Assembly (NCBI GenBank): GCA_023205875.1 | Contig: CP060756.1 | Location: 1,302,001 to 1,366,000 of the forward strand | DNA: 64,000 nt | Direction of reading: 5' to 3' | Origin: Chloropicon primus | Taxonomy: Eukaryota > Chlorophyta > Chloropicophyceae > Chloropicales > Chloropicaceae | Shown here: positions 1 to 64,000 of the stretch, piece by piece | How the letters are laid out: each line of letters begins with the position of its first letter | Position numbering within the stretch: the stretch's first letter is position 1 | Made by a program: the position numbers and the translations under genes | Notes under the pieces: model-generated | Told to the model about the DNA's origin: nothing | The model's input: only the letters and a program-made list of their open reading frames with translations | Databases searched by the model: none

Positions 1-414
1 GGTAGTACGTTTTCCCTGACTCCGGGTCGTTGAGCTCCTCCCAAGCGTACTTCTCCGGTACGTCCCAAGTCGTCCCCTTCGTTTCAGGGTCCACGTAGTA
101 GTACTCGGCGTGCTCGCTGGACCAGTGTCGGTACTCGGGGTAGTGCCAAACGGATTCTCCGGTCACCTGCAGTGGCGAATCGAGGCGCGATCAGTCAGTC
201 GAAGAGATGCGGTGCGCGAGGACACGAGAGAAAGGTTGGGACTGTCGATCCCCAACGTTTTTGCGAAAACTACCTCGTTGTGCCAAAAAAATTGGTCTTG
301 CTGTTGACAGTGAACAAGGGAGGACAAGCAGAGGAGAAGGAGAGCCGCTGCGAGGACGAGCACGCTCGCGAGGCGTTGGCTCGCCCTCATTCTCACGCCA
401 AGGAGCATCTCCAT
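1..414 (-). CDS. Secreted WW-domain protein, N-terminal part (runs off left edge)
   Basis: Two exons are visible: 414-274 and 166 to the left edge. A 107-bp GT-AG intron (273-167) with a CTGAC branch motif separates them in phase 0. Exon 1 encodes a signal peptide: basic start, a long Leu/Ala/Val core and an Ala/His-Cys exit at about residue 37. The start at 414 is chosen because the hydrophobic core follows it directly. Across the splice the protein reads FFWHNEVTGESVWHYP, the second half of a WW domain. A second WW-type unit with three consecutive Tyr and TTWDVP follows, and a third begins at the edge (ESGKTYY). WW domains bind proline-rich ligands and are usually nuclear or cytosolic, so a secretory WW array is unusual. 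The C-terminus lies outside the window, so overall function is unknown. Confidence 0.7.
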
Positions 415-662
415 CTCGATTGTGTTGGCCTTCCCCGTCCGAACGCCGAGCCCGACTTCAAGCAGACGACGTCGTACAATTCTTTCGATCTTTCTTCGAA
501 AAGTTTTGGTGGAGGGGTCTGCGAGTTTTGCGAGTGCGCGGTGGGACAAAGAAAACTCCGATTTATTACAAGAGGAGACCAAAGACGACAGCGACAAACA
601 ACAAACCCTCGCCACCACCGCCATATCGGCATAATCGCAAGCAAAGGCAATCCTTTGGTCAC

Positions 663-1546
663 TCACATCCACCACTTTAGTCTTTTGTCCGTGGCCATGG
701 CCTGGTAAATGGCAGTGAGCTGCTCACTCGTCTCCACGGTGCAGGGACCTATAGTCACGGAGGTGTACTTCCCCCCAGAGCTGCTCTTCGACTTCACTTT
801 GTCGTCCGGGATTGACTGACCCAGGATGGACTCGACTGCGGCGACCATCGCGGCCTGGAAATCAGACCCGCCGGTTCCTATGGCGTTGAATTTCCGCTCT
901 ATGGGGTACTTGTTAACCTTCTCGTCGATCTCCTTCCAACCTTCCGCCGAGGTGTCGTCCGACAGAACGAGGTGGGACTTTGGATCCCTCCCGCTGTTCA
1001 TCGACACTTCGCCCAACGTCTGCAACAGAGCCTCCGTGTTGGAGACGTCCCCCTCAGGATCCGCGTTCGCGAGATTCCTGGAAGAGCTCCCGAACCCCTT
1101 GGAAGGTCTACTCGCATGGGAGGATCCGTTTCGAAGGGTAATCGACGAGAACACGACGCGCGCGCAGCAGAGACGAAGAACAATGGTGTTGTCAGAGGAA
1201 GCAGCCAAAAACAAACTCGCGAGGCGGGCAAGACAAGGAAAGGACTGCGTGCGTCGTCTTACCTCTGCGCCTGCCCTTTGCCCCTGAGACCCTTCTTCCC
1301 TTCGGCTTCGCCCCCCTTGCCGTCCGTGCTGGAGCACGCGGCCGCGATGTTCCTGGTGAACACCCTGCCTTCGCTCCCCCACCCGAATGGAGTCCTCCTC
1401 CGTGCCTGTGCCCATAAGAGTGGCATCCGGGGCGTGGACGAGACCCCGAGCTTCTCCACTCGCAGTTGCCCCCCCAAACTCCTCAGACACTGGCGAGCGC
1501 CCAACCTGACGAAGGTCCTCGAGTTCATACCGTCTCGACAACACAC
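663..1546 (-). CDS. DUF493 (YbeD-like) family protein, probably plastid-targeted
   Basis: The model has exon 1 at 1546-1263 and exon 2 at 1110-663. The intron carries a CTGAC branch motif and ends in a GAGTAG double acceptor, so exon 2 can begin at 1110 or 1107; both stay in frame. The protein is about 243 aa. The N-terminal ~95 residues are Arg/Ser-rich with few acids, like an organelle transit peptide (a second Met lies at 1528). The C-terminal ~80 residues carry the DUF493 fold: YPIERKFNAIG, then a YTSVTIGPCTVETSEQL segment and KRLKWWM at the end. Bacterial YbeD is a small regulatory protein, and plant DUF493 proteins are plastid proteins of unclear role. The gene is divergent from the PWWP gene starting at 2082. 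Confidence 0.75.
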
Positions 1547-2081
1547 GCTACAACCGGGCTTGATAGATGTAGAGGCTCAATGATGATGACGGACTATTCC
1601 CTCGTCTTCCTTCTCGCTGTTCCCAAACCCCGCCTCCTTTCGCTTCCCTGCCCTGTGCAGTCGAGATCCTCTCCCTTCCTCTGTTCTTCCCCTTCCTCCC
1701 TCCCCCCTCCCCCGACCAAGGCCTCGCCCTTTCCTTATCCACAACTGGGCCGCCAACGCCCAAGCCAAGAGAAGCTTCCCCGCCAGCTGACGATTGGCGC
1801 CAATCGAGGGTTGAGTTGAGGAGAGAGGAGAGTGGAGAGAGTGGAGTGGTGTCCTGGCGAGGAGGGATTGGGAAAGGGAGGACGGGAGGACGAGTGTCCC
1901 TTGTGGTTGGGAATTGCAAGTGGAAGATCGAGTCGGTTTCGGTTGCGGAGGCTAGGCGACAGACGGAGAACGAGGTGGTTAGGGGAGGGCTTGGGCGTGA
2001 TTCTTCGTGGAACGACGGGGAGAGGTTACCAGGGGAAGGGGGGAGGGAGTCGTAGGACGGGGGCGCGAGAGAGGGGGAGAG
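1547..2081. promoter_or_regulatory. Divergent promoter region with 16-bp palindrome
   Basis: This 535-bp intergenic region lies between two genes transcribed away from each other. It is strongly strand-asymmetric, with pyrimidine-rich DNA at 1600-1740 and purine-rich DNA at 1810-2080. A perfect 16-bp palindrome sits at 1791-1806 with core TTGGCGCCAA. This combines a CCAAT box on each strand with an E2F-like GGCGCC centre. I see no convincing coding sequence here. The regulatory role is inferred from position and symmetry only. Confidence 0.4.
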
Positions 2082-3734
2082 ATGTTGGAGCTAGATCTGA
2101 GCCCTGGGAAGCTGGTGCTCCACAAAATCGATGGGTACCCTCCGTGGCCGTGTAGGATCATATCTTGGGACTTGTATGATCAGACGGATCCCTGTCAGCT
2201 GACGGTTCCGGAGGCACTCCAGGGCGACGCAGTGGACGAGGAGGTCACGAGGCGGGACGTGCTCCTCCTGTACCTGGGCAAGGCGATAGACTTCAGTTCC
2301 GAAACGAGGACGTCAAAGAGCCTCGTGGACTGGAACGCGTTGAAGGGTGACTTGAGCTCCGTGAGCGCCTCTGAGGACCTGGTGGCCCTCGCACAGAAGT
2401 ACAAGGCGGGAGGTCACTTTCCGGAAACCCTGCACCCCACTTTCGAGTTCGAGGAATACATGCCAGCCCTGCGGGAAGCGTTCGAGCTGGACGAGAAAGC
2501 AGGAGACAGAGAGTGGTTCTTCAACACGTACGGCGCTGAGAAGTACAAGTACAGCGACACGTGGGTGCAAGGCGAGGAGTACGCGCAGATGAAAGCGGCC
2601 TTCGAGCGCAAGAAGGAGGAGCACGCGGCAAAAGGGGGAGAAAAGGCGGGCGGCCAGCTCGAGGATCCCAGATCAGCGATGAAGAAGCTGGCTGAGAGGA
2701 AGAGAAAGCAGAGGGAATTGGAAGAGGGCCACGCCGCGGAGGAGGAGGACGAAGACTATCGGTACACCTCGTCCGGGAGGAACGGGAGGGGAGGGTCTGC
2801 AATGGAGGACGAGGACTACGAGGTGGACGCAGGGGAGGGCGGCGAGAAGAAGGCCGCCAAGAAGAAGAAGGTGGCACAACCTGCCGGAAAGATGCAAAGG
2901 ACGGGCAAAGCGACGGCCAGCACAAGCAAACCAATCAGCGTGAAAGGCTCGGAGAAGTTGAGGGAAGATTCCAAGAGGAAGGCGTGGACCATGGAAGAGT
3001 GGAAGGAGCACTTCAAGATGGTGAAGACCATTCTTTCTGGCGACAACTACGACAAGACCGCGAAATACTCGGCGGAGACCCTTGACGCCTGTCATATCTT
3101 TGCTTCAGAATACATGGAGAAGCTGGAGAAGGTGAATCTCAAGCTGAAGAAGCTGGAGGAGTTCAAGCACAATTGCGAGAAGGACCTCGAGAGCATCAGC
3201 GGCGATCTCAAGATCGTATCCAACGATTTGCTGAAGAAGTGGGACAAGTACGGTAAAGACGAGCACATATCCCAAGGCTTTAAATTGGGAAAGCTCGTGC
3301 AGAGGTTCAGAAAGCATAACGCGCCCTTCTTGAAATCCAAGTACGGCCAAGTTATCGGGGAGGAATTCACTGCCGTGATCGAAAACTGGACGAAGAAGTT
3401 CTCGGGCCAGCAAAACCAGCAACAAGAAGGCAACAAGTCCCTGGTCACTCTGTCGCCCAAGCACGGGCACTGGAACAGGGAGAGGTGCTCGAACATGCTC
3501 GCGATGCTCTTCCAGAACGAGAACTTGAGGGCGTCCATCGGAATGGACATCGAGGAAGAGCTTTATGGTCGGCACGGCGAGGAGGGCATGGAGGCCTACC
3601 AGGAGGACATCAAGAAGGTCTACAGCGCACTGAAGGGTGATGGGGAGAATGATACGAAAACCCCGGTCATGACTGACCTGCAAGAGGGAAAGATCAGCCC
3701 AGCTGAGTTCGTCTCTCGTGTAACAAAGCACTGA
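2082..3734 (+). CDS. PWWP-domain protein with TFIIS N-terminal and central domains
   Basis: Single exon, 550 aa. Residues ~8-60 form a PWWP domain (KIDGYPPWPCRI), a reader of methylated histone tails and DNA. A Lys/Glu-rich low-complexity middle (~170-290) has nuclear-localisation-like clusters. Residues ~345-440 resemble the TFIIS N-terminal/LEDGF helical bundle (KLGKLVQRFRKH, then IENWTKKF). The last ~90 residues match the TFIIS central domain, which contacts RNA polymerase II: IEEELYG, then LQEGKISPAEF. No Cys4 zinc ribbon follows, so the cleavage-stimulating part of TFIIS is absent. The start at 2082 is preferred over the upstream in-frame ATG (2007) because the PWWP begins directly after it. 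A TGTAA polyadenylation-like signal follows at 3742. Likely a chromatin-linked elongation factor; the family calls are motif-based. Confidence 0.75.
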   Translation: MLELDLSPGKLVLHKIDGYPPWPCRIISWDLYDQTDPCQLTVPEALQGDAVDEEVTRRDVLLLYLGKAIDFSSETRTSKSLVDWNALKGDLSSVSASEDLVALAQKYKAGGHFPETLHPTFEFEEYMPALREAFELDEKAGDREWFFNTYGAEKYKYSDTWVQGEEYAQMKAAFERKKEEHAAKGGEKAGGQLEDPRSAMKKLAERKRKQRELEEGHAAEEEDEDYRYTSSGRNGRGGSAMEDEDYEVDAGEGGEKKAAKKKKVAQPAGKMQRTGKATASTSKPISVKGSEKLREDSKRKAWTMEEWKEHFKMVKTILSGDNYDKTAKYSAETLDACHIFASEYMEKLEKVNLKLKKLEEFKHNCEKDLESISGDLKIVSNDLLKKWDKYGKDEHISQGFKLGKLVQRFRKHNAPFLKSKYGQVIGEEFTAVIENWTKKFSGQQNQQQEGNKSLVTLSPKHGHWNRERCSNMLAMLFQNENLRASIGMDIEEELYGRHGEEGMEAYQEDIKKVYSALKGDGENDTKTPVMTDLQEGKISPAEFVSRVTKH

Positions 3735-3879
3735 TTGTTTCTGTAATTTACTTGTCCAGTAAAATAGAAAGACGTTCCATAATCTCTTGGCCTTCCCCAC
3801 TACAAACCCAAGCTCTCTCCTTCTCGGGAGAGCGGGCTGTCGGGCTGTTGAGGAGGGGTTGCAGACTTGAAGGGAAGAC

Positions 3880-4770
3880 ATGGCGCTGCGACGAAGCGCC
3901 AGAGTGGCTGCGTTGGCGTCACCGCTGAAGGCAGCGGCGCCTCTGATCGCGAAGAAGGCCACCGGCAAGGGGAGGCCGACCACGAAAGCCAAGGGGAAGG
4001 CCGCAGTCAGGGGGAAAGCTACCAAGAGCACAGCGAGCACATCGTCTGCGAGGAGGCCTGGGGTTGGTCCCACGCGAGACCACGAGAGGAGGAAGTGGGC
4101 GAAGGGTTTCAAATTGGTCGCTGGGGTGGATGAAGCGGGAAGAGGTCCTCTCGTTGGTCCGGTCGTGGCTGCAGCTTGCGTGCTGAGCAGGGACCTCGAC
4201 CTGAACTTGGCTGGTCTCGATGACAGCAAGAAGATGACCGAGGAGCAGAGGGAGGAGTGCTTCGAGGTGCTGACGTCCAATCCAGACGCGATCTCGTACG
4301 CTTGGCACTCGATCGACGCGAAGGAGATCGACGAGATCAACATCCTGCAGGCAAGCCTCAAGGCCATGGAGTTGGCGGTCTCGAAACTGCCAACGAAGCC
4401 TGACTACGTCCTTATCGACGGCAACAGGTAAGGAGCTCGCTTTTGGATCTGCCCCCGTGCTGCTTCCCAGCCTGACTGACACCCCCATTCGCGCCGTCCT
4501 CTTCCCTCCTGCAGGATTCCCAAAAACCTCAGCCCAGACACGACGGAGGCGATAGTGAAGGGAGACGGCAAGAGCATAGCCATAGCGGCGGCGAGCGTCA
4601 TCGCCAAGGTGGTGCGAGACAGGATGATGTTCGACCTTCATAAGGAGTACCCACAGTATGGTTTCGACAAGCACAAGGGCTATGGGGTGCCCCAGCACCT
4701 CCAGGCGATCAGGAAACACGGTCCATGTCCCCACCACAGAAGGACCTTTGCGCCGATCAAGTACATGTAA
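3880..4770 (+). CDS. rnhB: Ribonuclease HII (bacterial-type RNase H2)
   Basis: Exons are 3880-4427 and 4515-4770, with an 87-bp GT-AG intron (4428-4514) containing a CTGACTGAC branch region; the product is 267 aa. RNase HII cuts RNA in RNA-DNA hybrids and removes misincorporated ribonucleotides. The catalytic motifs are present: [14 protein letters not shown] (Asp-Glu pair), [33 protein letters not shown] and [10 protein letters not shown]. The first ~70 residues are basic and Ala/Lys-rich, including [12 protein letters not shown]. They look like an organelle or nuclear targeting extension and are absent from bacterial enzymes. The short loops resemble bacterial RNase HII more than eukaryotic RNASEH2A, so plastid or mitochondrial action is possible. 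The stop codon lies inside a TGTAA motif. The gene converges on the carrier gene with about 70 bp between them. Confidence 0.9.
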
Positions 4771-4840
4771 ACAAAACGGGAATGGGGAATGGTACCAGGA
4801 TTATAATAAACTATAACTAACGCTACCGCTCCCACTCCGC

Positions 4841-5816
4841 TTATGCGCGCGGCACCTTTTCGTCCATGAGTCTCTTCATCTGCTCGTACAGAAACCACAT
4901 TGTTATGTTGAAGCTCCCAACTCGCAAAAAGTTGGGCCAAAAACCTGCGTTATGCGTTCATCGAAGGGAGAGGAAGGAAGGGGTGTCAGCTTGCTGGAGT
5001 CAATCGATAATCGATGCAGCCAGAGGAGGGCGGCTTACCCTTGTAGAAAGCCAAGAAGCCTTCGGTTTTCACCATCTTCACCGCGATCTCAGAGGCCCTG
5101 AGTCCCCCGTAACGGCCTTGCTTCTGCATCGCTTTGGTCGCCAGAATGTCCGGCGGGCTGCCCAGCACCGTTGCGACGAGCCCTGCGATGCACCCCGACG
5201 CCAAGTGGAGGCGCCAGTCGTCCGCCACGCCGCCGACCCTGATCAGCGTCTTCTTCGCCTGCTCGTAGGAGATGATCTCGCTCGCCGAGATCACCGAGTT
5301 GCGAATCAGGTTCGCGGTGAAGCCCTTGTACAGGCCGCCTCGCAAGCCCTCCGTGCTCACGATGTGCCGGTAGTTGCGCATGGCGCCGCCCCGCAGACCG
5401 TGCGCTTGGCATCGCACCTTGAGGACGTCGGAAGGGTTCGCCGCAGCGATCCCGAGGGCCGACGTCAGAACAGCCAGGGAAACCCTCCCGCCAAGCGTCG
5501 CCTCCCCGCCGCCCCCCTCGGCGGCGGCGTGCACCTTCAGCGTGTCGTAGAGCCCCAAGCGAATCGTCGTGAACAAGGCCTGCCGGTGCAGACCCGGGAT
5601 CAGGCCGTTCCAAAGCGAGCCCAAACCCTCCTGCCTCACCATCAACCGCATCGCGTGCGAGACGCCCCTGTACTTTCTAGGTTTGTACGTCTCCGACAGA
5701 GACTGGAGCTGCAAACGGACCTTCGCCGTGTCCAGCGGGAGGGTGGCAAACTCCGACGCGCACGCTGCCAGCCCCGCAGAGACGAACACCTTGCCACTCC
5801 CCCCTGGCTCCTTCAT
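4841..5816 (-). CDS. Mitochondrial carrier family protein (UCP/dicarboxylate-carrier-like)
   Basis: Exon 1 is 5816-5039 and exon 2 is 4944-4841, with a 94-bp intron (5038-4945) containing GCTGAC and ending GCAG; the product is 293 aa. Three carrier repeats are present. The signature PLDTAKVRLQLQ opens repeat 1, NPSDVLKVRCQ repeat 2 and SPPDILATKAMQ repeat 3. Splicing restores the hallmark GFWPNFLRVGSFN near the C-terminus, as in uncoupling-protein, oxoglutarate and dicarboxylate carriers. Reading through the intron would instead give an unrelated tail. The start at 5816 is chosen because upstream in-frame sequence is low-complexity and the carrier fold begins at once. It should be an inner mitochondrial membrane transporter; the substrate cannot be assigned from sequence alone. 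Confidence 0.88.
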
Positions 5817-6044
5817 CCCTCGACCTCGACCACGGCCCTGTCTTCTCGGCTTCTCTTCTCTTTGTAACGCTCGCCCTCGGCGGCCGGGGACTGGGAGAAT
5901 TTTTTTTGGGCGTCGGGTTGGAGGAGGCAGAGCAAAAACAGCAGAGCTTTGGAGTGAGCATATTATGGTTGTTTCGAATAGAATGGGTATATAAATGAGT
6001 AATAATAATGATTGGGTAAAGGAGGACAAGACTCCCTTCCTTTC

Positions 6045-7284
6045 TTAAGAGTCTCTGACAACACCGAGTCGCGCCATGATGCTTCCCAGCCCCTTCAGCT
6101 CGCCGTTCGCTCTCATCTTGTTCTCCCCCTTCTGCTTGGCGACGAACGCCTTGAAAGCCAGTATCGTCTTTTCGATGTGGGGCCACCTCACTTGGTGGTG
6201 AGTCTAGGATTCAAAGAGGTCCGCGCGATCGTGTCAGTCGAACAACAAAATCAAATCCTCGTTCAGTTTCTCTCTCGTTCGTTTCACTCACCGCAAGACG
6301 CAAGAGTCCCCGCCCGCACGCGGCGCAGAGCACGCCATCCTCCTTGAGGGCCTCGACGACCTCGTCCGTGTCAGCGCACACCCTGCTGACGTCAACGATC
6401 ACCATGTTGGTCTCGATGGCTTCGACGGCCACGGTCAGACCCTCGAGCTCGTGAAGAGCTTTTCCCAGGCGCTTGGCGCACTCGTGGTCCTCGGCGAGGT
6501 GGCTGGGCATCTTCTTCAGGGCGATCAGTCCCGGGGCGGCCAGCACCCCGACCTGCCTCAGCTGCCCGCCCAATGCCTTCCTCATCCTGTGGCACTTGCG
6601 GATGAAGTCCTTCGTTCCCACGATGACGCTCCCGACGGGTGCCCCCAAGGCCTTGGAGAGGCAGAAGGACACCGTGTCGAAGTGCTCCGCGACCTGGGCC
6701 GGGGTCACCCCCAAGCGAGTCACCGCGTTCATCACCCTCGCCCCGTCGAGGTGGAGGGGGAGACCGTGCGCGTCCGCGAGGGCCTTGACGCTCCTCATGT
6801 ACTCCAAGCTCAAAACCCGCCCCCCGCAGTGATTCTGGGTGTTCTCAAGGCATATTAGCCTGGTCCTGGGGAAGTGCGGGTCGTCCCGCCTGATCGCGTA
6901 CTCGATGTCCTTCAAGTCGATCGTCCCGTCCGAGTTGTTCGGCAGCTGACGGGGGTGCACGCCACCGAGCGTCGCCAAGCCGCCCTGCTCGTAAAGACAA
7001 ATGTGACTCAGGCTTCCGACGATGGCTTCGCTCGAGCGGAGCTCGCAGTGGCACAGGACCGAGATCAGATTCGCCATGATGCCGGTTGGCGTGAACAAGC
7101 CCGCCTCCTTCCCAAACAAGTTCGCCGCCTCCCTCTCCAGCTCCTTCACCGTGTCATCATCACCCCAACCGTCGTCGCCAAAGGTCTGCACCTTGGCTAT
7201 CGCCTCCAGCATCTCCTTCGTCGGCTTCGTCACCGTGTCGCTCCTCAGGTCCACCCTCATCTCCCTCCCAAGTCGAACGCGCAA
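6045..7284 (-). CDS. Low-specificity L-threonine aldolase
   Basis: Exon 1 is 7284-6292 and exon 2 is 6203-6045, with an 88-bp intron (6291-6204; CTGAC branch, CCTAG acceptor); the product is 383 aa. This PLP enzyme splits L-threonine or allo-threonine to glycine and acetaldehyde. Diagnostic motifs are DLRSDTVTKPT at the start, GDDGWGDDDTV, the HLDGARVMNA segment with its PLP-contacting Asp, and the Lys in FCLSKALGAPVGSV that forms the Schiff base. Splicing produces RLATHHQV, the usual C-terminal motif, then a basic tail of about 45 residues. The alternative start at 7260 (MRVDLRSDT) fits the bacterial length equally well. No clear targeting peptide is seen. It shares a ~190-bp promoter region with the hydroxylase gene on the other strand. 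Confidence 0.9.
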
Positions 7285-7307
7285 GTCGGTTTTTGAGTCC
7301 TTGTGGG

Positions 7308-7310
<3 letters not shown>

Positions 7311-7352
<42 letters not shown>
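7311..7352. repeat. (TC)21 microsatellite in a divergent promoter
   Basis: An uninterrupted 42-bp TC dinucleotide run lies between the start codons of the threonine aldolase (minus) and the hydroxylase (plus). A (GTT)n run and CG/GT dinucleotides follow at about 7420-7465. It probably falls in the 5' UTR or promoter of both genes. Similar TC tracts occur inside the hydroxylase introns. Confidence 0.9.
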
Positions 7353-7354
<2 letters not shown>

Positions 7355-7477
7355 CGCCAATCCCTGGAGATCCTGCTTTCCCGCGAATATGCGAGGCAGA
7401 AGGCGGGTAACGGCCGTGGGCGTTGTTGTTGTTGTTGTTGTTGCGCGCGCGCGTGTGTGTGTGTTTGGGGTGCGAAG

Positions 7478-8842
7478 ATGGCGCCCAGTGCGGTGGCGAC
7501 GTTGCTTTATGGGGTGGTGTACCCCGTGTCTGCTTACATCTTGTTCAGGCTCGTCAGGTGCGAGGCGCTCGGGGACCTCCCTCCCTCCAGCGTGGAAACG
7601 GAAACGTGGCATTGACACTGCTCTCTCTCTCTCTGTATATTTGTGTGTGTGTTTGTCTGCTTGCTTGCGTCGTCCAGGTTCTACGTGGTGGAGAGGAACG
7701 ATCCGTGGTTCTGGGGAGACTTCGGCCTGGGTGCTCCGAGGTCCCACAAGGTGATCCACTTCCTTTTGAAGTGCGGGGCTCTGGTGGTTTCGAACATCCC
7801 GAGCGGGCCGAGGAAGGCGTTGCTCCGCGCGGTCAAGCAGAGCAAACTCTTCGGAGACGCGTCGGCCCTGGACTTTGACTTTGACAACTACGACAGGATC
7901 ATCAAGGCCCCCACCGTGGCGAAGGGTGCCAAGGCGATAGGGATGAGGAAGCTGAGCGAATGGCTTTACAGGCCGCGCCACTTTTCCACGATCGAGTCGG
8001 TCTACACTCACCCCTACTGCAGACCGATCCTCTACATTCCTGGCGTGAGGATGAAGCCCTTCTACCCGCCGAGGTGCAAGGACTTCCCGTGGATCGAGAA
8101 GCTGGAAGCGGCCTCCTCGATCATCCAAGAGGAGTTCCTGAGGCTGTCCGAGACAAACCCTAAAGCGGTGGGCACCTACCTGGTTCCCGAGGACATGACG
8201 ACAAAAGTCGAGGGCTGGCGAACCTTCTTCCTGGTCAATCCGCAGGGCAAGCAGATGGTCGAGAACCAGAAGCTGACTCCGAAGACGTGGGAAATTCTCA
8301 ACACGATCCCGGGCTTCATCCCATCCAACATGACGATGTTCAGCGTCCTTACCCCTGGAGCGGAGATCTTGTCGCACTGCGGACTCACCAACGCAGCCGT
8401 GAGGGTGCACCTGCCGATCATTGTCCCCGAGTCCAACAAGTCGGTCATCAGGGTCGGCCCAAAGGTCAGAACGTGGGAAGAGGGGAAGGTCCTCTGCTTC
8501 AACGACGCTTACGACCACCAAGTTTGGCAGTTCGGAACCAAGGTAAGGCTGCTCTCTCTCTCTCTCTCTCTCTGTCGCTCTCGCTCTTCTCTGACTCGGT
8601 TCTCGGTTCTCTTTCGCTGCTGCTGCTGCTTGGTGCAGACAAGGGTCGTGCTCTTCTTCGACGTCTGGCACCCGGACTTGACCCCGGAGGACCTCGAGGT
8701 GATACAGGAAAGCTGGGACAACATCAAGCTGTCGATGGGCAAAGTGGCCGACGAGTACGAGAAGATGTCCAAAAAGATGATCGAGGCGGATGAAATGGAG
8801 AAGGACGACTGGCTCATCACCGAAAAGCCGAAGACGACGTGA
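7478..8842 (+). CDS. Aspartyl/asparaginyl beta-hydroxylase-like membrane protein
   Basis: Three exons (7478-7557, 7678-8542, 8639-8842) separated by 120-bp and 96-bp introns give 382 aa. An N-terminal hydrophobic segment (~residues 5-25) suggests a membrane anchor. The C-terminal half matches the AspH/LpxO family of Fe(II)/2-oxoglutarate oxygenases: SHCGLTNAAVRVHLPIIVP, then VRTWEEGKVLCFNDAYDHQVWQ. Splicing of intron 2 joins this to TKTRVVLFFDVWHPDLT, the conserved distal strand with the Arg that binds 2-oxoglutarate. The family's usual His ligands (one after the RV strand, one in the DAYDHQVW loop) are present. The gene probably hydroxylates a protein or lipid at the ER or Golgi. The substrate is unknown. 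A Glu/Lys-rich tail ends the protein. Confidence 0.82.
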
Positions 8843-8947
8843 GGCGGACTTCGAGGGGGAATGAGCAGGCGAAGAGGAACCCAAATAAGAGGCCCAAGAT
8901 CGAAAGAACTTCAATTGATTTTACACTCTTCTTTATTTTTTTTTGCA

Positions 8948-10333
8948 TCATCTCGTTCGAGACCGCTTGCTTTCCGACCTGGGGGTCATCATCGCCATGT
9001 CATCGAACCTAGAGGGAGTCTTGCGCTTGTTGATGTCTCGCCTCGACCTTCCGCTCGGGTTTGGCAGGTCATCTACCAGCTGCTCCTGCTTTGGCGTTTC
9101 CGCGGCGCCGTCCTGAGACTTGCCTCCACCAGATTTGTCCGCTCCGCCCTTTGGAGTCTTGGGCTCCATGAAGGCGGGAAGCAGAGAGTTCGCCCCCTTG
9201 GACGAGCCCAGCTCGTCCTTCTTGAGCTCCAACAACTCCGCTATCTCGACGTGGAGCTGGATCCACGCCGAGCACGACGCCTGAGTCGCCGCGGTGAGCT
9301 GCGGCAACCCCATCTCCGTCAAAATCGCTTCAAAGACCTTTTGAGTTCGCTGCCCCCCAGGCAGAGCCGCCAGAATTTCCGCGGCGGTCTTCTTGGTGTA
9401 CTTCCTCCTGGGGAAGACGCCAGGGAAAGCAGGCTTCTGCAGTATCCCGGTCGAGGAGCAGAGGGAGGGGTTGTTCCTCTTCTCGAACAAGCCGTAGTTG
9501 CACTCGTGAACCCCCTCATCCACGTGGTCCAGCTTCACCGTTCCCGCCTTCTTCTGCATCGCTATGGACTCCAAGCGCCTGTTCGCCTCGATCTCAGCGG
9601 CCTGCTGCAAGATGACCCTCTCCTCCCTCTCCTGGGCCGCCGAGCGAGACATCACAATCTCCAAGGCTTTCTTCCTCTCCCTCTCGTGCTCGGCGTTGAA
9701 GGGGTTCTTCACGATCGGGTCGTGGGCCGCCGCCTTCTCGCTCCCTTCCCTGGAGATCACGAGCTTCCTGGCTATGCTGTAGTACCGGTCCTTGAGGTCC
9801 TCCACCCGCCGAGTGACGCCCGAGTTGAAGTTGTACCTGTCCGCAATCACGACGAAGCGCAGGTCGAAGCGCTCGCACATGTCCATCAAGTAGTCCGTCT
9901 CCTCCCGGCTCCACGACGGGTCCCCGCTGAACAGGGTGCGGTACTCCTCGTCGTCGTACCTGTACAGCTTGATCTTCTTGTTGTACTTGGAGAACACGTA
10001 CTCCCCGTCCGCCCCCATGGTGCCCATCTTCCCCTCCGGGGCACCGTGAATGCGCTCCCAGTGGTAGAGCTCCAGGCCGTCCGCCCTCGCCGCGTTCTTG
10101 AAAAGCTTCCACCTCCACTGCGACCGGATCCTCGCCTTCTCCTTCTCGGCCTTCTTCGTCAACTGCCCGAGCACGGAAGGCATGATGGGGTGGCTCTGGT
10201 CAAGAAGAGCGAAAGCTTCGCGGGACATCCCCTTCGGTACCTTCATCGCGGGCGCTTTGGTCGTCGGGCGCTTCTCCTCCGACCCTCCCGCCGCCTGCCG
10301 CGGCAGTCCCAATATATCCTTCACGTCCGACAT
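8948..10333 (-). CDS. SWC4/DMAP1 homologue (SWR1/NuA4 chromatin complex subunit)
   Basis: Single exon, 461 aa. DMAP1/SWC4 is a shared subunit of the H2A.Z-depositing SWR1 and histone-acetylating NuA4 complexes. The N-terminus begins MSDVKDILGLP, as in DMAP1 family members. A conserved block follows with WRWKLFKNAARADGLELYHWER and KYNKKIKLYRYDDEEY (~73-131). The SANT/Myb-like domain spans ~138-191 (WSREETDYLMDMCERFDLRF, then DLKDRYYSIARKL). A Glu/Arg helical stretch follows, then a KS-rich tail with likely nuclear localisation signals. Length is typical. It is divergent from the katanin p80 gene, and its 3' end converges on the hydroxylase gene with about 105 bp between stops. Confidence 0.9.
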   Translation of the reverse strand: MSDVKDILGLPRQAAGGSEEKRPTTKAPAMKVPKGMSREAFALLDQSHPIMPSVLGQLTKKAEKEKARIRSQWRWKLFKNAARADGLELYHWERIHGAPEGKMGTMGADGEYVFSKYNKKIKLYRYDDEEYRTLFSGDPSWSREETDYLMDMCERFDLRFVVIADRYNFNSGVTRRVEDLKDRYYSIARKLVISREGSEKAAAHDPIVKNPFNAEHERERKKALEIVMSRSAAQEREERVILQQAAEIEANRRLESIAMQKKAGTVKLDHVDEGVHECNYGLFEKRNNPSLCSSTGILQKPAFPGVFPRRKYTKKTAAEILAALPGGQRTQKVFEAILTEMGLPQLTAATQASCSAWIQLHVEIAELLELKKDELGSSKGANSLLPAFMEPKTPKGGADKSGGGKSQDGAAETPKQEQLVDDLPNPSGRSRRDINKRKTPSRFDDMAMMTPRSESKRSRTR

Positions 10334-10680
10334 CGCGATTCCACACTCCCCCTCCTGCGCTCTTTCTCTCCTCCAGCCCTCGCCCCGCGGTCGTTTCCTT
10401 CGTGCGACGGACCGAACGAAAGCTCACGAGACGCTCTTTCCGCCCGCACCACTTTCTCCCCCTTCCTCCCCCGTCCCCCTTCCGTCCTCCTCGTCCCCTT
10501 CCTCCCCCTCTCGTCGTCTCTCTCCCCAAAGCCGAGGCCAAGGTGAACGAACCCTAACAATTGAGATTGAGGGGCTTCTTTCAAAATTGGCCAGCGCTTC
10601 TGATCTTGGCGCTGTACGACGACAGACGGACGAAGAGGGCCAAGGTGGAAGAGGGGAGAGAGGAATAGGAGGGGTGCACG
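10334..10680. promoter_or_regulatory. Divergent promoter with telobox-like AACCCTAA
   Basis: A 347-bp interval lies between the oppositely oriented SWC4 and katanin genes. The left part is pyrimidine-rich. A plant-type telobox core AACCCTAA sits at 10550-10557, followed by an A/T-richer patch and then purine-rich leader up to the katanin ATG. No gene is evident. Teloboxes are known promoter elements of translation and cell-cycle genes in plants; the role here is inferred. Confidence 0.35.
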
Positions 10681-12759
10681 ATGGGGACGGCGAAGAGAGG
10701 GTTCAGGCTGCAGGAGTTCGCGGCGCACAGTACGAACGTGAACTGCGCGTACTTTGGAAGGAAGTATTCTGGGGTCCTCGTGACGGGGGGGGAGGACAGG
10801 AAGATCAATATGTGGGCAGTGGGGAAGCCTCACGCGCTGCTGAGCTTGTCCGGCCACCAGAGCGCGGTGGAGAGCGTGATGTTCGACAAGAGCGAGGAGT
10901 CCGTGCTCGCCGGTGCGGCGGGGGGGACTGTGAAGATGTGGGATCTGGAGCAGGCCCGGGTCGTGAGAACGTTCACGGGGCACAGGGCCAACTGCCTCTG
11001 CCTGGACTACCACCCCTTCGGGCAGTTCTTCGGGTCGGGTTCCTTGGACACAAACTTCAAAGTCTGGGACGTGAGGCAGAAAGTCTGCGTTCACACCTAC
11101 AAAGGTAAGGAGAAATAGGGAGAGGGAGAGAGAGAAGCGAGAGAGAGCCTCTCTCTCTTTGTCTCTGTGCGTGTGTGTGTGCGTGTGTCTGACCGAGCGC
11201 GCGCGCGTTTCTTCCTCGCTTTCTCGTCGTGGTGTGTGTGTGTGTGTGTGATCGATCGATCGCACCACCCCAAACGCCCAGGCCACAACAGGGGGGTGAC
11301 CCAGGTGAAGTTCAGCCCGGACGGCAAGTGGGTCGTCAGCGGGGACCAGGAGGGCCTCCTGAGAATCTGGGACCTCACCGCGGGGAAGCTCTTGCACGAG
11401 TTCAAGGACCACACCAACGCCATCACGAAGGTCAGGTTCCACCCGAACGAGTACTTTTTGGCGTCGAGCTCGGCGGACAGGACGGTCAAGTTTTGGGACC
11501 TGGACACCTTCAGCAACGTGGAGACTGCGGGCCCCGAGGCCACGAGCGTGAGGGCGATCGAGTTCACCCCCAACGGGGAGGCGATGTTCTCCGCGACGCA
11601 GGACTGCCTCAAGGTGTGGACCTGGGAGCCCGTGATCATGCACGATTACGTGGACATGCAGTGGTCCAAGCTGAGGGACATGTGCCTGAGGGACGACAAG
11701 CTCATGGGCGTGACTTTGAACCAGAGTTTCGTTGGAATCTGGGTCGTGGACCTGGCCCGAGTGATGCCCTTCTCCAAGGGGGAGGTCTCCCTGGAGGGCA
11801 GGCCGGAGACCTCGGTGTACATGAAGGAGAACACTGCGCCGAAAAACGAGCGGGACTTCGTCAAGCAGCAGAAAAACGAGGCCGTGGTCGTCTCCCAGGA
11901 CCTCATCGACAGCCTGAAGACCGCGAGGATCGGCGGCGGGGGAGCGGAGCAGGGGGAGCCCGGGCAGCAGCAAGTCTCCCAGAGCTCGGTCGGGACGGCC
12001 ATGGGGGACTCCCTCTTCGACGTCGGAATGCTGAGCAGGGCGGGGGGGACGACGGCGGGGCGGGAGGAGGCGGAGGCGGGGGCGGGGGAGGAGGCTGCTG
12101 CCACCTCGTCCTCGTCCCCCAACACCAGCTCGGGTCCCGTGGGCCTGGACTTCGAGGCCTTCGCCCCGACCTCGGACCCCCTGCCCAGGGAGGAGGAGGT
12201 GGAGCAGTACCGGTCGGACAAGCAGGTGGCGTTCGAGCTCCTGCAGAAGCACGACATCATGAAGGACATCCTTTCGGCCCGGCTGAGCAAGGTCAAGGCC
12301 GTGGCGGACATCTGGGGGAGGGGCGACGTGAAGAAGGCCGTGAGCTACCTGCTGGCCCTCAAGGACAAGAGCGTGCTGGTGGACGCGATCGGGCCCATCC
12401 TAAGGAACAAGGCCGTGCTCAAGCTCGACGTCATTTGCGCCCTCATCCCGGCGGTGTGCGAGCTTGTCCGGGACGACAGCAGCAGCAAGCACGACAAGTG
12501 GACCGCGCTGTCCCTGGAGGCCCTCCTCGAGATGTGCTCCATGTTCGGGGAGCTCATCGCGGGCGTCTGCTCCGCGGCGGCTAGGCCGTCCTCCGGCATC
12601 GACCTCCACTTCGAGGAGAAGCTCGAGTACTGCCAGAGGGCGAGGAAGGAGCTCGTGGGGCTGCGCCCGGGGCTGGACGCCCTGAAGCGGAGCGGCAACC
12701 CGGAGATCAGGGCGAGGAGCCGCGAGCTGGACGACCGGCTCGGGGAGGTGTTGCTTTGA
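10681..12759 (+). CDS. Katanin p80 WD40 subunit B1
   Basis: Exons are 10681-11104 and 11282-12759; the 177-bp intron has CTGACC and long TG runs. The product is 633 aa. This is the targeting subunit of the microtubule-severing ATPase katanin. The N-terminal ~300 residues form at least six WD40 repeats: FAAHSTNVNCAYF, SGHQSAVESVMF, FTGHRANCLCLDY, YKGHNRGVTQVKFSP across the splice, then HTNAITKVRFHP. A proline/Gly/Ala-rich linker (~345-460) is poorly conserved. The C-terminal ~170 residues fit the con80 domain that binds p60: LLQKHDIMKDILSARLSKVK, then a helix-rich bundle. Two coiled, charged helices end the protein. A cytoskeletal or flagellar role is expected. The splice restores WD repeat 4, which supports the model. 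Confidence 0.92.
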
Positions 12760-12940
12760 GGTGGTGGTGGTCTTTAGGTGGAGATGACGAAGGAGTTCGT
12801 TTTCGTTTTTTAGTTGGGAGGGGGGAGTGGTATCATTAAACATAAAGAAGAAAACTTGTGTATATAGAGAAAAGACGAGCAAACAAAAAAAGATTGGTCG
12901 TACAGTGGCGCACCCACGCACACAGCACACAGCACACGAA

Positions 12941-12971
<31 letters not shown>

Positions 12972-13596
12972 GCTTCTTGTTGAGGCCGGTCCGTTCAACC
13001 TCGAACCTTGGGGCCGAGCCAGGACCGTTTTTTTCATATTTTCGATCTTCCCGCCAAAACAGCGCGCTCTGGGCCGCACGAACGTCGCAAAATCCCTCCG
13101 TCGTCGCAGAATCTGATCCACTTGCACTCCCTCGCTCCTCATCGCAGGCACTACTGGCGATTTGTACACAAAAAAGCCCCGGGCGTTACGGAAATTCTGC
13201 CGTGGGATCTCAGATCTCAACGCCCCAAAAGAGGACGGACGCGCGCGCGCGGCAAAACTTGAGAGAAGAGGGCGACCGCGGCGACCGAGAGTGAGCGGAG
13301 GGAGACGGCGTTGGCCTGGTGACGCATCGGACGGACGCGCCACCAACCCGGGACCCGCGCACATTGTCCTTTCGGCGCAGAGAGACTTCGGTCTCGGTCT
13401 TCGTCGGTTTTATTATTTTTGTGACTCTCCGAGTGCCCGTTGGCGTTACCCTTCGCAGGTGCATTGCAACGAGGACGCAACGAGGACGCAACGAGGACGC
13501 AACGCCGTTCCATTGCGAAACGACGACGACGAGGAGGAAGGCTCAAAGTCCCCTTCTGTTGCTGGGCTCGCTACTCACCGGAGGACGACGACGCCG
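12760..13596. other. Intergenic region with simple repeats; no supported gene
   Basis: This stretch holds the katanin 3' flank, a GA dinucleotide tract near 12,938-12,970, and three tandem copies of an 11-bp unit (ACGAGGACGCA) at about 13,469-13,503. Open frames on both strands are short, arginine- and serine-rich and unlike known proteins. The 3' part is probably the leader of the small gene starting at 13,597. I see no tRNA-like fold. Confidence 0.5.
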
Positions 13597-14100
13597 ATGA
13601 CGGCGATGAGGGGCAGCGACGCCAACCGCCAGGCCCCGGGCTTCTTCGCCTCGACGGCGGACGACTCGATGGCGGCGACGCCGGAGAAGAAGAGGAAGCG
13701 GCTTGCGACCGAGCCGCCGAACATCAAGCGAGCGCACCGCAGGTGGAAGGCCGAGCACGGCCACGGGAGGGTGTCCCCCTCGGCGGGGTGTCCCCCTCGG
13801 CGCAAGCTCTCGGGCCCCGCCGTCTGCAGGAGGCTCTACTCGACCGTCCGCGGCGCCAAGGAGTCCGGACCCTTCTGCGAGTTCTTCCGCGACCTCGTGG
13901 AGGGCTTCGGCCTGAGGGACGGCGACGGCTGCGGCGCCTCGGAGGCGGACTCCCCGACGACGGCGGCGGGGGACAACGTCGACCTGGCCTTCCACAACAC
14001 GATCCAGCGCAGGCTGGACTCCATGTTCGAGAACCTTCCCGATCGGAAGCGGGAGGGGGAGGACGGGGAGGACGGGGGCCGCCACCACCACCATCCGTAG
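13597..14100 (+). CDS. Small basic hypothetical protein with NLS-like cluster
   Basis: About 167 aa from the ATG at 13597 (a second in-frame ATG lies at 13606). I do not recognise the family. Features are an Ala/Ser/Asp-rich start, a KKRKR cluster near residue 30 that looks like a nuclear localisation signal, an arginine-rich stretch with IKRAHRRWKAEH, a helical segment CRRLYSTVRGAKESGPFCEF, and a Glu/Asp/His-rich end. A short direct repeat in DNA (GTGTCCCCCTCGGCG-type, ~13,771-13,801) adds Pro and Gly. Frame use is consistent with neighbouring genes, but the much longer upstream open frame (from 13162) makes the start uncertain. It converges on the tyrosinase gene. Confidence 0.45.
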   Translation: MTAMRGSDANRQAPGFFASTADDSMAATPEKKRKRLATEPPNIKRAHRRWKAEHGHGRVSPSAGCPPRRKLSGPAVCRRLYSTVRGAKESGPFCEFFRDLVEGFGLRDGDGCGASEADSPTTAAGDNVDLAFHNTIQRRLDSMFENLPDRKREGEDGEDGGRHHHHP

Positions 14101-14291
14101 CGGCACTTTGGGAATGGGATCACCCGCGACCGAATAAGAAGCTCACTGGTTGAACCCTCATTAATAATAGTAAGAGTAGCAGTAGTAGTACACCAATTCA
14201 CCCAAATGATTTCTCCTTATGATGCTCTTCTGTTATTACATCCCGCAAAACACAAACCCACCTCTTTGCATATATATATATATAAATTCTT

Positions 14292-17200
14292 TTAACCGCG
14301 GTAACCGCTTCTCCCCGACAACGATGAAGCCCTGGCTCTGCCTGCTCGGCTCGAAGCTCTGCTCCTGGCCTCCGCCGCCTTGCTCGAAGCTCTGCTCCTG
14401 GCCTCCGCCGCCTTGCTCGAAGCTCTGCTCCTGGCCTCCTCCACCCTGCTCGAAGCTCTGCTCCTGGCCTCCTCCACCCTACTCGAAGCTCTGCTCCTGG
14501 CTTCCTCCACCCTGATCGAGCTCTTCTCCTTCGCTTCCTTCACCCTCGTGGCCGTCCGCTCCTTCGCGGCCGCGACTCTCTCTGCCACCTGCACTTTGGC
14601 AGATGCCACCCTGTTCTTCGCGGCCACGACCTTCGTCTGAGCCTCCACTTTCGCGGACTCGACTTTCGTCTTCGCGGCCACGACCTTCGTCTGAGCCTCC
14701 ACTTTCGCGGACTCGACTTTCGTCTTCGCGGCCTCCATTCGGACCTGCACCACGGCCTTCTTCTCCTCCATCTCCGCCTTGGCGACAGCCACCTCGTCCA
14801 TGGTGGCCGACACCCTCTGGGTCTGGGTCATCTGCATTTTCAGGACCGACTCCATCTGCAGCCTCTTCTCCTCCATCATCACCACCCTCTGTTGCTGCTC
14901 CCTCGCTGTTCTCAGGCCCTCGAGCTCCATCTCCTGGTCGTGGTTCTTCCTCGCCATCACTTCCAGGGCCGAGTTCGCCGAGGACAGCGCCTTCGCGATC
15001 GTCTGCTGCCTCTCCAGCTCCTTGATCTCGGCGTCCAGCCTCTCAGCCTCTCTCCTCTGCTCCTCCAGCGCCTCCGCCTCGGCCCTCCTCCTCTCCTCCT
15101 CCTCCTCATCTCTCTGCTGGAGATCCGACGCGGCCCTGTAGCTGGCGCCGACCGGGGCCACCAGCGCCTCCTTTGCCGCGACCGGCGTGGCGGCGTCTCC
15201 AGCTGATCCGGATCCGGTCTCGTCCGCAGACCAAGGACCAGGTGGCGATGACGAGGTGGAGGAGGAGGAGGACGAGGACGAGGATCTCCTCTTCCTGTCT
15301 CCGCCCTCGCCCCACGCCCTCTCGCCGAGCGGATCGCCGTCCATGGGATTTTGAACCAACTCGAGAGCCTGCTGGATGTTCGGGTTGTCAGAGAACACGC
15401 CAGAAGTGGTGTCGAAGATGGCCTCCTCCTTCTCCTGTGCGGTTGCCTCCACGTCCAGGGCGGGTTCCAGCTTGTCCAGAACGATTCCCCAGGTCTCCGT
15501 GGTGGAAGGCTTCGGCTTCGGCGGCGCGGGTTCCGTTTCCTCCGCCACAACCTCTTTCTCACCGTCGTCGTCGTCGTCGTCGTCTCTCTCCTCCTCGGCA
15601 GCGGCGCCACTCGTCTCCCCCGATTCCACCTCCGCCTGCGTTGGCGGTGGCAGGGGGATCATGGCCATCACGCTCTCCATGGCTTGCGGCACAGTCTCCG
15701 TCTCCGCGGGGGTGGAAGCCCCGTCAGCGGTTTCTCCGACATCGGTCGTCGTCGTCGTCGTCGTCGTCGTCGCGCCCGCCTCGAGCACCAAGTACTGCTC
15801 CAGGGGCTCGTCCTGGATGTAAGCAAAGTCTGCCGCGATGGCCACCGTCAGCTTCTCCCTGAATTCCTCCGAGTAGGTGTCGACGCAAGGCGAGCTTGCG
15901 AGCTCCTGCGCCGTCCGAAGGCAGCTTCCGCACTCCTCCTTGTAGGGGCACTCGTCCTCGTCCTCCTCGTCCTTCTCGTCCCCCGGGCCCGGTATAACGT
16001 CCGCCGCCCGATCGCTGCCTCCGCGGGGGCCGTCGTCGTCCCGGCCCCCGCCCCCGACGATCAGATCGATCGGGAGGCCGAGCCCCATGGTGCTGCTGCT
16101 CAGGGAGCTCAGGGACCTCGATCGAATCCTTTGCTGCGCGAGGACGCCGGCCACCTGATCGATCTGGAACTTGACCATCTCGGGGTCCACCGCGTTCTGC
16201 ATCTCGTGCGCCGTGGTCCTCAAGTCCTGCCACTCGGTGAAGAACCTCGTGTTCGGCCTCGGCGCCGTCCGGACGACCGAGCGTATCCGGTACACGTCGT
16301 CAGGCAGGCTCGTCCAGACCCTCTCCCCGAGGGACACGATGTCCCGCTCCCCCCCCTTTTCGAGGTAGCACGGGATCGTCGCGTTGTCCTTGGGGTCCCT
16401 CTCCAGGGGGTTCGAGTACGTGTAGCCCATCTCCTCCGCGGAGAACACGTCCGAGGCCGACTCCTTGAAGGGGTACAGGGGGGCGCTCGCGTTACCCTTG
16501 TACGCCGGGGACCCCATGCGGTTGTGCATCTTCTGCCAGCGCCACCACAGCATGTCGACGAACGAGTGGTGGACGTAGAACAGCGGGTCCTTGGGGCTGT
16601 TGACGTTCGCCATGTTCCCCCCCAGGAACATGTGCAGGTGGCCGTGGAGCCCCAGCCCATTCTCCAGGGTGTTCACGAACCTCCCGTAGTCCTCGTTCCG
16701 CATCAGAACCTCCTTGAGGTCCGCCAGGGTGAGGAACCCTCCCGAGTCCCTGGCGATCCCCCTCTGGACGCAAGTCTCGTTGGACGCGTCCCCGAACGAG
16801 CCGTCCACGACGCAGTACGAGTTCTCCGGGTCCCCCGTGGAGCCGAAGAAGTCGTCCGAAAGCACCGGGGACCCGAGGGGGTCCTCGCTGTCCAGGGCCC
16901 AGTTCCAGTACGGGATCGTGACCCCCGGGTCGATCTTCTGGAGCTCCCTCTCCATCCTCCGGAGGTACACCCGGTGCCAGGGCAGGAACGCGGCCTGGAG
17001 GCCCGCGCCGTCCGAGTGCGCCACCCGCCAAACGTCCGGGTCCGTGTGCAGGTCCGCGAACTCCCTCCACTTGCCTGACATCCGGAACTCGTTCACCGCG
17101 CCGCTGAACCGGTCCCACTCCTCGCAAGTCACCTCCCTGATCTCCTTCCTCTGCTCCCGCAGCCGTTGTTGTGGTTGTTCCGGGAAGGGAGGGGAGAGGG

Positions 17201-17348
17201 GCCGAGGCGACCGACCGCCCGGCGCCGCGAGGAGTCCCTGTAGCGGCAGGAGCAACAACAAGGCGCAGACCACGAGCCGCCTGGAGGACGAGGAGCAGCA
17301 CGGACGACGAGGAGAACGAGGAGGAGTCCTCCTCCTCACCCTCATCAT
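14292..17348 (-). CDS. Secreted tyrosinase with long repetitive helical C-terminal tail
   Basis: 1,018 aa from the ATG at 17348. The frame is open to 17570, but this Met precedes an Arg-rich n-region and a Leu-rich signal core (residues ~24-41). The tyrosinase domain spans ~75-380. The CuA site has His101, His111 and His125 (FLPWHRVYLRRMEREL). The CuB site has His235 and His239 (LHGHLHM) plus the HH pair at 260-261 in DPLFYVHHSFVDMLWWRWQ. Such type-3 copper enzymes oxidise phenols to quinones. A Cys-containing segment (~570-600) and Thr/Glu/Asp-rich linkers follow. The last ~230 residues are charged helix without Pro, ending in about six copies of an 11-residue EARSRASSRV-type repeat. The product is probably periplasmic, wall or vesicular. 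The tail resembles LEA/apolipoprotein-type 11-mer helices. Confidence 0.85.
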   Translation of the reverse strand: MMRVRRRTPPRSPRRPCCSSSSRRLVVCALLLLLPLQGLLAAPGGRSPRPLSPPFPEQPQQRLREQRKEIREVTCEEWDRFSGAVNEFRMSGKWREFADLHTDPDVWRVAHSDGAGLQAAFLPWHRVYLRRMERELQKIDPGVTIPYWNWALDSEDPLGSPVLSDDFFGSTGDPENSYCVVDGSFGDASNETCVQRGIARDSGGFLTLADLKEVLMRNEDYGRFVNTLENGLGLHGHLHMFLGGNMANVNSPKDPLFYVHHSFVDMLWWRWQKMHNRMGSPAYKGNASAPLYPFKESASDVFSAEEMGYTYSNPLERDPKDNATIPCYLEKGGERDIVSLGERVWTSLPDDVYRIRSVVRTAPRPNTRFFTEWQDLRTTAHEMQNAVDPEMVKFQIDQVAGVLAQQRIRSRSLSSLSSSTMGLGLPIDLIVGGGGRDDDGPRGGSDRAADVIPGPGDEKDEEDEDECPYKEECGSCLRTAQELASSPCVDTYSEEFREKLTVAIAADFAYIQDEPLEQYLVLEAGATTTTTTTTTDVGETADGASTPAETETVPQAMESVMAMIPLPPPTQAEVESGETSGAAAEEERDDDDDDDGEKEVVAEETEPAPPKPKPSTTETWGIVLDKLEPALDVEATAQEKEEAIFDTTSGVFSDNPNIQQALELVQNPMDGDPLGERAWGEGGDRKRRSSSSSSSSSTSSSPPGPWSADETGSGSAGDAATPVAAKEALVAPVGASYRAASDLQQRDEEEEERRRAEAEALEEQRREAERLDAEIKELERQQTIAKALSSANSALEVMARKNHDQEMELEGLRTAREQQQRVVMMEEKRLQMESVLKMQMTQTQRVSATMDEVAVAKAEMEEKKAVVQVRMEAAKTKVESAKVEAQTKVVAAKTKVESAKVEAQTKVVAAKNRVASAKVQVAERVAAAKERTATRVKEAKEKSSIRVEEARSRASSRVEEARSRASSRVEEARSRASSKAAEARSRASSKAAEARSRASSRAGRARASSLSGRSGYRG
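14345..14520 (-). repeat. 33-bp tandem repeat encoding 11-residue helix units
   Basis: About five to six near-identical 33-bp units lie in frame within the tyrosinase tail. Each encodes an EARSRASS(K/R)(A/V)(A/E)-type 11-mer. The unit length preserves the reading frame, and nearby upstream units (AKTKVESAKVEAQ) are older, diverged 11-mers. Confidence 0.85.
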
Positions 17349-17744
17349 CACCCTCCTGTCTCTGTGTGTTCCGCTTGTCTTCGTCGCTTGTTTCTTTACG
17401 TCGTTCGTCCTGCGCCGGAAAGGAAAGGAAAGGACGTCGTTGTCGTCGTTGTCGTCGTTGTCGTTGCTTTGTTTCGTTCGGTGGGGCGTTTTCCCGTTTC
17501 CCCGGAACCCAAGCCCTCGCAGCGCCAGACGTCGTGTCTTGCCGCCAAAAACAGAGAGAGCAGACCTCATGTGTTTCGAGTGCGGTGGTTTTTCTTAAGG
17601 TTTTTTGGAGAGTAGAGATCGCACGTTACGAATCGCCGAGACGAAATAGAATGTCTCTCAGAGAAAGCTGAGAATTTCAATTGAGAGGCGTCAGGCACCA
17701 ACAATAATCGATTGGTCCATTCAATACTCAAGGACGATGAGCAA
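17349..17744. other. Intergenic region upstream of tyrosinase
   Basis: This is the 5' flank of the tyrosinase gene (minus strand) with repeated CGTTGT/GTCGTC units at ~17,440-17,470. It runs into the start of the duplicated unit carrying the small secreted genes. I see no independent gene; the open frame continuing from the tyrosinase to 17570 is more likely leader sequence. Confidence 0.4.
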
Positions 17745-18017
17745 TCAAGTAATGCCAATGCCAGACGAGAGAGAGAGATGGAGGGAGCTTCCTTCCTTCT
17801 TCACTTCAATTGTTTGGTCAACCGCGTCGCCCAACCTCACCAGAACGAACGAGCTCGGTGCTCCGTGCCACGGACGCCACCTGCCTGCTGCTCTTGCTGC
17901 TGACTGAGAGAGAAGACCTCTGTGGCACGCCACCTGCTGCTCCATCTTTGGACTTTTCGTTGTTTGCAACAACAGTTTTGCAACACCGCACGAACGCGCG
18001 CCAAAGGTGTCGACTCG

Positions 18018-18344
18018 ATGACGGCTTTTTCGGCGAGCACTGGGAGGAGGAAGAAGACCCTGTGGATCCTCGCGGCGGTCGCGGCGTTGCTGCTGAGCTC
18101 GGCCCTGGCCGCGGAGAAGCCCGACGACGACTACGACTACGAGGACGAGGACTTCGACGACTACGAGGACGAGGGTGCCCTCGGGGCGCTGGACTCGCTG
18201 CCGACGGCATCAGCCAGCATCGACGCGGAGGTAGCGGTCGCGGAAGCGGTTGAGGGAGCGATCGAGGAGATCGCCGCGGGCCTCTTCCAAAACCTCGGCG
18301 AGGGCCTCCTGGAGTCCGACTCGGCGTCCTCCTCGTGGTCGTGA
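18018..18344 (+). CDS. Small secreted acidic protein, copy 1
   Basis: 108 aa of unrecognised family. A signal peptide covers ~residues 1-32: basic RRKK, hydrophobic LWILAAVAALLLSSALA, predicted cleavage before AEKPDDD. A very acidic Asp/Tyr/Glu stretch follows (DDDYDYEDEDFDDYEDE), then an amphipathic helical part rich in Ala, Glu and Ile, ending in Ser/Trp. There are no cysteines in the mature part. Compared with copy 2, the acidic stretch is longer by nine residues and the helical part lacks a basic insert (RSVRRN). A TGTAA motif lies in the 3' flank. Possible roles include cation binding or mineral/matrix association; none is proven. Confidence 0.65.
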   Translation: MTAFSASTGRRKKTLWILAAVAALLLSSALAAEKPDDDYDYEDEDFDDYEDEGALGALDSLPTASASIDAEVAVAEAVEGAIEEIAAGLFQNLGEGLLESDSASSSWS

Positions 18345-18794
18345 GGGGCAGTGTGCATGCGTGGGTGCGTGCGTGCGTGCGTTAAAAAAACCAAAAATGC
18401 AGGCGCTGGTCCCCCTTCTTGTAAAACAACCAACACTTCTCCTGCTCGTTCGAAATAGAATGTGGGGCGCCCTTGTGGGGCAAGAGAGAGATGGACGAAT
18501 CAAGTCATGCCAATGCCCCTCTCTTGGGGCAAGAGAGAGAGAGATGGAGGGAGGGAGCTTCCTTCCTTCTTCCTTCTTCACTTCAATTGTTTGGTCAACC
18601 GCGTCGCCCAACCTCACCAGAACGAACGAGCTCGGTGCTCCGTGCCACGGACGCCACCTGCCTGCTGCTCTTGCTGCTGACTGAGAGAGAAGACCTCTGT
18701 GGCACGCCACCTGCTGCTCCATCTTTGGACTTTTCGTTGTTTGCAACAACAGTTTTGCAACACCGCACGAACGCGCGCCAAAGGTGTCGACTCG

Positions 18795-19112
18795 ATGACG
18801 GCTTTTTCGGCGAGCACTGGGAGGAGGAAGAAGACCCTGTGGATCCTCGCGGCGGTCGCGGCGTTGCTGCTGAGCTCGGCCCTGGCCGCGGAGAAGCCCG
18901 ACGACGACTACGAGGACGAGGGTGCCCTCGGGGCGCTGGACTCGCTGCCGACGGCATCAGCCAGCATCGACGCGGAGGTACGTTCCGTCCGAAGGAACGC
19001 GGAGATCGCGGAAGCGGTGGAGGAAGCGATCGAGGAGATCGCCGGGGGCTTCATCCGAAACCTCGGCGAGGGCCTCCTGGAGTCTGACCCGGCGGAGTCC
19101 TCGTGGTCGTGA
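18795..19112 (+). CDS. Small secreted acidic protein, copy 2
   Basis: 105 aa, paralogue of the gene 777 bp upstream with an identical signal peptide and 5' flank. The acidic stretch is shortened to DDDYEDEG. The helical part gains RSVRRNAEIAEAVEEAI, making this copy less acidic and more amphipathic. Both copies keep an intact frame and stop. The contrast between identical leaders and altered mature regions suggests functional divergence after duplication, or slippage in the GAC-rich part. Function unknown. Confidence 0.65.
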   Translation: MTAFSASTGRRKKTLWILAAVAALLLSSALAAEKPDDDYEDEGALGALDSLPTASASIDAEVRSVRRNAEIAEAVEEAIEEIAGGFIRNLGEGLLESDPAESSWS

Positions 19113-19397
19113 GGGGCAGTGTGCATGCGTGGGTGCGTGCGTGCGTGCGTTAAAAAAACCAAAAATGCATGTCTATCCCCCTTCTTGTAAAACAACCAAC
19201 ACTTCTCCTGCTCGTTCATCATCGTCCTTTTACCTTGCCCAGTGCTCTCTCCCCCTCCTCCTGCCGCAACATACTGATAGAGATCACTTTACACGAGCCG
19301 CGAGCAGGTTCCACGCCCGCTTGGGGTGCCTCCGCGTCCAAGACAATTCCCTCCTATCTCTGTCTCTGTCTCTTTGTCTCTAAAACTGCTGCTGCAG

Positions 19398-19535
19398 TTA
19401 CGCGGGCTTGAAAGGTATGCTGGTGAAGCTGTCGTCCCAACGCTTGAAGGCCGGGTGGTAAGCAAAGTCCTTGATCAGCAGCTTGATTCCCTGGGCGGTG
19501 CTTCTCCTTGGCCTCCGGCATTCTTCGATCTCGAT
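19398..19535 (-). CDS. Orphan-looking terminal exon of unknown gene
   Basis: Preceded on the minus strand by a good acceptor (GTGACTTATC branch-like, then TTTGCCACCAG), this 138-nt frame encodes 45 residues and a stop. Codon use is that of real local genes (AAG, GCC, CTG). It includes STAQGIKLLIKDFAYHPAF and ends SIPFKPA. I do not recognise it. No matching upstream exon is evident: the next ~270 bp hold the structured 3' region of the Fanzor locus, then the Fanzor ORF itself. A short intron-less ORF from 19598 is the alternative reading. It may be the remaining 3' end of a gene interrupted by the element. Confidence 0.4.
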   Translation of the reverse strand: MEIEECRRPRRSTAQGIKLLIKDFAYHPAFKRWDDSFTSIPFKPA

Positions 19536-19599
19536 CTGGTGGCAAACAGATAAGTCACGAAAGGACGGTAAGAAAATCACAGTCAATACTGGAAGCACA

Positions 19600-19801
19600 A
19601 AGGCAAGTTCTCCTTTCCACTGTGGAACCCGGCCACAACTTACCTGTTAGTTTTCTGCAAAGGTCGTTTCACCGAGTTTGTAAGTTTCTCGGCAGGGTAA
19701 TTCAGCCCTACCACGACCATTCCACCGTACATGAACGAATACTTCCGCCCACTTAGCGCACGGCAGCCCGTACTAACAAACGTATGTGCAACCCTGAGGA
19801 G
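19600..19801 (-). ncRNA. Candidate Fanzor guide-RNA scaffold (omega/fRNA-like)
   Basis: Directly after the Fanzor stop codon, a compact fold can be drawn by hand. An outer stem pairs 19662-19667 with 19713-19718 (6 bp, GGTCGT/ACGACC). It encloses two hairpins: 19691-19697 with 19706-19712 (GGTAGGG/CCCTGCC, one wobble) and 19672-19676 with 19688-19692 (CCGAG/CTCGG; the two share two bases). A further near-perfect palindrome lies at 19615-19627. TnpB and Fanzor guide RNAs are known to derive from the 3' end of the nuclease gene and element, with the guide beyond the scaffold. Position and structure fit; transcription is not shown. Confidence 0.4.
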
Positions 19802-21976
19802 TTACACACTTTTTGGTTGACGCAAGTGCTTCAGGAGGACGTTGCGTGCCCCGTTCACATCCCGACCGCACTTGAAGCCACACTTCTGGCACTTGTACAC
19901 CTCTGCTCCACCCAGGTTGTCCTTGATGTGTCCGCACCTGCCACAGGTCTTGGAGGTGTACTCCTCCGTCACGATCGCCAGCTCACTGCCGTGCAAGAGC
20001 ACCTTGGAAGCCAAGAACGTTCTGAACGCATAGTGCCTCAACGTCAAGAGCGTGCGAGCCGTCTTCTTCCTGATCACTCGGCGTCTCCCGTTGTTGTTCT
20101 TCTTCACCATGTCTTGGGACTTGAACTCCGGGAGGAGGATTGTGTCGAACCTCCTGCATAGATCGTTGGCTACCTTTTTGTGAAGCTCGTTCGTCAGACC
20201 TCGAAGTTTCTCCATGCAGGCGTATTGCTGTCTCTTCAAGTCGCGGCGGTCGAGGTAAGGGAGCTTCACCTTGGGATCTTCGCGCTCGGAAATGATCCCA
20301 TCAATCCTCCAGCAGAGGTTGAACAGCCTCGCGAAGCCTCGCTCGCCCGTGGCATACTCCCCGACGCCTTCTTGCGGCGAGTACGACGTCTGAAAGGTCC
20401 TGACTCCCGGATCCAGGGCGACAACCTTCCGCTTGTTCTCAGGCTTCAGGGGTGGCAGGCGATCCCATGGCGTCGCGATGGGAATGTGCATGTGGAACTG
20501 CCCAAGGCGATTTCTTGTGATCTTCACGGCACCCTCGATCTTGCCCCCGGGGATCTCCTCCGTCAAGTACAGGGGCCCGCCGGCCATCTTCTCCTTGAAC
20601 ACCTCCAGCTTGGTCCACTTGCGTCGTTTCTTGTGCTTGGTGTCATCCTTGTGTCTCGTGTTTGGCCTTTCGATCGTCTCCACGTTCTTTAACTCTCTTG
20701 CATCAATTTCAATGGTCCAAGAACTCGGTTGCTGACGTTGACGATACTTGAGAACGAAGCGGTGCCCCTTCTCCTCGCCGCGCTCCTTCATCGCTTCCTG
20801 CTTCGCGATGTTCGAATCCCATGCCTTGATGAGACTTCGCACGGCAGCTTGTCTGATGGCACAGGGGGTTTCCTTCAGCCAAGGATGCTGCTGATTTACA
20901 AAGGCCCCGCTAACGTAGTCCCGGTCCTTGGCGACTTGGAGGCGAAAAGCTCTGCCTCCAATTTGGCTCTCGAGTCTGTTCTCTCTGGCCGCGAAAAGCT
21001 CTGCCTCCTGTTTTGTCCATGGCCGTGGAGAGCATTGGATTTCTTTCAGCTCTTTCTTCAGGCCCTCAAAGACCTCAGGGCCTCGAGGTTTGGCCGTCAC
21101 AAATCTGTCCAGCAGGACGGTCCAAACCAGCGGAAAACGCTCCTTCTTGACCGCCTCCAAACACTTGTTGTATGTGAAACGCGCAGCTCCCATCCAGTTG
21201 CAAAGGCACTTCGCCTGCTCAGGGTTCAAGCGCATCCTCAGCTTCCTCGTCCGTATCACCGTTCGCTCCGACAATAGCTTGGAGGTCTTCAGTTTCTGCC
21301 CCCTCTTCCTTTTGGCGGGCGGCTGCAATGTCTCGACGGATACCACAGAATCTTCTGGAAGGTTCAAGCACGACCTCCATCCCGTCTTCGGACACTTTAC
21401 CTCTTCAAGTTCTCTCTTCATCGATGAGAACCAGGTCTTCTTCACGCTGTCGCCCGCCAAGCCACCCGGCTGCTTCCCTGCTTTCTTCCCCCTCTTGTTC
21501 TTCTTCTTCTTACCCTTCTTCTTGTTCTTCTTCTTGCCCTTCTTGCGAGGCTTCTTGCGAGGCTTGCCTGACGAGCTCGAACTCTCACCCGCAGAGGAAG
21601 CCGCCTCCGGCGGCTTCCCCTTCCGCTTCCGCTTCCCCCCCCGCTTCTTGCGAGGCGTGCTCGAACCCTCCTCGAAAGCAGAGGCGGGGTCGTCCAGCGG
21701 CTTCTCCTTCCGCTTCCCCCCCCGCTTCTTGCGAGGCGTGCTCGAACCCTCACCCGCAGAGGCGGGGTCGTCCGCGATAGGAAGCAGGCACAACGCGTAG
21801 AGCCAGGCTAAACCCTGATTCCAGAACCGACGTAACGGCTCCGTCGTCGGAGACTCCTGCCCCGACTTCGAAGCGCCCTGAGCATGACTCTCGCCAGAGT
21901 GCGACCTCCTTGTGGAACTCGTCGAGCCACTCCCCTGCTTCTCCTTTTTCTTACGGCGCTTCCCTGATCGCGCCAT
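19802..21976 (-). CDS. Fanzor: eukaryotic TnpB-like RNA-guided endonuclease
   Basis: 724 aa, single exon, intact. Fanzors are eukaryotic relatives of transposon TnpB and Cas12 that cut DNA guided by an RNA made from the element's 3' end. The RuvC-like catalytic triad is complete: Asp522 (VVALDPGVRTFQT), Glu617 (ILLPEFKSQDM) and Asp706 (CGRDVNGARN). A zinc ribbon lies between (Cys678/681 and Cys696/699). Upstream, RKLRMRLNPEQAKCLCNWMG matches the TnpB N-terminal helix-turn-helix start. Residues 1-235 are a Lys/Ser-rich extension with two EGSSTPRKKRGGKRK repeats and a long K-run, absent from bacterial TnpB and likely nuclear-targeting. Codon use resembles the neighbours, so it is not contamination. 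A telobox lies 8 bp before the ATG. No terminal repeats or partner transposase were found, so it may be a non-autonomous or domesticated copy. Confidence 0.88.
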   Translation of the reverse strand: MARSGKRRKKKEKQGSGSTSSTRRSHSGESHAQGASKSGQESPTTEPLRRFWNQGLAWLYALCLLPIADDPASAGEGSSTPRKKRGGKRKEKPLDDPASAFEEGSSTPRKKRGGKRKRKGKPPEAASSAGESSSSSGKPRKKPRKKGKKKNKKKGKKKKNKRGKKAGKQPGGLAGDSVKKTWFSSMKRELEEVKCPKTGWRSCLNLPEDSVVSVETLQPPAKRKRGQKLKTSKLLSERTVIRTRKLRMRLNPEQAKCLCNWMGAARFTYNKCLEAVKKERFPLVWTVLLDRFVTAKPRGPEVFEGLKKELKEIQCSPRPWTKQEAELFAARENRLESQIGGRAFRLQVAKDRDYVSGAFVNQQHPWLKETPCAIRQAAVRSLIKAWDSNIAKQEAMKERGEEKGHRFVLKYRQRQQPSSWTIEIDARELKNVETIERPNTRHKDDTKHKKRRKWTKLEVFKEKMAGGPLYLTEEIPGGKIEGAVKITRNRLGQFHMHIPIATPWDRLPPLKPENKRKVVALDPGVRTFQTSYSPQEGVGEYATGERGFARLFNLCWRIDGIISEREDPKVKLPYLDRRDLKRQQYACMEKLRGLTNELHKKVANDLCRRFDTILLPEFKSQDMVKKNNNGRRRVIRKKTARTLLTLRHYAFRTFLASKVLLHGSELAIVTEEYTSKTCGRCGHIKDNLGGAEVYKCQKCGFKCGRDVNGARNVLLKHLRQPKSV

Positions 21977-21984
21977 GACGGTTA

Positions 21985-21993
21985 TTAGGGTTT
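21985..21993 (-). promoter_or_regulatory. Telobox (AAACCCTAA) next to the Fanzor start
   Basis: On the minus strand AAACCCTAA ends 8 bases before the Fanzor ATG. In plants this motif marks promoters of growth and translation genes, and it equals a fragment of the TTTAGGG-type telomere repeat. A direct repeat of CCTCGTAACT (two copies, ~22,007-22,026) sits just upstream. Confidence 0.35.
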
Positions 21994-22222
21994 CACTCGC
22001 TTCCCTCCTCGTAACTCCTCGTAACTATAGATTTGCCTTGTCCAGCAAGTGAGAACACGAGAAAAACGCTTAGGGGGTTGTCCTTTGGGTGTGACCAAAC
22101 TGGTATACACTGGAATCCCACCAACAGGGGAAAACCTCCAACATCTGGTGGCCACGAGAGAGAGCCAGGGGTGGGGGTGACGACGACAGAGCCTCTCTGT
22201 CTGTCCTCGCTTTCGCTGCACC

Positions 22223-23515
22223 ATGGCCGGCGTGTCGCCTTTGCGGCGGAGGGCGTACTCGTCCTCGCCCGTGCGGTATTTATCCACACCGCCACCAGGC
22301 CTGCGAAGGGGCAAGACCGCGAGGACGTTCACGACGATGATGACGTTGAGGAGGAGGAAGAATCTTGTTGTTGGGTTGTCGTCCAGGAACTCCTCCTGGA
22401 GGGTTGACGCGATGGTGGACGACAAGACAGGGCCTCCTGCTGCTGCCGCGACGACGACGACGTCGTCGTCGTCGGGGTACGACAGCAACGTGGAGACGTA
22501 CAGGAAGCCCCCGAGGTGGCTGAAGAACTTGGAGACCGAGGAGGACGAGACCCGGGTCCTGAACTACGGGATCAACCTCGCGCTCGTCCTGGGCACGGGC
22601 CTCGTGTTCGGGTACAAGTTCTTCTCCATCGACGCGGACCTGTGGAGGGGCTGGACCCTGCTGGAGATCCTCTCCGCGGTCCCGAGGGACAACTGGAGCT
22701 TCTACGAGGCGAGCCTGGCCTCCCACCCCGTCGTGAGCAAGGCCTTCATCAGCGGCTTGGTGTACGGCCTGGGGGACCTCACGGCGCAGACCTACGAGGG
22801 CAAGTCCATCGGGAGCCTGGACAGGGGGAGGATGATCAGGAGCGCGCTGACGGGGCTGATCGCTCACGGGCCCTGCTCCCACGTGTGGTACATCTTCGCC
22901 GACGACTTGTGCGCCCCCCTCGGGGACGGCGTCGTGGGCGTCGGGGTCAAACTCCTCCTGGACCAGACGGTGTGGGCCTTCATCTGGCTGTCCATCTACT
23001 ACGGCGTGCTCGGGGCCCTGAACTTCGACACGCCGGAGAAGATCGTCAAGACCTTCAAGACGAGTTTCCTGCCCGTGTGCCTGGTCGGCTGGAGGTTCTG
23101 GCCCTTTGTGCACATCATCACGTACGGCTTCGTCCCACAGCAGCAGCGGCTGCTGTGGGTGGACGTCTGCGAGATCGTGTGGGTCACGATCTTGTCCTTT
23201 GTCGGCAATCAGAAGAGGAAGGATGCCGTGGTTGTCTCGCAGGAGGCCGTGGAGGAGGGCACCGAGGACGTCGGGCCCGTCGCCGTGATTGGTCAGGTCG
23301 CCTGCGCCTTGCCCACCGCGGTTAGCGGCGGGAATCCCGCCGAGGAGATCGCCCGGTCGATGGAAATCGAGAGGACCGTGTGCATCGTGAACAAGGCAGA
23401 AGACATCTGCGCCCCGGCCGGGGTCATGTTCGGGAAGGAGGAAGAAGAGGAGGAGGGGGAGTCCTGGCTGGGAAAGGGTGAGGACGACGGGAAGGACGCG
23501 GAGAGCGTCCTGTGA
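22223..23515 (+). CDS. Mpv17/PMP22 family membrane protein, probably plastid or mitochondrial
   Basis: Single exon, 430 aa. Residues ~1-60 are Arg/Ser/Thr-rich, like a transit peptide. A low-complexity Ala/Thr/Ser patch follows (DNA ACG/TCG triplets). The Mpv17/PMP22 domain spans ~165-335: YEASLASHPVVSKAFISG, GLGDLTAQ, IRSALTGLIAHGPCSHVWY, then KIVKTFKTSFLPVCLVGWRFWPFVHIITYGFVPQQQRLLWVD. The last segment is the family's C-terminal signature. Four hydrophobic segments are expected. Members are small organellar inner-membrane channels or pores. An extra ~95-residue Glu/Val-rich tail after the domain (ending in a poly-Glu patch) is unusual. The gene is divergent from the Fanzor with 246 bp between starts. 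Confidence 0.88.
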   Translation: MAGVSPLRRRAYSSSPVRYLSTPPPGLRRGKTARTFTTMMTLRRRKNLVVGLSSRNSSWRVDAMVDDKTGPPAAAATTTTSSSSGYDSNVETYRKPPRWLKNLETEEDETRVLNYGINLALVLGTGLVFGYKFFSIDADLWRGWTLLEILSAVPRDNWSFYEASLASHPVVSKAFISGLVYGLGDLTAQTYEGKSIGSLDRGRMIRSALTGLIAHGPCSHVWYIFADDLCAPLGDGVVGVGVKLLLDQTVWAFIWLSIYYGVLGALNFDTPEKIVKTFKTSFLPVCLVGWRFWPFVHIITYGFVPQQQRLLWVDVCEIVWVTILSFVGNQKRKDAVVVSQEAVEEGTEDVGPVAVIGQVACALPTAVSGGNPAEEIARSMEIERTVCIVNKAEDICAPAGVMFGKEEEEEEGESWLGKGEDDGKDAESVL

Positions 23516-23963
23516 CCCGTCTTCACCAGATGGAAGCTTTGCCACCAAGTGCACTTTACTACGTACGACAACAAAGTGGACCTGGTCGAGCCTGGCAAGT
23601 ACACCACAGCCATCCAGAGATCGGGGCAGAATCCTCGGGGCATTTTCCCAAGGAGAAGGTCGTGAGGAAGAGGCACGAAAAGAAGGTTGCCGATCGTGAA
23701 TCGCCTCATCAAATGGAGGGCGTGGAGAGAAACAGGAAATGGGTCACTGTAAAGTACACTACGGGGTAGACGTGTAATTCATATGCATTTGGCGCGACGA
23801 CCTCTTCTTGGATAATGGCGGTGGTTCTCAAAGGGAGGACCACTCCTTTTTGCCAAAACCCTCCAGCCGAGGTGTCAATCGAAAGCCCTTGAGACGCGCT
23901 TCCGTTCTTTCAACACCTCCTCCCCTTCCCCGTCCCCGTCCGTGCACAAAGTCCTCGACAAAA
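23516..23963. other. Intergenic region with coding-like remnant
   Basis: Between the Mpv17 stop and the FHA gene. The plus strand from ~23,522 reads coding-like text (VHFTTYDNKVDLVEPGKYTT) for about 45 residues. A different frame then continues with a Lys/Arg-rich stretch ending KWVTVKYTTG. The phrase KYTT recurs about 180 bp apart. No known family is recognised. It may be a decayed exon or a long 3' UTR; the last ~150 bp are pyrimidine-rich leader of the next gene. Confidence 0.3.
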
Positions 23964-25313
23964 ATGCCTTCCCTCTCCCTCTCCCGACGAACCCGAGCGT
24001 TTAATCTCTTCGCGCGAGGAAATCCTGCAGGAGGGGACTCCCTGGCGAGCCCCAGGAGGATGAAGTTCAAGGCGCCCCCTCCGCCGAAGTTCAAGGCCCC
24101 GCCCCCTCCGCCGACGAAGACGCCGAGCGGTGGCTACGTGGAGCCGGAGTGGAGCGGCAAGCCCGACGGGATCCAGTACTCGCTCGAGTTGATCAAGGGG
24201 GGAACTTCGTTTGGGAGTAAGCGCATTGCGGACAAGTCGTTCTATACCCTCGGTCGCATGCCGGACTGCGACATTGTGCTGGATCACCCCTCGTCGTCGA
24301 GGCTTCACGCAATTATCCAGTACCGGTCGGACGGCGCGTCTTTCGTCTATGACAACGGGAGTACCCATTGCACGAGGTTGAACAAGAACGTGCTCAAGCC
24401 CAAGGTGCATGCTCCTCTTCGGGTTGGGGACGTCCTGAGGTTCGGGGAGAGCACTCGGCTGTACCTGTTCCAGGGGCCGGACGACCTCAGGCCCCCGGAG
24501 CGGAACGAGCGGGCGGAACCCCCGCCTCAACGTATTTCCCATAAATCTCCAACCCCTTCCAACGAGGTCGCGTTGGACCTGGATTGGAGGGACCGGCTTC
24601 AGAGGGGGCAGCTCACGGAGAAGCAGACCACGGCGGCGGAGAAGATCTTGAGGAAGGAGAGGACGATCGAGAACTTGAGGAGCGAGGTGGAGAAGATCAG
24701 GGCGAAGGAGTCCGCCGGCTCGCTCACCGAGGGCCAGCAGACGCAGCTCGGCAGGTGCGAGAAAAGGCTCGGGCAGCTCCAGGGGGAGGTTGACCAAGCC
24801 GAGGAAGTGTTGGAAGGCTCCCTGGCGGAGTCCCACCAGGCGAGGAGCAAGGGCGGCAAGAAGCGGGTGGAGAGAAGTCCTTGGGAGGAGGACGGCGACG
24901 ATCGGGACAGCGACGAGGACGGGTTCTACGACAGGACCAGCGCGGACGGGGGTGCGCGGAGGAAGAAGAGGAGGGGGGGGAAGGGTGGAGGCGAAGAGGT
25001 GGAGAGCGCGGCGTCCCTGCGAGGCAAGCTGGACGCGCTCTTGGCGGAGAGGGCGGAGAAATCAAAGGCTCTGGAGGAGCTGGTGAGGGCGTACAGGGAG
25101 GAGGGGTCTTCCGCTGGTTCGGCGAGCCGGCCCGAGGCGGGCGAGGACGAAGACGACCCCCTGGACGCCTACCTGAGGGAGATGAAGGTCAAGGAGAAGC
25201 AGAAGAAGATCTTCGCCCTGCAGGAGGACTTGAGCCGAGTCCAAGTGCAACTGGACCGAGCCACCAAGCTCATGCAAGCCGCAGATCCGAGCTTCGCGCT
25301 CTACGCTAAATAA
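23964..25313 (+). CDS. FHA-domain protein, kanadaptin (SLC4A1AP)-like
   Basis: 449 aa from the ATG at 23964 (alternative 24060). Pro/Lys-rich KFKAPPPPP repeats precede an FHA phosphopeptide-binding domain at ~70-172: YTLGRMPDCDIVLDHPSSSRLHAII carries the Gly-Arg, Ser and Ser-x-x-His contacts, and NGSTHCTRLN the Asn. Two charged coiled coils (~205-300 and ~345-380) flank the motif DEDGFYDRTSA, which is typical of kanadaptin. Kanadaptin is a nuclear, splicing- and DNA-damage-associated scaffold in animals and plants. A KKRR nuclear-localisation cluster sits at ~330. Length is somewhat shorter than animal kanadaptin. It precedes the LQY1 gene in the same direction with 134 bp between. Confidence 0.8.
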   Translation: MPSLSLSRRTRAFNLFARGNPAGGDSLASPRRMKFKAPPPPKFKAPPPPPTKTPSGGYVEPEWSGKPDGIQYSLELIKGGTSFGSKRIADKSFYTLGRMPDCDIVLDHPSSSRLHAIIQYRSDGASFVYDNGSTHCTRLNKNVLKPKVHAPLRVGDVLRFGESTRLYLFQGPDDLRPPERNERAEPPPQRISHKSPTPSNEVALDLDWRDRLQRGQLTEKQTTAAEKILRKERTIENLRSEVEKIRAKESAGSLTEGQQTQLGRCEKRLGQLQGEVDQAEEVLEGSLAESHQARSKGGKKRVERSPWEEDGDDRDSDEDGFYDRTSADGGARRKKRRGGKGGGEEVESAASLRGKLDALLAERAEKSKALEELVRAYREEGSSAGSASRPEAGEDEDDPLDAYLREMKVKEKQKKIFALQEDLSRVQVQLDRATKLMQAADPSFALYAK

Positions 25314-25447
25314 GATAAAATAAGCTAAATCGGTGATTTTCGTGGTCCAGAGTGGCGGAGAGAGAGAGGGAGAGAAGAGAGGAGAGAGGAGTGAGAGAGA
25401 GAGGAGTGCTTGCTTCCTTGGGTGCGTGCGTGTGTTCAGTCATCACC

Positions 25448-26111
25448 ATGAGGGCGGGAGTGACGAGGACGACGACGAGGGGGTTCGTGGGGGCGCCGGG
25501 GAGGGTCTCCACGCAGAGGCAAGGGCCCCTGGTCAGGAAGGCTGGGAGGGGGTGGCAGCACTTGAGGAAGGAGAGCACCGTGAGGACGAAGGCGGTGGAC
25601 ATGTTCGTCGAGGAGGAGACCACTCTGAACATTTTCCAGACCATTCTCCTGGTGTTCGGCGGGGCCGCGGGGATTGCCGCGGGGATTGCCGTGCCGACGT
25701 TCTACCAGACGCAGTCGGACGCCTCCGAGGAGAGGCCCAACTCGCAGCCCTGCTACCCTTGCGACGGGACGGGGGAGACCGTGTGCAGGTTTTGCAACGG
25801 GACGGGGGAGACGACGATGACCCTGGGGAGCGGTGAGACGAAGGTGTCGACTTGCGTCAACTGCTCTGGTGCGGGAAAGATTGTTTGCACCACCTGCAAC
25901 GGGACTGGCATCCAGCCGCGTTACTTGGACAGGAGGTACGTACGACGCAGCAGCACGAGGAGGGGGAGGAGGGCACGTGCGGCGAGGACGAGCACCGGGA
26001 CGCTCAACGCTTACCACGTGAGACTGACACTCGTATCAACTCTTTCCTTTGCTCTTCCACCACGCTTCCCGCGCCGCGCCCGACTGCAGGGTCTTCGCCG
26101 ACGACGACTAA
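25448..26111 (+). CDS. LQY1: LQY1-type plastid DnaJ-zinc-finger protein (PSII repair)
   Basis: Exons are 25448-25935 and 26090-26111; the 154-bp intron has CTGACAC and ends CTGCAG. The product is 169 aa. The second exon is only 22 nt and supplies VFADDD and the stop, matching the conserved YLDRR(E/V)F-DDD end of plant LQY1. LQY1 is a thylakoid zinc-finger disulphide isomerase that helps repair photosystem II. The protein has a transit-like Arg/Thr-rich start, one membrane segment (~57-82, IFQTILLVFGGAAGIAAGI) and four CxxCxGxG units: CYPCDGTG, CRFCNGTG, CVNCSGAG and CTTCNGTG. The start at 25448 follows low-complexity leader. Without splicing, the frame runs into an Arg-rich tail, so the intron is well supported. 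This gene ties the window to a photosynthetic green host. Confidence 0.9.
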
Positions 26112-26562
26112 TCCAATCACAGCGAGGGTTCGCGACTCGTCGTCGTCGTCGGAAAAAACCAATATATTGTAAACAAGCCAGCATTCAATTATCGTGCCTC
26201 TCTCTCCGCCTCTGGACAGGAAGGGGGTGACCCACGCACGCCCTGCCCTTCTCTTCTCTCGCCCATCATCAAGTTTGTGCTTGGTGGCCTTCTTGGTGGT
26301 CGCCCGCGGCGTTCGTCTTCCTCCTTCCCAGTCAGGTCAGGTCAGGTTCACTGTTTCTAGCCTCCGATCGGATCGGGCGCACGAGGTGGTTGGATTGGCA
26401 TTGGCATTGGCCCAAAACCTTCCCTCCCCCTCTCCTCCCTCTGCCAATGCCAAACCTTGGCAGAGGGAGGAGAGGGGACTTTCCTTTCGTTTCGCGCGCT
26501 TTTTTCGACGACTCCACTCCATCAAGTAGGCCCCGCGAGAGAGAGGAGGGAGAAGGAGTGCG
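26112..26562. other. Intergenic region containing a perfect long hairpin
   Basis: The LQY1 3' flank carries TGTAA at 26168-26172. Then come tandem GTCAG units at ~26,332-26,348 and GGCATT/TGGCATTGG repeats. A perfect 21-bp inverted repeat follows: left arm 26427-26447, 9-bp spacer, right arm 26457-26477. The arms are pyrimidine- and purine-rich with TTGGC/GCCAA ends at the loop side. It lies ~85 bp before the next start codon, so it could form a strong hairpin in that leader or a cruciform in DNA. Confidence 0.75.
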
Positions 26563-27096
26563 ATGAGGGCATCCGGCGGCAGCAGGCTGAGCGCGAGGCA
26601 AGCGTCCTTCCTGGAGGAGCTCCAGCACACTTCCGATTGCAACGAGACGGTGAAGGAGCTCTTGGAGCTGAAGGAGAACTCGCGACAGATTAGGAGCAAC
26701 CTGGTGGACTTGCAGGTCAAGAGAAAGTGCCTCCTCCACGGGCTGGAGAAGTGGTCCAGGCTGAGCGACATGGCTCGAAGGAACAGGCAGGGATCGGAGG
26801 TGCTCGCCAGAAAGTACCCGGGGTCAATGCGAGGCGAGGCGACTAAGCTCAAGAGCTTCTACCGGAGGGTGGACGCCAGGCTGCAGCACGAGAAGGCGGA
26901 CATCGAGTCCCAGCTGCTGGCGAACGACGGCAAGATCGAAAAGGTGAAGGACGAGGGAAGGGGTTGCAGGGCGGCCCAGCAGGAGAAGTACGAGGAGTAC
27001 ACCCTGCTGCGGAACAAGATCGCGAACTGCCAAGAACACCAGAGGCACTGCCTCTTCGCTCGGACCCTGTGGCAGCCGACGCCTTGTGGGGTTTGA
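26563..27096 (+). CDS. Small coiled-coil protein, unknown function
   Basis: 177 aa, single exon, family not recognised. Almost the whole length is charged helix without Pro. Heptad-like stretches run at ~20-65 (ELLELKENSRQIRSNLVDLQ) and ~95-160 (KLKSFYRRVDARLQHEKADI, then EEYTLLRNKIANCQEHQ). An internal basic segment MARRNRQGSEVLARKYPGS separates them. Codon use matches neighbours and a TGTAA signal follows at ~27,142, so it is likely real. The end CGV is unremarkable. It resembles small centrosome/flagellum or SNARE-accessory coiled-coil proteins only in general character. The strong hairpin upstream may affect its translation. It converges on the 1,682-residue gene with 66 bp between stops. 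Confidence 0.55.
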   Translation: MRASGGSRLSARQASFLEELQHTSDCNETVKELLELKENSRQIRSNLVDLQVKRKCLLHGLEKWSRLSDMARRNRQGSEVLARKYPGSMRGEATKLKSFYRRVDARLQHEKADIESQLLANDGKIEKVKDEGRGCRAAQQEKYEEYTLLRNKIANCQEHQRHCLFARTLWQPTPCGV

Positions 27097-27162
27097 TAAA
27101 GTGATAATTATACACTACGTTCTGTGCTTTACAATCGATTGCTGTAATATACATCATGTGTG

Positions 27163-30100
27163 TCATTGCTGACTCGCTTGTTCTCTTCGGCGGCCGTCGA
27201 TGGCCTGCCTCTCCTCCCCCCCCTCCTCCTCCTCCTCCTTGGAGAAGGCGAGACTCAGGAGGTAGGTGTGACAGACCTTCTTCGCAAAAGAGGTGGGGAT
27301 GACCCAAGAGAGCCTCCTGTAGCCGAAGACGATGGCCGTGCCGAGCCCCCTCCTCACCCACTTGTTCCCGCACCTGCGGCGAACGAGCTTGTGGAAGGGA
27401 AGAGCTCTCGCAAGCGAGCCCGAGGCCAGAACGATGGCGACGTTCTGGACGAAAGATGAGACTATCATGAGAAGCTGCCTCCTCGGATCCTTCCTCTTCT
27501 GCGACAGGTGCCTGAGTTTGGCGCTGAACGAGGAGGAGTCAAGACCGGTGATGTGCATGCTCTTCTTGGTGCTGAGCTCGTCCCCCTCTATCAGCCCCTC
27601 CGACGCCATGATGAATTCGACGTAGTCCAGGAGTTCCTCTCTCTCGGATTCCAGGATCGGAAGGTTCCTTATGGACAGCAGGTTGTCCTCTATCGAGACC
27701 TGGCAGTTCTTGAGCTGGAATACGTGGTCCACGATCCCCTGCAGGTAAGCCTCGAGGTACGTGTCGTTCATTCCCACCGCTTCAGAGAGTCTGAAGGTGG
27801 CCGTCAGATCCGAGGTCAGCGCATTTCTGGAGGCCCACAGCCTGAACATGGCCTGCTTAGGTGGCGTGGTGAGCATCCGCAAGGACGACAGCGTGACGGC
27901 GCTGTACACCCCCTTCAGGCCATTCGTCTCCGCCCCCTTCACAGCCGAGTCGGTCATGTCCGAAGCAGTGCTAATGATGATCGTCCACCCCGCGTGCTTC
28001 ACCGACGCGGCCGTGGCTCTGCATACAAACACAAGAGGATCCACGAAAAGCCTCCACGGCCTGGTGATCCAATTCCCGCCCCTCTTCCGGTCCTGCTTCT
28101 CCCCCGGCTCTGTCGTCCCTCTCCTGTTCCCCACGGCTTCCAAGTACTGGTCGACCGCAGTGTCAACCCAAGGCACCTTGAAGTCCACGCTCTCCCTCGC
28201 GATCGCGAGGAGGACGCTTTGAGTCAGCTGCTGGCTCACAGTCTTTGCGATGTCCTTGCCAGACATCTCAATGTCGCTCAGCAATATCCTTTTCTGAAAC
28301 AGGTGCACGGTTCCAATCTCCGGCGCCCCCAGGACGTTCAGGATGGTCTCAAAATCGCTGAGAACCGAGTTCACCTCCACCGCTTGCGCCAAAGTTGCTG
28401 TCATGTTGTCGCTCGATCTTGACAACTTAAACGTGGCTTCAATATCCGGAAGCAGAACGTCTATGACTTTAATCTTGCGGTTGCCATCCATCCACCCGGA
28501 GGCCCTCCTCTTCTTCTCCTGGACTTCCCCGTCTTTCTTCTTCCTCCACCACTTTTGTATCTTTGTTGCGGCAGCCGAGCTCCTATCCAGTTTCCCCTGA
28601 TCTCGACGCCCCCAGAACCATTTCCTCTTCCTCGGATCCTTTCTGCCTCCGCTCCCCGCTCTCAATCTCTCGCTCTCGCTCTCTGGCCGCTCCCCCCATG
28701 AACTCTTAGTCTTGGCACCGGATTCACCTCTCTCGCGCTGCTTGTTCCCCTTCCAGGCCTTCTGGATCTTCCTCGCAGCCTCAACCTCCTTCTTGTTGTA
28801 CGTGGGGAAGAGCGTCATCAACTGCTGAACAATGGGCTCGTGGACAACGATCGACACCGGAGACAGATAGAGAAAGAGAGAAAGGCCTTCCTCCGAGTTG
28901 TTGTTGGCCGGGGCAGACTCCAACCGGAGATGAACATTGATTTGCGCGGCCTCCCCTTGGGTTGCATTTTGCCTCAGGGGGTTGTTGGGGAGGCCTCTCC
29001 GCCTCAGACACACAACAGACTCGGCGTCCGGGTGGTGGGTGTCGATGTCAAACCTGTGAATCGCTACCCTCGTATCGTCCAACCCGACGGAAGCCCCGGT
29101 CCTCGCGCTTGCTTGCACCAAGCGGCCCACCAGCAATTGGCATTTTGGATTGGTCTGGGTGCTGACAACTTTGAAGTTGATTTGGGCAACGTGATAGACT
29201 GAGATCTGCGTGCCCGACACTGGAGCTTTCGCTGGCTTCCTTGCCTTTGGAGTAGTCCTCTTTTTGCGCGAATAGCCCGTCACGCAAAGGGTGCTCTGAA
29301 GCTTCCTCAGGTGCCGGACGTGAAACTTGCCGACGGTCGCGCCCTGCAATCCTTGCAAAATGATCGCCAAGCACTCGATGGCGCACTCATTGATCTCAAT
29401 ATCCATCGGGCTCCACAAGTACACGCCAAAGAGGCTCTCGGGCACGCCTTGGTTGTCAGCCTGGTGCCCTGCGATGGCCGCCGAGGAGCACACCACGACT
29501 CTGGAAACCTGGCAAGCCGTTAGCATAGGCTCAGAGGGATCCTCACTGTCTCTCAGCAGAACGGCAAGGGCGAGGTTCACCTCCATTTGGCTCACACAGC
29601 GGGACCCCAAAACCGAGGTGGAGAGGCTAAGGACAATCCTGCAGAGCTCGTGGTCAAGGCCATCAGTCACGAGAGGGAAAGCCTTCTCGTCCAAGACGGT
29701 TTCGTCCTTCCTCGACAGCAAATGAAGCTGCACTTGCTGGCATTGCATCTCAAACACTGGGACTGGCGCAGCCGGAGCAGAACCAACGCCAACGAGTTCG
29801 ACCTGGCCAGGCGTGCCTTTGTGAAAGAAGAAGATTCCTCTCTTGCTGAGGCTGAGTGGCAACCTCTCCTTCTTGCAGAAGATCTTACCGGTTCTGTCCA
29901 AGCCGAAAACGCTACCGAATCGGCTGATCGTCACCTTGCCCTTCTTGCCCAGCGCCACAAAGTAATTCTCCCAACCATCGTATCCGCACAGCCCCAGCCT
30001 GAAGAATTTGCTCCCCCTGATTCTGTGAACCTTGAAGAGGCTGCACACGGAGTTGCACTGGAGCAGGTTTGGGGCCAAGTGGCTGACCATCGCTTCGTGG

Positions 30101-32211
30101 GTTTTCAGGTCAATCGCAAAGAAGGTGTGGACAATCTTATCCACAACCCTGCATCTCAGTGCCACCGTGTCTCCGTCACCTGGGGACACCAGGGGGTCCT
30201 TCGACTCCAAAGGCCGGAGCAACGTCTTGCCAACCCGCATTCCTTCCAGAGCGGGCGGTCTGGTGGTCTGGTCAGCACCTCTTCCCACCGCCCCATCGCC
30301 CTTTGGCTTGGCTCTCCACTCCTCGTCGAACAGCCTGCCAATCTCTAACGCTTCCTCCAGACTCAACAATATCGAGAAGGGGCTCACCTCCAGTCCCCCC
30401 TCCTTGCTGTCGAGGCGCTTCTGGTAGTACAAGCTGGTCCGTCTCACTATGTAACTCTCGGACAACTCCCGCAGGCTTTTCAAGGCGAACCAACTTCTGT
30501 CGATACCAAGGTAACGGATGCTGGCCTCCGAATAGTACTGCAGGTGCAGAGTGACGCCAAGTCCAAAGTAAATGTCTTCGCGGCGCCCCGTGCTTCCCAC
30601 GTGCACTTCGAACTTTATGAAGTCCAAGTTCAGGACCTTCTTAGGTTTCGCCTCAGGTGATGGAGGAAGGGACAACTGACCCTGACTGCGAACATCGTCT
30701 CCAGTAGCAGGAGCCCTGGTCTTGGTGGACCGCGTGAAGTGCAGCAGCTTGGCAAGCGCTGCTGTCCCGACGAAAATAAATCCCGGTTTTATCGTCGCGT
30801 ACAATTTGCTTTTCGGCTGCTGGAGTTCGACTCCGATCTTCCCCTCCCTTTGAGGACGTTGGTGAAAGTCCCTCTCCTTTTTCTGACTGTGCAACAGAAC
30901 CGACGGGAGCGAGCAGTCGACGTTCATCTCCTTCTCGCCGTCGGAATTGAGAGTCCCCCGGGCCGTGCACACCAGGTTGTCGACGATAATGTTTCCGGTG
31001 CCCCCCCCGCCGTGCACTGTCATTTGGGCGTGGAGGAACTCGACCAGCGTTTGCAGGGCCATGGCACCGTTTTCCGCGCGCTGAACGACCACGCGAGCCG
31101 AGCAGTTCCTGAGTGAGACCATGCCCCTCATGTCGTTCTGGTCCATCAAGAACACAAAGTTCGGAATCCGGAAACCTGCTTTGAGGCCCTCGTTCGAGGA
31201 CTGGAGCTCCAACCTCATCTCGAAGCACCTCCTGTGAGCCTTTCTCACCTTCATGTTCGGGAACAGGGACGACACGAAGGCCGAGCTGGAGGCCGTGGCC
31301 AGGAGGACCTTGCTCAAGGCGATCGCCCGGTCACTCGGCAGGCCCAAGGCCTCGAAGACAAAAAGCGCAACCTCGCTGTTGTAGAACGAGGAGTAGAACG
31401 TGAACGCCAGGAGGGACAGCGCAACGAAGTTCATGACATCCCTGACGAGCCTTTCGACGGGCCCCGGCTTCCTCCTGCTCACGATCTTCGAGACGACTTT
31501 GCTCCAGCAGGCCTTGTTCGAACGATAGGAGAGTTCGGACCCGAGGAACCGCTTCCGAAGGCTCTTCCCCACGAAGCGCATGTGGGGGGGGATGACGAAC
31601 CTCCCCACCCTCACCACCTGGTCCGCCTCGCCATCCTTGCTGATCCTTGCCGACAGCCTCCTGACGTGAATCGAGAGCAGCGCCAGAAGGGGGTGGGATA
31701 TGATACGCAGGCCGAGCAGGAAGCCCGGATTTGTGCACTTCCACAGCAAGAGAAAGAGCGGATCCCCCTCCTCCTTCGCCTCCCTCTCGGCGGCCGGCGA
31801 CTCGGCGGCCGGCGACTCGTCGCCCTCCGGTGGGGGACTCCCCGTCGCTGACCCCTCACCCCCCCCCTCGACCTCCCCCTCGTCTCCCCCCAACCCCTGC
31901 GTCGTCAAGTCGACGAAGGAGTCGTTGATGCTCGCGTACACCGATGGCGGCCAGAGCGACGCCCCGAGCTCGAGCTTGGACCACCCCAAGATGCTTTCCC
32001 TCGTCGACTCGCGGTACAGGTGCAGGTCAGACACCCTCAAGGAAAAGGCAGTTGGGTTCACCTCCACCCCGGCAGTCACGTTCTCCTCCACGTCCACGCC
32101 CCTCCTCAAGGCCACCTTGAGCGTAGACTTGAGGAGGCCCGTCAAAAAGAACTGCGACCCCGGCAAGTGCATCTCCTCACCCCTCCCTCCCCTCCCCCTC
32201 ACTTCCACCAA
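27163..32211 (-). CDS. Large protein, possible bridge-like lipid-transfer (chorein/AsmA-type) protein with IQ motifs
   Basis: 1,682 aa, single exon; alternative start 32172 (MHLPGSQFF). The N-terminus has an amphipathic helix and strand pattern GLLKSTLKVALRRGVDVEEN, then FSLRVSDLHL. This recalls the start of VPS13/chorein- and AsmA-type bridge proteins, which carry phospholipids between membranes. A hydrophobic hairpin lies at ~265-300 (FVALSLLAFTFYSSF). The middle is beta-rich and includes a PH-like patch (GYDGWENYFVALGKKGKVTI). Two IQ-type calmodulin sites, ARKIQKAWKG and ATKIQKWWRK, lie near ~1,165 and ~1,235. The C-terminus has an amphipathic, Arg-rich helix. None of this is decisive. It is divergent from SDA1 with about 136 bp between starts. 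Real gene: high; function: tentative. Confidence 0.6.
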   Translation of the reverse strand: MVEVRGRGGRGEEMHLPGSQFFLTGLLKSTLKVALRRGVDVEENVTAGVEVNPTAFSLRVSDLHLYRESTRESILGWSKLELGASLWPPSVYASINDSFVDLTTQGLGGDEGEVEGGGEGSATGSPPPEGDESPAAESPAAEREAKEEGDPLFLLLWKCTNPGFLLGLRIISHPLLALLSIHVRRLSARISKDGEADQVVRVGRFVIPPHMRFVGKSLRKRFLGSELSYRSNKACWSKVVSKIVSRRKPGPVERLVRDVMNFVALSLLAFTFYSSFYNSEVALFVFEALGLPSDRAIALSKVLLATASSSAFVSSLFPNMKVRKAHRRCFEMRLELQSSNEGLKAGFRIPNFVFLMDQNDMRGMVSLRNCSARVVVQRAENGAMALQTLVEFLHAQMTVHGGGGTGNIIVDNLVCTARGTLNSDGEKEMNVDCSLPSVLLHSQKKERDFHQRPQREGKIGVELQQPKSKLYATIKPGFIFVGTAALAKLLHFTRSTKTRAPATGDDVRSQGQLSLPPSPEAKPKKVLNLDFIKFEVHVGSTGRREDIYFGLGVTLHLQYYSEASIRYLGIDRSWFALKSLRELSESYIVRRTSLYYQKRLDSKEGGLEVSPFSILLSLEEALEIGRLFDEEWRAKPKGDGAVGRGADQTTRPPALEGMRVGKTLLRPLESKDPLVSPGDGDTVALRCRVVDKIVHTFFAIDLKTHEAMVSHLAPNLLQCNSVCSLFKVHRIRGSKFFRLGLCGYDGWENYFVALGKKGKVTISRFGSVFGLDRTGKIFCKKERLPLSLSKRGIFFFHKGTPGQVELVGVGSAPAAPVPVFEMQCQQVQLHLLSRKDETVLDEKAFPLVTDGLDHELCRIVLSLSTSVLGSRCVSQMEVNLALAVLLRDSEDPSEPMLTACQVSRVVVCSSAAIAGHQADNQGVPESLFGVYLWSPMDIEINECAIECLAIILQGLQGATVGKFHVRHLRKLQSTLCVTGYSRKKRTTPKARKPAKAPVSGTQISVYHVAQINFKVVSTQTNPKCQLLVGRLVQASARTGASVGLDDTRVAIHRFDIDTHHPDAESVVCLRRRGLPNNPLRQNATQGEAAQINVHLRLESAPANNNSEEGLSLFLYLSPVSIVVHEPIVQQLMTLFPTYNKKEVEAARKIQKAWKGNKQRERGESGAKTKSSWGERPESESERLRAGSGGRKDPRKRKWFWGRRDQGKLDRSSAAATKIQKWWRKKKDGEVQEKKRRASGWMDGNRKIKVIDVLLPDIEATFKLSRSSDNMTATLAQAVEVNSVLSDFETILNVLGAPEIGTVHLFQKRILLSDIEMSGKDIAKTVSQQLTQSVLLAIARESVDFKVPWVDTAVDQYLEAVGNRRGTTEPGEKQDRKRGGNWITRPWRLFVDPLVFVCRATAASVKHAGWTIIISTASDMTDSAVKGAETNGLKGVYSAVTLSSLRMLTTPPKQAMFRLWASRNALTSDLTATFRLSEAVGMNDTYLEAYLQGIVDHVFQLKNCQVSIEDNLLSIRNLPILESEREELLDYVEFIMASEGLIEGDELSTKKSMHITGLDSSSFSAKLRHLSQKRKDPRRQLLMIVSSFVQNVAIVLASGSLARALPFHKLVRRRCGNKWVRRGLGTAIVFGYRRLSWVIPTSFAKKVCHTYLLSLAFSKEEEEEGGEERQAIDGRRREQASQQ

Positions 32212-32347
32212 CGCTTCACCCTATCCATATCCTCCAGTCCTTGGTCCCCCCCCCAGTAACCGCCCGCCCCCTCCTGGTTGAATTTTTTTTTTTTTTCCAG
32301 CAGCCGTCAGTTCGTTCCCCCGGAGGTGGTGTCTGCAGACAGACGAC

Positions 32348-34609
32348 ATGAACAACGACCAGGCCAAGGTGTTCGACAAGAACACGCTCGATAACTTGAG
32401 GGTAAGGAGAACGGGGAGTTTGGATCGGACGCGGACACCGCGACGACTTCTTGAACGTTTCTTTCCTCCAAACGAACGGAACCACTGACCCGAGCGACGA
32501 CGGCTTCCTCCTCCTCCTCCTCCTCTCTCCGAGCAGAACCTCGTGAAGCGGGACGCCGAGGGGTATCGGCACGAGTTCTTGCTCCAGTTCAAGCACTATG
32601 AGGCGACGAGGGACATTTTCTTGCTGCAGCCGAGCAAGAACTCCAAGGAGTTTGCGGACCTCATCATGTTTATTGCTCAGGTGTCGCACTGCTACCCTGA
32701 GGACTGCAAGACCTTCCGCAAGGAGCTCATGGAGCTGCTGGAGAAGCACGCGAGCGTGCTTGACGCCATGCTGCGGCGGTCTCTCGTGCAGGCTCTGATA
32801 CTGATCCGGAACAGGGGCCTCATCCAGGCCCAGGAGCTCCTGCCCTTGCTCTTCAAGCTCTTCCGCTGCCAGGACAAGCTGCTGAGGAAGTCCATCTTCC
32901 AGCACATCGTGGCCGACCTGCAGAGGAGCAACGCCAAGCGCAGGGACGACAAGTTGAACAGGAAGATCCAGAACTTTCTCTACTCGGTTGTCGGGGAGGA
33001 CAACGAGCTCGCCGCCAAGAAGTCCCTCTGCGTTCTGACACAGATGTACCACAAGAGGATCTGGTCCGACGCCAACACGGTCAACGTGGTGGCGAACGCC
33101 GTGTTCCACAAGAGCCCGAGGATCACGGTGGCCGCCCTCAAGTTCTTCATGGGACACGACGACATGGACTCGGACATGGAGTCCGACGACGAGGACACGA
33201 ACCTGGAGACGGCCACGAGGGAGGACATTTACAAGGCCTTCAAGAAGGGAACCAAGTCCTCGAAGAAGAAGAAGCAGGCGAAACTGAAGAGGGTTCAGCT
33301 GGCGATGAAGAAAGTTCAGAAGGGTCACATGGACAAGGGAAAGTCTTACTCGTTCACGGCGATACAGCTGCTTCACGACCCCCAGGGCTTTGGGGAGAGG
33401 CTCTTCTCCAAGCTGAACAAGACGAACGAGAGGTGGGAGACCAAGCTGCTGATGATGAACGTGATCAGCAGGGTCGTCGGAGTCCACCAGCTCCTGATCC
33501 TGAACTATTACTCGTTCTTGCAAAAGTATCTCCAGCCGCACCAGAGGGAAGTCACGCAGGTTCTCAGCGCCCTGATCCAAGCGACGCACAACCTCGTCCC
33601 GGACGACGTCCTGGCTCCCGTTCTGAGGCAGCTCTGCAACTACTTCATCAACGACAAGTCGAGGCCCGAGGCCATGGTCGTGGGCCTGAAGACGGTGAGG
33701 GAGATGTGCGTCAGGCAGCCCCTGATCATGACCTCGGACCTCCTGCAGGACCTGGCCCAGTACAAGAAGTTCAAGGAGAAGGGCGTGTCCATGGCGGCGA
33801 GGTCCCTCATCGGCCTCTTCAGAATCCTGTCTCCCAACATGCTGCACAAGAAGGACCGGGGCAAGGGGGCGGACGGCGACGCCACGGTGGAAGCTTACGG
33901 CGCCTTCTCGCCGTCCAGTGGCGTGGACGGAATCGAGCTCCTCAGGAACGCTCCCTCGGACAGCGACATGGACAGCGACATGGAGGAGGCCGGAGAGTCC
34001 AGCGACGAGGAGGAGGACGCTGGCCCCGCGTCCGGTTCCGGTTCCGAGGACGAAGGGGAGGCCGACGAGCAGCAGGGCGAGATGAGCCTGAGGCAGCTGA
34101 AGAAGCTGGCATCCAAGTCCAAGTCCAAGAAGGAGGAAGAGGAGGAGGCTGCCGACGAAATGGAGGAGGACTGGGACAACGGCATTCTCTCGCAGGAGGA
34201 CTTCGAGCGCATCAGGGAGCTCAAGCAGAGGGCCCTGGTCAAGCAGATGATGAGCAAGTACGGCCTCAAGGAGGACAGCGTTGCGTTCCACAACACCATG
34301 GAGGAGGCGGAGAAGCTCCTCAACTCGAGGCAGATCGTCTCGGACAGGAAAGTGGACGCCGAGGACCTGGAGTACACCAAGCGCTACACGAAGACCAAGG
34401 AGGAGAGGCTGCAGTCGGTCCTCGCGGGTCGCGAGGGGAGAGAGGGATTCACCGCTGCCGCCAGCAGGAGGAAGTCCAAGGCCGGAGGCCTCTCCAACAG
34501 GGAGAAGAAGAAGAAGAAGTTCATGCCCTTGGCCGCCAGGGTCAGCCAGGCCAAGAGCAGGAAAAGGAACAAAAAGTGGAGGCAGCAGGGCAAGCATAAG
34601 AACGTGTAA
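32348..34609 (+). CDS. SDA1: SDA1 homologue (60S ribosome biogenesis factor)
   Basis: Exons are 32348-32401 (18 codons) and 32537-34609; the 135-bp intron has CTGACCC and a GAGCAG acceptor. The product is 708 aa. SDA1 is needed for maturation and nuclear export of pre-60S subunits. Splicing gives DNLRNLVKRDAEGYRHEFLLQF, the family's N-terminus. HEAT-like helices fill ~1-470 (KRIWSDANTVNVVANAVFHK, then FFMGHDDMDSD, and VARSLIGLFR-type repeats). An acidic tract lies at ~530-570. The C-terminus has the SDA1 signature (TKEERLQSVLAGREGREGF) and a KKKKKF nuclear-localisation cluster before a Lys-rich tail. A TGTAA motif overlaps the stop. Together with RRN3 downstream it makes a ribosome-production neighbourhood. 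Confidence 0.9.
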
Positions 34610-34810
34610 CGCAACACAAATTCATCTCTTTCATCGGGTTTCACCACCCAGAGAGCAGGCAGAAGCTGGCCCATCTACCTTCTCCACTTCAATTCACAAC
34701 ATCTCCATCTTTCCCCTCGTTCGGGTCCCTCCCTGGACAGCAGATCTCTCTCTGGGCAGCCCTTCCATACAAAAAAGGAGAGGAGCCGGAGGCCGGCCGC
34801 GCGCGCAGCC

Positions 34811-36880
34811 ATGACTGAAGACGCGTATAGGCGTGACGAGGCGTACCGCCATGTGTCCGCGGCCGTGCGAGATCCCACCGGCGCAGGTGCCGCGGCGTAC
34901 GCGGAGCTCCTCGCGACCCTGGACAGGGCGAGGGCGACCCTCGCGAACGCACCCCTGGTCGAAGAGGAGAACACCGAGGCGGACCTCGAGCTCAAGGTGG
35001 TGCTGGACAGCGTGGGCTCGAACGTGTCGCTCCTGACGAGGGAGAGCCACTACAACCTGATCGAGAGGCTCTTCGACGGCGTGACGATGGGAAGGGGTTT
35101 GAGCCCGTGGTTTCTGGAGCAGAACTCGAGGCGGAGTTTGCTGGACCTGCTGACGAACTTGGTGGTGAGCGGCTCGCTGGCGAACACGGCGCTGGACTTC
35201 TTGGTGCGGTCGTTCTGTCCCCCCCTCGGGCTGAGGCAGTGGAGCGGGACCGCGGCCACGGAGGTGAGGAGGAGGAGGCAAGGAGCCATCCTGGCCGACC
35301 TGAAGACCACGGTGCAGGCTTGCCTCCGCATGGCGCCCACGCTGTACGAGGAGGTCGTCCAGCAAGTCCTGTCCAAGTGGCCCCACAAGTACATGGACCT
35401 CCTCCGAAGCGAGAGCTACTTCAGGATCGCGTTTTGGTTGGCGCGGGGACCCGCTCGGCACGCCGCAGACAGGATCGTATCGTGTGCGGTGAACGCCCTG
35501 GTGGAGCTTGACGTGGAGACCAAGTGGGAGGGGGTGGGGGACCTCGCGCAGCTGGAGGACTTCCCGACGCCTGAGAAGGCGCAGAAGAGGGACGTCGGCG
35601 ACTTCGAGGAACTGGACGAGGCGGACATGTTCGAGTACGGCACGGTGCAGGAGGTGGCGGGAAGCAGCCTGGCGAGGAGCGGCCAGAAGAAGGCAGCAGA
35701 GACGGTGGTGGATGCGGATTCAAACCTGGAGAAGCTGGACGCCCTGGTCCAAATCGGTCTCGAGTACTTGAAGGAAGTGCACGACGAAGGGAGCGGGGCA
35801 GCCGTGCATGAGGCGCTGATGGGCTGCTTTCAGCGGTCGATCTTCCCCGTGCACAACACGAGGCTGACGCAGTTCCTTGTATTCTATTCGTGGTCGAGGC
35901 AGCAAAGTTGCAAAAAAATGATCGTGTTCCTGTCGGGCGTGTTCCGAGCGGCGGGACACCCAGATGAGGCCAGGGCCAGGGCTGTGATGTATCTTGGGAG
36001 CTTCGTCGCTCACGCCGAGAGCCTGCCCTTTGCCCTTTCCTGCGAGGTCATGAGCGTGATCGCAGATTGGTGCGCCCAATTCTGCCAGCACAGTGTCAAG
36101 GGGGACGCTGGAACAGCCGTGGCGGAACCAAGCGGATTTGCGACCTTCTTTTACGCGTTCCAGGCCCTCTTGTACTCGTTTACCTACGTGTCCTCCTCAG
36201 CTCGGGAGGTTGTGCAGTGGAGCTTCTTGAGCAAGCTCTGCAACTCGTGTTTGGTGCAGATATGTTATCACTGGAGCAATCCTTTGGCAAAGTGCTCGAC
36301 GAGCGTGGTGGAAGACTTTCTGCAGCAGGTGACGCGTCTCAAGCTAATTGACCGTGAGACAGTGTCCAAGCTGAGGCAACTGCATGGGGATGCCACCGTG
36401 GAGTCCGACCAGCACTTCCCCTTCAGGTGTGGGAATCTCAAGCTCTGCGGTCCTTTCATCGTCTTGCACGGCGCGTACCGGAGCCAACCCATGAAGCCCG
36501 TGGGCTCGCACGACCACCTGTTCGCAGACATAGATCACCACTTCAAGGTCGGGTCGATGGGACAGAGGTCTGACACGCACTTTTCTCAGAGCCCCAGCAA
36601 CGGCTTTCCTGGAAGCTACCTGTCGGAGGAGGACGACTTCATGCAGTACAATGGGGCCTCGACGGCGAGAGAGGCGTGGTTCGCAGGGAACCAGCGGCCG
36701 ATTCCGATTGGCATGAAGGCGCAAGAGCTGTTTGCGGGGTTTGGTGCCAGTCCCGGGGGTCATGGCGGCAGCCTGTTTTCGGGATCCATGTCCACCAGCC
36801 CAGACATGTCTATGTCACTGAGCGCTTCCCTCAACGAGAACAAGGGCTTTGTCAAGCACTTTGCGAGCTACAAAAAGTAA
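34811..36880 (+). CDS. RRN3: RRN3/TIF-IA homologue (RNA polymerase I initiation factor)
   Basis: 689 aa, single exon. RRN3 bridges RNA polymerase I to the rDNA promoter. The family's HEAT-type helices are visible: an early region with LLRSESYFRIAFWLAR, the acidic linker DVGDFEELDEADMFEYGT, and the core LDALVQIGLEYLKEVHDEGS. Then come FPVHNTRLTQFLVFYSWSRQ, AVMYLGSFVAHAESLPFAL and FATFFYAFQALLYSFTYV. The C-terminal ~150 residues (Ser/Gly-rich, FAGFGASPGG) are variable. The SDA1 gene lies 201 bp upstream in the same direction. The stop is only 39 bp from the PKS stop on the other strand, so their 3' UTRs almost certainly overlap as antisense RNA. This is also where base composition changes sharply. 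Confidence 0.85.
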   Translation: MTEDAYRRDEAYRHVSAAVRDPTGAGAAAYAELLATLDRARATLANAPLVEEENTEADLELKVVLDSVGSNVSLLTRESHYNLIERLFDGVTMGRGLSPWFLEQNSRRSLLDLLTNLVVSGSLANTALDFLVRSFCPPLGLRQWSGTAATEVRRRRQGAILADLKTTVQACLRMAPTLYEEVVQQVLSKWPHKYMDLLRSESYFRIAFWLARGPARHAADRIVSCAVNALVELDVETKWEGVGDLAQLEDFPTPEKAQKRDVGDFEELDEADMFEYGTVQEVAGSSLARSGQKKAAETVVDADSNLEKLDALVQIGLEYLKEVHDEGSGAAVHEALMGCFQRSIFPVHNTRLTQFLVFYSWSRQQSCKKMIVFLSGVFRAAGHPDEARARAVMYLGSFVAHAESLPFALSCEVMSVIADWCAQFCQHSVKGDAGTAVAEPSGFATFFYAFQALLYSFTYVSSSAREVVQWSFLSKLCNSCLVQICYHWSNPLAKCSTSVVEDFLQQVTRLKLIDRETVSKLRQLHGDATVESDQHFPFRCGNLKLCGPFIVLHGAYRSQPMKPVGSHDHLFADIDHHFKVGSMGQRSDTHFSQSPSNGFPGSYLSEEDDFMQYNGASTAREAWFAGNQRPIPIGMKAQELFAGFGASPGGHGGSLFSGSMSTSPDMSMSLSASLNENKGFVKHFASYKK

Positions 36881-36919
36881 GGTAATTAAACGTGTATTAA
36901 TAGTATTGATTTTTATTTT

Positions 36920-38474
36920 TCAAGGCATGCTAAAGAGCGAAACGACGACGCCGTCTGGTCCCCTTGTGAGCCAGATTTGCCAATTAGGAATGTCGGAGAA
37001 ACAGTCCAAGATTCCCTCGGAGAGGACCGGAATGTCTGGCCTCCAGCCAGACGCTTCCGCGGGGACGATGCCGATGTTCTGGTCATCGAACCGGATGGGG
37101 GCATCGAACGGCATGAGATCATTCACCATGATCATAGGAGAGTTGTCCGTATTGATCAACTCGTGCAAGGCCGACCAGCAACATGGTATTCCTGGAAGCC
37201 CCCCTGTTCTTTCTAGGTCTGCCATCGTGAAGTGTTCCTTCTTTCGGTGGTCGAAGATGAGATCTGATACGGATGGGACATGACTGCCTTCGTCATCTTC
37301 CTCTGGGCCTACATCTGGCACCAGCGGAGGAAGGAATCTTATCAAGTTTCCTGCGAACGGCTGGAGCTGAGGAATGTGCTGCCGCAGATCCTCCAAGAAA
37401 GTTATCTTGGGGTATCCCGACCTTTCAGAATGTTTCGTGTACTCGCGTTGTTTCTGCCACATGTAAGCCACCACAACGTCGCTTGCCCTTGCGGTGTGCA
37501 AGCATCTTGACTGTACTTGCTCTATCATGGCACTCGGAATGAGGAACCGCATGTAGCTGAGACCCACGCCTTTCAGTGGCCTATACAATCGCGGGACGGG
37601 CGACTCGTTAAGCCACAATCTTGTGAACAGCTCTTTTTGCGTTGGATTGAGAGCATGAAGGGGGCCCGGGTGACTTACTAGAAGCGGCTCGTTTCTGAAA
37701 GACATGGCCCACAAGCTCATGAACCTTCCCATAGTACCGCCGTCGGCGACTGAGTGCATCCAGTCAACAGTCACGTAAGTGCCTGAAATGTCCGATTGGC
37801 GGACCGAATCAGACTCTGCAATTCTCCTGAAAGGGGACCAGAATGAACTCTTCCGCTTCCGCTCCTTCACGATGTGCGTGATCCTTATTCTCATCAAGGG
37901 GGATCCAAATAGGGACGTGTATGCTCTCCAAGCCAAGAACATTGCAACGCCAATGTTGCAGTACAGGAACTGCCATAGCCATACTGCGATAGTCAACTTC
38001 CATATACCGGGGATCACCATGCCAATGTAATCTTGAGGCGTCCACTGTGTAGCACGACCGGTGCGAACTTCGACATGAGCATTCGATCCACCGTACTCGT
38101 AGTATAAATCGCCTTTCCTTTCCACGAGCCTTGATGTCAAGGTTGGGAAAGCATCGAGGACAGGAGACAGGCTCTTCATGAGCTTCTGTTCGTCGATGCC
38201 CCCCTTGAAAAAGTATGTGGACCTCATCCTCGTCCACGCAACATTGATGTCTACGGTGGAGCACGCCGCGTATCGTACCGGTCCATTACTGGTCTGAAGA
38301 GGCTGTATCCTGTACACACCATCTTGCAATGGAAAGCTCACGCCATCCTTTGCCTCAAACAGTTTCTTTGAGGGCCACATCAACAATTGATACCACCTGG
38401 GTAAGCAAGGTGGAATTTGCCTGAATTGCTCAACATTCTCGTCATACAACGGTGGAAGGTATATCGCCTTGTAC
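36920..38474 (-). other. C-terminal BAHD/condensation-like acyltransferase domain of the PKS
   Basis: About 515 residues fused after the last ACP in place of a thioesterase or reductase. The motif HSVADGG (~37,735-37,756) is the catalytic HxxxDG of the BAHD/condensation superfamily (CoA- or carrier-dependent acyl transfer to an OH or NH2). The family's C-terminal DFGWG is not visible; MPFDAPIRFDD occupies roughly that position. An internal hydrophobic stretch near 38,000 (LTIAVWLWQFLYCNIGVAMF) could contact membrane or lipid acceptor. It is likely to release the polyketide as an ester or amide, with the acceptor unknown. Confidence 0.7.
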
Positions 38475-41400
38475 TGCTTTGAGGTCGTAAGCATTTCGCA
38501 CAAGGATCGTGCAGTCGGGTAGTCGTTGATCAAAGTCCCTGGAAGCTGCACTTTCAATTTATCCTGAAGGGTTGCTCGCAATTGAAGGGATGTCAGAGAG
38601 TCGATCCCGGCATCGAAGAACGTTTCTTCAGGATCAATGTCATCGCACTGCAATATTTCGCGCACAATGTTTATGATCTCTTGCAAGGTGTCTTCCTTCG
38701 TTCCCACTTCTAGCTGGCTGATCTCCTCCACCAAGGCCTTTCTCTCTACCCTTGTGGAGCTTGAAATCGGCACGGTTTGCAGGTCCACATTGTGCTGCTT
38801 TGGGCTTTGAATTCCAGTAAGAACACCAATGCATGTCTCATCTTCACGCAAACACAGCGATGCTGTCCCGTCATCATTTGTGTAGCATTCCAGCTGAACG
38901 AGATTCGAGGACCCTCCAACAATCCAAATGGATTCGCACGAGGCAAAGTGAGCTGCAGCTGGATTCCTGTCACTAGGATCAAAGGTTTGCCCTAGATAGG
39001 AACATCCTGCATGGAGGATAGACGGATGGCACATGTAGCCTTCTCCGTCTCTCTTGTAGTACACTTCACCCATGGCTTTCTGATGTCCGGCTTCAAGTCT
39101 CTTTGCACCCTTGCTTGATGTCTTCTTTGCTCTTTCAAAGGACTTTTGAATCTCGCTAGTTGAAACGCATTCATCACCAATGAGAATGTTTATCAAACCA
39201 CTCTTTGTCCAGATTGATGCATCTAAGACCAGCAGTGTACTTGCTTTCAGTTGATCCCTGTGCGCAGACACTGACCTGGTCATCACAAGCTCTCTGACAA
39301 AGAATGGCGAGGACCGTGCAACAAGATTTGTGGATTCCACTGTGAACTCCACCGTGGCGAACTCAGAGACAATCAAAGCCTCAGGAGAACTGCTGTACAC
39401 CAGCTCCGACAGCTGGCTTCCATTTAGAAGACATTGAATACTGGTAGATCCTGAACCGTCGTTCAGAGTGGAACCGGTCATCCTCTTCCACATCGGAAGA
39501 ACAGAACATCTCTCATCCTTTCTCAGTAGTGAATTCACTTTTTTGCCTTTCATTGTATCTCCCGATGGAATCATCATGGACACATGGGCATTTGTTCCCT
39601 GAAAAGCAAAGGAGCTGATACCGCAGAGTTTATCGCTCAGGTGAGCATGACTCACACTGATGTTGGCATTTTGCATCCCAAAATATGGGCTCCGCTGCCC
39701 CTGGCTATGCTTCAAGATATCGATTATGTGAGGATTCAAGTTGCGAAGATGGGTGAAAGGAAGGTACTTCCTCATTTCCAACGAGGTCACTGAGTGTGCA
39801 ATTGCCATGACACCAGCAGCTACTTCTGAGTGCCCTATTGAAGACTTCACAGTGAAGAATGAGATCGGATCTGAATGTTCAGACAAATCTTTCACATCAC
39901 TGGAATTGATGGCCGTATTTGCTGCACTAAGCTCAATTGGATCGCCAAGGCTTGTTCCCGTACCATGCATCTGCACAAGAGCTACAGATGATTTGTCTTT
40001 CCCTGCACTCTGCAAAGCTTTCAAAATTACTCTCTGTTGTGAGGGACCATTTGGAGCGGTCAACGAGCTTGAACGTCCATCCTGGTTCACAGCTGATCCT
40101 GCGAGAAGGAGGTTCGCTGATGATCTGGATTGACTGCCTTCAATGCATACCAGAGAACAACCCTCTCCACGTACATAGCCATCAGCTGAGGCATCCAAAG
40201 TTTTACATCTGCCATCAATAGAAAGCATACCTGCCTTCTGCAATCGCTGGCAAGATTCCTTCACAATTACCAGAGCGCCACCTGAGACGGATGATGACGA
40301 TTCACCTACTTTTATGCCCTGAACTGATAAATGAGTTGCAACTAATGAAGCAGAGCAAGCGGTGTCTATTGTCATGCATGGACCCTGGAGACCAAATGTG
40401 AAGGATATTCTGCCTGATGCCACACTTATAGCTTCACTAGTTGCTGTGTAGACGCCTTGCTCACAAAACGGACTTGATACAGAGCCATATTCATTTGGAC
40501 CAACACCAACGTAGACACCACACAGGCCTCTACGATATTCTTTCCACACTGAAAGGGACTCAAACGAAGCGGATAGCAATAATCGTTGTTGCGGATCCAT
40601 AATCGAAGCCTCCATTTCTAGTAAAGAAAAGGCATCCTTATCAAAACATTCTACATGCTCCAAAAAGCCAAAAAACCTTCCAGAAATAAAGGACTCATTC
40701 AACAAAAATGGAAGATCATTGTCCCACCGACTCAGAGGAACTCTACATATGGTATCACTGCAACTTGCCACGTCAGCGAAATCACGCGAACACCATAAAT
40801 TCCCGACGCTGACACAAATTCCATCAATCACAGCTGAACCTGAAATTGCCTCATCACAAGAAGCCACAACTTCGTCATTCAGACTGAAACAATCCTCTGC
40901 GTATTCAATGATAGCATGAACGCTTGGATAGTCAAAGATCAGCATCCCAGGCAAATCAATACCAAGGCTCTGCTCAAGAGATGAACGCAACTCCATCGCA
41001 CCAAGGGAATCAAGACCTGCAGCCATCAATGGATCGTCTGGGCTCACCTCATGACCCACGACAGCATGCACAGCTTCCTTGACCTTCTGCTGTAATACGT
41101 CCGCATCCAAAGTCATGCCGGATGCAGCGCTGGCAGATGTGTTGGACATTCTTGTGGCATCGATAGAAGAACCGTGACCATGAGATGCAGTGTCATGCAT
41201 ATTTGAGAATAGTGGAGGAACATGTGTCATGCGAGAGAGGAATCTATCCCACATGAAGCGCTGAACAGCAACTTGGGCGTGAGATGACCACATCGCATTG
41301 TCCAAGCAACCACCACCACCACAAACACGACCTGCAATACTCTGCAAGGCGAACAATCCTTCATACGGAGACAACATGTAAAGACCCATCTGCTCCATGC

Positions 41401-44400
41401 GCTTGGCATGCTTGACTGCCATGCCACCAGATGCCCAAGGACCCCACTGGACACTCACAGCACTCACGCCTGCATTCTGCCACATGTGAGCTTGGGCATC
41501 CAATACAGCATTGGCTGCAGCGTAATTGGTTTGTCCAGCTGATCCAAGCAAAGCAGCAACAGAAGAGAAGAGAACTTGAGCACCCATGGCTTCCATTGCA
41601 AATGTCTTCGCCAGCTGATGCAAGCCCACAACCTTGGGAGCAAATACTTGCTTCACAGATTGTGCTGTCTGGTTGCTGAGCACAGAATCAGCAAGGACTC
41701 CGCCAGCATGCATCACACCTTGTACGCCAAGACCTCCAAGCAAGTGACAATCTTCAGCACAGGACACATCGCAATGCAGTATTTGCACCTCCGCACCGCA
41801 ACTGTGACCACACAAACCCTTGCTCATGGACTTGATGTGACCAGTGCGACCCAACATCAACACGCAATCGATTCCGCGTTGAGTGAGATGCTGTCCTGTC
41901 AGCAGTCCAAGAGCACCAGTGCCTCCCGTCACAACCCAGTGAGAACTTGATGTGTCAAGGATAGGAGCAAAGGACTCATTGGAGACGATGACTTTACCAA
42001 TGTGAGCAGCTCTTGACATTTGCCGCAAAGCTGAAGACACGTGATTCATTCCATGAACGGTTGATGCTAAAGGCCTCGCAGTGCCAAGAGCCAAAGCATG
42101 AGACAAATCGGTCATGACCTTCCGCACATGTGAAGGTGGTAAGAAATCCAACGCCACCAAGTTGTACGTAAGATCTGGTCTCTCCATCTTCATGGATCTT
42201 GTACTCCAAATGTCTCGCTTGCCAAGCTCCACAAATCTACCTCCGGTGCGAACACAACTTAACGAAGAGGCAATCATTCCAGAGGAAGTCAGAGAATTGA
42301 TGATCAGGTCAACACCCGAGTGGAATGCTGCACTAAATGCAGTCGACCGAGTGCTGCAAACACTCTGTACTCCAAGCGACCTGACATAACCTCTTTTAGC
42401 AACATTGCCTGCCGTGCTCCAAACATTTGCACCCAAGGCATTGCTCACGTTAATTGCTGCGGTTCCAATACCGCCAGAACCTGCGTGAACCAAGATTGTA
42501 TCACTGACACTAGCACCACAGGCCTGCTTCAAAGCAAGCCATACTGTCATGTAAACAGATGGAGTTGAAGCAGCAAGCTCAAAAGATACACCCTTACTAA
42601 GGAGGGAGACTACAGAGAATGGAACATCCACTGTTGTTGCAAAGGAACCTGATGCCAGGGCAAGGACAGCATCACCGACGAGTAGCTCTGTACCGTCGTT
42701 GGTCGAAGTACAGCATGAATGTACCACACCGGAGCAGTCTGCTCCTGGCGGTCCAGGATCGCCAGGGTATGCACCGAGCACATTCAACACATCACGGAAA
42801 TTGATTCCAACGCTGTGAACGAGAATAGAAAGAAATCCTTCCTTCTGTACTGTATCTTCACGTGCGAACTCAACAACCATATTGCTCAAGGAACCCCTTG
42901 GGTGTGGTTTGATTTGATACCTTGCACGGGTCATTGGCAGTTCTGGAACATTGAGAAGTCTTGCGTCATAGTACGCGCCTCCTTTCAAGACATTCCCGCT
43001 GTGCTTGCTGGCCATGTCTGCCTCAGTTTTAGCATCCCACGTACTGAAGTGACATGGAACAGATCCCTTCTGTGTCTCTGAGGCAGCACAAGTGTCTCTG
43101 ACGGACAAGAAGACTGATCCGCTGGCAACAACACTCTTCACGATACCCCAAAGAAGTGATGCTTGCAATTGAGAATTTCCAACAACATCGGCTCCGACTG
43201 ACACTCCTCCCCGAGAAGAAAAGGACATACTCTGGGACCTGATTTGTGACATGACTTGAACAGCGCCAATAGCTTCTGTACACAATCTTGCCTCATGAAG
43301 GGTTCCCTTGGAGCAGTGCTCTTGGAATGCAAACTGATTGTGACATCCAAAAGTGCTTGACGCTGATAAACCGCTGGTTTGAACTTGCCATTGAAGTCTA
43401 TACTGAACGGAGTCTGGCATAAATCGCACAGCCTTCTTTTGGTCAGACGCGTTGGCCTTCAAGCTCTTTGCAATCAGTCCATTTATGCAAAGATCGAAGT
43501 TGTGAGAGGTACCTGAGACCCTGTAGTGTGTTTCTTTCTGTGTGGCCGTGCTAGAAGCAGAATCATAGACTGACAAGGCATGGTAGCTATAGTCACGCAT
43601 GCATCCGCTGCCATGCAAAGCATGGAAGCCAGCGGGAACAAAAGTCGACGATTCTCCATCATTTTGACCAGCGGAGGATACTACGGAGCACATTCCTCTT
43701 GCTGCGCCAACCTGGAGTGAGGCATCGAGCACAGCGGGACATAACTTGAAACCCCTATCTTCAGTAGGGAGAACGTTTTCAACATTACCCACTGCAATGT
43801 CAAACTGGGGTTGATGGACCTCATTGGATCCAAGCCAAACACTTGACAGCAATGCAAAAGAAGGACCATATTGGAGGCCATGAGCAGCAAAGAAGGGATA
43901 AAGATAAGCTCCGTTCACAAGGGTACGGCTCTTTGATCTGACTACTTCTCTTGAGAAGCCTGTCCTCTCAATGTCACCATTCACCCTTTTGTCTTTCGCC
44001 TGTTGCATCTGCACTTTTCCATGGACATGCAATCTCTTTTGTGATCTGCCTGTGTTCTCCGATGAGAGTGTTAGGCCACCTGTATCCAATTGCAACTCAG
44101 CAGTACAATACAAACTATTGACCATGTTCTCACCAAGATCCTCCAGAGAAAGAGGCGAAGCAATCACAGAGTCGCACATAGAATATTCACATGCAAGGCC
44201 AGAATCTCTCAAAGCAGAGGCGATCGAACTGTAACCAAGTTCCATGAAGGCGGCGCCTGGCAACAACGCTTGTCCAGAGATGACATGATCCCACAGATAA
44301 GCCATTGCCGGATGATACATCTTGCAAGTAAAAATGCATGAATTTGGAAGGACACGTGCTGGTGCGCAACTCACCATCAAATCAAAGTCAACAGTGTACC

Positions 44401-47400
44401 AACAACGCTCACGTTGCCACAGCATGACCAAACCTGGACGAGATACAGTATCAATATTTCCAACAGATCCACTGCAATGAGATAACAGTGCATGGGCATT
44501 GGTGCCCTGGAAAGCGAAGCCGCTCACACCTCCAACACTTGCATCTCCACATGCCAATGAGCTTGATTGACGACTCAGATCAACAGCAAGACTATTGTTC
44601 TTGTCAGAGCCACTACCAAGCATACTCAGTATGTGATGATTCAGATGTCTCAAGTGACTGATGGCACTAGCTGATTTGTGCATCAGATTGCCTGCGAGCT
44701 GAACCATACCAGCCATACCAGCTGCTGCTTCACTATGCCCCATATTGCTCTTCACTCCAGACATGTGGACAGGGAAGTCCCGTTTGGTGGCCTCGGAGAG
44801 TAACACAGCAGATGCCGCACCGACCTCAATGGGGTCACCAAGAGGAGTACCTGTACCGTGCATCTGCAAGACCTGTACATTCCAGGCATCAAGGTCTGCC
44901 GAGTGCAAGCTCATACGCATCACTTGCTGTTGAGAGGGTCCGTGCGGTGCGGTCAAAGCACTGGATCGCCCATCTTGGTTCACAGCAGTGCCACGTAGCA
45001 TCACCGTATCTTGTTTGGAACCATCTTCAAGAGGACCGAGAACGCAAGCGATGCAAGCTTCAGCACGCACGTAACCGTCTGCTGATGCATCCAAGGTCTT
45101 GCAACGCCCATCAGGCGCAAGCATGCCTGCTCTCTGAATAGAACCAAATGTGTCTCTACTGATTTGAAGGTCAACACCGCACACAAGACCCTTCGAGAGT
45201 TGACCTAGAACAAGGCCCATGTAGGACATGTGTGCTGCGACAAGAGAGGATGAACAAGCCGTATCAACAGCTGCACAAGCTCCTTGCAAACCATATGTGA
45301 AGGACAGTCGCCCTGCAGAAACACTCAAAGAACCTGACGTAACCGCATGAACCTCAGACTTATGGCCATAACCAGCATAGATATTGCTGTATTCAACATG
45401 CTGAGTACCCACCATCACACCCATCCTCTGTTTCTGATGCATCCAACTCGAGGAAGAATCGGATTCCATGCTGTGCAGAGCTTCATACGATACCTCGAGA
45501 AGAAGACGTTGGTGAGGATCCATCCAACACGCCTCAGAGCGAGATACGCCAAAACATGGTATATCGAAGAGCTCTATGCCGTCAAGGAAACCACCAAAAC
45601 GGATTGGCACAATGGGCGCACCATCCTTGTAATCCTCATCAGCGTCCCAGCGCATGTGTGGAACCCTCCAAATACTGTCCCCAGCATTGGAAGTCTGGCA
45701 AAGATTGTGTTCAGGAGTGGGTAACCGTGCCGCAAGACTCAACATATGAACACTCACAGATCCTTCAGAGACTGTCCGAATGCCTGTCGATATTGCAGCA
45801 GAAGCCAAAGGCACCTGCTTCGGACCAAGCAAGGTCTCTGCGTATTCAATGATAGCATGAACGCTTGGATAGTCAAAGATCAGCATCCCAGGCAAATCAA
45901 TACCAAGGCTCTGCTCAAGAGATGAACGCAACTCCATCGCACCAAGGGAATCAAGACCTGCAGCCATCAATGGATCGTCTGGGCTCACCTCATGACCCAC
46001 GACAGCATGCACAGCATCCTTGACCTTCTGCTGTAATACGTCCGCATCCAAAGTCATGCCGGATGCAGCGCTGGCAGATGTGTTGGACATTCTTGTGGCA
46101 TCGATAGAAGAACCGTGACCATGAGATGCAGTGTCATGCATATTTGAGAATAGTGGAGGAACATGTGTCATGCGAGAGAGGAATCTATCCCACATGAAGC
46201 GCTGAACAGCAACTTGGGCGTGAGATGACCACATCGCATTGTCCAAGCAACCACCACCACCACAAACACGACCTGCAATACTCTGCAAGGCGAACAATCC
46301 TTCATACGGAGACAACATGTAAAGACCCATCTGCTCCATGCGCTTGGCATGCTTGGCTGCCATGCCACCAGATGCCCAAGGACCCCACTGGACACTCACA
46401 GCACTCACGCCTGCATTCTGCCACATGTGAGCTTGGGCATCCAATACAGCATTGGCTGCAGCGTAATTCGTTTGTCCAGCTGATCCAAGCAAAGCAGCAA
46501 CAGAAGAGAAGAGAACTTGAGCACCCATGGCTTCCATTGCAAATGTCTTCGCCAGCTGATGCAAGCCCACAACCTTGGGAGCAAATACTTGCTTCACAGA
46601 TTGTGCTGTCTGGTTGCCGAGCACAGAATCAGCAAGGACTCCGCCAGCATGCATCACACCTTGTACGCCAAGACCTCCAAGCAAGTGACAATCTTCAGCA
46701 CAGGACACATCGCAATGCAGTATTTGCACCTCCGCACCGCAACTGTGACCACACAAACCCTTGCTCATGGACTTGATGTGACCAGTGCGACCCAACATCA
46801 ACACGCAATCGATTCCGTGTTGAGTGAGATGCTGTCCTGTCAGCAGTCCAAGAGCACCAGTGCCTCCCGTCACAACCCATGATCCTGCCACGGAAGACAG
46901 TGACTGAGAAGAATGAGGGAAACATGGAACCATAGCTGCAGTCTCCACCATGCTCTGATCCACATATACACACCAGCCTCCGCCATTGTGAATCTCACTT
47001 AGAGGCAAACAAGACTCATCAACCTTATTGCTTGTGTCATGAGATCCAAAGTGCAGTGAAGTGGATTGTACGCCACTCAGAGCACAAGCTCGTAGAATGC
47101 CGTATATCATAGCATTTCCCTGGTCCCCGACAAAAGGTGCAGGAACACCACAAGAGGTGGATGTGGTTGATTTGGAAACCAACTTGAGGTCGCAAGAGCT
47201 CATTTGGTTGTATTTGTCCTGAAGGACAGCAATTGTACTCAGGGATAATGCCACAAGGGACGCAGGGTGATCGAGCAAGCACGATTTCTGCTCAACAAAA
47301 GAGTCAGCGTCTCCTCCGCTCCATACGTGGCATGAAGATGCACTCATGTCATCCAAGACTTGCGCAGAAGAGATCACAGGGCACACAGATTGCCATGACA

Positions 47401-50400
47401 ACGTGTACTGCACTTGCTCGGAGAGGTCCGCGGAGCTTCTCATACGGCTCAGCGGCACCGACAAGTCTTTCCTATGTAGAGTACCATTCAACTCCACCGC
47501 ACCGAATCTTGACATCTCCGTACGACTGGACTTGCCACGGTTGGCCAAGCATAGCCAATCCCCGGCACTGGAATACGAAGATGTTCCCATCCTCATAGCA
47601 TCTGCGCCACAAGCAAGTCCACTGAGATGACTCCATTCACCAAGTCCCAAACACATTGCGAGATGAACAGGGTTCACCACGTATCCGTCTTCTGAGGAAA
47701 CCATCTCGTTGATGTTTGGCAACATGTATCCCAAATAGGTTGCGGAAGGACTGGCATTGCTGAGATCAGTATCAAAGACCCTCGTGTGCTTTTGCACATC
47801 GTCTTCACTGTGATGATTTGTTGAGGGTGCCCACTGAGTTGTGCCTGCTAGACACGTTTTAGACTGAGAGGAACCTCCGCAGACTACACTAATCTCATTC
47901 TTCCTCTGCACTAGGACGTTCACAGTTTGCGACGTTGAATCATCCAGTACAATTGGTGCGGGCATGGTGAGATTGCGCATCACATATGAATCGGTCTTTT
48001 CATTCTTGCCGCCAGATCTTAGAACGTCAATCGTACCGGCACACATCTCAATCAGGGATCCCATACCTGCGATGGGTCTGCCGTTGAATAAGTGTTGCCA
48101 AATGAAAGCATGCTGTACTCTATTCAGCATACCCTCGAGGCTAATATCTCCACCCTGCGCAAAGGCAACACGTGACAAGAGTTTTGGGAGTTTGCACACA
48201 TACCAACAACGCTCACGTTGCCACAGCATGACCAAACCTGGACGAGATACAGTATCAATATTTCCAACAGATCCACTGCAATGAGATAACAGTGCATGGG
48301 CATTGGTGCCCTGGAAAGCGAAGCCGCTCACACCTCCAACACTTGCATCTCCACATGCCAATGAGCTTGATTGACGACTCAGATCAACAGCAAGACTATT
48401 GTTCTTGTCAGAGCCACTACCAAGCATACTCAGTATGTGATGATTCAGATGTCTCAAGTGACTGATGGCACTAGCTGATTTGTGCATCAGATTGCCTGCG
48501 AGCTGAACCATACCAGCCATACCAGCTGCTGCTTCACTATGCCCCATATTGCTCTTCACTCCAGACATGTGGACAGGGAAGTCCCGTTTGGTGGCCTCGG
48601 AGAGTAACACAGCAGATGCCGCACCGACCTCAATGGGGTCACCAAGAGGAGTACCTGTACCGTGCATCTGCAAGACCTGTACATTCCAGGCATCAAGGTC
48701 TGCCGAGTGCAAGCTCATACGCATCACTTGCTGTTGAGAGGGTCCGTGCGGTGCGGTCAAAGCACTGGATCGCCCATCTTGGTTCACAGCAGTGCCACGT
48801 AGCATCACCGTATCTTGTTTGGAACCATCTTCAAGAGGACCGAGAACGCAAGCGATGCAAGCTTCAGCACGCACGTAACCGTCTGCTGATGCATCCAAGG
48901 TCTTGCAACGCCCATCAGGCGCAAGCATGCCTGCTCTCTGGACAGAACCAAATGTGTCTCGCATGACCATCACTTCACAACCACACGCCAGTCCCTTCGA
49001 GACGTCGCCAAGAACAAGGCCCATGTAGGACATGTGTGCTGCGACAAGAGAGGATGAACAAGCCGTATCAACAGCTGCACAAGCTCCTTGCAAACCATAT
49101 GTGAAGGACAGTCGCCCTGCAGAAACACTCAAAGAACCTGACGTAACCGCATGAGCCTCAGACTTATGGCCATAACCAGCATAGATATTGCTGTACTCCG
49201 CATGAGAGATTCCTAAAAACACATTGGTTTTGCTCCCATAAACCTTTCCAACTAAACTCAGACATTCATACGATACCTCGAGAAGAAGACGTTGGTGAGG
49301 ATCCATCCAACACGCCTCAGAGCGAGATACGCCAAAACATGGTATATCGAAGAGCTCTATGCCGTCAAGGAAACCACCAAAACGGATTGGCACAATGGGC
49401 GCACCATCCTTGTAATCCTCATCAGCGTCCCAGCGCATGTGTGGAACCCTCCAAATACTGTCCCCAGCATTGGAAGTCTGGCAAAGATTGTGTTCAGGAG
49501 TGGGTAACCGTGCCGCAAGACTCAACATATGAACACTCACAGATCCTTCAGAGACTGTCCGAATGCCTGTCGATATTGCAGCAGAAGCCAAAGGCACCTG
49601 CTTCGGACCAAGCAAGGTCTCTGCGTATTCAATGATAGCATGAACGCTTGGATAGTCAAAGATCAGCATCCCAGGCAAATCAATACCAAGGCTTTGCTCA
49701 AGAGATGAACGCAACTCCATCGCACCAAGGGAATCAAGACCTGCAGCCATCAATGGATCGTCTGGGCTCACCTCATGACCCACGACAGCATGCACAGCAT
49801 CCTTGACCTTCTGCTGTAATACGTCCGCATCCAAAGTCATGCCGGATGCAGCGCTGGCAGATGTGTTGGACATTCTTGTGGCATCGATAGAAGAACCGTG
49901 ACCATGAGATGCAGTGTCATGCATATTTGAGAATAGTGGAGGAACATGTGTCATGCGAGAGAGGAATCTATCCCACATGAAGCGCTGAACAGCAACTTGG
50001 GCGTGAGATGACCACATCGCATTGTCCAAGCAACCACCACCACCACAAACACGACCTGCAATACTCTGCAAGGCGAACAATCCTTCATACGGAGACAACA
50101 TGTAAAGACCCATCTGCTCCATGCGCTTGGCATGCTTGACTGCCATGCCACCAGATGCCCAAGGACCCCACTGGACACTCACAGCACTCACGCCTGCATT
50201 CTGCCACATGTGAGCTTGGGCATCCAATACAGCATTGGCTGCAGCGTAATTCGTTTGTCCAGCTGATCCAAGCAAAGCAGCAACAGAAGAGAAGAGAACT
50301 TGAGCACCCATGGCTTCCATTGCAAATGTCTTCGCCAGCTGATGCAAGCCCACAACCTTGGGAGCAAATACTTGCTTCACAGATTGTGCTGTCTGGTTGC

Positions 50401-52465
50401 TGAGCACAGAATCAGCAAGGACTCCGCCAGCATGCATCACACCTTGTACGCCAAGACCTCCAAGCAAGTGACAATCTTCAGCACAGGACACATCGCAATG
50501 CAGTATTTGCACCTCCGCACCGCAACTGTGACCACACAAACCCTTGCTCATGGACTTGATGTGACCAGTGCGACCCAACATCAACACGCAATCGATTCCG
50601 CGTTGAGTGAGATGCTGTCCTGTCAGCAGTCCAAGAGCACCAGTGCCTCCCGTCACAACCCAGTGAGAACTTGATGTGTCAAGGATAGGAGCAAAGGACT
50701 CATTGGAGACGATGACTTTACCAATGTGAGCAGCTCTTGACATTTGCCGCAAAGCTGAAGACACGTGATTCATTCCATGAACGGTTGATGCTAAAGGCCT
50801 CGCAGTGCCAAGAGCCAAAGCATGAGACAAATCGGTCATGACCTTCCGCACATGTGAAGGTGGTAAGAAATCCAACGCCACCAAGTTGTACGTAAGATCT
50901 GGTCTCTCCATCTTCATGGATCTTGTACTCCAAATGTCTCGCTTGCCAAGCTCCACAAATCTACCTCCGGTGCGAACACAACTTAACGAAGAGGCAATCA
51001 TTCCAGAGGAAGTCAGAGAATTGATGATCAGGTCAACACCCGAGTGGAATGCTGCACTAAATGCAGTCGACCGAGTGCTGCAAACACTCTGTACTCCAAG
51101 CGACCTGACATAACCTCTTTTAGCAACATTGCCTGCCGTGCTCCAAACATTTGCACCCAAGGCATTGCTCACGTTAATTGCTGCGGTTCCAATACCGCCA
51201 GAACCTGCGTGAACCAAGATTGTATCACTGACACTAGCACCACAGGCCTGCTTCAAAGCAAGCCATACTGTCATGTAAACAGATGGAGTTGAAGCAGCAA
51301 GCTCAAAAGATACACCCTTACTAAGGAGGGAGACTACAGAGAATGGAACATCCACTGTTGTTGCAAAGGAACCTGATGCCAGGGCAAGGACAGCATCACC
51401 GACGAGTAGCTCTGTACCGTCGTTGGTCGAAGTACAGCATGAATGTACCACACCGGAGCAGTCTGCTCCTGGCGGTCCAGGATCGCCAGGGTATGCACCG
51501 AGCACATTCAACACATCACGGAAATTGATTCCAACGCTGTGAACGAGAATAGAAAGAAATCCTTCCTTCTGTACTGTATCTTCACGTGCGAACTCAACAA
51601 CCATATTGCTCAAGGAACCCCTTGGGTGTGGTTTGATTTGATACCTTGCACGGGTCATTGGCAGTTCTGGAACATTGAGAAGTCTTGCGTCATAGTACGC
51701 GCCTCCTTTCAAGACATTCCCGCTGTGCTTGCTGGCCATGTCTGCCTCAGTTTTAGCATCCCACGTACTGAAGTGACATGGAACAGATCCCTTCTGTGTC
51801 TCTGAGGCAGCACAAGTGTCTCTGACGGACAAGAAGACTGATCCGCTGGCAACAACACTCTTCACGATACCCCAAAGAAGTGATGCTTGCAATTGAGAAT
51901 TTCCAACAACATCGGCTCCGACTGACACTCCTCCCCGAGAAGAAAAGGACATACTCTGGGACCTGATTTGTGACATGACTTGAACAGCGCCAATAGCTTC
52001 TGTACACAATCTTGCCTCATGAAGGGTTCCCTTGGAGCAGTGCTCTTGGAATGCAAACTGATTGTGACATCCAAAAGTGCTTGACGCTGATAAACCGCTG
52101 GTTTGAACTTGCCATTGAAGTCTATACTGAACGGAGTCTGGCATAAATCGCACAGCCTTCTTTTGGTCAGACGCGTTGGCCTTCAAGCTCTTTGCAATCA
52201 GTCCATTTATGCAAAGATCGAAGTTGTGAGAGGTACCTGAGACCCTGTAGTGTGTTTCTTTCTGTGTGGCCGTGCTAGAAGCAGAATCATAGACTGACAA
52301 GGCATGGTAGCTATAGCCACGCATGCATCCGCTGCCATGCAAAGCATGGAAGCCAGCGGGAACAAAAGTCGACGATTCTCCATCATTTTGACCAGCGGAG
52401 GATACTACGGAGCACATTCCTCTGCTGCGCCAACCTGGAGTGAGGCATCGAGCACAGCGGGACAT
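36920..52465 (-). CDS. Giant modular trans-AT-like type I polyketide synthase, C-terminal part
   Basis: An intronless reading frame of about 5,160 codons that is one gene with the frame to its right; the two overlap at 52,405-52,465, where the frame shifts once. Domains in translation order: ER-KR-ACP (end of module 4), KS-DH*-KR-ACP (module 5), KS-DH-ER-KR-ACP (module 6), KS-DH*-ACP (module 7), then a BAHD-like acyltransferase and the stop. KS domains keep DTACSS, HGTGT and GHSE. KRs keep TGGTGALG and Tyr in TNYAAANA. ERs keep HAGSGGIGTAA. ACPs keep GLDSLGAMELR. No acyltransferase GHSxGE domain is found between any KS and ACP. Codons are A/T-richer than in the flanking genes. The initiator Met of this part (52465) is only the first in the shifted frame, not a real start. 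Confidence 0.93.
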   Translation of the reverse strand: MSRCARCLTPGWRSRGMCSVVSSAGQNDGESSTFVPAGFHALHGSGCMRGYSYHALSVYDSASSTATQKETHYRVSGTSHNFDLCINGLIAKSLKANASDQKKAVRFMPDSVQYRLQWQVQTSGLSASSTFGCHNQFAFQEHCSKGTLHEARLCTEAIGAVQVMSQIRSQSMSFSSRGGVSVGADVVGNSQLQASLLWGIVKSVVASGSVFLSVRDTCAASETQKGSVPCHFSTWDAKTEADMASKHSGNVLKGGAYYDARLLNVPELPMTRARYQIKPHPRGSLSNMVVEFAREDTVQKEGFLSILVHSVGINFRDVLNVLGAYPGDPGPPGADCSGVVHSCCTSTNDGTELLVGDAVLALASGSFATTVDVPFSVVSLLSKGVSFELAASTPSVYMTVWLALKQACGASVSDTILVHAGSGGIGTAAINVSNALGANVWSTAGNVAKRGYVRSLGVQSVCSTRSTAFSAAFHSGVDLIINSLTSSGMIASSLSCVRTGGRFVELGKRDIWSTRSMKMERPDLTYNLVALDFLPPSHVRKVMTDLSHALALGTARPLASTVHGMNHVSSALRQMSRAAHIGKVIVSNESFAPILDTSSSHWVVTGGTGALGLLTGQHLTQRGIDCVLMLGRTGHIKSMSKGLCGHSCGAEVQILHCDVSCAEDCHLLGGLGVQGVMHAGGVLADSVLSNQTAQSVKQVFAPKVVGLHQLAKTFAMEAMGAQVLFSSVAALLGSAGQTNYAAANAVLDAQAHMWQNAGVSAVSVQWGPWASGGMAVKHAKRMEQMGLYMLSPYEGLFALQSIAGRVCGGGGCLDNAMWSSHAQVAVQRFMWDRFLSRMTHVPPLFSNMHDTASHGHGSSIDATRMSNTSASAASGMTLDADVLQQKVKDAVHAVVGHEVSPDDPLMAAGLDSLGAMELRSSLEQSLGIDLPGMLIFDYPSVHAIIEYAETLLGPKQVPLASAAISTGIRTVSEGSVSVHMLSLAARLPTPEHNLCQTSNAGDSIWRVPHMRWDADEDYKDGAPIVPIRFGGFLDGIELFDIPCFGVSRSEACWMDPHQRLLLEVSYECLSLVGKVYGSKTNVFLGISHAEYSNIYAGYGHKSEAHAVTSGSLSVSAGRLSFTYGLQGACAAVDTACSSSLVAAHMSYMGLVLGDVSKGLACGCEVMVMRDTFGSVQRAGMLAPDGRCKTLDASADGYVRAEACIACVLGPLEDGSKQDTVMLRGTAVNQDGRSSALTAPHGPSQQQVMRMSLHSADLDAWNVQVLQMHGTGTPLGDPIEVGAASAVLLSEATKRDFPVHMSGVKSNMGHSEAAAGMAGMVQLAGNLMHKSASAISHLRHLNHHILSMLGSGSDKNNSLAVDLSRQSSSLACGDASVGGVSGFAFQGTNAHALLSHCSGSVGNIDTVSRPGLVMLWQRERCWYVCKLPKLLSRVAFAQGGDISLEGMLNRVQHAFIWQHLFNGRPIAGMGSLIEMCAGTIDVLRSGGKNEKTDSYVMRNLTMPAPIVLDDSTSQTVNVLVQRKNEISVVCGGSSQSKTCLAGTTQWAPSTNHHSEDDVQKHTRVFDTDLSNASPSATYLGYMLPNINEMVSSEDGYVVNPVHLAMCLGLGEWSHLSGLACGADAMRMGTSSYSSAGDWLCLANRGKSSRTEMSRFGAVELNGTLHRKDLSVPLSRMRSSADLSEQVQYTLSWQSVCPVISSAQVLDDMSASSCHVWSGGDADSFVEQKSCLLDHPASLVALSLSTIAVLQDKYNQMSSCDLKLVSKSTTSTSCGVPAPFVGDQGNAMIYGILRACALSGVQSTSLHFGSHDTSNKVDESCLPLSEIHNGGGWCVYVDQSMVETAAMVPCFPHSSQSLSSVAGSWVVTGGTGALGLLTGQHLTQHGIDCVLMLGRTGHIKSMSKGLCGHSCGAEVQILHCDVSCAEDCHLLGGLGVQGVMHAGGVLADSVLGNQTAQSVKQVFAPKVVGLHQLAKTFAMEAMGAQVLFSSVAALLGSAGQTNYAAANAVLDAQAHMWQNAGVSAVSVQWGPWASGGMAAKHAKRMEQMGLYMLSPYEGLFALQSIAGRVCGGGGCLDNAMWSSHAQVAVQRFMWDRFLSRMTHVPPLFSNMHDTASHGHGSSIDATRMSNTSASAASGMTLDADVLQQKVKDAVHAVVGHEVSPDDPLMAAGLDSLGAMELRSSLEQSLGIDLPGMLIFDYPSVHAIIEYAETLLGPKQVPLASAAISTGIRTVSEGSVSVHMLSLAARLPTPEHNLCQTSNAGDSIWRVPHMRWDADEDYKDGAPIVPIRFGGFLDGIELFDIPCFGVSRSEACWMDPHQRLLLEVSYEALHSMESDSSSSWMHQKQRMGVMVGTQHVEYSNIYAGYGHKSEVHAVTSGSLSVSAGRLSFTYGLQGACAAVDTACSSSLVAAHMSYMGLVLGQLSKGLVCGVDLQISRDTFGSIQRAGMLAPDGRCKTLDASADGYVRAEACIACVLGPLEDGSKQDTVMLRGTAVNQDGRSSALTAPHGPSQQQVMRMSLHSADLDAWNVQVLQMHGTGTPLGDPIEVGAASAVLLSEATKRDFPVHMSGVKSNMGHSEAAAGMAGMVQLAGNLMHKSASAISHLRHLNHHILSMLGSGSDKNNSLAVDLSRQSSSLACGDASVGGVSGFAFQGTNAHALLSHCSGSVGNIDTVSRPGLVMLWQRERCWYTVDFDLMVSCAPARVLPNSCIFTCKMYHPAMAYLWDHVISGQALLPGAAFMELGYSSIASALRDSGLACEYSMCDSVIASPLSLEDLGENMVNSLYCTAELQLDTGGLTLSSENTGRSQKRLHVHGKVQMQQAKDKRVNGDIERTGFSREVVRSKSRTLVNGAYLYPFFAAHGLQYGPSFALLSSVWLGSNEVHQPQFDIAVGNVENVLPTEDRGFKLCPAVLDASLQVGAARGMCSVVSSAGQNDGESSTFVPAGFHALHGSGCMRDYSYHALSVYDSASSTATQKETHYRVSGTSHNFDLCINGLIAKSLKANASDQKKAVRFMPDSVQYRLQWQVQTSGLSASSTFGCHNQFAFQEHCSKGTLHEARLCTEAIGAVQVMSQIRSQSMSFSSRGGVSVGADVVGNSQLQASLLWGIVKSVVASGSVFLSVRDTCAASETQKGSVPCHFSTWDAKTEADMASKHSGNVLKGGAYYDARLLNVPELPMTRARYQIKPHPRGSLSNMVVEFAREDTVQKEGFLSILVHSVGINFRDVLNVLGAYPGDPGPPGADCSGVVHSCCTSTNDGTELLVGDAVLALASGSFATTVDVPFSVVSLLSKGVSFELAASTPSVYMTVWLALKQACGASVSDTILVHAGSGGIGTAAINVSNALGANVWSTAGNVAKRGYVRSLGVQSVCSTRSTAFSAAFHSGVDLIINSLTSSGMIASSLSCVRTGGRFVELGKRDIWSTRSMKMERPDLTYNLVALDFLPPSHVRKVMTDLSHALALGTARPLASTVHGMNHVSSALRQMSRAAHIGKVIVSNESFAPILDTSSSHWVVTGGTGALGLLTGQHLTQRGIDCVLMLGRTGHIKSMSKGLCGHSCGAEVQILHCDVSCAEDCHLLGGLGVQGVMHAGGVLADSVLSNQTAQSVKQVFAPKVVGLHQLAKTFAMEAMGAQVLFSSVAALLGSAGQTNYAAANAVLDAQAHMWQNAGVSAVSVQWGPWASGGMAVKHAKRMEQMGLYMLSPYEGLFALQSIAGRVCGGGGCLDNAMWSSHAQVAVQRFMWDRFLSRMTHVPPLFSNMHDTASHGHGSSIDATRMSNTSASAASGMTLDADVLQQKVKEAVHAVVGHEVSPDDPLMAAGLDSLGAMELRSSLEQSLGIDLPGMLIFDYPSVHAIIEYAEDCFSLNDEVVASCDEAISGSAVIDGICVSVGNLWCSRDFADVASCSDTICRVPLSRWDNDLPFLLNESFISGRFFGFLEHVECFDKDAFSLLEMEASIMDPQQRLLLSASFESLSVWKEYRRGLCGVYVGVGPNEYGSVSSPFCEQGVYTATSEAISVASGRISFTFGLQGPCMTIDTACSASLVATHLSVQGIKVGESSSSVSGGALVIVKESCQRLQKAGMLSIDGRCKTLDASADGYVRGEGCSLVCIEGSQSRSSANLLLAGSAVNQDGRSSSLTAPNGPSQQRVILKALQSAGKDKSSVALVQMHGTGTSLGDPIELSAANTAINSSDVKDLSEHSDPISFFTVKSSIGHSEVAAGVMAIAHSVTSLEMRKYLPFTHLRNLNPHIIDILKHSQGQRSPYFGMQNANISVSHAHLSDKLCGISSFAFQGTNAHVSMMIPSGDTMKGKKVNSLLRKDERCSVLPMWKRMTGSTLNDGSGSTSIQCLLNGSQLSELVYSSSPEALIVSEFATVEFTVESTNLVARSSPFFVRELVMTRSVSAHRDQLKASTLLVLDASIWTKSGLINILIGDECVSTSEIQKSFERAKKTSSKGAKRLEAGHQKAMGEVYYKRDGEGYMCHPSILHAGCSYLGQTFDPSDRNPAAAHFASCESIWIVGGSSNLVQLECYTNDDGTASLCLREDETCIGVLTGIQSPKQHNVDLQTVPISSSTRVERKALVEEISQLEVGTKEDTLQEIINIVREILQCDDIDPEETFFDAGIDSLTSLQLRATLQDKLKVQLPGTLINDYPTARSLCEMLTTSKQYKAIYLPPLYDENVEQFRQIPPCLPRWYQLLMWPSKKLFEAKDGVSFPLQDGVYRIQPLQTSNGPVRYAACSTVDINVAWTRMRSTYFFKGGIDEQKLMKSLSPVLDAFPTLTSRLVERKGDLYYEYGGSNAHVEVRTGRATQWTPQDYIGMVIPGIWKLTIAVWLWQFLYCNIGVAMFLAWRAYTSLFGSPLMRIRITHIVKERKRKSSFWSPFRRIAESDSVRQSDISGTYVTVDWMHSVADGGTMGRFMSLWAMSFRNEPLLVSHPGPLHALNPTQKELFTRLWLNESPVPRLYRPLKGVGLSYMRFLIPSAMIEQVQSRCLHTARASDVVVAYMWQKQREYTKHSERSGYPKITFLEDLRQHIPQLQPFAGNLIRFLPPLVPDVGPEEDDEGSHVPSVSDLIFDHRKKEHFTMADLERTGGLPGIPCCWSALHELINTDNSPMIMVNDLMPFDAPIRFDDQNIGIVPAEASGWRPDIPVLSEGILDCFSDIPNWQIWLTRGPDGVVVSLFSMP
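38475..40889 (-). other. PKS module 7: diverged KS-DH*-ACP
   Basis: KS ~39,560-40,830 is clearly older than the others: DTACSASL, MHGTGTSLGDP, IGHSEVAAG, with only about half the residues shared by eye. A DH-fold region ~38,790-39,530 has GYMCHPSILHAG, where the catalytic Asp is replaced, so no dehydration is expected. No KR or ER is present. The ACP at ~38,480-38,700 has Ser in GIDSLTSLQL. The module may extend without reduction, or pass the chain to the terminal acyltransferase. Confidence 0.8.
40890..45835 (-). other. PKS module 6: KS-DH-ER-KR-ACP (fully reducing)
   Basis: KS ~44,470-45,760, DH ~43,690-44,390, structural KR half ~43,130-43,430, ER ~41,970-42,990, KR ~41,240-41,940, ACP ~40,890-41,110. 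Sister of module 4 at a constant offset of 8,723-8,724 bp. Its frame is continuous through the DH-ER junction, unlike module 4. The linker after the ACP switches to unrelated, more diverged sequence at 40,896. Confidence 0.87.
45836..49618 (-). other. PKS module 5: KS-DH*-KR-ACP
   Basis: KS ~48,280-49,540, DH* ~47,420-48,210, KR ~46,180-47,390, ACP ~45,840-46,070. The KS carries two clear divergent islands: 49,195-49,263 (ECLSLVGKVYGSKTNVFLGI, then SHAEYS) and 48,940-48,985 (CEVMVMRDTFGSVQ). Elsewhere it is almost the same as module 3. Confidence 0.87.
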
Positions 52466-54554
52466 AACTTGAAACCCCTATCTTCAGTAGGGAGAACGTT
52501 TTCAACATTACCCACTGCAATGTCAAACTGGGGTTGATGGACCTCATTGGATCCAAGCCAAACACTTGACAGCAATGCAAAAGAAGGACCATATTGGAGG
52601 CCATGAGCAGCAAAGAAGGGATAAAGATAAGCTCCGTTCACAAGGGTACGGCTCTTTGATCTGACTACTTCTCTTGAGAAGCCTGTCCTCTCAATGTCAC
52701 CATTCACCCTTTTGTCTTTCGCCTGTTGCATCTGCACTTTTCCATGGACATGCAATCTCTTTTGTGATCTGCCTGTGTTCTCCGATGAGATTGTTAGGCC
52801 ACCTGTATCCAATTGCAACTCAGCAGTACAATACAAACTATTGACCATGTTCTCACCAAGATCCTCCAGAGAAAGAGGCGAAGCAATCACAGAGTCGCAC
52901 ATAGAATATTCACATGCAAGGCCAGAATCTCTCAAAGCAGAGGCGATCGAACTGTAACCAAGTTCCATGAAGGCGGCGCCTGGCAACAACGCTTGTCCAG
53001 AGATGACATGATCCCACAGATAAGCCATTGCCGGATGATACATCTTGCAAGTAAAAATGCATGAATTTGGAAGGACACGTGCTGGTGCGCAACTCACCAT
53101 CAAATCAAAGTCAACAGTGTACCAACAACGCTCACGTTGCCACAGCATGACCAAACCTGGACGAGATACAGTATCAATATTTCCAACAGATCCACTGCAA
53201 TGAGATAACAGTGCATGGGCATTGGTGCCCTGGAAAGCGAAGCCGCTCACACCTCCAACACTTGCATCTCCACATGCCAATGAGCTTGATTGACGACTCA
53301 GATCAACAGCAAGACTATTGTTCTTGTCAGAGCCACTACCAAGCATACTCAGTATGTGATGATTCAGATGTCTCAAGTGACTGATGGCACTAGCTGATTT
53401 GTGCATCAGATTGCCTGCGAGCTGAACCATACCAGCCATACCAGCTGCTGCTTCACTATGCCCCATATTGCTCTTCACTCCAGACATGTGGACAGGGAAG
53501 TCCCGTTTGGTGGCCTCGGAGAGTAACACAGCAGATGCCGCACCGACCTCAATGGGGTCACCAAGAGGAGTACCTGTACCGTGCATCTGCAAGACCTGTA
53601 CATTCCAGGCATCAAGGTCTGCCGAGTGCAAGCTCATACGCATCACTTGCTGTTGAGAGGGTCCGTGCGGTGCGGTCAAAGCACTGGATCGCCCATCTTG
53701 GTTCACAGCAGTGCCACGTAGCATCACCGTATCTTGTTTGGAACCATCTTCAAGAGGACCGAGAACGCAAGCGATGCAAGCTTCAGCACGCACGTAACCG
53801 TCTGCTGATGCATCCAAGGTCTTGCAACGCCCATCAGGCGCAAGCATGCCTGCTCTCTGAATAGAACCAAATGTGTCTCTACTGATTTGAAGGTCAACAC
53901 CGCACACAAGACCCTTCGAGAGTTGACCTAGAACAAGGCCCATGTAGGACATGTGTGCTGCGACAAGAGAGGATGAACAAGCCGTATCAACAGCTGCACA
54001 AGCTCCTTGCAAACCATATGTGAAGGACAGTCGCCCTGCAGAAACACTCAAAGAACCTGACGTAACCGCATGAACCTCAGACTTATGGCCATAACCAGCA
54101 TAGATATTGCTGTATTCAACATGCTGAGTACCCACCATCACACCCATCCTCTGTTTCTGATGCATCCAACTCGAGGAAGAATCGGATTCCATGCTGTGCA
54201 GAGCTTCATACGATACCTCGAGAAGAAGACGTTGGTGAGGATCCATCCAACACGCCTCAGAGCGAGATACGCCAAAACATGGTATATCGAAGAGCTCTAT
54301 GCCGTCAAGGAAACCACCAAAACGGATTGGCACAATGGGCGCACCATCCTTGTAATCCTCATCAGCGTCCCAGCGCATGTGTGGAACCCTCCAAATACTG
54401 TCCCCAGCATTGGAAGTCTGGCAAAGATTGTGTTCAGGAGTGGGTAACCGTGCCGCAAGACTCAACATATGAACACTCACAGATCCTTCAGAGACTGTCC
54501 GAATGCCTGTCGATATTGCAGCAGAAGCCAAAGGCACCTGCTTCGGACCAAGCA
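49619..54554 (-). other. PKS module 4: KS-DH-ER-KR-ACP (fully reducing)
   Basis: KS ~53,200-54,480, catalytic-type DH ~52,420-53,110 (HVISGQALLPG and PAVLDASLQ), structural KR half ~51,850-52,160, ER ~50,690-51,720 (FRDVLNVLGAYPGDPG; HAGSGGIGTAAINV), KR ~49,960-50,660, ACP ~49,620-49,850. The combination predicts a saturated two-carbon unit. The single frame shift of the gene lies between the DH and the rest of the module, at 52,405-52,465. Confidence 0.87.
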
Positions 54555-57500
54555 AGGTCTCTGCGTATTCAATGATAGCATGAACGCTTGGATAGTCAAA
54601 GATCAGCATCCCAGGCAAATCAATACCAAGGCTTTGCTCAAGAGATGAACGCAACTCCATCGCACCAAGGGAATCAAGACCTGCAGCCATCAATGGATCG
54701 TCTGGGCTCACCTCATGACCCACGACAGCATGCACAGCATCCTTGACCTTCTGCTGTAATACGTCCGCATCCAAAGTCATGCCGGATGCAGCGCTGGCAG
54801 ATGTGTTGGACATTCTTGTGGCATCGATAGAAGAACCGTGACCATGAGATGCAGTGTCATGCATATTTGAGAATAGTGGAGGAACATGTGTCATGCGAGA
54901 GAGGAATCTATCCCACATGAAGCGTTGAACAGCAACTTGGGCGTGAGATGACCACATCGCATTGTCCAAGCAACCACCACCACCACAAACACGATCTGCA
55001 ATACTCTGCAAGGCGAACAATCCTTCATACGGAGACAACATGTAAAGACCCATCTGCTCCATGCGCTTGGCATGCTTGACTGCCATGCCACCAGATGCCC
55101 AAGGACCCCACTGGACACTCACAGCACTCACGCCTGCATTCTGCCACATGTGAGCTTGGGCATCCAATACAGCATTGGCTGCAGCGTAATTCGTTTGTCC
55201 AGCTGATCCAAGCAAAGCAGCAACAGAAGAGAAGAGAACTTGAGCACCCATGGCTTCCATTGCAAATGTCTTCGCCAGCTGATGCAAGCCCACAACCTTG
55301 GGAGCAAATACTTGCTTCACAGATTGTGCTGTCTGGTTGCTGAGCACAGAATCAGCAAGGACTCCGCCAGCATGCATCACACCTTGTACGCCAAGACCTC
55401 CAAGCAAGTGACAATCTTCAGCACAGGACACATCGCAATGCAGTATTTGCACCTCCGCACCGCAACTGTGACCACACAAACCCTTGCTCATGGACTTGAT
55501 GTGACCAGTGCGACCCAACATCAACACGCAATCGATTCCGTGTTGAGTGAGATGCTGTCCTGTCAGCAGTCCAAGAGCACCAGTGCCTCCCGTCACAACC
55601 CATGATCCTGCCACGGAAGACAGTGACTGAGAAGAATGAGGGAAACATGGAACCATAGCTGCAGTCTCCACCATGCTCTGATCCACATATACACACCAGC
55701 CTCCGCCATTGTGAATCTCACTTAGAGGCAAACAAGACTCATCAACCTTATTGCTTGTGTCATGAGATCCAAAGTGCAGTGAAGTGGATTGTACGCCACT
55801 CAGAGCACAAGCTCGTAGAATGCCGTATATCATAGCATTTCCCTGGTCCCCGACAAAAGGTGCAGGAACACCACAAGAGGTGGATGTGGTTGATTTGGAA
55901 ACCAACTTGAGGTCGCAAGAGCTCATTTGGTTGTATTTGTCCTGAAGGACAGCAATTGTACTCAGGGATAATGCCACAAGGGACGCAGGGTGATCGAGCA
56001 AGCACGATTTCTGCTCAACAAAAGAGTCAGCGTCTCCTCCGCTCCATACGTGGCATGAAGATGCACTCATGTCATCCAAGACTTGCGCAGAAGAGATCAC
56101 AGGGCACACAGATTGCCATGACAACGTGTACTGCACTTGCTCGGAGAGGTCCGCGGAGCTTCTCATACGGCTCAGCGGCACCGACAAGTCTTTCCTATGT
56201 AGAGTACCATTCAACTCCACCGCACCGAATCTTGACATCTCCGTACGACTGGACTTGCCACGGTTGGCCAAGCATAGCCAATCCCCGGCACTGGAATACG
56301 AAGATGTTCCCATCCTCATAGCATCTGCGCCACAAGCAAGTCCACTGAGATGACTCCATTCACCAAGTCCCAAACACATTGCGAGATGAACAGGGTTCAC
56401 CACGTATCCGTCTTCTGAGGAAACCATCTCGTTGATGTTTGGCAACATGTATCCCAAATAGGTTGCGGAAGGACTGGCATTGCTGAGATCAGTATCAAAG
56501 ACCCTCGTGTGCTTTTGCACATCGTCTTCACTGTGATGATTTGTTGAGGGTGCCCACTGAGTTGTGCCTGCTAGACACGTTTTAGACTGAGAGGAACCTC
56601 CGCAGACTACACTAATCTCATTCTTCCTCTGCACTAGGACGTTCACAGTTTGCGACGTTGAATCATCCAGTACAATTGGTGCGGGCATGGTGAGATTGCG
56701 CATCACATATGAATCGGTCTTTTCATTCTTGCCGCCAGATCTTAGAACGTCAATCGTACCGGCACACATCTCAATCAGGGATCCCATACCTGCAATGGGT
56801 CTGCCGTTGAATAAGTGTTGCCAAATGAAAGCATGCTGTACTCTATTCAGCATACCCTCGAGGCTAATATCTCCACCCTGCGCAAAGGCAACACGTGACA
56901 AGAGTTTTGGGAGTTTGCACACATACCAACAACGCTCACGTTGCCACAGCATGACCAAACCTGGACGAGATACAGTATCAATATTTCCAACAGATCCACT
57001 GCAATGAGATAACAGTGCATGGGCATTGGTGCCCTGGAAAGCGAAGCCGCTCACACCTCCAACACTTGCATCTCCACATGCCAATGAGCTTGATTGACGA
57101 CTCAGATCAACAGCAAGACTATTGTTCTTGTCAGAGCCACTACCAAGCATACTCAGTATGTGATGATTCAGATGTCTCAAGTGACTGATGGCACTAGCTG
57201 ATTTGTGCATCAGATTGCCTGCGAGCTGAACCATACCAGCCATACCAGCTGCTGCTTCACTATGCCCCATATTGCTCTTCACTCCAGACATGTGGACAGG
57301 GAAGTCCCGTTTGGTGGCCTCGGAGAGTAACACAGCAGATGCCGCACCGACCTCAATGGGGTCACCAAGAGGAGTACCTGTACCGTGCATCTGCAAGACC
57401 TGTACATTCCAGGCATCAAGGTCTGCCGAGTGCAAGCTCATACGCATCACTTGCTGTTGAGAGGGTCCGTGCGGTGCGGTCAAAGCACTGGATCGCCCAT

Positions 57501-60500
57501 CTTGGTTCACAGCAGTGCCACGTAGCATCACCGTATCTTGTTTGGAACCATCTTCAAGAGGACCGAGAACGCAAGCGATGCAAGCTTCAGCACGCACGTA
57601 ACCGTCTGCTGATGCATCCAAGGTCTTGCAACGCCCATCAGGCGCAAGCATGCCTGCGATTTGAATAGAAAAGAAAGTGTTTCTGTACATGTGTATCTCA
57701 GCACCGCACACAAGACCCTTCGAGAGTTGACCTAGAACAAGGCCCATGTAGGACATGTGTGCTGCGACAAGAGAGGATGAACAAGCCGTATCAACAGCTG
57801 CACAAGCTCCTTGCAAACCATATGTGAAGGACAGTCGCCCTGCAGAAACACCCAAAGAACCTGACGTAACCGCATGAACCTCAGACTTATGGCCATAACC
57901 AGCATAGATATTGCTGTATTCAACATGCTGAGTACCCACCATCACACCCATCCTCTGTTTCTGATGCATCCAACTCGAGGAAGAATCGGATTCCATGCTG
58001 TGCAGAGCTTCATACGATACCTCGAGAAGAAGACGTTGGTGAGGATCCATCCAACACGCCTCAGAGCGAGATACGCCAAAACATGGTATATCGAAGAGCT
58101 CTATGCCGTCAAGGAAACCACCAAAACGGATTGGCACAATGGGCGCACCATCCTTGTAATCCTCATCAGCGTCCCAGCGCATGTGTGGAACCCTCCAAAT
58201 ACTGTCCCCAGCATTGGAAGTCTGGCAAAGATTGTGTTCAGGAGTGGGTAACCGTGCCGCAAGACTCAACATATGAACACTCACAGATCCTTCAGAGACT
58301 GTCCGAATGCCTGTCGATATTGCAGCAGAAGCCAAAGGCACCTGCTTCGGACCAAGCAAGGTCTCTGCGTATTCAATGATAGCATGAACGCTTGGATAGT
58401 CAAAGATCAGCATCCCAGGCAAATCAATACCAAGGCTCTGCTCAAGAGATGAACGCAATTCCATCGCACCAAGGGAATCAAGACCTGCAGCCATCAATGG
58501 TTCATCGGGATTCGTATCATGACCCACGACAGCATGCACAGCATCCTTGACCTTCTGCTGTAATACGTCCGCATCCATGCCAGAGGTTCCAGAGCTTTGT
58601 CTTGGCTCAATAAAACTCTCTGCGTATTCAATGATAGCATGAACGCTTGGATAGTCAAAGATCAGCATCCCAGGCAAATCAATACCAAGGCTTTGCTCAA
58701 GAGATGAACGCAACTCCATCGCACCAAGGGAATCAAGACCTGCAGCCATCAATGGATCGTCTGGGCTCACCTCATGACCCACGACAGCATGCACAGCATC
58801 CTTGACCTTCTGCTGTAATACGTCCGCATCCAAAGTCATGCCGGATGCAGCGCTGGCAGATGTGTTGGACATTCTTGTGGCATCGATAGAAGAACCGTGA
58901 CCATGAGATGCAGTGTCATGCATATTTGAGAATAGTGGAGGAACATGTGTCATGCGAGAGAGGAATCTATCCCACATGAAGCGCTGAACAGCAACTTGGG
59001 CGTGAGATGACCACATCGCATTGTCCAAGCAACCACCACCACCACAAACACGACCTGCAATACTCTCCAAGGCGAACAATCCTTCATACGGAGACAACAT
59101 GTAAAGACCCATCTGCTCCATGCGCTTGGCATGCTTGACTGCCATGCCACCAGATGCCCAAGGACCCCACTGGACACTCACAGCACTCACGCCTGCATTC
59201 TGCCACATGTGAGCTTGGGCATCCAATACAGCATTGGCTGCAGCGTAATTCGTTTGTCCAGCTGATCCAAGCAAAGCAGCAACAGAAGAGAAGAGAACTT
59301 GAGCACCCATGGCTTCCATTGCAAATGTCTTCGCCAGCTGATGCAAGCCCACAACCTTGGGAGCAAATACTTGCTTCACAGATTGTGCTGTCTGGTTGCT
59401 GAGCACAGAATCAGCAAGGACTCCGCCAGCATGCATCACACCTTGTACGCCAAGACCTCCAAGCAAGTGACAATCTTCAGCACAGGACACATCGCAATGC
59501 AGTATTTGCACCTCCGCACCGCAACTGTGACCACACAAACCCTTGCTCATGGACTTGATGTGACCAGTGCGACCCAACATCAACACGCAATCGATTCCGT
59601 GTTGAGTGAGATGCTGTCCTGTCAGCAGTCCAAGAGCACCAGTGCCTCCCGTCACAACCCATGATCCTGCCACGGAAGACAGTGACTGAGAAGAATGAGG
59701 GAAACATGGAACCATAGCTGCAGTCTCCACCATGCTCTGATCCACATATACACACCAGCCTCCGCCATTGTGAATCTCACTTAGAGGCAAACAAGACTCA
59801 TCAACCTTATTGCTTGTGTCATGAGATCCAAAGTGCAGTGAAGTGGATTGTACGCCACTCAGAGCACAAGCTCGTAGAATGCCGTATATCATAGCATTTC
59901 CCTGGTCCCCGACAAAAGGTGCAGGAACACCACAAGAGGTGGATGTGGTTGATTTGGAAACCAACTTGAGGTCGCAAGAGCTCATTTGGTTGTATTTGTC
60001 CTGAAGGACAGCAATTGTACTCAGGGATAATGCCACAAGGGACGCAGGGTGATCGAGCAAGCACGATTTCTGCTCAACAAAAGAGTCAGCGTCTCCTCCG
60101 CTCCATACGTGGCATGAAGATGCACTCATGTCATCCAAGACTTGCGCAGAAGAGATCACAGGGCACACAGATTGCCATGACAACGTGTACTGCACTTGCT
60201 CGGAGAGGTCCGCGGAGCTTCTCATACGGCTCAGCGGCACCGACAAGTCTTTCCTATGTAGAGTACCATTCAACTCCACCGCACCGAATCTTGACATCTC
60301 CGTACGACTGGACTTGCCACGGTTGGCCAAGCATAGCCAATCCCCGGCACTGGAATACGAAGATGTTCCCATCCTCATAGCATCTGCGCCACAAGCAAGT
60401 CCACTGAGATGACTCCATTCACCAAGTCCCAAACACATTGCGAGATGAACAGGGTTCACCACGTATCCGTCTTCTGAGGAAACCATCTCGTTGATGTTTG

Positions 60501-63500
60501 GCAACATGTATCCCAAATAGGTTGCGGAAGGACTGGCATTGCTGAGATCAGTATCAAAGACCCTCATGTGCTTTTGCACATCGTCTTCACTGTGATGATT
60601 TGTTGAGGGTGCCCACTGAGTTGTGCCTGCTAGACACGTTTTAGACTGAGAGGAACCTCCGCAGACTACACTAATCTCATTCTTCCTCTGCACTAGGACG
60701 TTCACAGTTTGCGACGTTGAATCATCCAGTACAATTGGTGCGGGCATGGTGAGATTGCGCATCACATATGAATCGGTCTTTTCATTCTTGCCGCCAGATC
60801 TTAGAACGTCAATCGTACCGGCACACATCTCAATCAGGGATCCCATACCTGCGATGGGTCTGCCGTTGAATAAGTGTTGCCAAATGAAAGCATGCTGTAC
60901 TCTATTCAGCATACCCTCGAGGCTAATATCTCCACCCTGCGCAAAGGCAACACGTGACAAGAGTTTTGGGAGTTTGCACACATACCAACAACGCTCACGT
61001 TGCCACAGCATGACCAAACCTGGACGAGATACAGTATCAATATTTCCAACAGATCCACTGCAATGAGATAACAGTGCATGGGCATTGGTGCCCTGGAACG
61101 CAAATGCCCCAACTTCGCCGATGCACACATCTCCACATGCCAATGAGCTTGATTGACGACTCAGATCAACAGCGCCACCAACCATGCTCAGTATGTGATG
61201 ATTCAGATGTCTCAAGTGACTGATGGCACTAGCTGATTTGTGCATCAGATTGCCTGCGAGCTGAACCATACCAGCCATACCAGCTGCTGCTTCACTATGC
61301 CCCATATTGCTCTTCACTCCAGACATGTGGACAGGGAAGTCCCGTTTGGTGGCCTCGGAGAGTAACACAGCAGATGCTGCACCGACCTCAATGGGGTCAC
61401 CAAGAGGAGTACCTGTACCGTGCATCTGCAAGACCTGTACATTCCAGGCATCAAGGTCTGCCGAGTGCAAGCTCATACGCATCACTTGCTGTTGAGAGGG
61501 TCCGTGCGGTGCGGTCAAAGCACTGGATCGCCCATCTTGGTTCACAGCAGTGCCACGTAGCATCACCGTATCTTGTTTGGAACCATCTTCAAGAGGACCA
61601 AGAACGCAAGCGATGCAAGCTTCAGCACGCACGTAACCGTCTGCTGATGCATCTAAGGTCTTGCAACGCCCATCAGGCGCAAGCATGCCTGCTCTCTGAA
61701 TAGAACCAAATGTGTCTCTACTGATTTGAAGGTCAACACCGCACACAAGACCCTTCGAGAGTTGACCTAGAACAAGGCCCATGTAGGACATGTGTGCTGC
61801 GACAAGAGAGGATGAACAAGCCGTATCAACAGCTGCACAAGCTCCTTGCAAACCATATGTGAAGGACAGTCGCCCTGCAGAAACACTCAAAGAACCTGAC
61901 GTAACCGCATGAACCTCAGACTTATGGCCATAACCAGCATAGATATTGCTGTACTCTATTTTTTGTGTACCCACCATCACACCCATCCTCTGTTTCTGAT
62001 GCATCCAACTCGAGGAAGAATCGGATTCCATGCTGTGCAGAGCTTCATACGATACCTCGAGAAGAAGACGTTGGTGAGGATCCATCCAACACGCCTCAGA
62101 GCGAGATACGCCAAAACATGGTATATCGAAGAGCTCTATGCCGTCAAGGAAACCACCAAAACGGATTGGCACAATGGGCGCACCATCCTTGTAATCCTCA
62201 TCAGCGTCCCAGCGCATGTGTGGAACCCTCCAAATACTGTCCCCAGCATTGGAAGTCTGGCAAAGATTGTGTTCAGGAGTGGGTAACCGTGCCGCAAGAC
62301 TCAACATATGAACACTCACAGATCCTTCAGAGACTGTCCGAATGCCTGTCGATATTGCAGCAGAAGCCAAAGGCACCTGCTTCGGACCAAGCAAGGTCTC
62401 TGCGTATTCAATGATAGCATGAACGCTTGGATAGTCAAAGATCAGCATCCCAGGCAAATCAATACCAAGGCTTTGCTCAAGAGATGAACGCAACTCCATC
62501 GCACCAAGGGAATCAAGACCTGCAGCCATCAATGGATCGTCTGGGCTCACCTCATGACCCACGACAGCATGCACAGCTTCCTTGACCTTCTGCTGTAATA
62601 CGTCCGCATCCAAAGTCATGCCGGATGCAGCGCTGGCAGATGTGTTGGACATTCTTGTGGCATCGATAGAAGAACCGTGACCATGAGATGCAGTGTCATG
62701 CATATTTGAGAATAGTGGAGGAACATGTGTCATGCGAGAGAGGAATCTATCCCACATGAAGCGCTGAACAGCAACTTGGGCGTGAGATGACCACATCGCA
62801 TTGTCCAAGCAACCACCACCACCACAAACACGACCTGCAATACTCTGCAAGGCGAACAATCCTTCATACGGAGACAACATGTAAAGACCCATCTGCTCCA
62901 TGCGCTTGGCATGCTTGACTGCCATGCCACCAGATGCCCAAGGACCCCACTGGACACTCACAGCACTCACGCCTGCATTCTGCCACATGTGAGCTTGGGC
63001 ATCCAATACAGCATTGGCTGCAGCGTAATTCGTTTGTCCAGCTGATCCAAGCAAAGCAGCAACAGAAGAGAAGAGAACTTGAGCACCCATGGCTTCCATT
63101 GCAAATGTCTTCGCCAGCTGATGCAAGCCCACAACCTTGGGAGCAAATACTTGCTTCACAGATTGTGCTGTCTGGTTGCTGAGCACAGAATCAGCAAGGA
63201 CTCCGCCAGCATGCATCACACCTTGTACGCCAAGACCTCCAAGCAAGTGACAATCTTCAGCACAGGACACATCGCAATGCAGTATTTGCACCTCCGCACC
63301 GCAACTGTGACCACACAAACCCTTGCTCATGGACTTGATGTGACCAGTGCGACCCAACATCAACACGCAATCGATTCCGTGTTGAGTGAGATGCTGTCCT
63401 GTCAGCAGTCCAAGAGCACCAGTGCCTCCCGTCACAACCCATGATCCTGCCACGGAAGACAGTGACTGAGAAGAATGAGGGAAACATGGAACCATAGCTG

Positions 63501-64000
63501 CAGTCTCCACCATGCTCTGATCCACATATACACACCAGCCTCCGCCATTGTGAATCTCACTTAGAGGCAAACAAGACTCATCAACCTTATTGCTTGTGTC
63601 ATGAGATCCAAAGTGCAGTGAAGTGGATTGTACGCCACTCAGAGCACAAGCTCGTAGAATGCCGTATATCATAGCATTTCCCTGGTCCCCGACAAAAGGT
63701 GCAGGAACACCACAAGAGGTGGATGTGGTTGATTTGGAAACCAACTTGAGGTCGCAAGAGCTCATTTGGTTGTATTTGTCCTGAAGGACAGCAATTGTAC
63801 TCAGGGATAATGCCACAAGGGACGCAGGGTGATCGAGCAAGCACGATTTCTGCTCAACAAAAGAGTCAGCGTCTCCTCCGCTCCATACGTGGCATGAAGA
63901 TGCACTCATGTCATCCAAGACTTGCGCAGAAGAGATCACAGGGCACACAGATTGCCATGACAACGTGTACTGCACTTGCTCGGAGAGGTCCGCGGAGCTT
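52405..64000 (-). CDS. Giant modular trans-AT-like type I polyketide synthase, internal part (runs off right edge)
   Basis: An open frame of more than 3,850 codons continues in from beyond the right edge; nothing like a start codon context occurs, and the sequence at the edge matches the interior of sister modules (DLSEQVQYTLSWQ). Domain order from the edge: half KR and KR-ACP (module 1), KS-DH*-KR-ACP-ACP (module 2), KS-DH*-KR-ACP (module 3), KS-DH (start of module 4). Intact motifs include KS DTACSSSL/HGTGT/GHSEAAAG in modules 2-4 and duplicate ACP serines in module 2. The DH of module 4 has the canonical HVISGQALLP and CPAVLDASLQ. The frame passes into the neighbouring one at 52,405-52,465. 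Chain-building is from the right; the loading module is outside the window. Confidence 0.93.
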   Translation of the reverse strand, partial: SSADLSEQVQYTLSWQSVCPVISSAQVLDDMSASSCHVWSGGDADSFVEQKSCLLDHPASLVALSLSTIAVLQDKYNQMSSCDLKLVSKSTTSTSCGVPAPFVGDQGNAMIYGILRACALSGVQSTSLHFGSHDTSNKVDESCLPLSEIHNGGGWCVYVDQSMVETAAMVPCFPHSSQSLSSVAGSWVVTGGTGALGLLTGQHLTQHGIDCVLMLGRTGHIKSMSKGLCGHSCGAEVQILHCDVSCAEDCHLLGGLGVQGVMHAGGVLADSVLSNQTAQSVKQVFAPKVVGLHQLAKTFAMEAMGAQVLFSSVAALLGSAGQTNYAAANAVLDAQAHMWQNAGVSAVSVQWGPWASGGMAVKHAKRMEQMGLYMLSPYEGLFALQSIAGRVCGGGGCLDNAMWSSHAQVAVQRFMWDRFLSRMTHVPPLFSNMHDTASHGHGSSIDATRMSNTSASAASGMTLDADVLQQKVKEAVHAVVGHEVSPDDPLMAAGLDSLGAMELRSSLEQSLGIDLPGMLIFDYPSVHAIIEYAETLLGPKQVPLASAAISTGIRTVSEGSVSVHMLSLAARLPTPEHNLCQTSNAGDSIWRVPHMRWDADEDYKDGAPIVPIRFGGFLDGIELFDIPCFGVSRSEACWMDPHQRLLLEVSYEALHSMESDSSSSWMHQKQRMGVMVGTQKIEYSNIYAGYGHKSEVHAVTSGSLSVSAGRLSFTYGLQGACAAVDTACSSSLVAAHMSYMGLVLGQLSKGLVCGVDLQISRDTFGSIQRAGMLAPDGRCKTLDASADGYVRAEACIACVLGPLEDGSKQDTVMLRGTAVNQDGRSSALTAPHGPSQQQVMRMSLHSADLDAWNVQVLQMHGTGTPLGDPIEVGAASAVLLSEATKRDFPVHMSGVKSNMGHSEAAAGMAGMVQLAGNLMHKSASAISHLRHLNHHILSMVGGAVDLSRQSSSLACGDVCIGEVGAFAFQGTNAHALLSHCSGSVGNIDTVSRPGLVMLWQRERCWYVCKLPKLLSRVAFAQGGDISLEGMLNRVQHAFIWQHLFNGRPIAGMGSLIEMCAGTIDVLRSGGKNEKTDSYVMRNLTMPAPIVLDDSTSQTVNVLVQRKNEISVVCGGSSQSKTCLAGTTQWAPSTNHHSEDDVQKHMRVFDTDLSNASPSATYLGYMLPNINEMVSSEDGYVVNPVHLAMCLGLGEWSHLSGLACGADAMRMGTSSYSSAGDWLCLANRGKSSRTEMSRFGAVELNGTLHRKDLSVPLSRMRSSADLSEQVQYTLSWQSVCPVISSAQVLDDMSASSCHVWSGGDADSFVEQKSCLLDHPASLVALSLSTIAVLQDKYNQMSSCDLKLVSKSTTSTSCGVPAPFVGDQGNAMIYGILRACALSGVQSTSLHFGSHDTSNKVDESCLPLSEIHNGGGWCVYVDQSMVETAAMVPCFPHSSQSLSSVAGSWVVTGGTGALGLLTGQHLTQHGIDCVLMLGRTGHIKSMSKGLCGHSCGAEVQILHCDVSCAEDCHLLGGLGVQGVMHAGGVLADSVLSNQTAQSVKQVFAPKVVGLHQLAKTFAMEAMGAQVLFSSVAALLGSAGQTNYAAANAVLDAQAHMWQNAGVSAVSVQWGPWASGGMAVKHAKRMEQMGLYMLSPYEGLFALESIAGRVCGGGGCLDNAMWSSHAQVAVQRFMWDRFLSRMTHVPPLFSNMHDTASHGHGSSIDATRMSNTSASAASGMTLDADVLQQKVKDAVHAVVGHEVSPDDPLMAAGLDSLGAMELRSSLEQSLGIDLPGMLIFDYPSVHAIIEYAESFIEPRQSSGTSGMDADVLQQKVKDAVHAVVGHDTNPDEPLMAAGLDSLGAMELRSSLEQSLGIDLPGMLIFDYPSVHAIIEYAETLLGPKQVPLASAAISTGIRTVSEGSVSVHMLSLAARLPTPEHNLCQTSNAGDSIWRVPHMRWDADEDYKDGAPIVPIRFGGFLDGIELFDIPCFGVSRSEACWMDPHQRLLLEVSYEALHSMESDSSSSWMHQKQRMGVMVGTQHVEYSNIYAGYGHKSEVHAVTSGSLGVSAGRLSFTYGLQGACAAVDTACSSSLVAAHMSYMGLVLGQLSKGLVCGAEIHMYRNTFFSIQIAGMLAPDGRCKTLDASADGYVRAEACIACVLGPLEDGSKQDTVMLRGTAVNQDGRSSALTAPHGPSQQQVMRMSLHSADLDAWNVQVLQMHGTGTPLGDPIEVGAASAVLLSEATKRDFPVHMSGVKSNMGHSEAAAGMAGMVQLAGNLMHKSASAISHLRHLNHHILSMLGSGSDKNNSLAVDLSRQSSSLACGDASVGGVSGFAFQGTNAHALLSHCSGSVGNIDTVSRPGLVMLWQRERCWYVCKLPKLLSRVAFAQGGDISLEGMLNRVQHAFIWQHLFNGRPIAGMGSLIEMCAGTIDVLRSGGKNEKTDSYVMRNLTMPAPIVLDDSTSQTVNVLVQRKNEISVVCGGSSQSKTCLAGTTQWAPSTNHHSEDDVQKHTRVFDTDLSNASPSATYLGYMLPNINEMVSSEDGYVVNPVHLAMCLGLGEWSHLSGLACGADAMRMGTSSYSSAGDWLCLANRGKSSRTEMSRFGAVELNGTLHRKDLSVPLSRMRSSADLSEQVQYTLSWQSVCPVISSAQVLDDMSASSCHVWSGGDADSFVEQKSCLLDHPASLVALSLSTIAVLQDKYNQMSSCDLKLVSKSTTSTSCGVPAPFVGDQGNAMIYGILRACALSGVQSTSLHFGSHDTSNKVDESCLPLSEIHNGGGWCVYVDQSMVETAAMVPCFPHSSQSLSSVAGSWVVTGGTGALGLLTGQHLTQHGIDCVLMLGRTGHIKSMSKGLCGHSCGAEVQILHCDVSCAEDCHLLGGLGVQGVMHAGGVLADSVLSNQTAQSVKQVFAPKVVGLHQLAKTFAMEAMGAQVLFSSVAALLGSAGQTNYAAANAVLDAQAHMWQNAGVSAVSVQWGPWASGGMAVKHAKRMEQMGLYMLSPYEGLFALQSIADRVCGGGGCLDNAMWSSHAQVAVQRFMWDRFLSRMTHVPPLFSNMHDTASHGHGSSIDATRMSNTSASAASGMTLDADVLQQKVKDAVHAVVGHEVSPDDPLMAAGLDSLGAMELRSSLEQSLGIDLPGMLIFDYPSVHAIIEYAETLLGPKQVPLASAAISTGIRTVSEGSVSVHMLSLAARLPTPEHNLCQTSNAGDSIWRVPHMRWDADEDYKDGAPIVPIRFGGFLDGIELFDIPCFGVSRSEACWMDPHQRLLLEVSYEALHSMESDSSSSWMHQKQRMGVMVGTQHVEYSNIYAGYGHKSEVHAVTSGSLSVSAGRLSFTYGLQGACAAVDTACSSSLVAAHMSYMGLVLGQLSKGLVCGVDLQISRDTFGSIQRAGMLAPDGRCKTLDASADGYVRAEACIACVLGPLEDGSKQDTVMLRGTAVNQDGRSSALTAPHGPSQQQVMRMSLHSADLDAWNVQVLQMHGTGTPLGDPIEVGAASAVLLSEATKRDFPVHMSGVKSNMGHSEAAAGMAGMVQLAGNLMHKSASAISHLRHLNHHILSMLGSGSDKNNSLAVDLSRQSSSLACGDASVGGVSGFAFQGTNAHALLSHCSGSVGNIDTVSRPGLVMLWQRERCWYTVDFDLMVSCAPARVLPNSCIFTCKMYHPAMAYLWDHVISGQALLPGAAFMELGYSSIASALRDSGLACEYSMCDSVIASPLSLEDLGENMVNSLYCTAELQLDTGGLTISSENTGRSQKRLHVHGKVQMQQAKDKRVNGDIERTGFSREVVRSKSRTLVNGAYLYPFFAAHGLQYGPSFALLSSVWLGSNEVHQPQFDIAVGNVENVLPTEDRGFKLCPAVLDASLQVGAAEECAP
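54555..58364 (-). other. PKS module 3: KS-DH*-KR-ACP
   Basis: KS ~57,010-58,290, inactive-looking DH* ~56,150-56,940, KR ~54,900-56,110, ACP ~54,560-54,790. Nearly identical to module 5 except in the KS, where the island CGAEIHMYRNTFFSIQIAGM (57,655-57,705) replaces GVDLQISRDTFGSIQRAGM. One SLSVS-to-SLGVS change is also seen. KR alone would leave a beta-hydroxyl on the chain. Confidence 0.85.
58365..62394 (-). other. PKS module 2: KS-DH*-KR-ACP-ACP (twin carrier)
   Basis: KS ~61,080-62,330 (DTACSSS near 61,810), DH-like ~60,200-61,000, structural and catalytic KR ~58,960-60,170, then two ACPs (~58,620-58,840 and ~58,365-58,590). The second ACP is joined by a short ESFIEPRQSSGTSG linker and has one variant loop (HDTNPDEPL instead of HEVSPDDPL). 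The DH-like domain keeps a His (HLFNGRPIAG) but the second motif reads VNPVHLAMCL, lacking the catalytic Asp, so it is probably inactive. The KS differs from the others at QKIEY and at GDVCIGEVGAFAF, and has lost an SGSDKNNS loop. Confidence 0.85.
62395..64000 (-). other. PKS module 1 (partial): KR and ACP
   Basis: From the edge inward: a non-catalytic structural half of a ketoreductase (~63,450-64,000), the NADPH-binding ketoreductase half (GGTGALG near 63,402-63,440; Tyr in TNYAAANA near 63,000), and an acyl carrier protein with its phosphopantetheine Ser in LDSLGAMEL at ~62,490-62,520. The KR has VLADSVL where B-type KRs have an LDD motif (the last Asp kept), suggesting B-type stereochemistry. 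Confidence 0.85.

Follow-up and report, generated by a model that had tools for sequence, protein, structure and literature searches.

An intact Fanzor2-lineage gene in the nuclear genome of Chloropicon primus and the search for a guide RNA

The locus considered here raises the question of whether a Fanzor gene of the green alga Chloropicon primus encodes an intact RNA-guided nuclease, to which branch of the family it belongs, and whether a guide RNA lies beside it. An earlier note on this DNA had described an intact Fanzor nuclease gene and had placed a structured putative guide RNA at 19,662-19,718. In what follows, the window denotes the whole 64-kb stretch analysed, the features of which are collected in Table 1, and articles cited by PMC number were available as partial text, to which the statements attributed to them refer.

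Table 1. Features of the Fanzor locus and its 3′ flank, with positions in the window
Feature	Position	Strand	Basis or description
Fanzor ORF	19802..21976	-	724 aa, one uninterrupted frame
N-terminal motif FWNQGLAWLYALCLLPI, residues 51-67	21776..21826	-	profile score 12.1 bits
Lys/Gly/Ser/Arg-rich low-complexity insertion, residues 72-172	21461..21763	-	alignment, repeat search
HTH_OrfB_IS605 domain, residues 241-278	21143..21256	-	PF12323, E 1.9e-6, above curated cut-off
REC (helical recognition) insertion, ~residues 282-355	20912..21133	-	alignment and structure prediction
RuvC1 DPG motif D522-P523-G524, catalytic D522	20405..20413	-	alignment with phage and bacterial TnpBs
Usual RuvC-II glutamate site, here P616 ('LLPEF')	20129-20131	-	alignment
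Alternative RuvC2 glutamate E671	19964..19966	-	alignment with phage and bacterial TnpBs
C4 zinc ribbon, Cys 678, 681, 696, 699	19880..19945	-	PF07282 and alignment
RuvC3 aspartate D706, RD motif R705-D706	19859..19861	-	alignment
Candidate RNA domain, putative scaffold	19643..19780	-	z -2.66, 12/1000 shuffles as low
Long hairpin adjoining the 57-nt fold	19719..19768	-	z -3.22, 4/1000 shuffles as low
Compact 57-nt fold, candidate	19662..19718	-	6-bp outer stem, 7-bp hairpin, 3-bp hairpin

The gene, its active site and its genomic setting

Motif, domain, tree and fold-search evidence agree in bearing out the description of an intact Fanzor nuclease gene, and its identification as an intact nuclease gene of the Fanzor2 lineage, residing in a eukaryotic nuclear genome, is well supported. 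A Pfam scan of the 724-aa product returned the C-terminal TnpB/Cas12f zinc-ribbon domain PF07282 (E 8.7e-18, above the curated cut-off) in addition to the helix-turn-helix (HTH) domain. The NCBIfam TnpB family NF040570 is matched by the core of the protein at 101.5 bits against a cut-off of 100, and by the full-length protein just under it, at 94.2 bits. The REC insertion is mostly missing from aligned relatives and largely of low confidence in the predicted structure, and includes an 18-nt direct duplication at 20942/20991.

All three RuvC acidic residues, said by the earlier note to be kept, are present as D522, E671 and D706, but the usual RuvC-II site is occupied by proline (P616) and the acid is E671, which is separated by six residues from the first cysteine of the zinc ribbon; the glutamate that adjoins P616 in 'LLPEF' is not to be taken as the catalytic residue. 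The zinc ribbon reported in the same place is confirmed by the match to PF07282 and by its four cysteines. A DPG motif combined with the alternative glutamate marks out Fanzors together with a narrow clade of IS607 TnpBs termed 'pro-Fanzors' (PMC10711439, partial text), and the published Fanzor fingerprint (DPG, alternative glutamate, RD and C4 ribbon) is complete here.

The neighbouring genes are eukaryotic (Mpv17, katanin, FHA and RRN3) and show that the window belongs to a eukaryotic nuclear genome; a giant modular polyketide synthase, recognised by Pfam in one 1500-aa piece, is also found in the window. An IS607 serine recombinase gene (tnpA) was not detected by Pfam among the 16 other ORF stretches scanned, small ORFs lying outside that scan, and no second Fanzor copy was found within the 64-kb window. 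Weak inverted pairs flank the gene at settings of 12, 16, 20 and 25 nt (0, 2, 4 and 1 pairs versus 0-1, 0-1, 0-2 and 0 in five mononucleotide shuffles each), a slight excess that consists mostly of one overlapping set and a pyrimidine-rich pair, and none of the pairs listed is accompanied by a target duplication of more than 2 bp. A 10-bp direct repeat, GCCACCAGAT on the minus strand, flanks the gene at 19534-19543 and 22143-22152, which is about the level of chance, roughly 0.2 such pairs being expected. Searches of phage and plasmid collections returned no DNA relatives of 19400-20100. As a separate observation, GTAAGT (19638-19643) and CACCAG (19536-19541) could be regarded as candidate intron boundaries.

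Lineage and the N-terminal region

The best match among solved sequences is the Fanzor2 protein of mimivirus, L79 (E 2.4e-19), which is reached at E 4.1e-65 by a profile of the Fanzor core and 56 relatives. An AlphaFold2 model of residues 171-724, generated from 57 sequences including the Fanzor itself (mean pLDDT 73.9, pTM 0.71), likewise has the mimivirus Fanzor2 structure 9b0l as its best PDB fold (E 8.6e-17); a structure predicted from the full-length sequence by itself (pLDDT 44) was set aside. Among the best 12 viral folds, all nine that are named come from giant or algal viruses, including Yasminevirus, Feldmannia species virus, Pandoravirus and a Chlorella virus, and a single-sequence search of viral contigs returned no relatives. 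In sequence and predicted fold the protein thus resembles TnpB and mimivirus Fanzor2 more closely than it does Fanzor1, and these comparisons point to membership of the Fanzor2 lineage.

Assignment to Fanzor1, the large eukaryotic branch, would accommodate the length of 724 aa and the extra insertions in the REC region, but is very unlikely. The TDG motif of the WED domain, said to be characteristic of Fanzor1 (PMC10711439, partial text), does not occur in the protein; sequence searches, one of them up to E 10, returned no chain named Fanzor1, nor any Fanzor1 entry named in the partial text of PMC11423790; and SpuFz1, at rank 49 (E 1.8e-6), is the sole Fanzor1 among the 50 folds listed. Furthermore, the protein carries an HTH, a feature noted in some TnpB and Fanzor2 proteins (PMC3627910, partial text).

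In a tree of 71 rows, the Fanzor groups with 59 other sequences, mostly of the DPG/alternative-glutamate type, with support of 100/100 (two of these 59, L001 and L010, have DVG instead of DPG), and in a tree of 57 rows it groups with 50 others with support of 100/97. It forms a long branch without a resolved sister in both trees; mimivirus L79 falls outside its group in the 57-row tree, where the program flags long branches meeting. The closest sequences found were IS607-type TnpBs from cyanobacteria, from Chloroflexota and from viral contigs, with short segments up to 51% identical (L172), as might be expected of contamination with a bacterial TnpB or of a very recent transfer. Such an origin is extremely improbable, however: the highest identity in the 57-row tree alignment is 34% over 398 columns (to L139), eukaryotic genes lie on both sides, the GC3 of 0.74 is only slightly under the 0.77-0.92 of the neighbours (polyketide synthase apart), and the gene carries a Lys-rich insertion that is missing from the aligned relatives.

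This Lys-rich stretch had been described by the earlier note as an extension with two repeats. It is indeed rich in lysine (30 of the 101 residues across 72-172), and a tandem repeat with an 81-nt unit in 1.9 copies was found at 21626-21773, but it does not simply extend the protein; it is inserted into a conserved N-terminal region, as shown by two flanking motifs that are also represented in the relatives. The first of these, FWNQGLAWLYALCLLPI, is likely to be a diverged counterpart of the FW/YW..LP motif of IS607 TnpBs: its score against a profile of 48 distinct motifs was equalled by 2 of 2000 shuffles (four members of the profile score 30-48 for comparison), and MAFFT paired it with the relatives' motif in one alignment and not in another. 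The second, TWF (residues 181-183), was aligned with the relatives by MAFFT, W182 being invariant in 15 rows. The Lys-rich stretch itself is likely to be a segment for nuclear localisation and nucleic-acid binding.

The N-terminal motif is present in 61 of 81 related ORFs, and among the relatives the DNA that encodes it can also encode TnpA in another frame. In all 43 loci that have both signatures, some of which come from the same contigs or are close kin, the DRLxRFG codons of tnpA follow the motif at a distance of exactly 53 nt. The remaining 18 motif-bearing loci yielded no DRLxRFG-type signature within 400 nt in a pattern search; in some of them tnpA is present in a variant or shortened form (judged by eye for L011, as annotated for L001). 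Persistence of the motif without tnpA is possible, because L009 and the giant-virus-like contig L092 keep the motif and no tnpA was seen by eye among their longer ORFs. Our reading of these sequences is that the Fanzor N-terminus would descend from a stretch formerly shared with tnpA that was later split by a basic insertion.

The guide RNA of the relatives and the 3′ flank

The guide RNAs of the relatives overlap the 3′ end of the gene and include a hairpin that spans the NGA..LLKA codons; a five-base arm, which starts 45 nt after the RD codons in most of them, is followed by one or two hairpins and then, close to the element's right end, by an arm that pairs with the first. This layout was found at 54 of the 82 loci, a few probably by chance. 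In 17 cyanobacterial-type sequences every one of the 187 cells of the hairpin and long-range helix shows pairing, and 41 of these cells have changes on both sides; on either measure none of 500 shuffles was as high, and two further covariation measures were less extreme (18/500 and 66/500 shuffles). Long-range pairing of this kind is supported by mutation and rescue in ISXfa1 and has been predicted in Fanzor2 (PMC10711439, partial text), and other IS607 guide RNAs have been described (PMC11061315, partial text).

A covariance model built on the 17 sequences (R2) gave a match overlapping the 3′ end of the TnpB ORF at 32 of 36 related loci outside the training set (E <= 0.001), including the giant-virus-like contig L092 and its duplicate L207; L161, L099, L009 and L011 were missed. 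When 47 sequences were fitted to the model, pairing was seen in 93.0% of 1134 cells and two-sided changes in 347. A wider model (R3) detected 12 of 19 relatives at E <= 0.001, a test set that includes some close relatives of the training rows as well as the four loci missed by R2, of which L161 was now found; none of seven other TnpB controls reached that threshold.

A covariance model from related loci had been proposed as a check on the guide RNA, and neither R2 nor R3 has a match above chance at this locus. The best R2 score in the window is 2.9 bits, and the best R3 score, 7.0 bits (E 0.15) over 19678-19864, comes from a match that begins at the RD codons, a region in which similarity of the coding sequence is enough to produce a score; the TnpB control L012 reaches 14.1 bits with the same model. 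The homologous arm CAACC (19815-19819) has a perfect partner in GGTTG (19789-19793) and a near one in AGTTG (19636-19640). The pseudoknot partner is nevertheless at the level of chance, about half of shuffles having as much, as is the ORF-internal stem, which 16% of synonymous shuffles reach. The ancestral guide RNA of the relatives is unrecognisable at the Chloropicon primus locus, and it is because their ORF-overlapping RNA finds no match above chance here with R2 or R3 that the gene is filed under the Fanzor2 lineage by its protein only. An ORF-overlapping guide RNA with a long-range helix is a trait of the relatives examined here and not a published criterion for Fanzor2.

The ORF ends 18 residues after D706, which is too early for an RNA of the relatives' type, so that an RNA supplied in cis would be located for the most part downstream of the stop codon. 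The compact fold described there by the earlier note, a 6-bp stem around two hairpins, is recovered as a prediction, with -19.6 kcal/mol, the 6-bp outer stem and a 7-bp hairpin, whereas the second hairpin has only 3 bp. Its z-score is -2.98, and 9 of 1000 dinucleotide shuffles are as low. Among 400 random 57-nt stretches of the window, four have z <= -3 and nine z <= -2.5, which places the fold near the 1% level of random stretches; since the stretch had been picked by eye, the structure in the 3′ flank is to be taken as a hint. The adjoining hairpin is as strong against shuffles, the random-stretch control covering lengths of 57 and 138 nt only. Both arms are closed in the domain 19643-19780 by an outer stem around GTTAGT/ACTAAC, and 2 of 160 random 138-nt stretches of the window reach z -2.5. 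The signal is lower in larger stretches (z -2.23 for 19600-19780; z -1.84, 12/200 shuffles as low, for the whole stretch 19600-19802), and the hairpin 19600-19643 gives none (z -0.5).

The pair probability of the outer stem is 0.87-0.97 when the 57-nt fold is taken alone, 0.46-0.51 within 19643-19780, and 0.00 within 19600-19801, where the RNA starts just after the stop codon. The fold exceeds chance by a modest margin only, and its formation varies with the start point of the RNA. No Rfam family reached its gathering score in the window, and below that score only chance-level matches elsewhere were returned. A one-sequence model of the 138-nt domain, run against 83 sources, found the domain itself but none of the 82 related loci above chance, its sole other match being L128 at chance level (E 3.2). 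A structured guide RNA at 19,662-19,718 is, on these results, not established. That this fold forms the core of the scaffold, with the guide beginning beyond ~19,600, would fit its z-score, its plausible distance from the stop codon and published Fanzor guide RNAs, which contain a stem-loop and are located either downstream of the ORF or across its end (PMC10432273, partial text), but it is unlikely in view of the weakening or loss of its outer stem in longer stretches, its 3-bp second hairpin and the equally strong hairpin next to it.

Proposed function and place in the family

The relatives' RNA is found at 32 of 36 loci but not here, which suggests either a strongly remodelled RNA in the 3′ flank or none in cis. 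The second possibility, a solitary, domesticated or still-open relic gene whose RNA partner has been lost or is supplied from elsewhere, is a minor but appreciable one. The covariance models do not detect the ancestral RNA, the gene is single in the window and without clear element ends, and no IS607 transposase was found among the ORFs scanned, all of which would agree with a gene that has no cis guide RNA. The complete catalytic fingerprint and zinc ribbon in a 2.2-kb frame that is still open argue against it, and the failed search for the RNA is weak evidence, since the length of Fanzor guide RNAs varies considerably between species (PMC11423790, partial text).

We consider it probable that this intact Fanzor2-lineage gene encodes a nuclear protein for RNA-guided cleavage by RuvC and that its cis RNA, if one is made, has a remodelled scaffold in the 3′ flank. 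The protein would most likely enter the nucleus by means of the Lys-rich stretch and bind an RNA consisting of scaffold and guide, and the RuvC site formed by D522, E671 and D706 would then cut matching double-stranded DNA, as in other Fanzors. A cis guide RNA in the 3′ flank is possible, and would most likely come from ~19,600-19,800, with a scaffold that may have been strongly remodelled or replaced relative to the guide RNA of the relatives. A more specific history, in which an ORF-overlapping RNA was shed and either a new scaffold arose in the 3′ flank or the gene was domesticated with its RNA in trans, is offered tentatively and seems rather improbable.

Among known systems, mimivirus Fanzor2 (L79, 9b0l) likewise has DPG, the alternative glutamate, a C4 ribbon, RD and a Lys-rich N-terminus, but consists of 520 aa against the 724 aa found here, where the Lys-rich and REC parts are longer. 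An algal Fanzor2 has already been published, and from the same species: the Fanzor2* of Chloropicon primus and molluscs (PMC10711439, partial text) is likewise a nuclear Fanzor2 lineage outside an IS607 element. Compared by description, Fanzor2* has terminal repeats and target duplications, none of which is clear at this locus. The 'pro-Fanzor'-like IS607 TnpBs (L127 and others) of cyanobacteria, viral contigs and further sources have the same catalytic fingerprint and share the N-terminal FW..LP and (S/T)WF motifs; in many of them tnpA overlaps the TnpB frame and in most the guide RNA overlaps the 3′ end of the gene, neither of which is recognisable here. Chlamydomonas CRe-1 to -3 (PMC3627910, partial text) and Guillardia GtFz1 (PMC10432273, partial text) are algal members of the family as well, but belong to the Fanzor1 branch, and the published algal Fanzors are apparently mostly of that type.

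An intact nuclear Fanzor2 without an adjoining transposase is a useful intermediate in the proposed evolution of Fanzors out of IS607 TnpBs, and raises the question of what happens to the guide RNA once a Fanzor is no longer part of its IS607 element. Both the covariance model built for this lineage's RNA and the proposed origin of the N-terminal motif in a stretch overlapping tnpA lend themselves to direct testing on other Fanzors.

Guide RNA of the IS607 TnpB lineage

The guide RNA of the IS607 TnpB lineage that carries the RuvC1 DPG motif and the alternative RuvC2 glutamate just before the zinc ribbon exhibits strong covariation, with 347 cells changed on both sides among 47 sequences, a count that rests on an alignment fitted to the model. 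This RNA is recognised by covariance models R2 (17 sequences) and the wider R3, both derived from the guide RNAs of relatives. An Rfam scan of 20 related loci returned 0 families at gathering score for it. At the other end of these genes, the tnpA/tnpB junction, tnpA in another frame overlaps the N-terminal FW..LP motif of the TnpBs (L005, L127, L130 and other related loci), and the distance from this motif to DRLxRFG is fixed at 53 nt in all 43 loci with both signatures.

The ancestral guide RNA is still present at the Fanzor2 of locus L092 (24.2 bits, E 0.0004, covariance-model search). The L092 contig, in which inspection by eye points to a TFIIB-like reading frame, is giant-virus-like, and no tnpA was evident by eye among the longer ORFs near its Fanzor2.

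Features of the guide RNA lineage and of the C. primus window (window positions)
Feature	Location	Details
Lineage guide RNA	3′ ends of TnpB genes, 47 loci including L127, L128, L005, L140, L092, L210	covariation
L092	IMGVR_UViG_3300013105_000001	Fanzor2 and ancestral guide RNA; GC 0.29
Direct duplication in Fanzor REC insertion	20942-21008	18 nt; copies 49 nt apart
Exon-like open stretch	19398-19541 (-)	GC3 0.77
Tandemly duplicated small gene	17792-19217	spacing about 770 nt; 100% identity over 300 nt
Modular polyketide synthase	36920-64000	GC about 50%; ORFs of 5181 aa and over 3860 aa

The Chloropicon primus Fanzor and its surroundings

The spacing of the duplicated copies within the REC insertion is no multiple of 3, and the duplication could stem either from a recent insertion or from what was once an intron. 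The exon-like stretch lies immediately beyond the 3′ end of the Fanzor and is preceded by an intron-like GTAAGT...CACCAG; it has no Pfam match above cut-off and none in PDB. The tandemly duplicated gene, which adjoins the Fanzor on its 3′ side, encodes an acidic protein, signal-peptide-like by eye.

Elsewhere in the window, the giant polyketide synthase ORFs are perhaps of foreign origin: they are almost uninterrupted, their GC content is as tabulated, and GC3 of the first is 0.47, compared with 0.77-0.92 in seven measured neighbouring genes.
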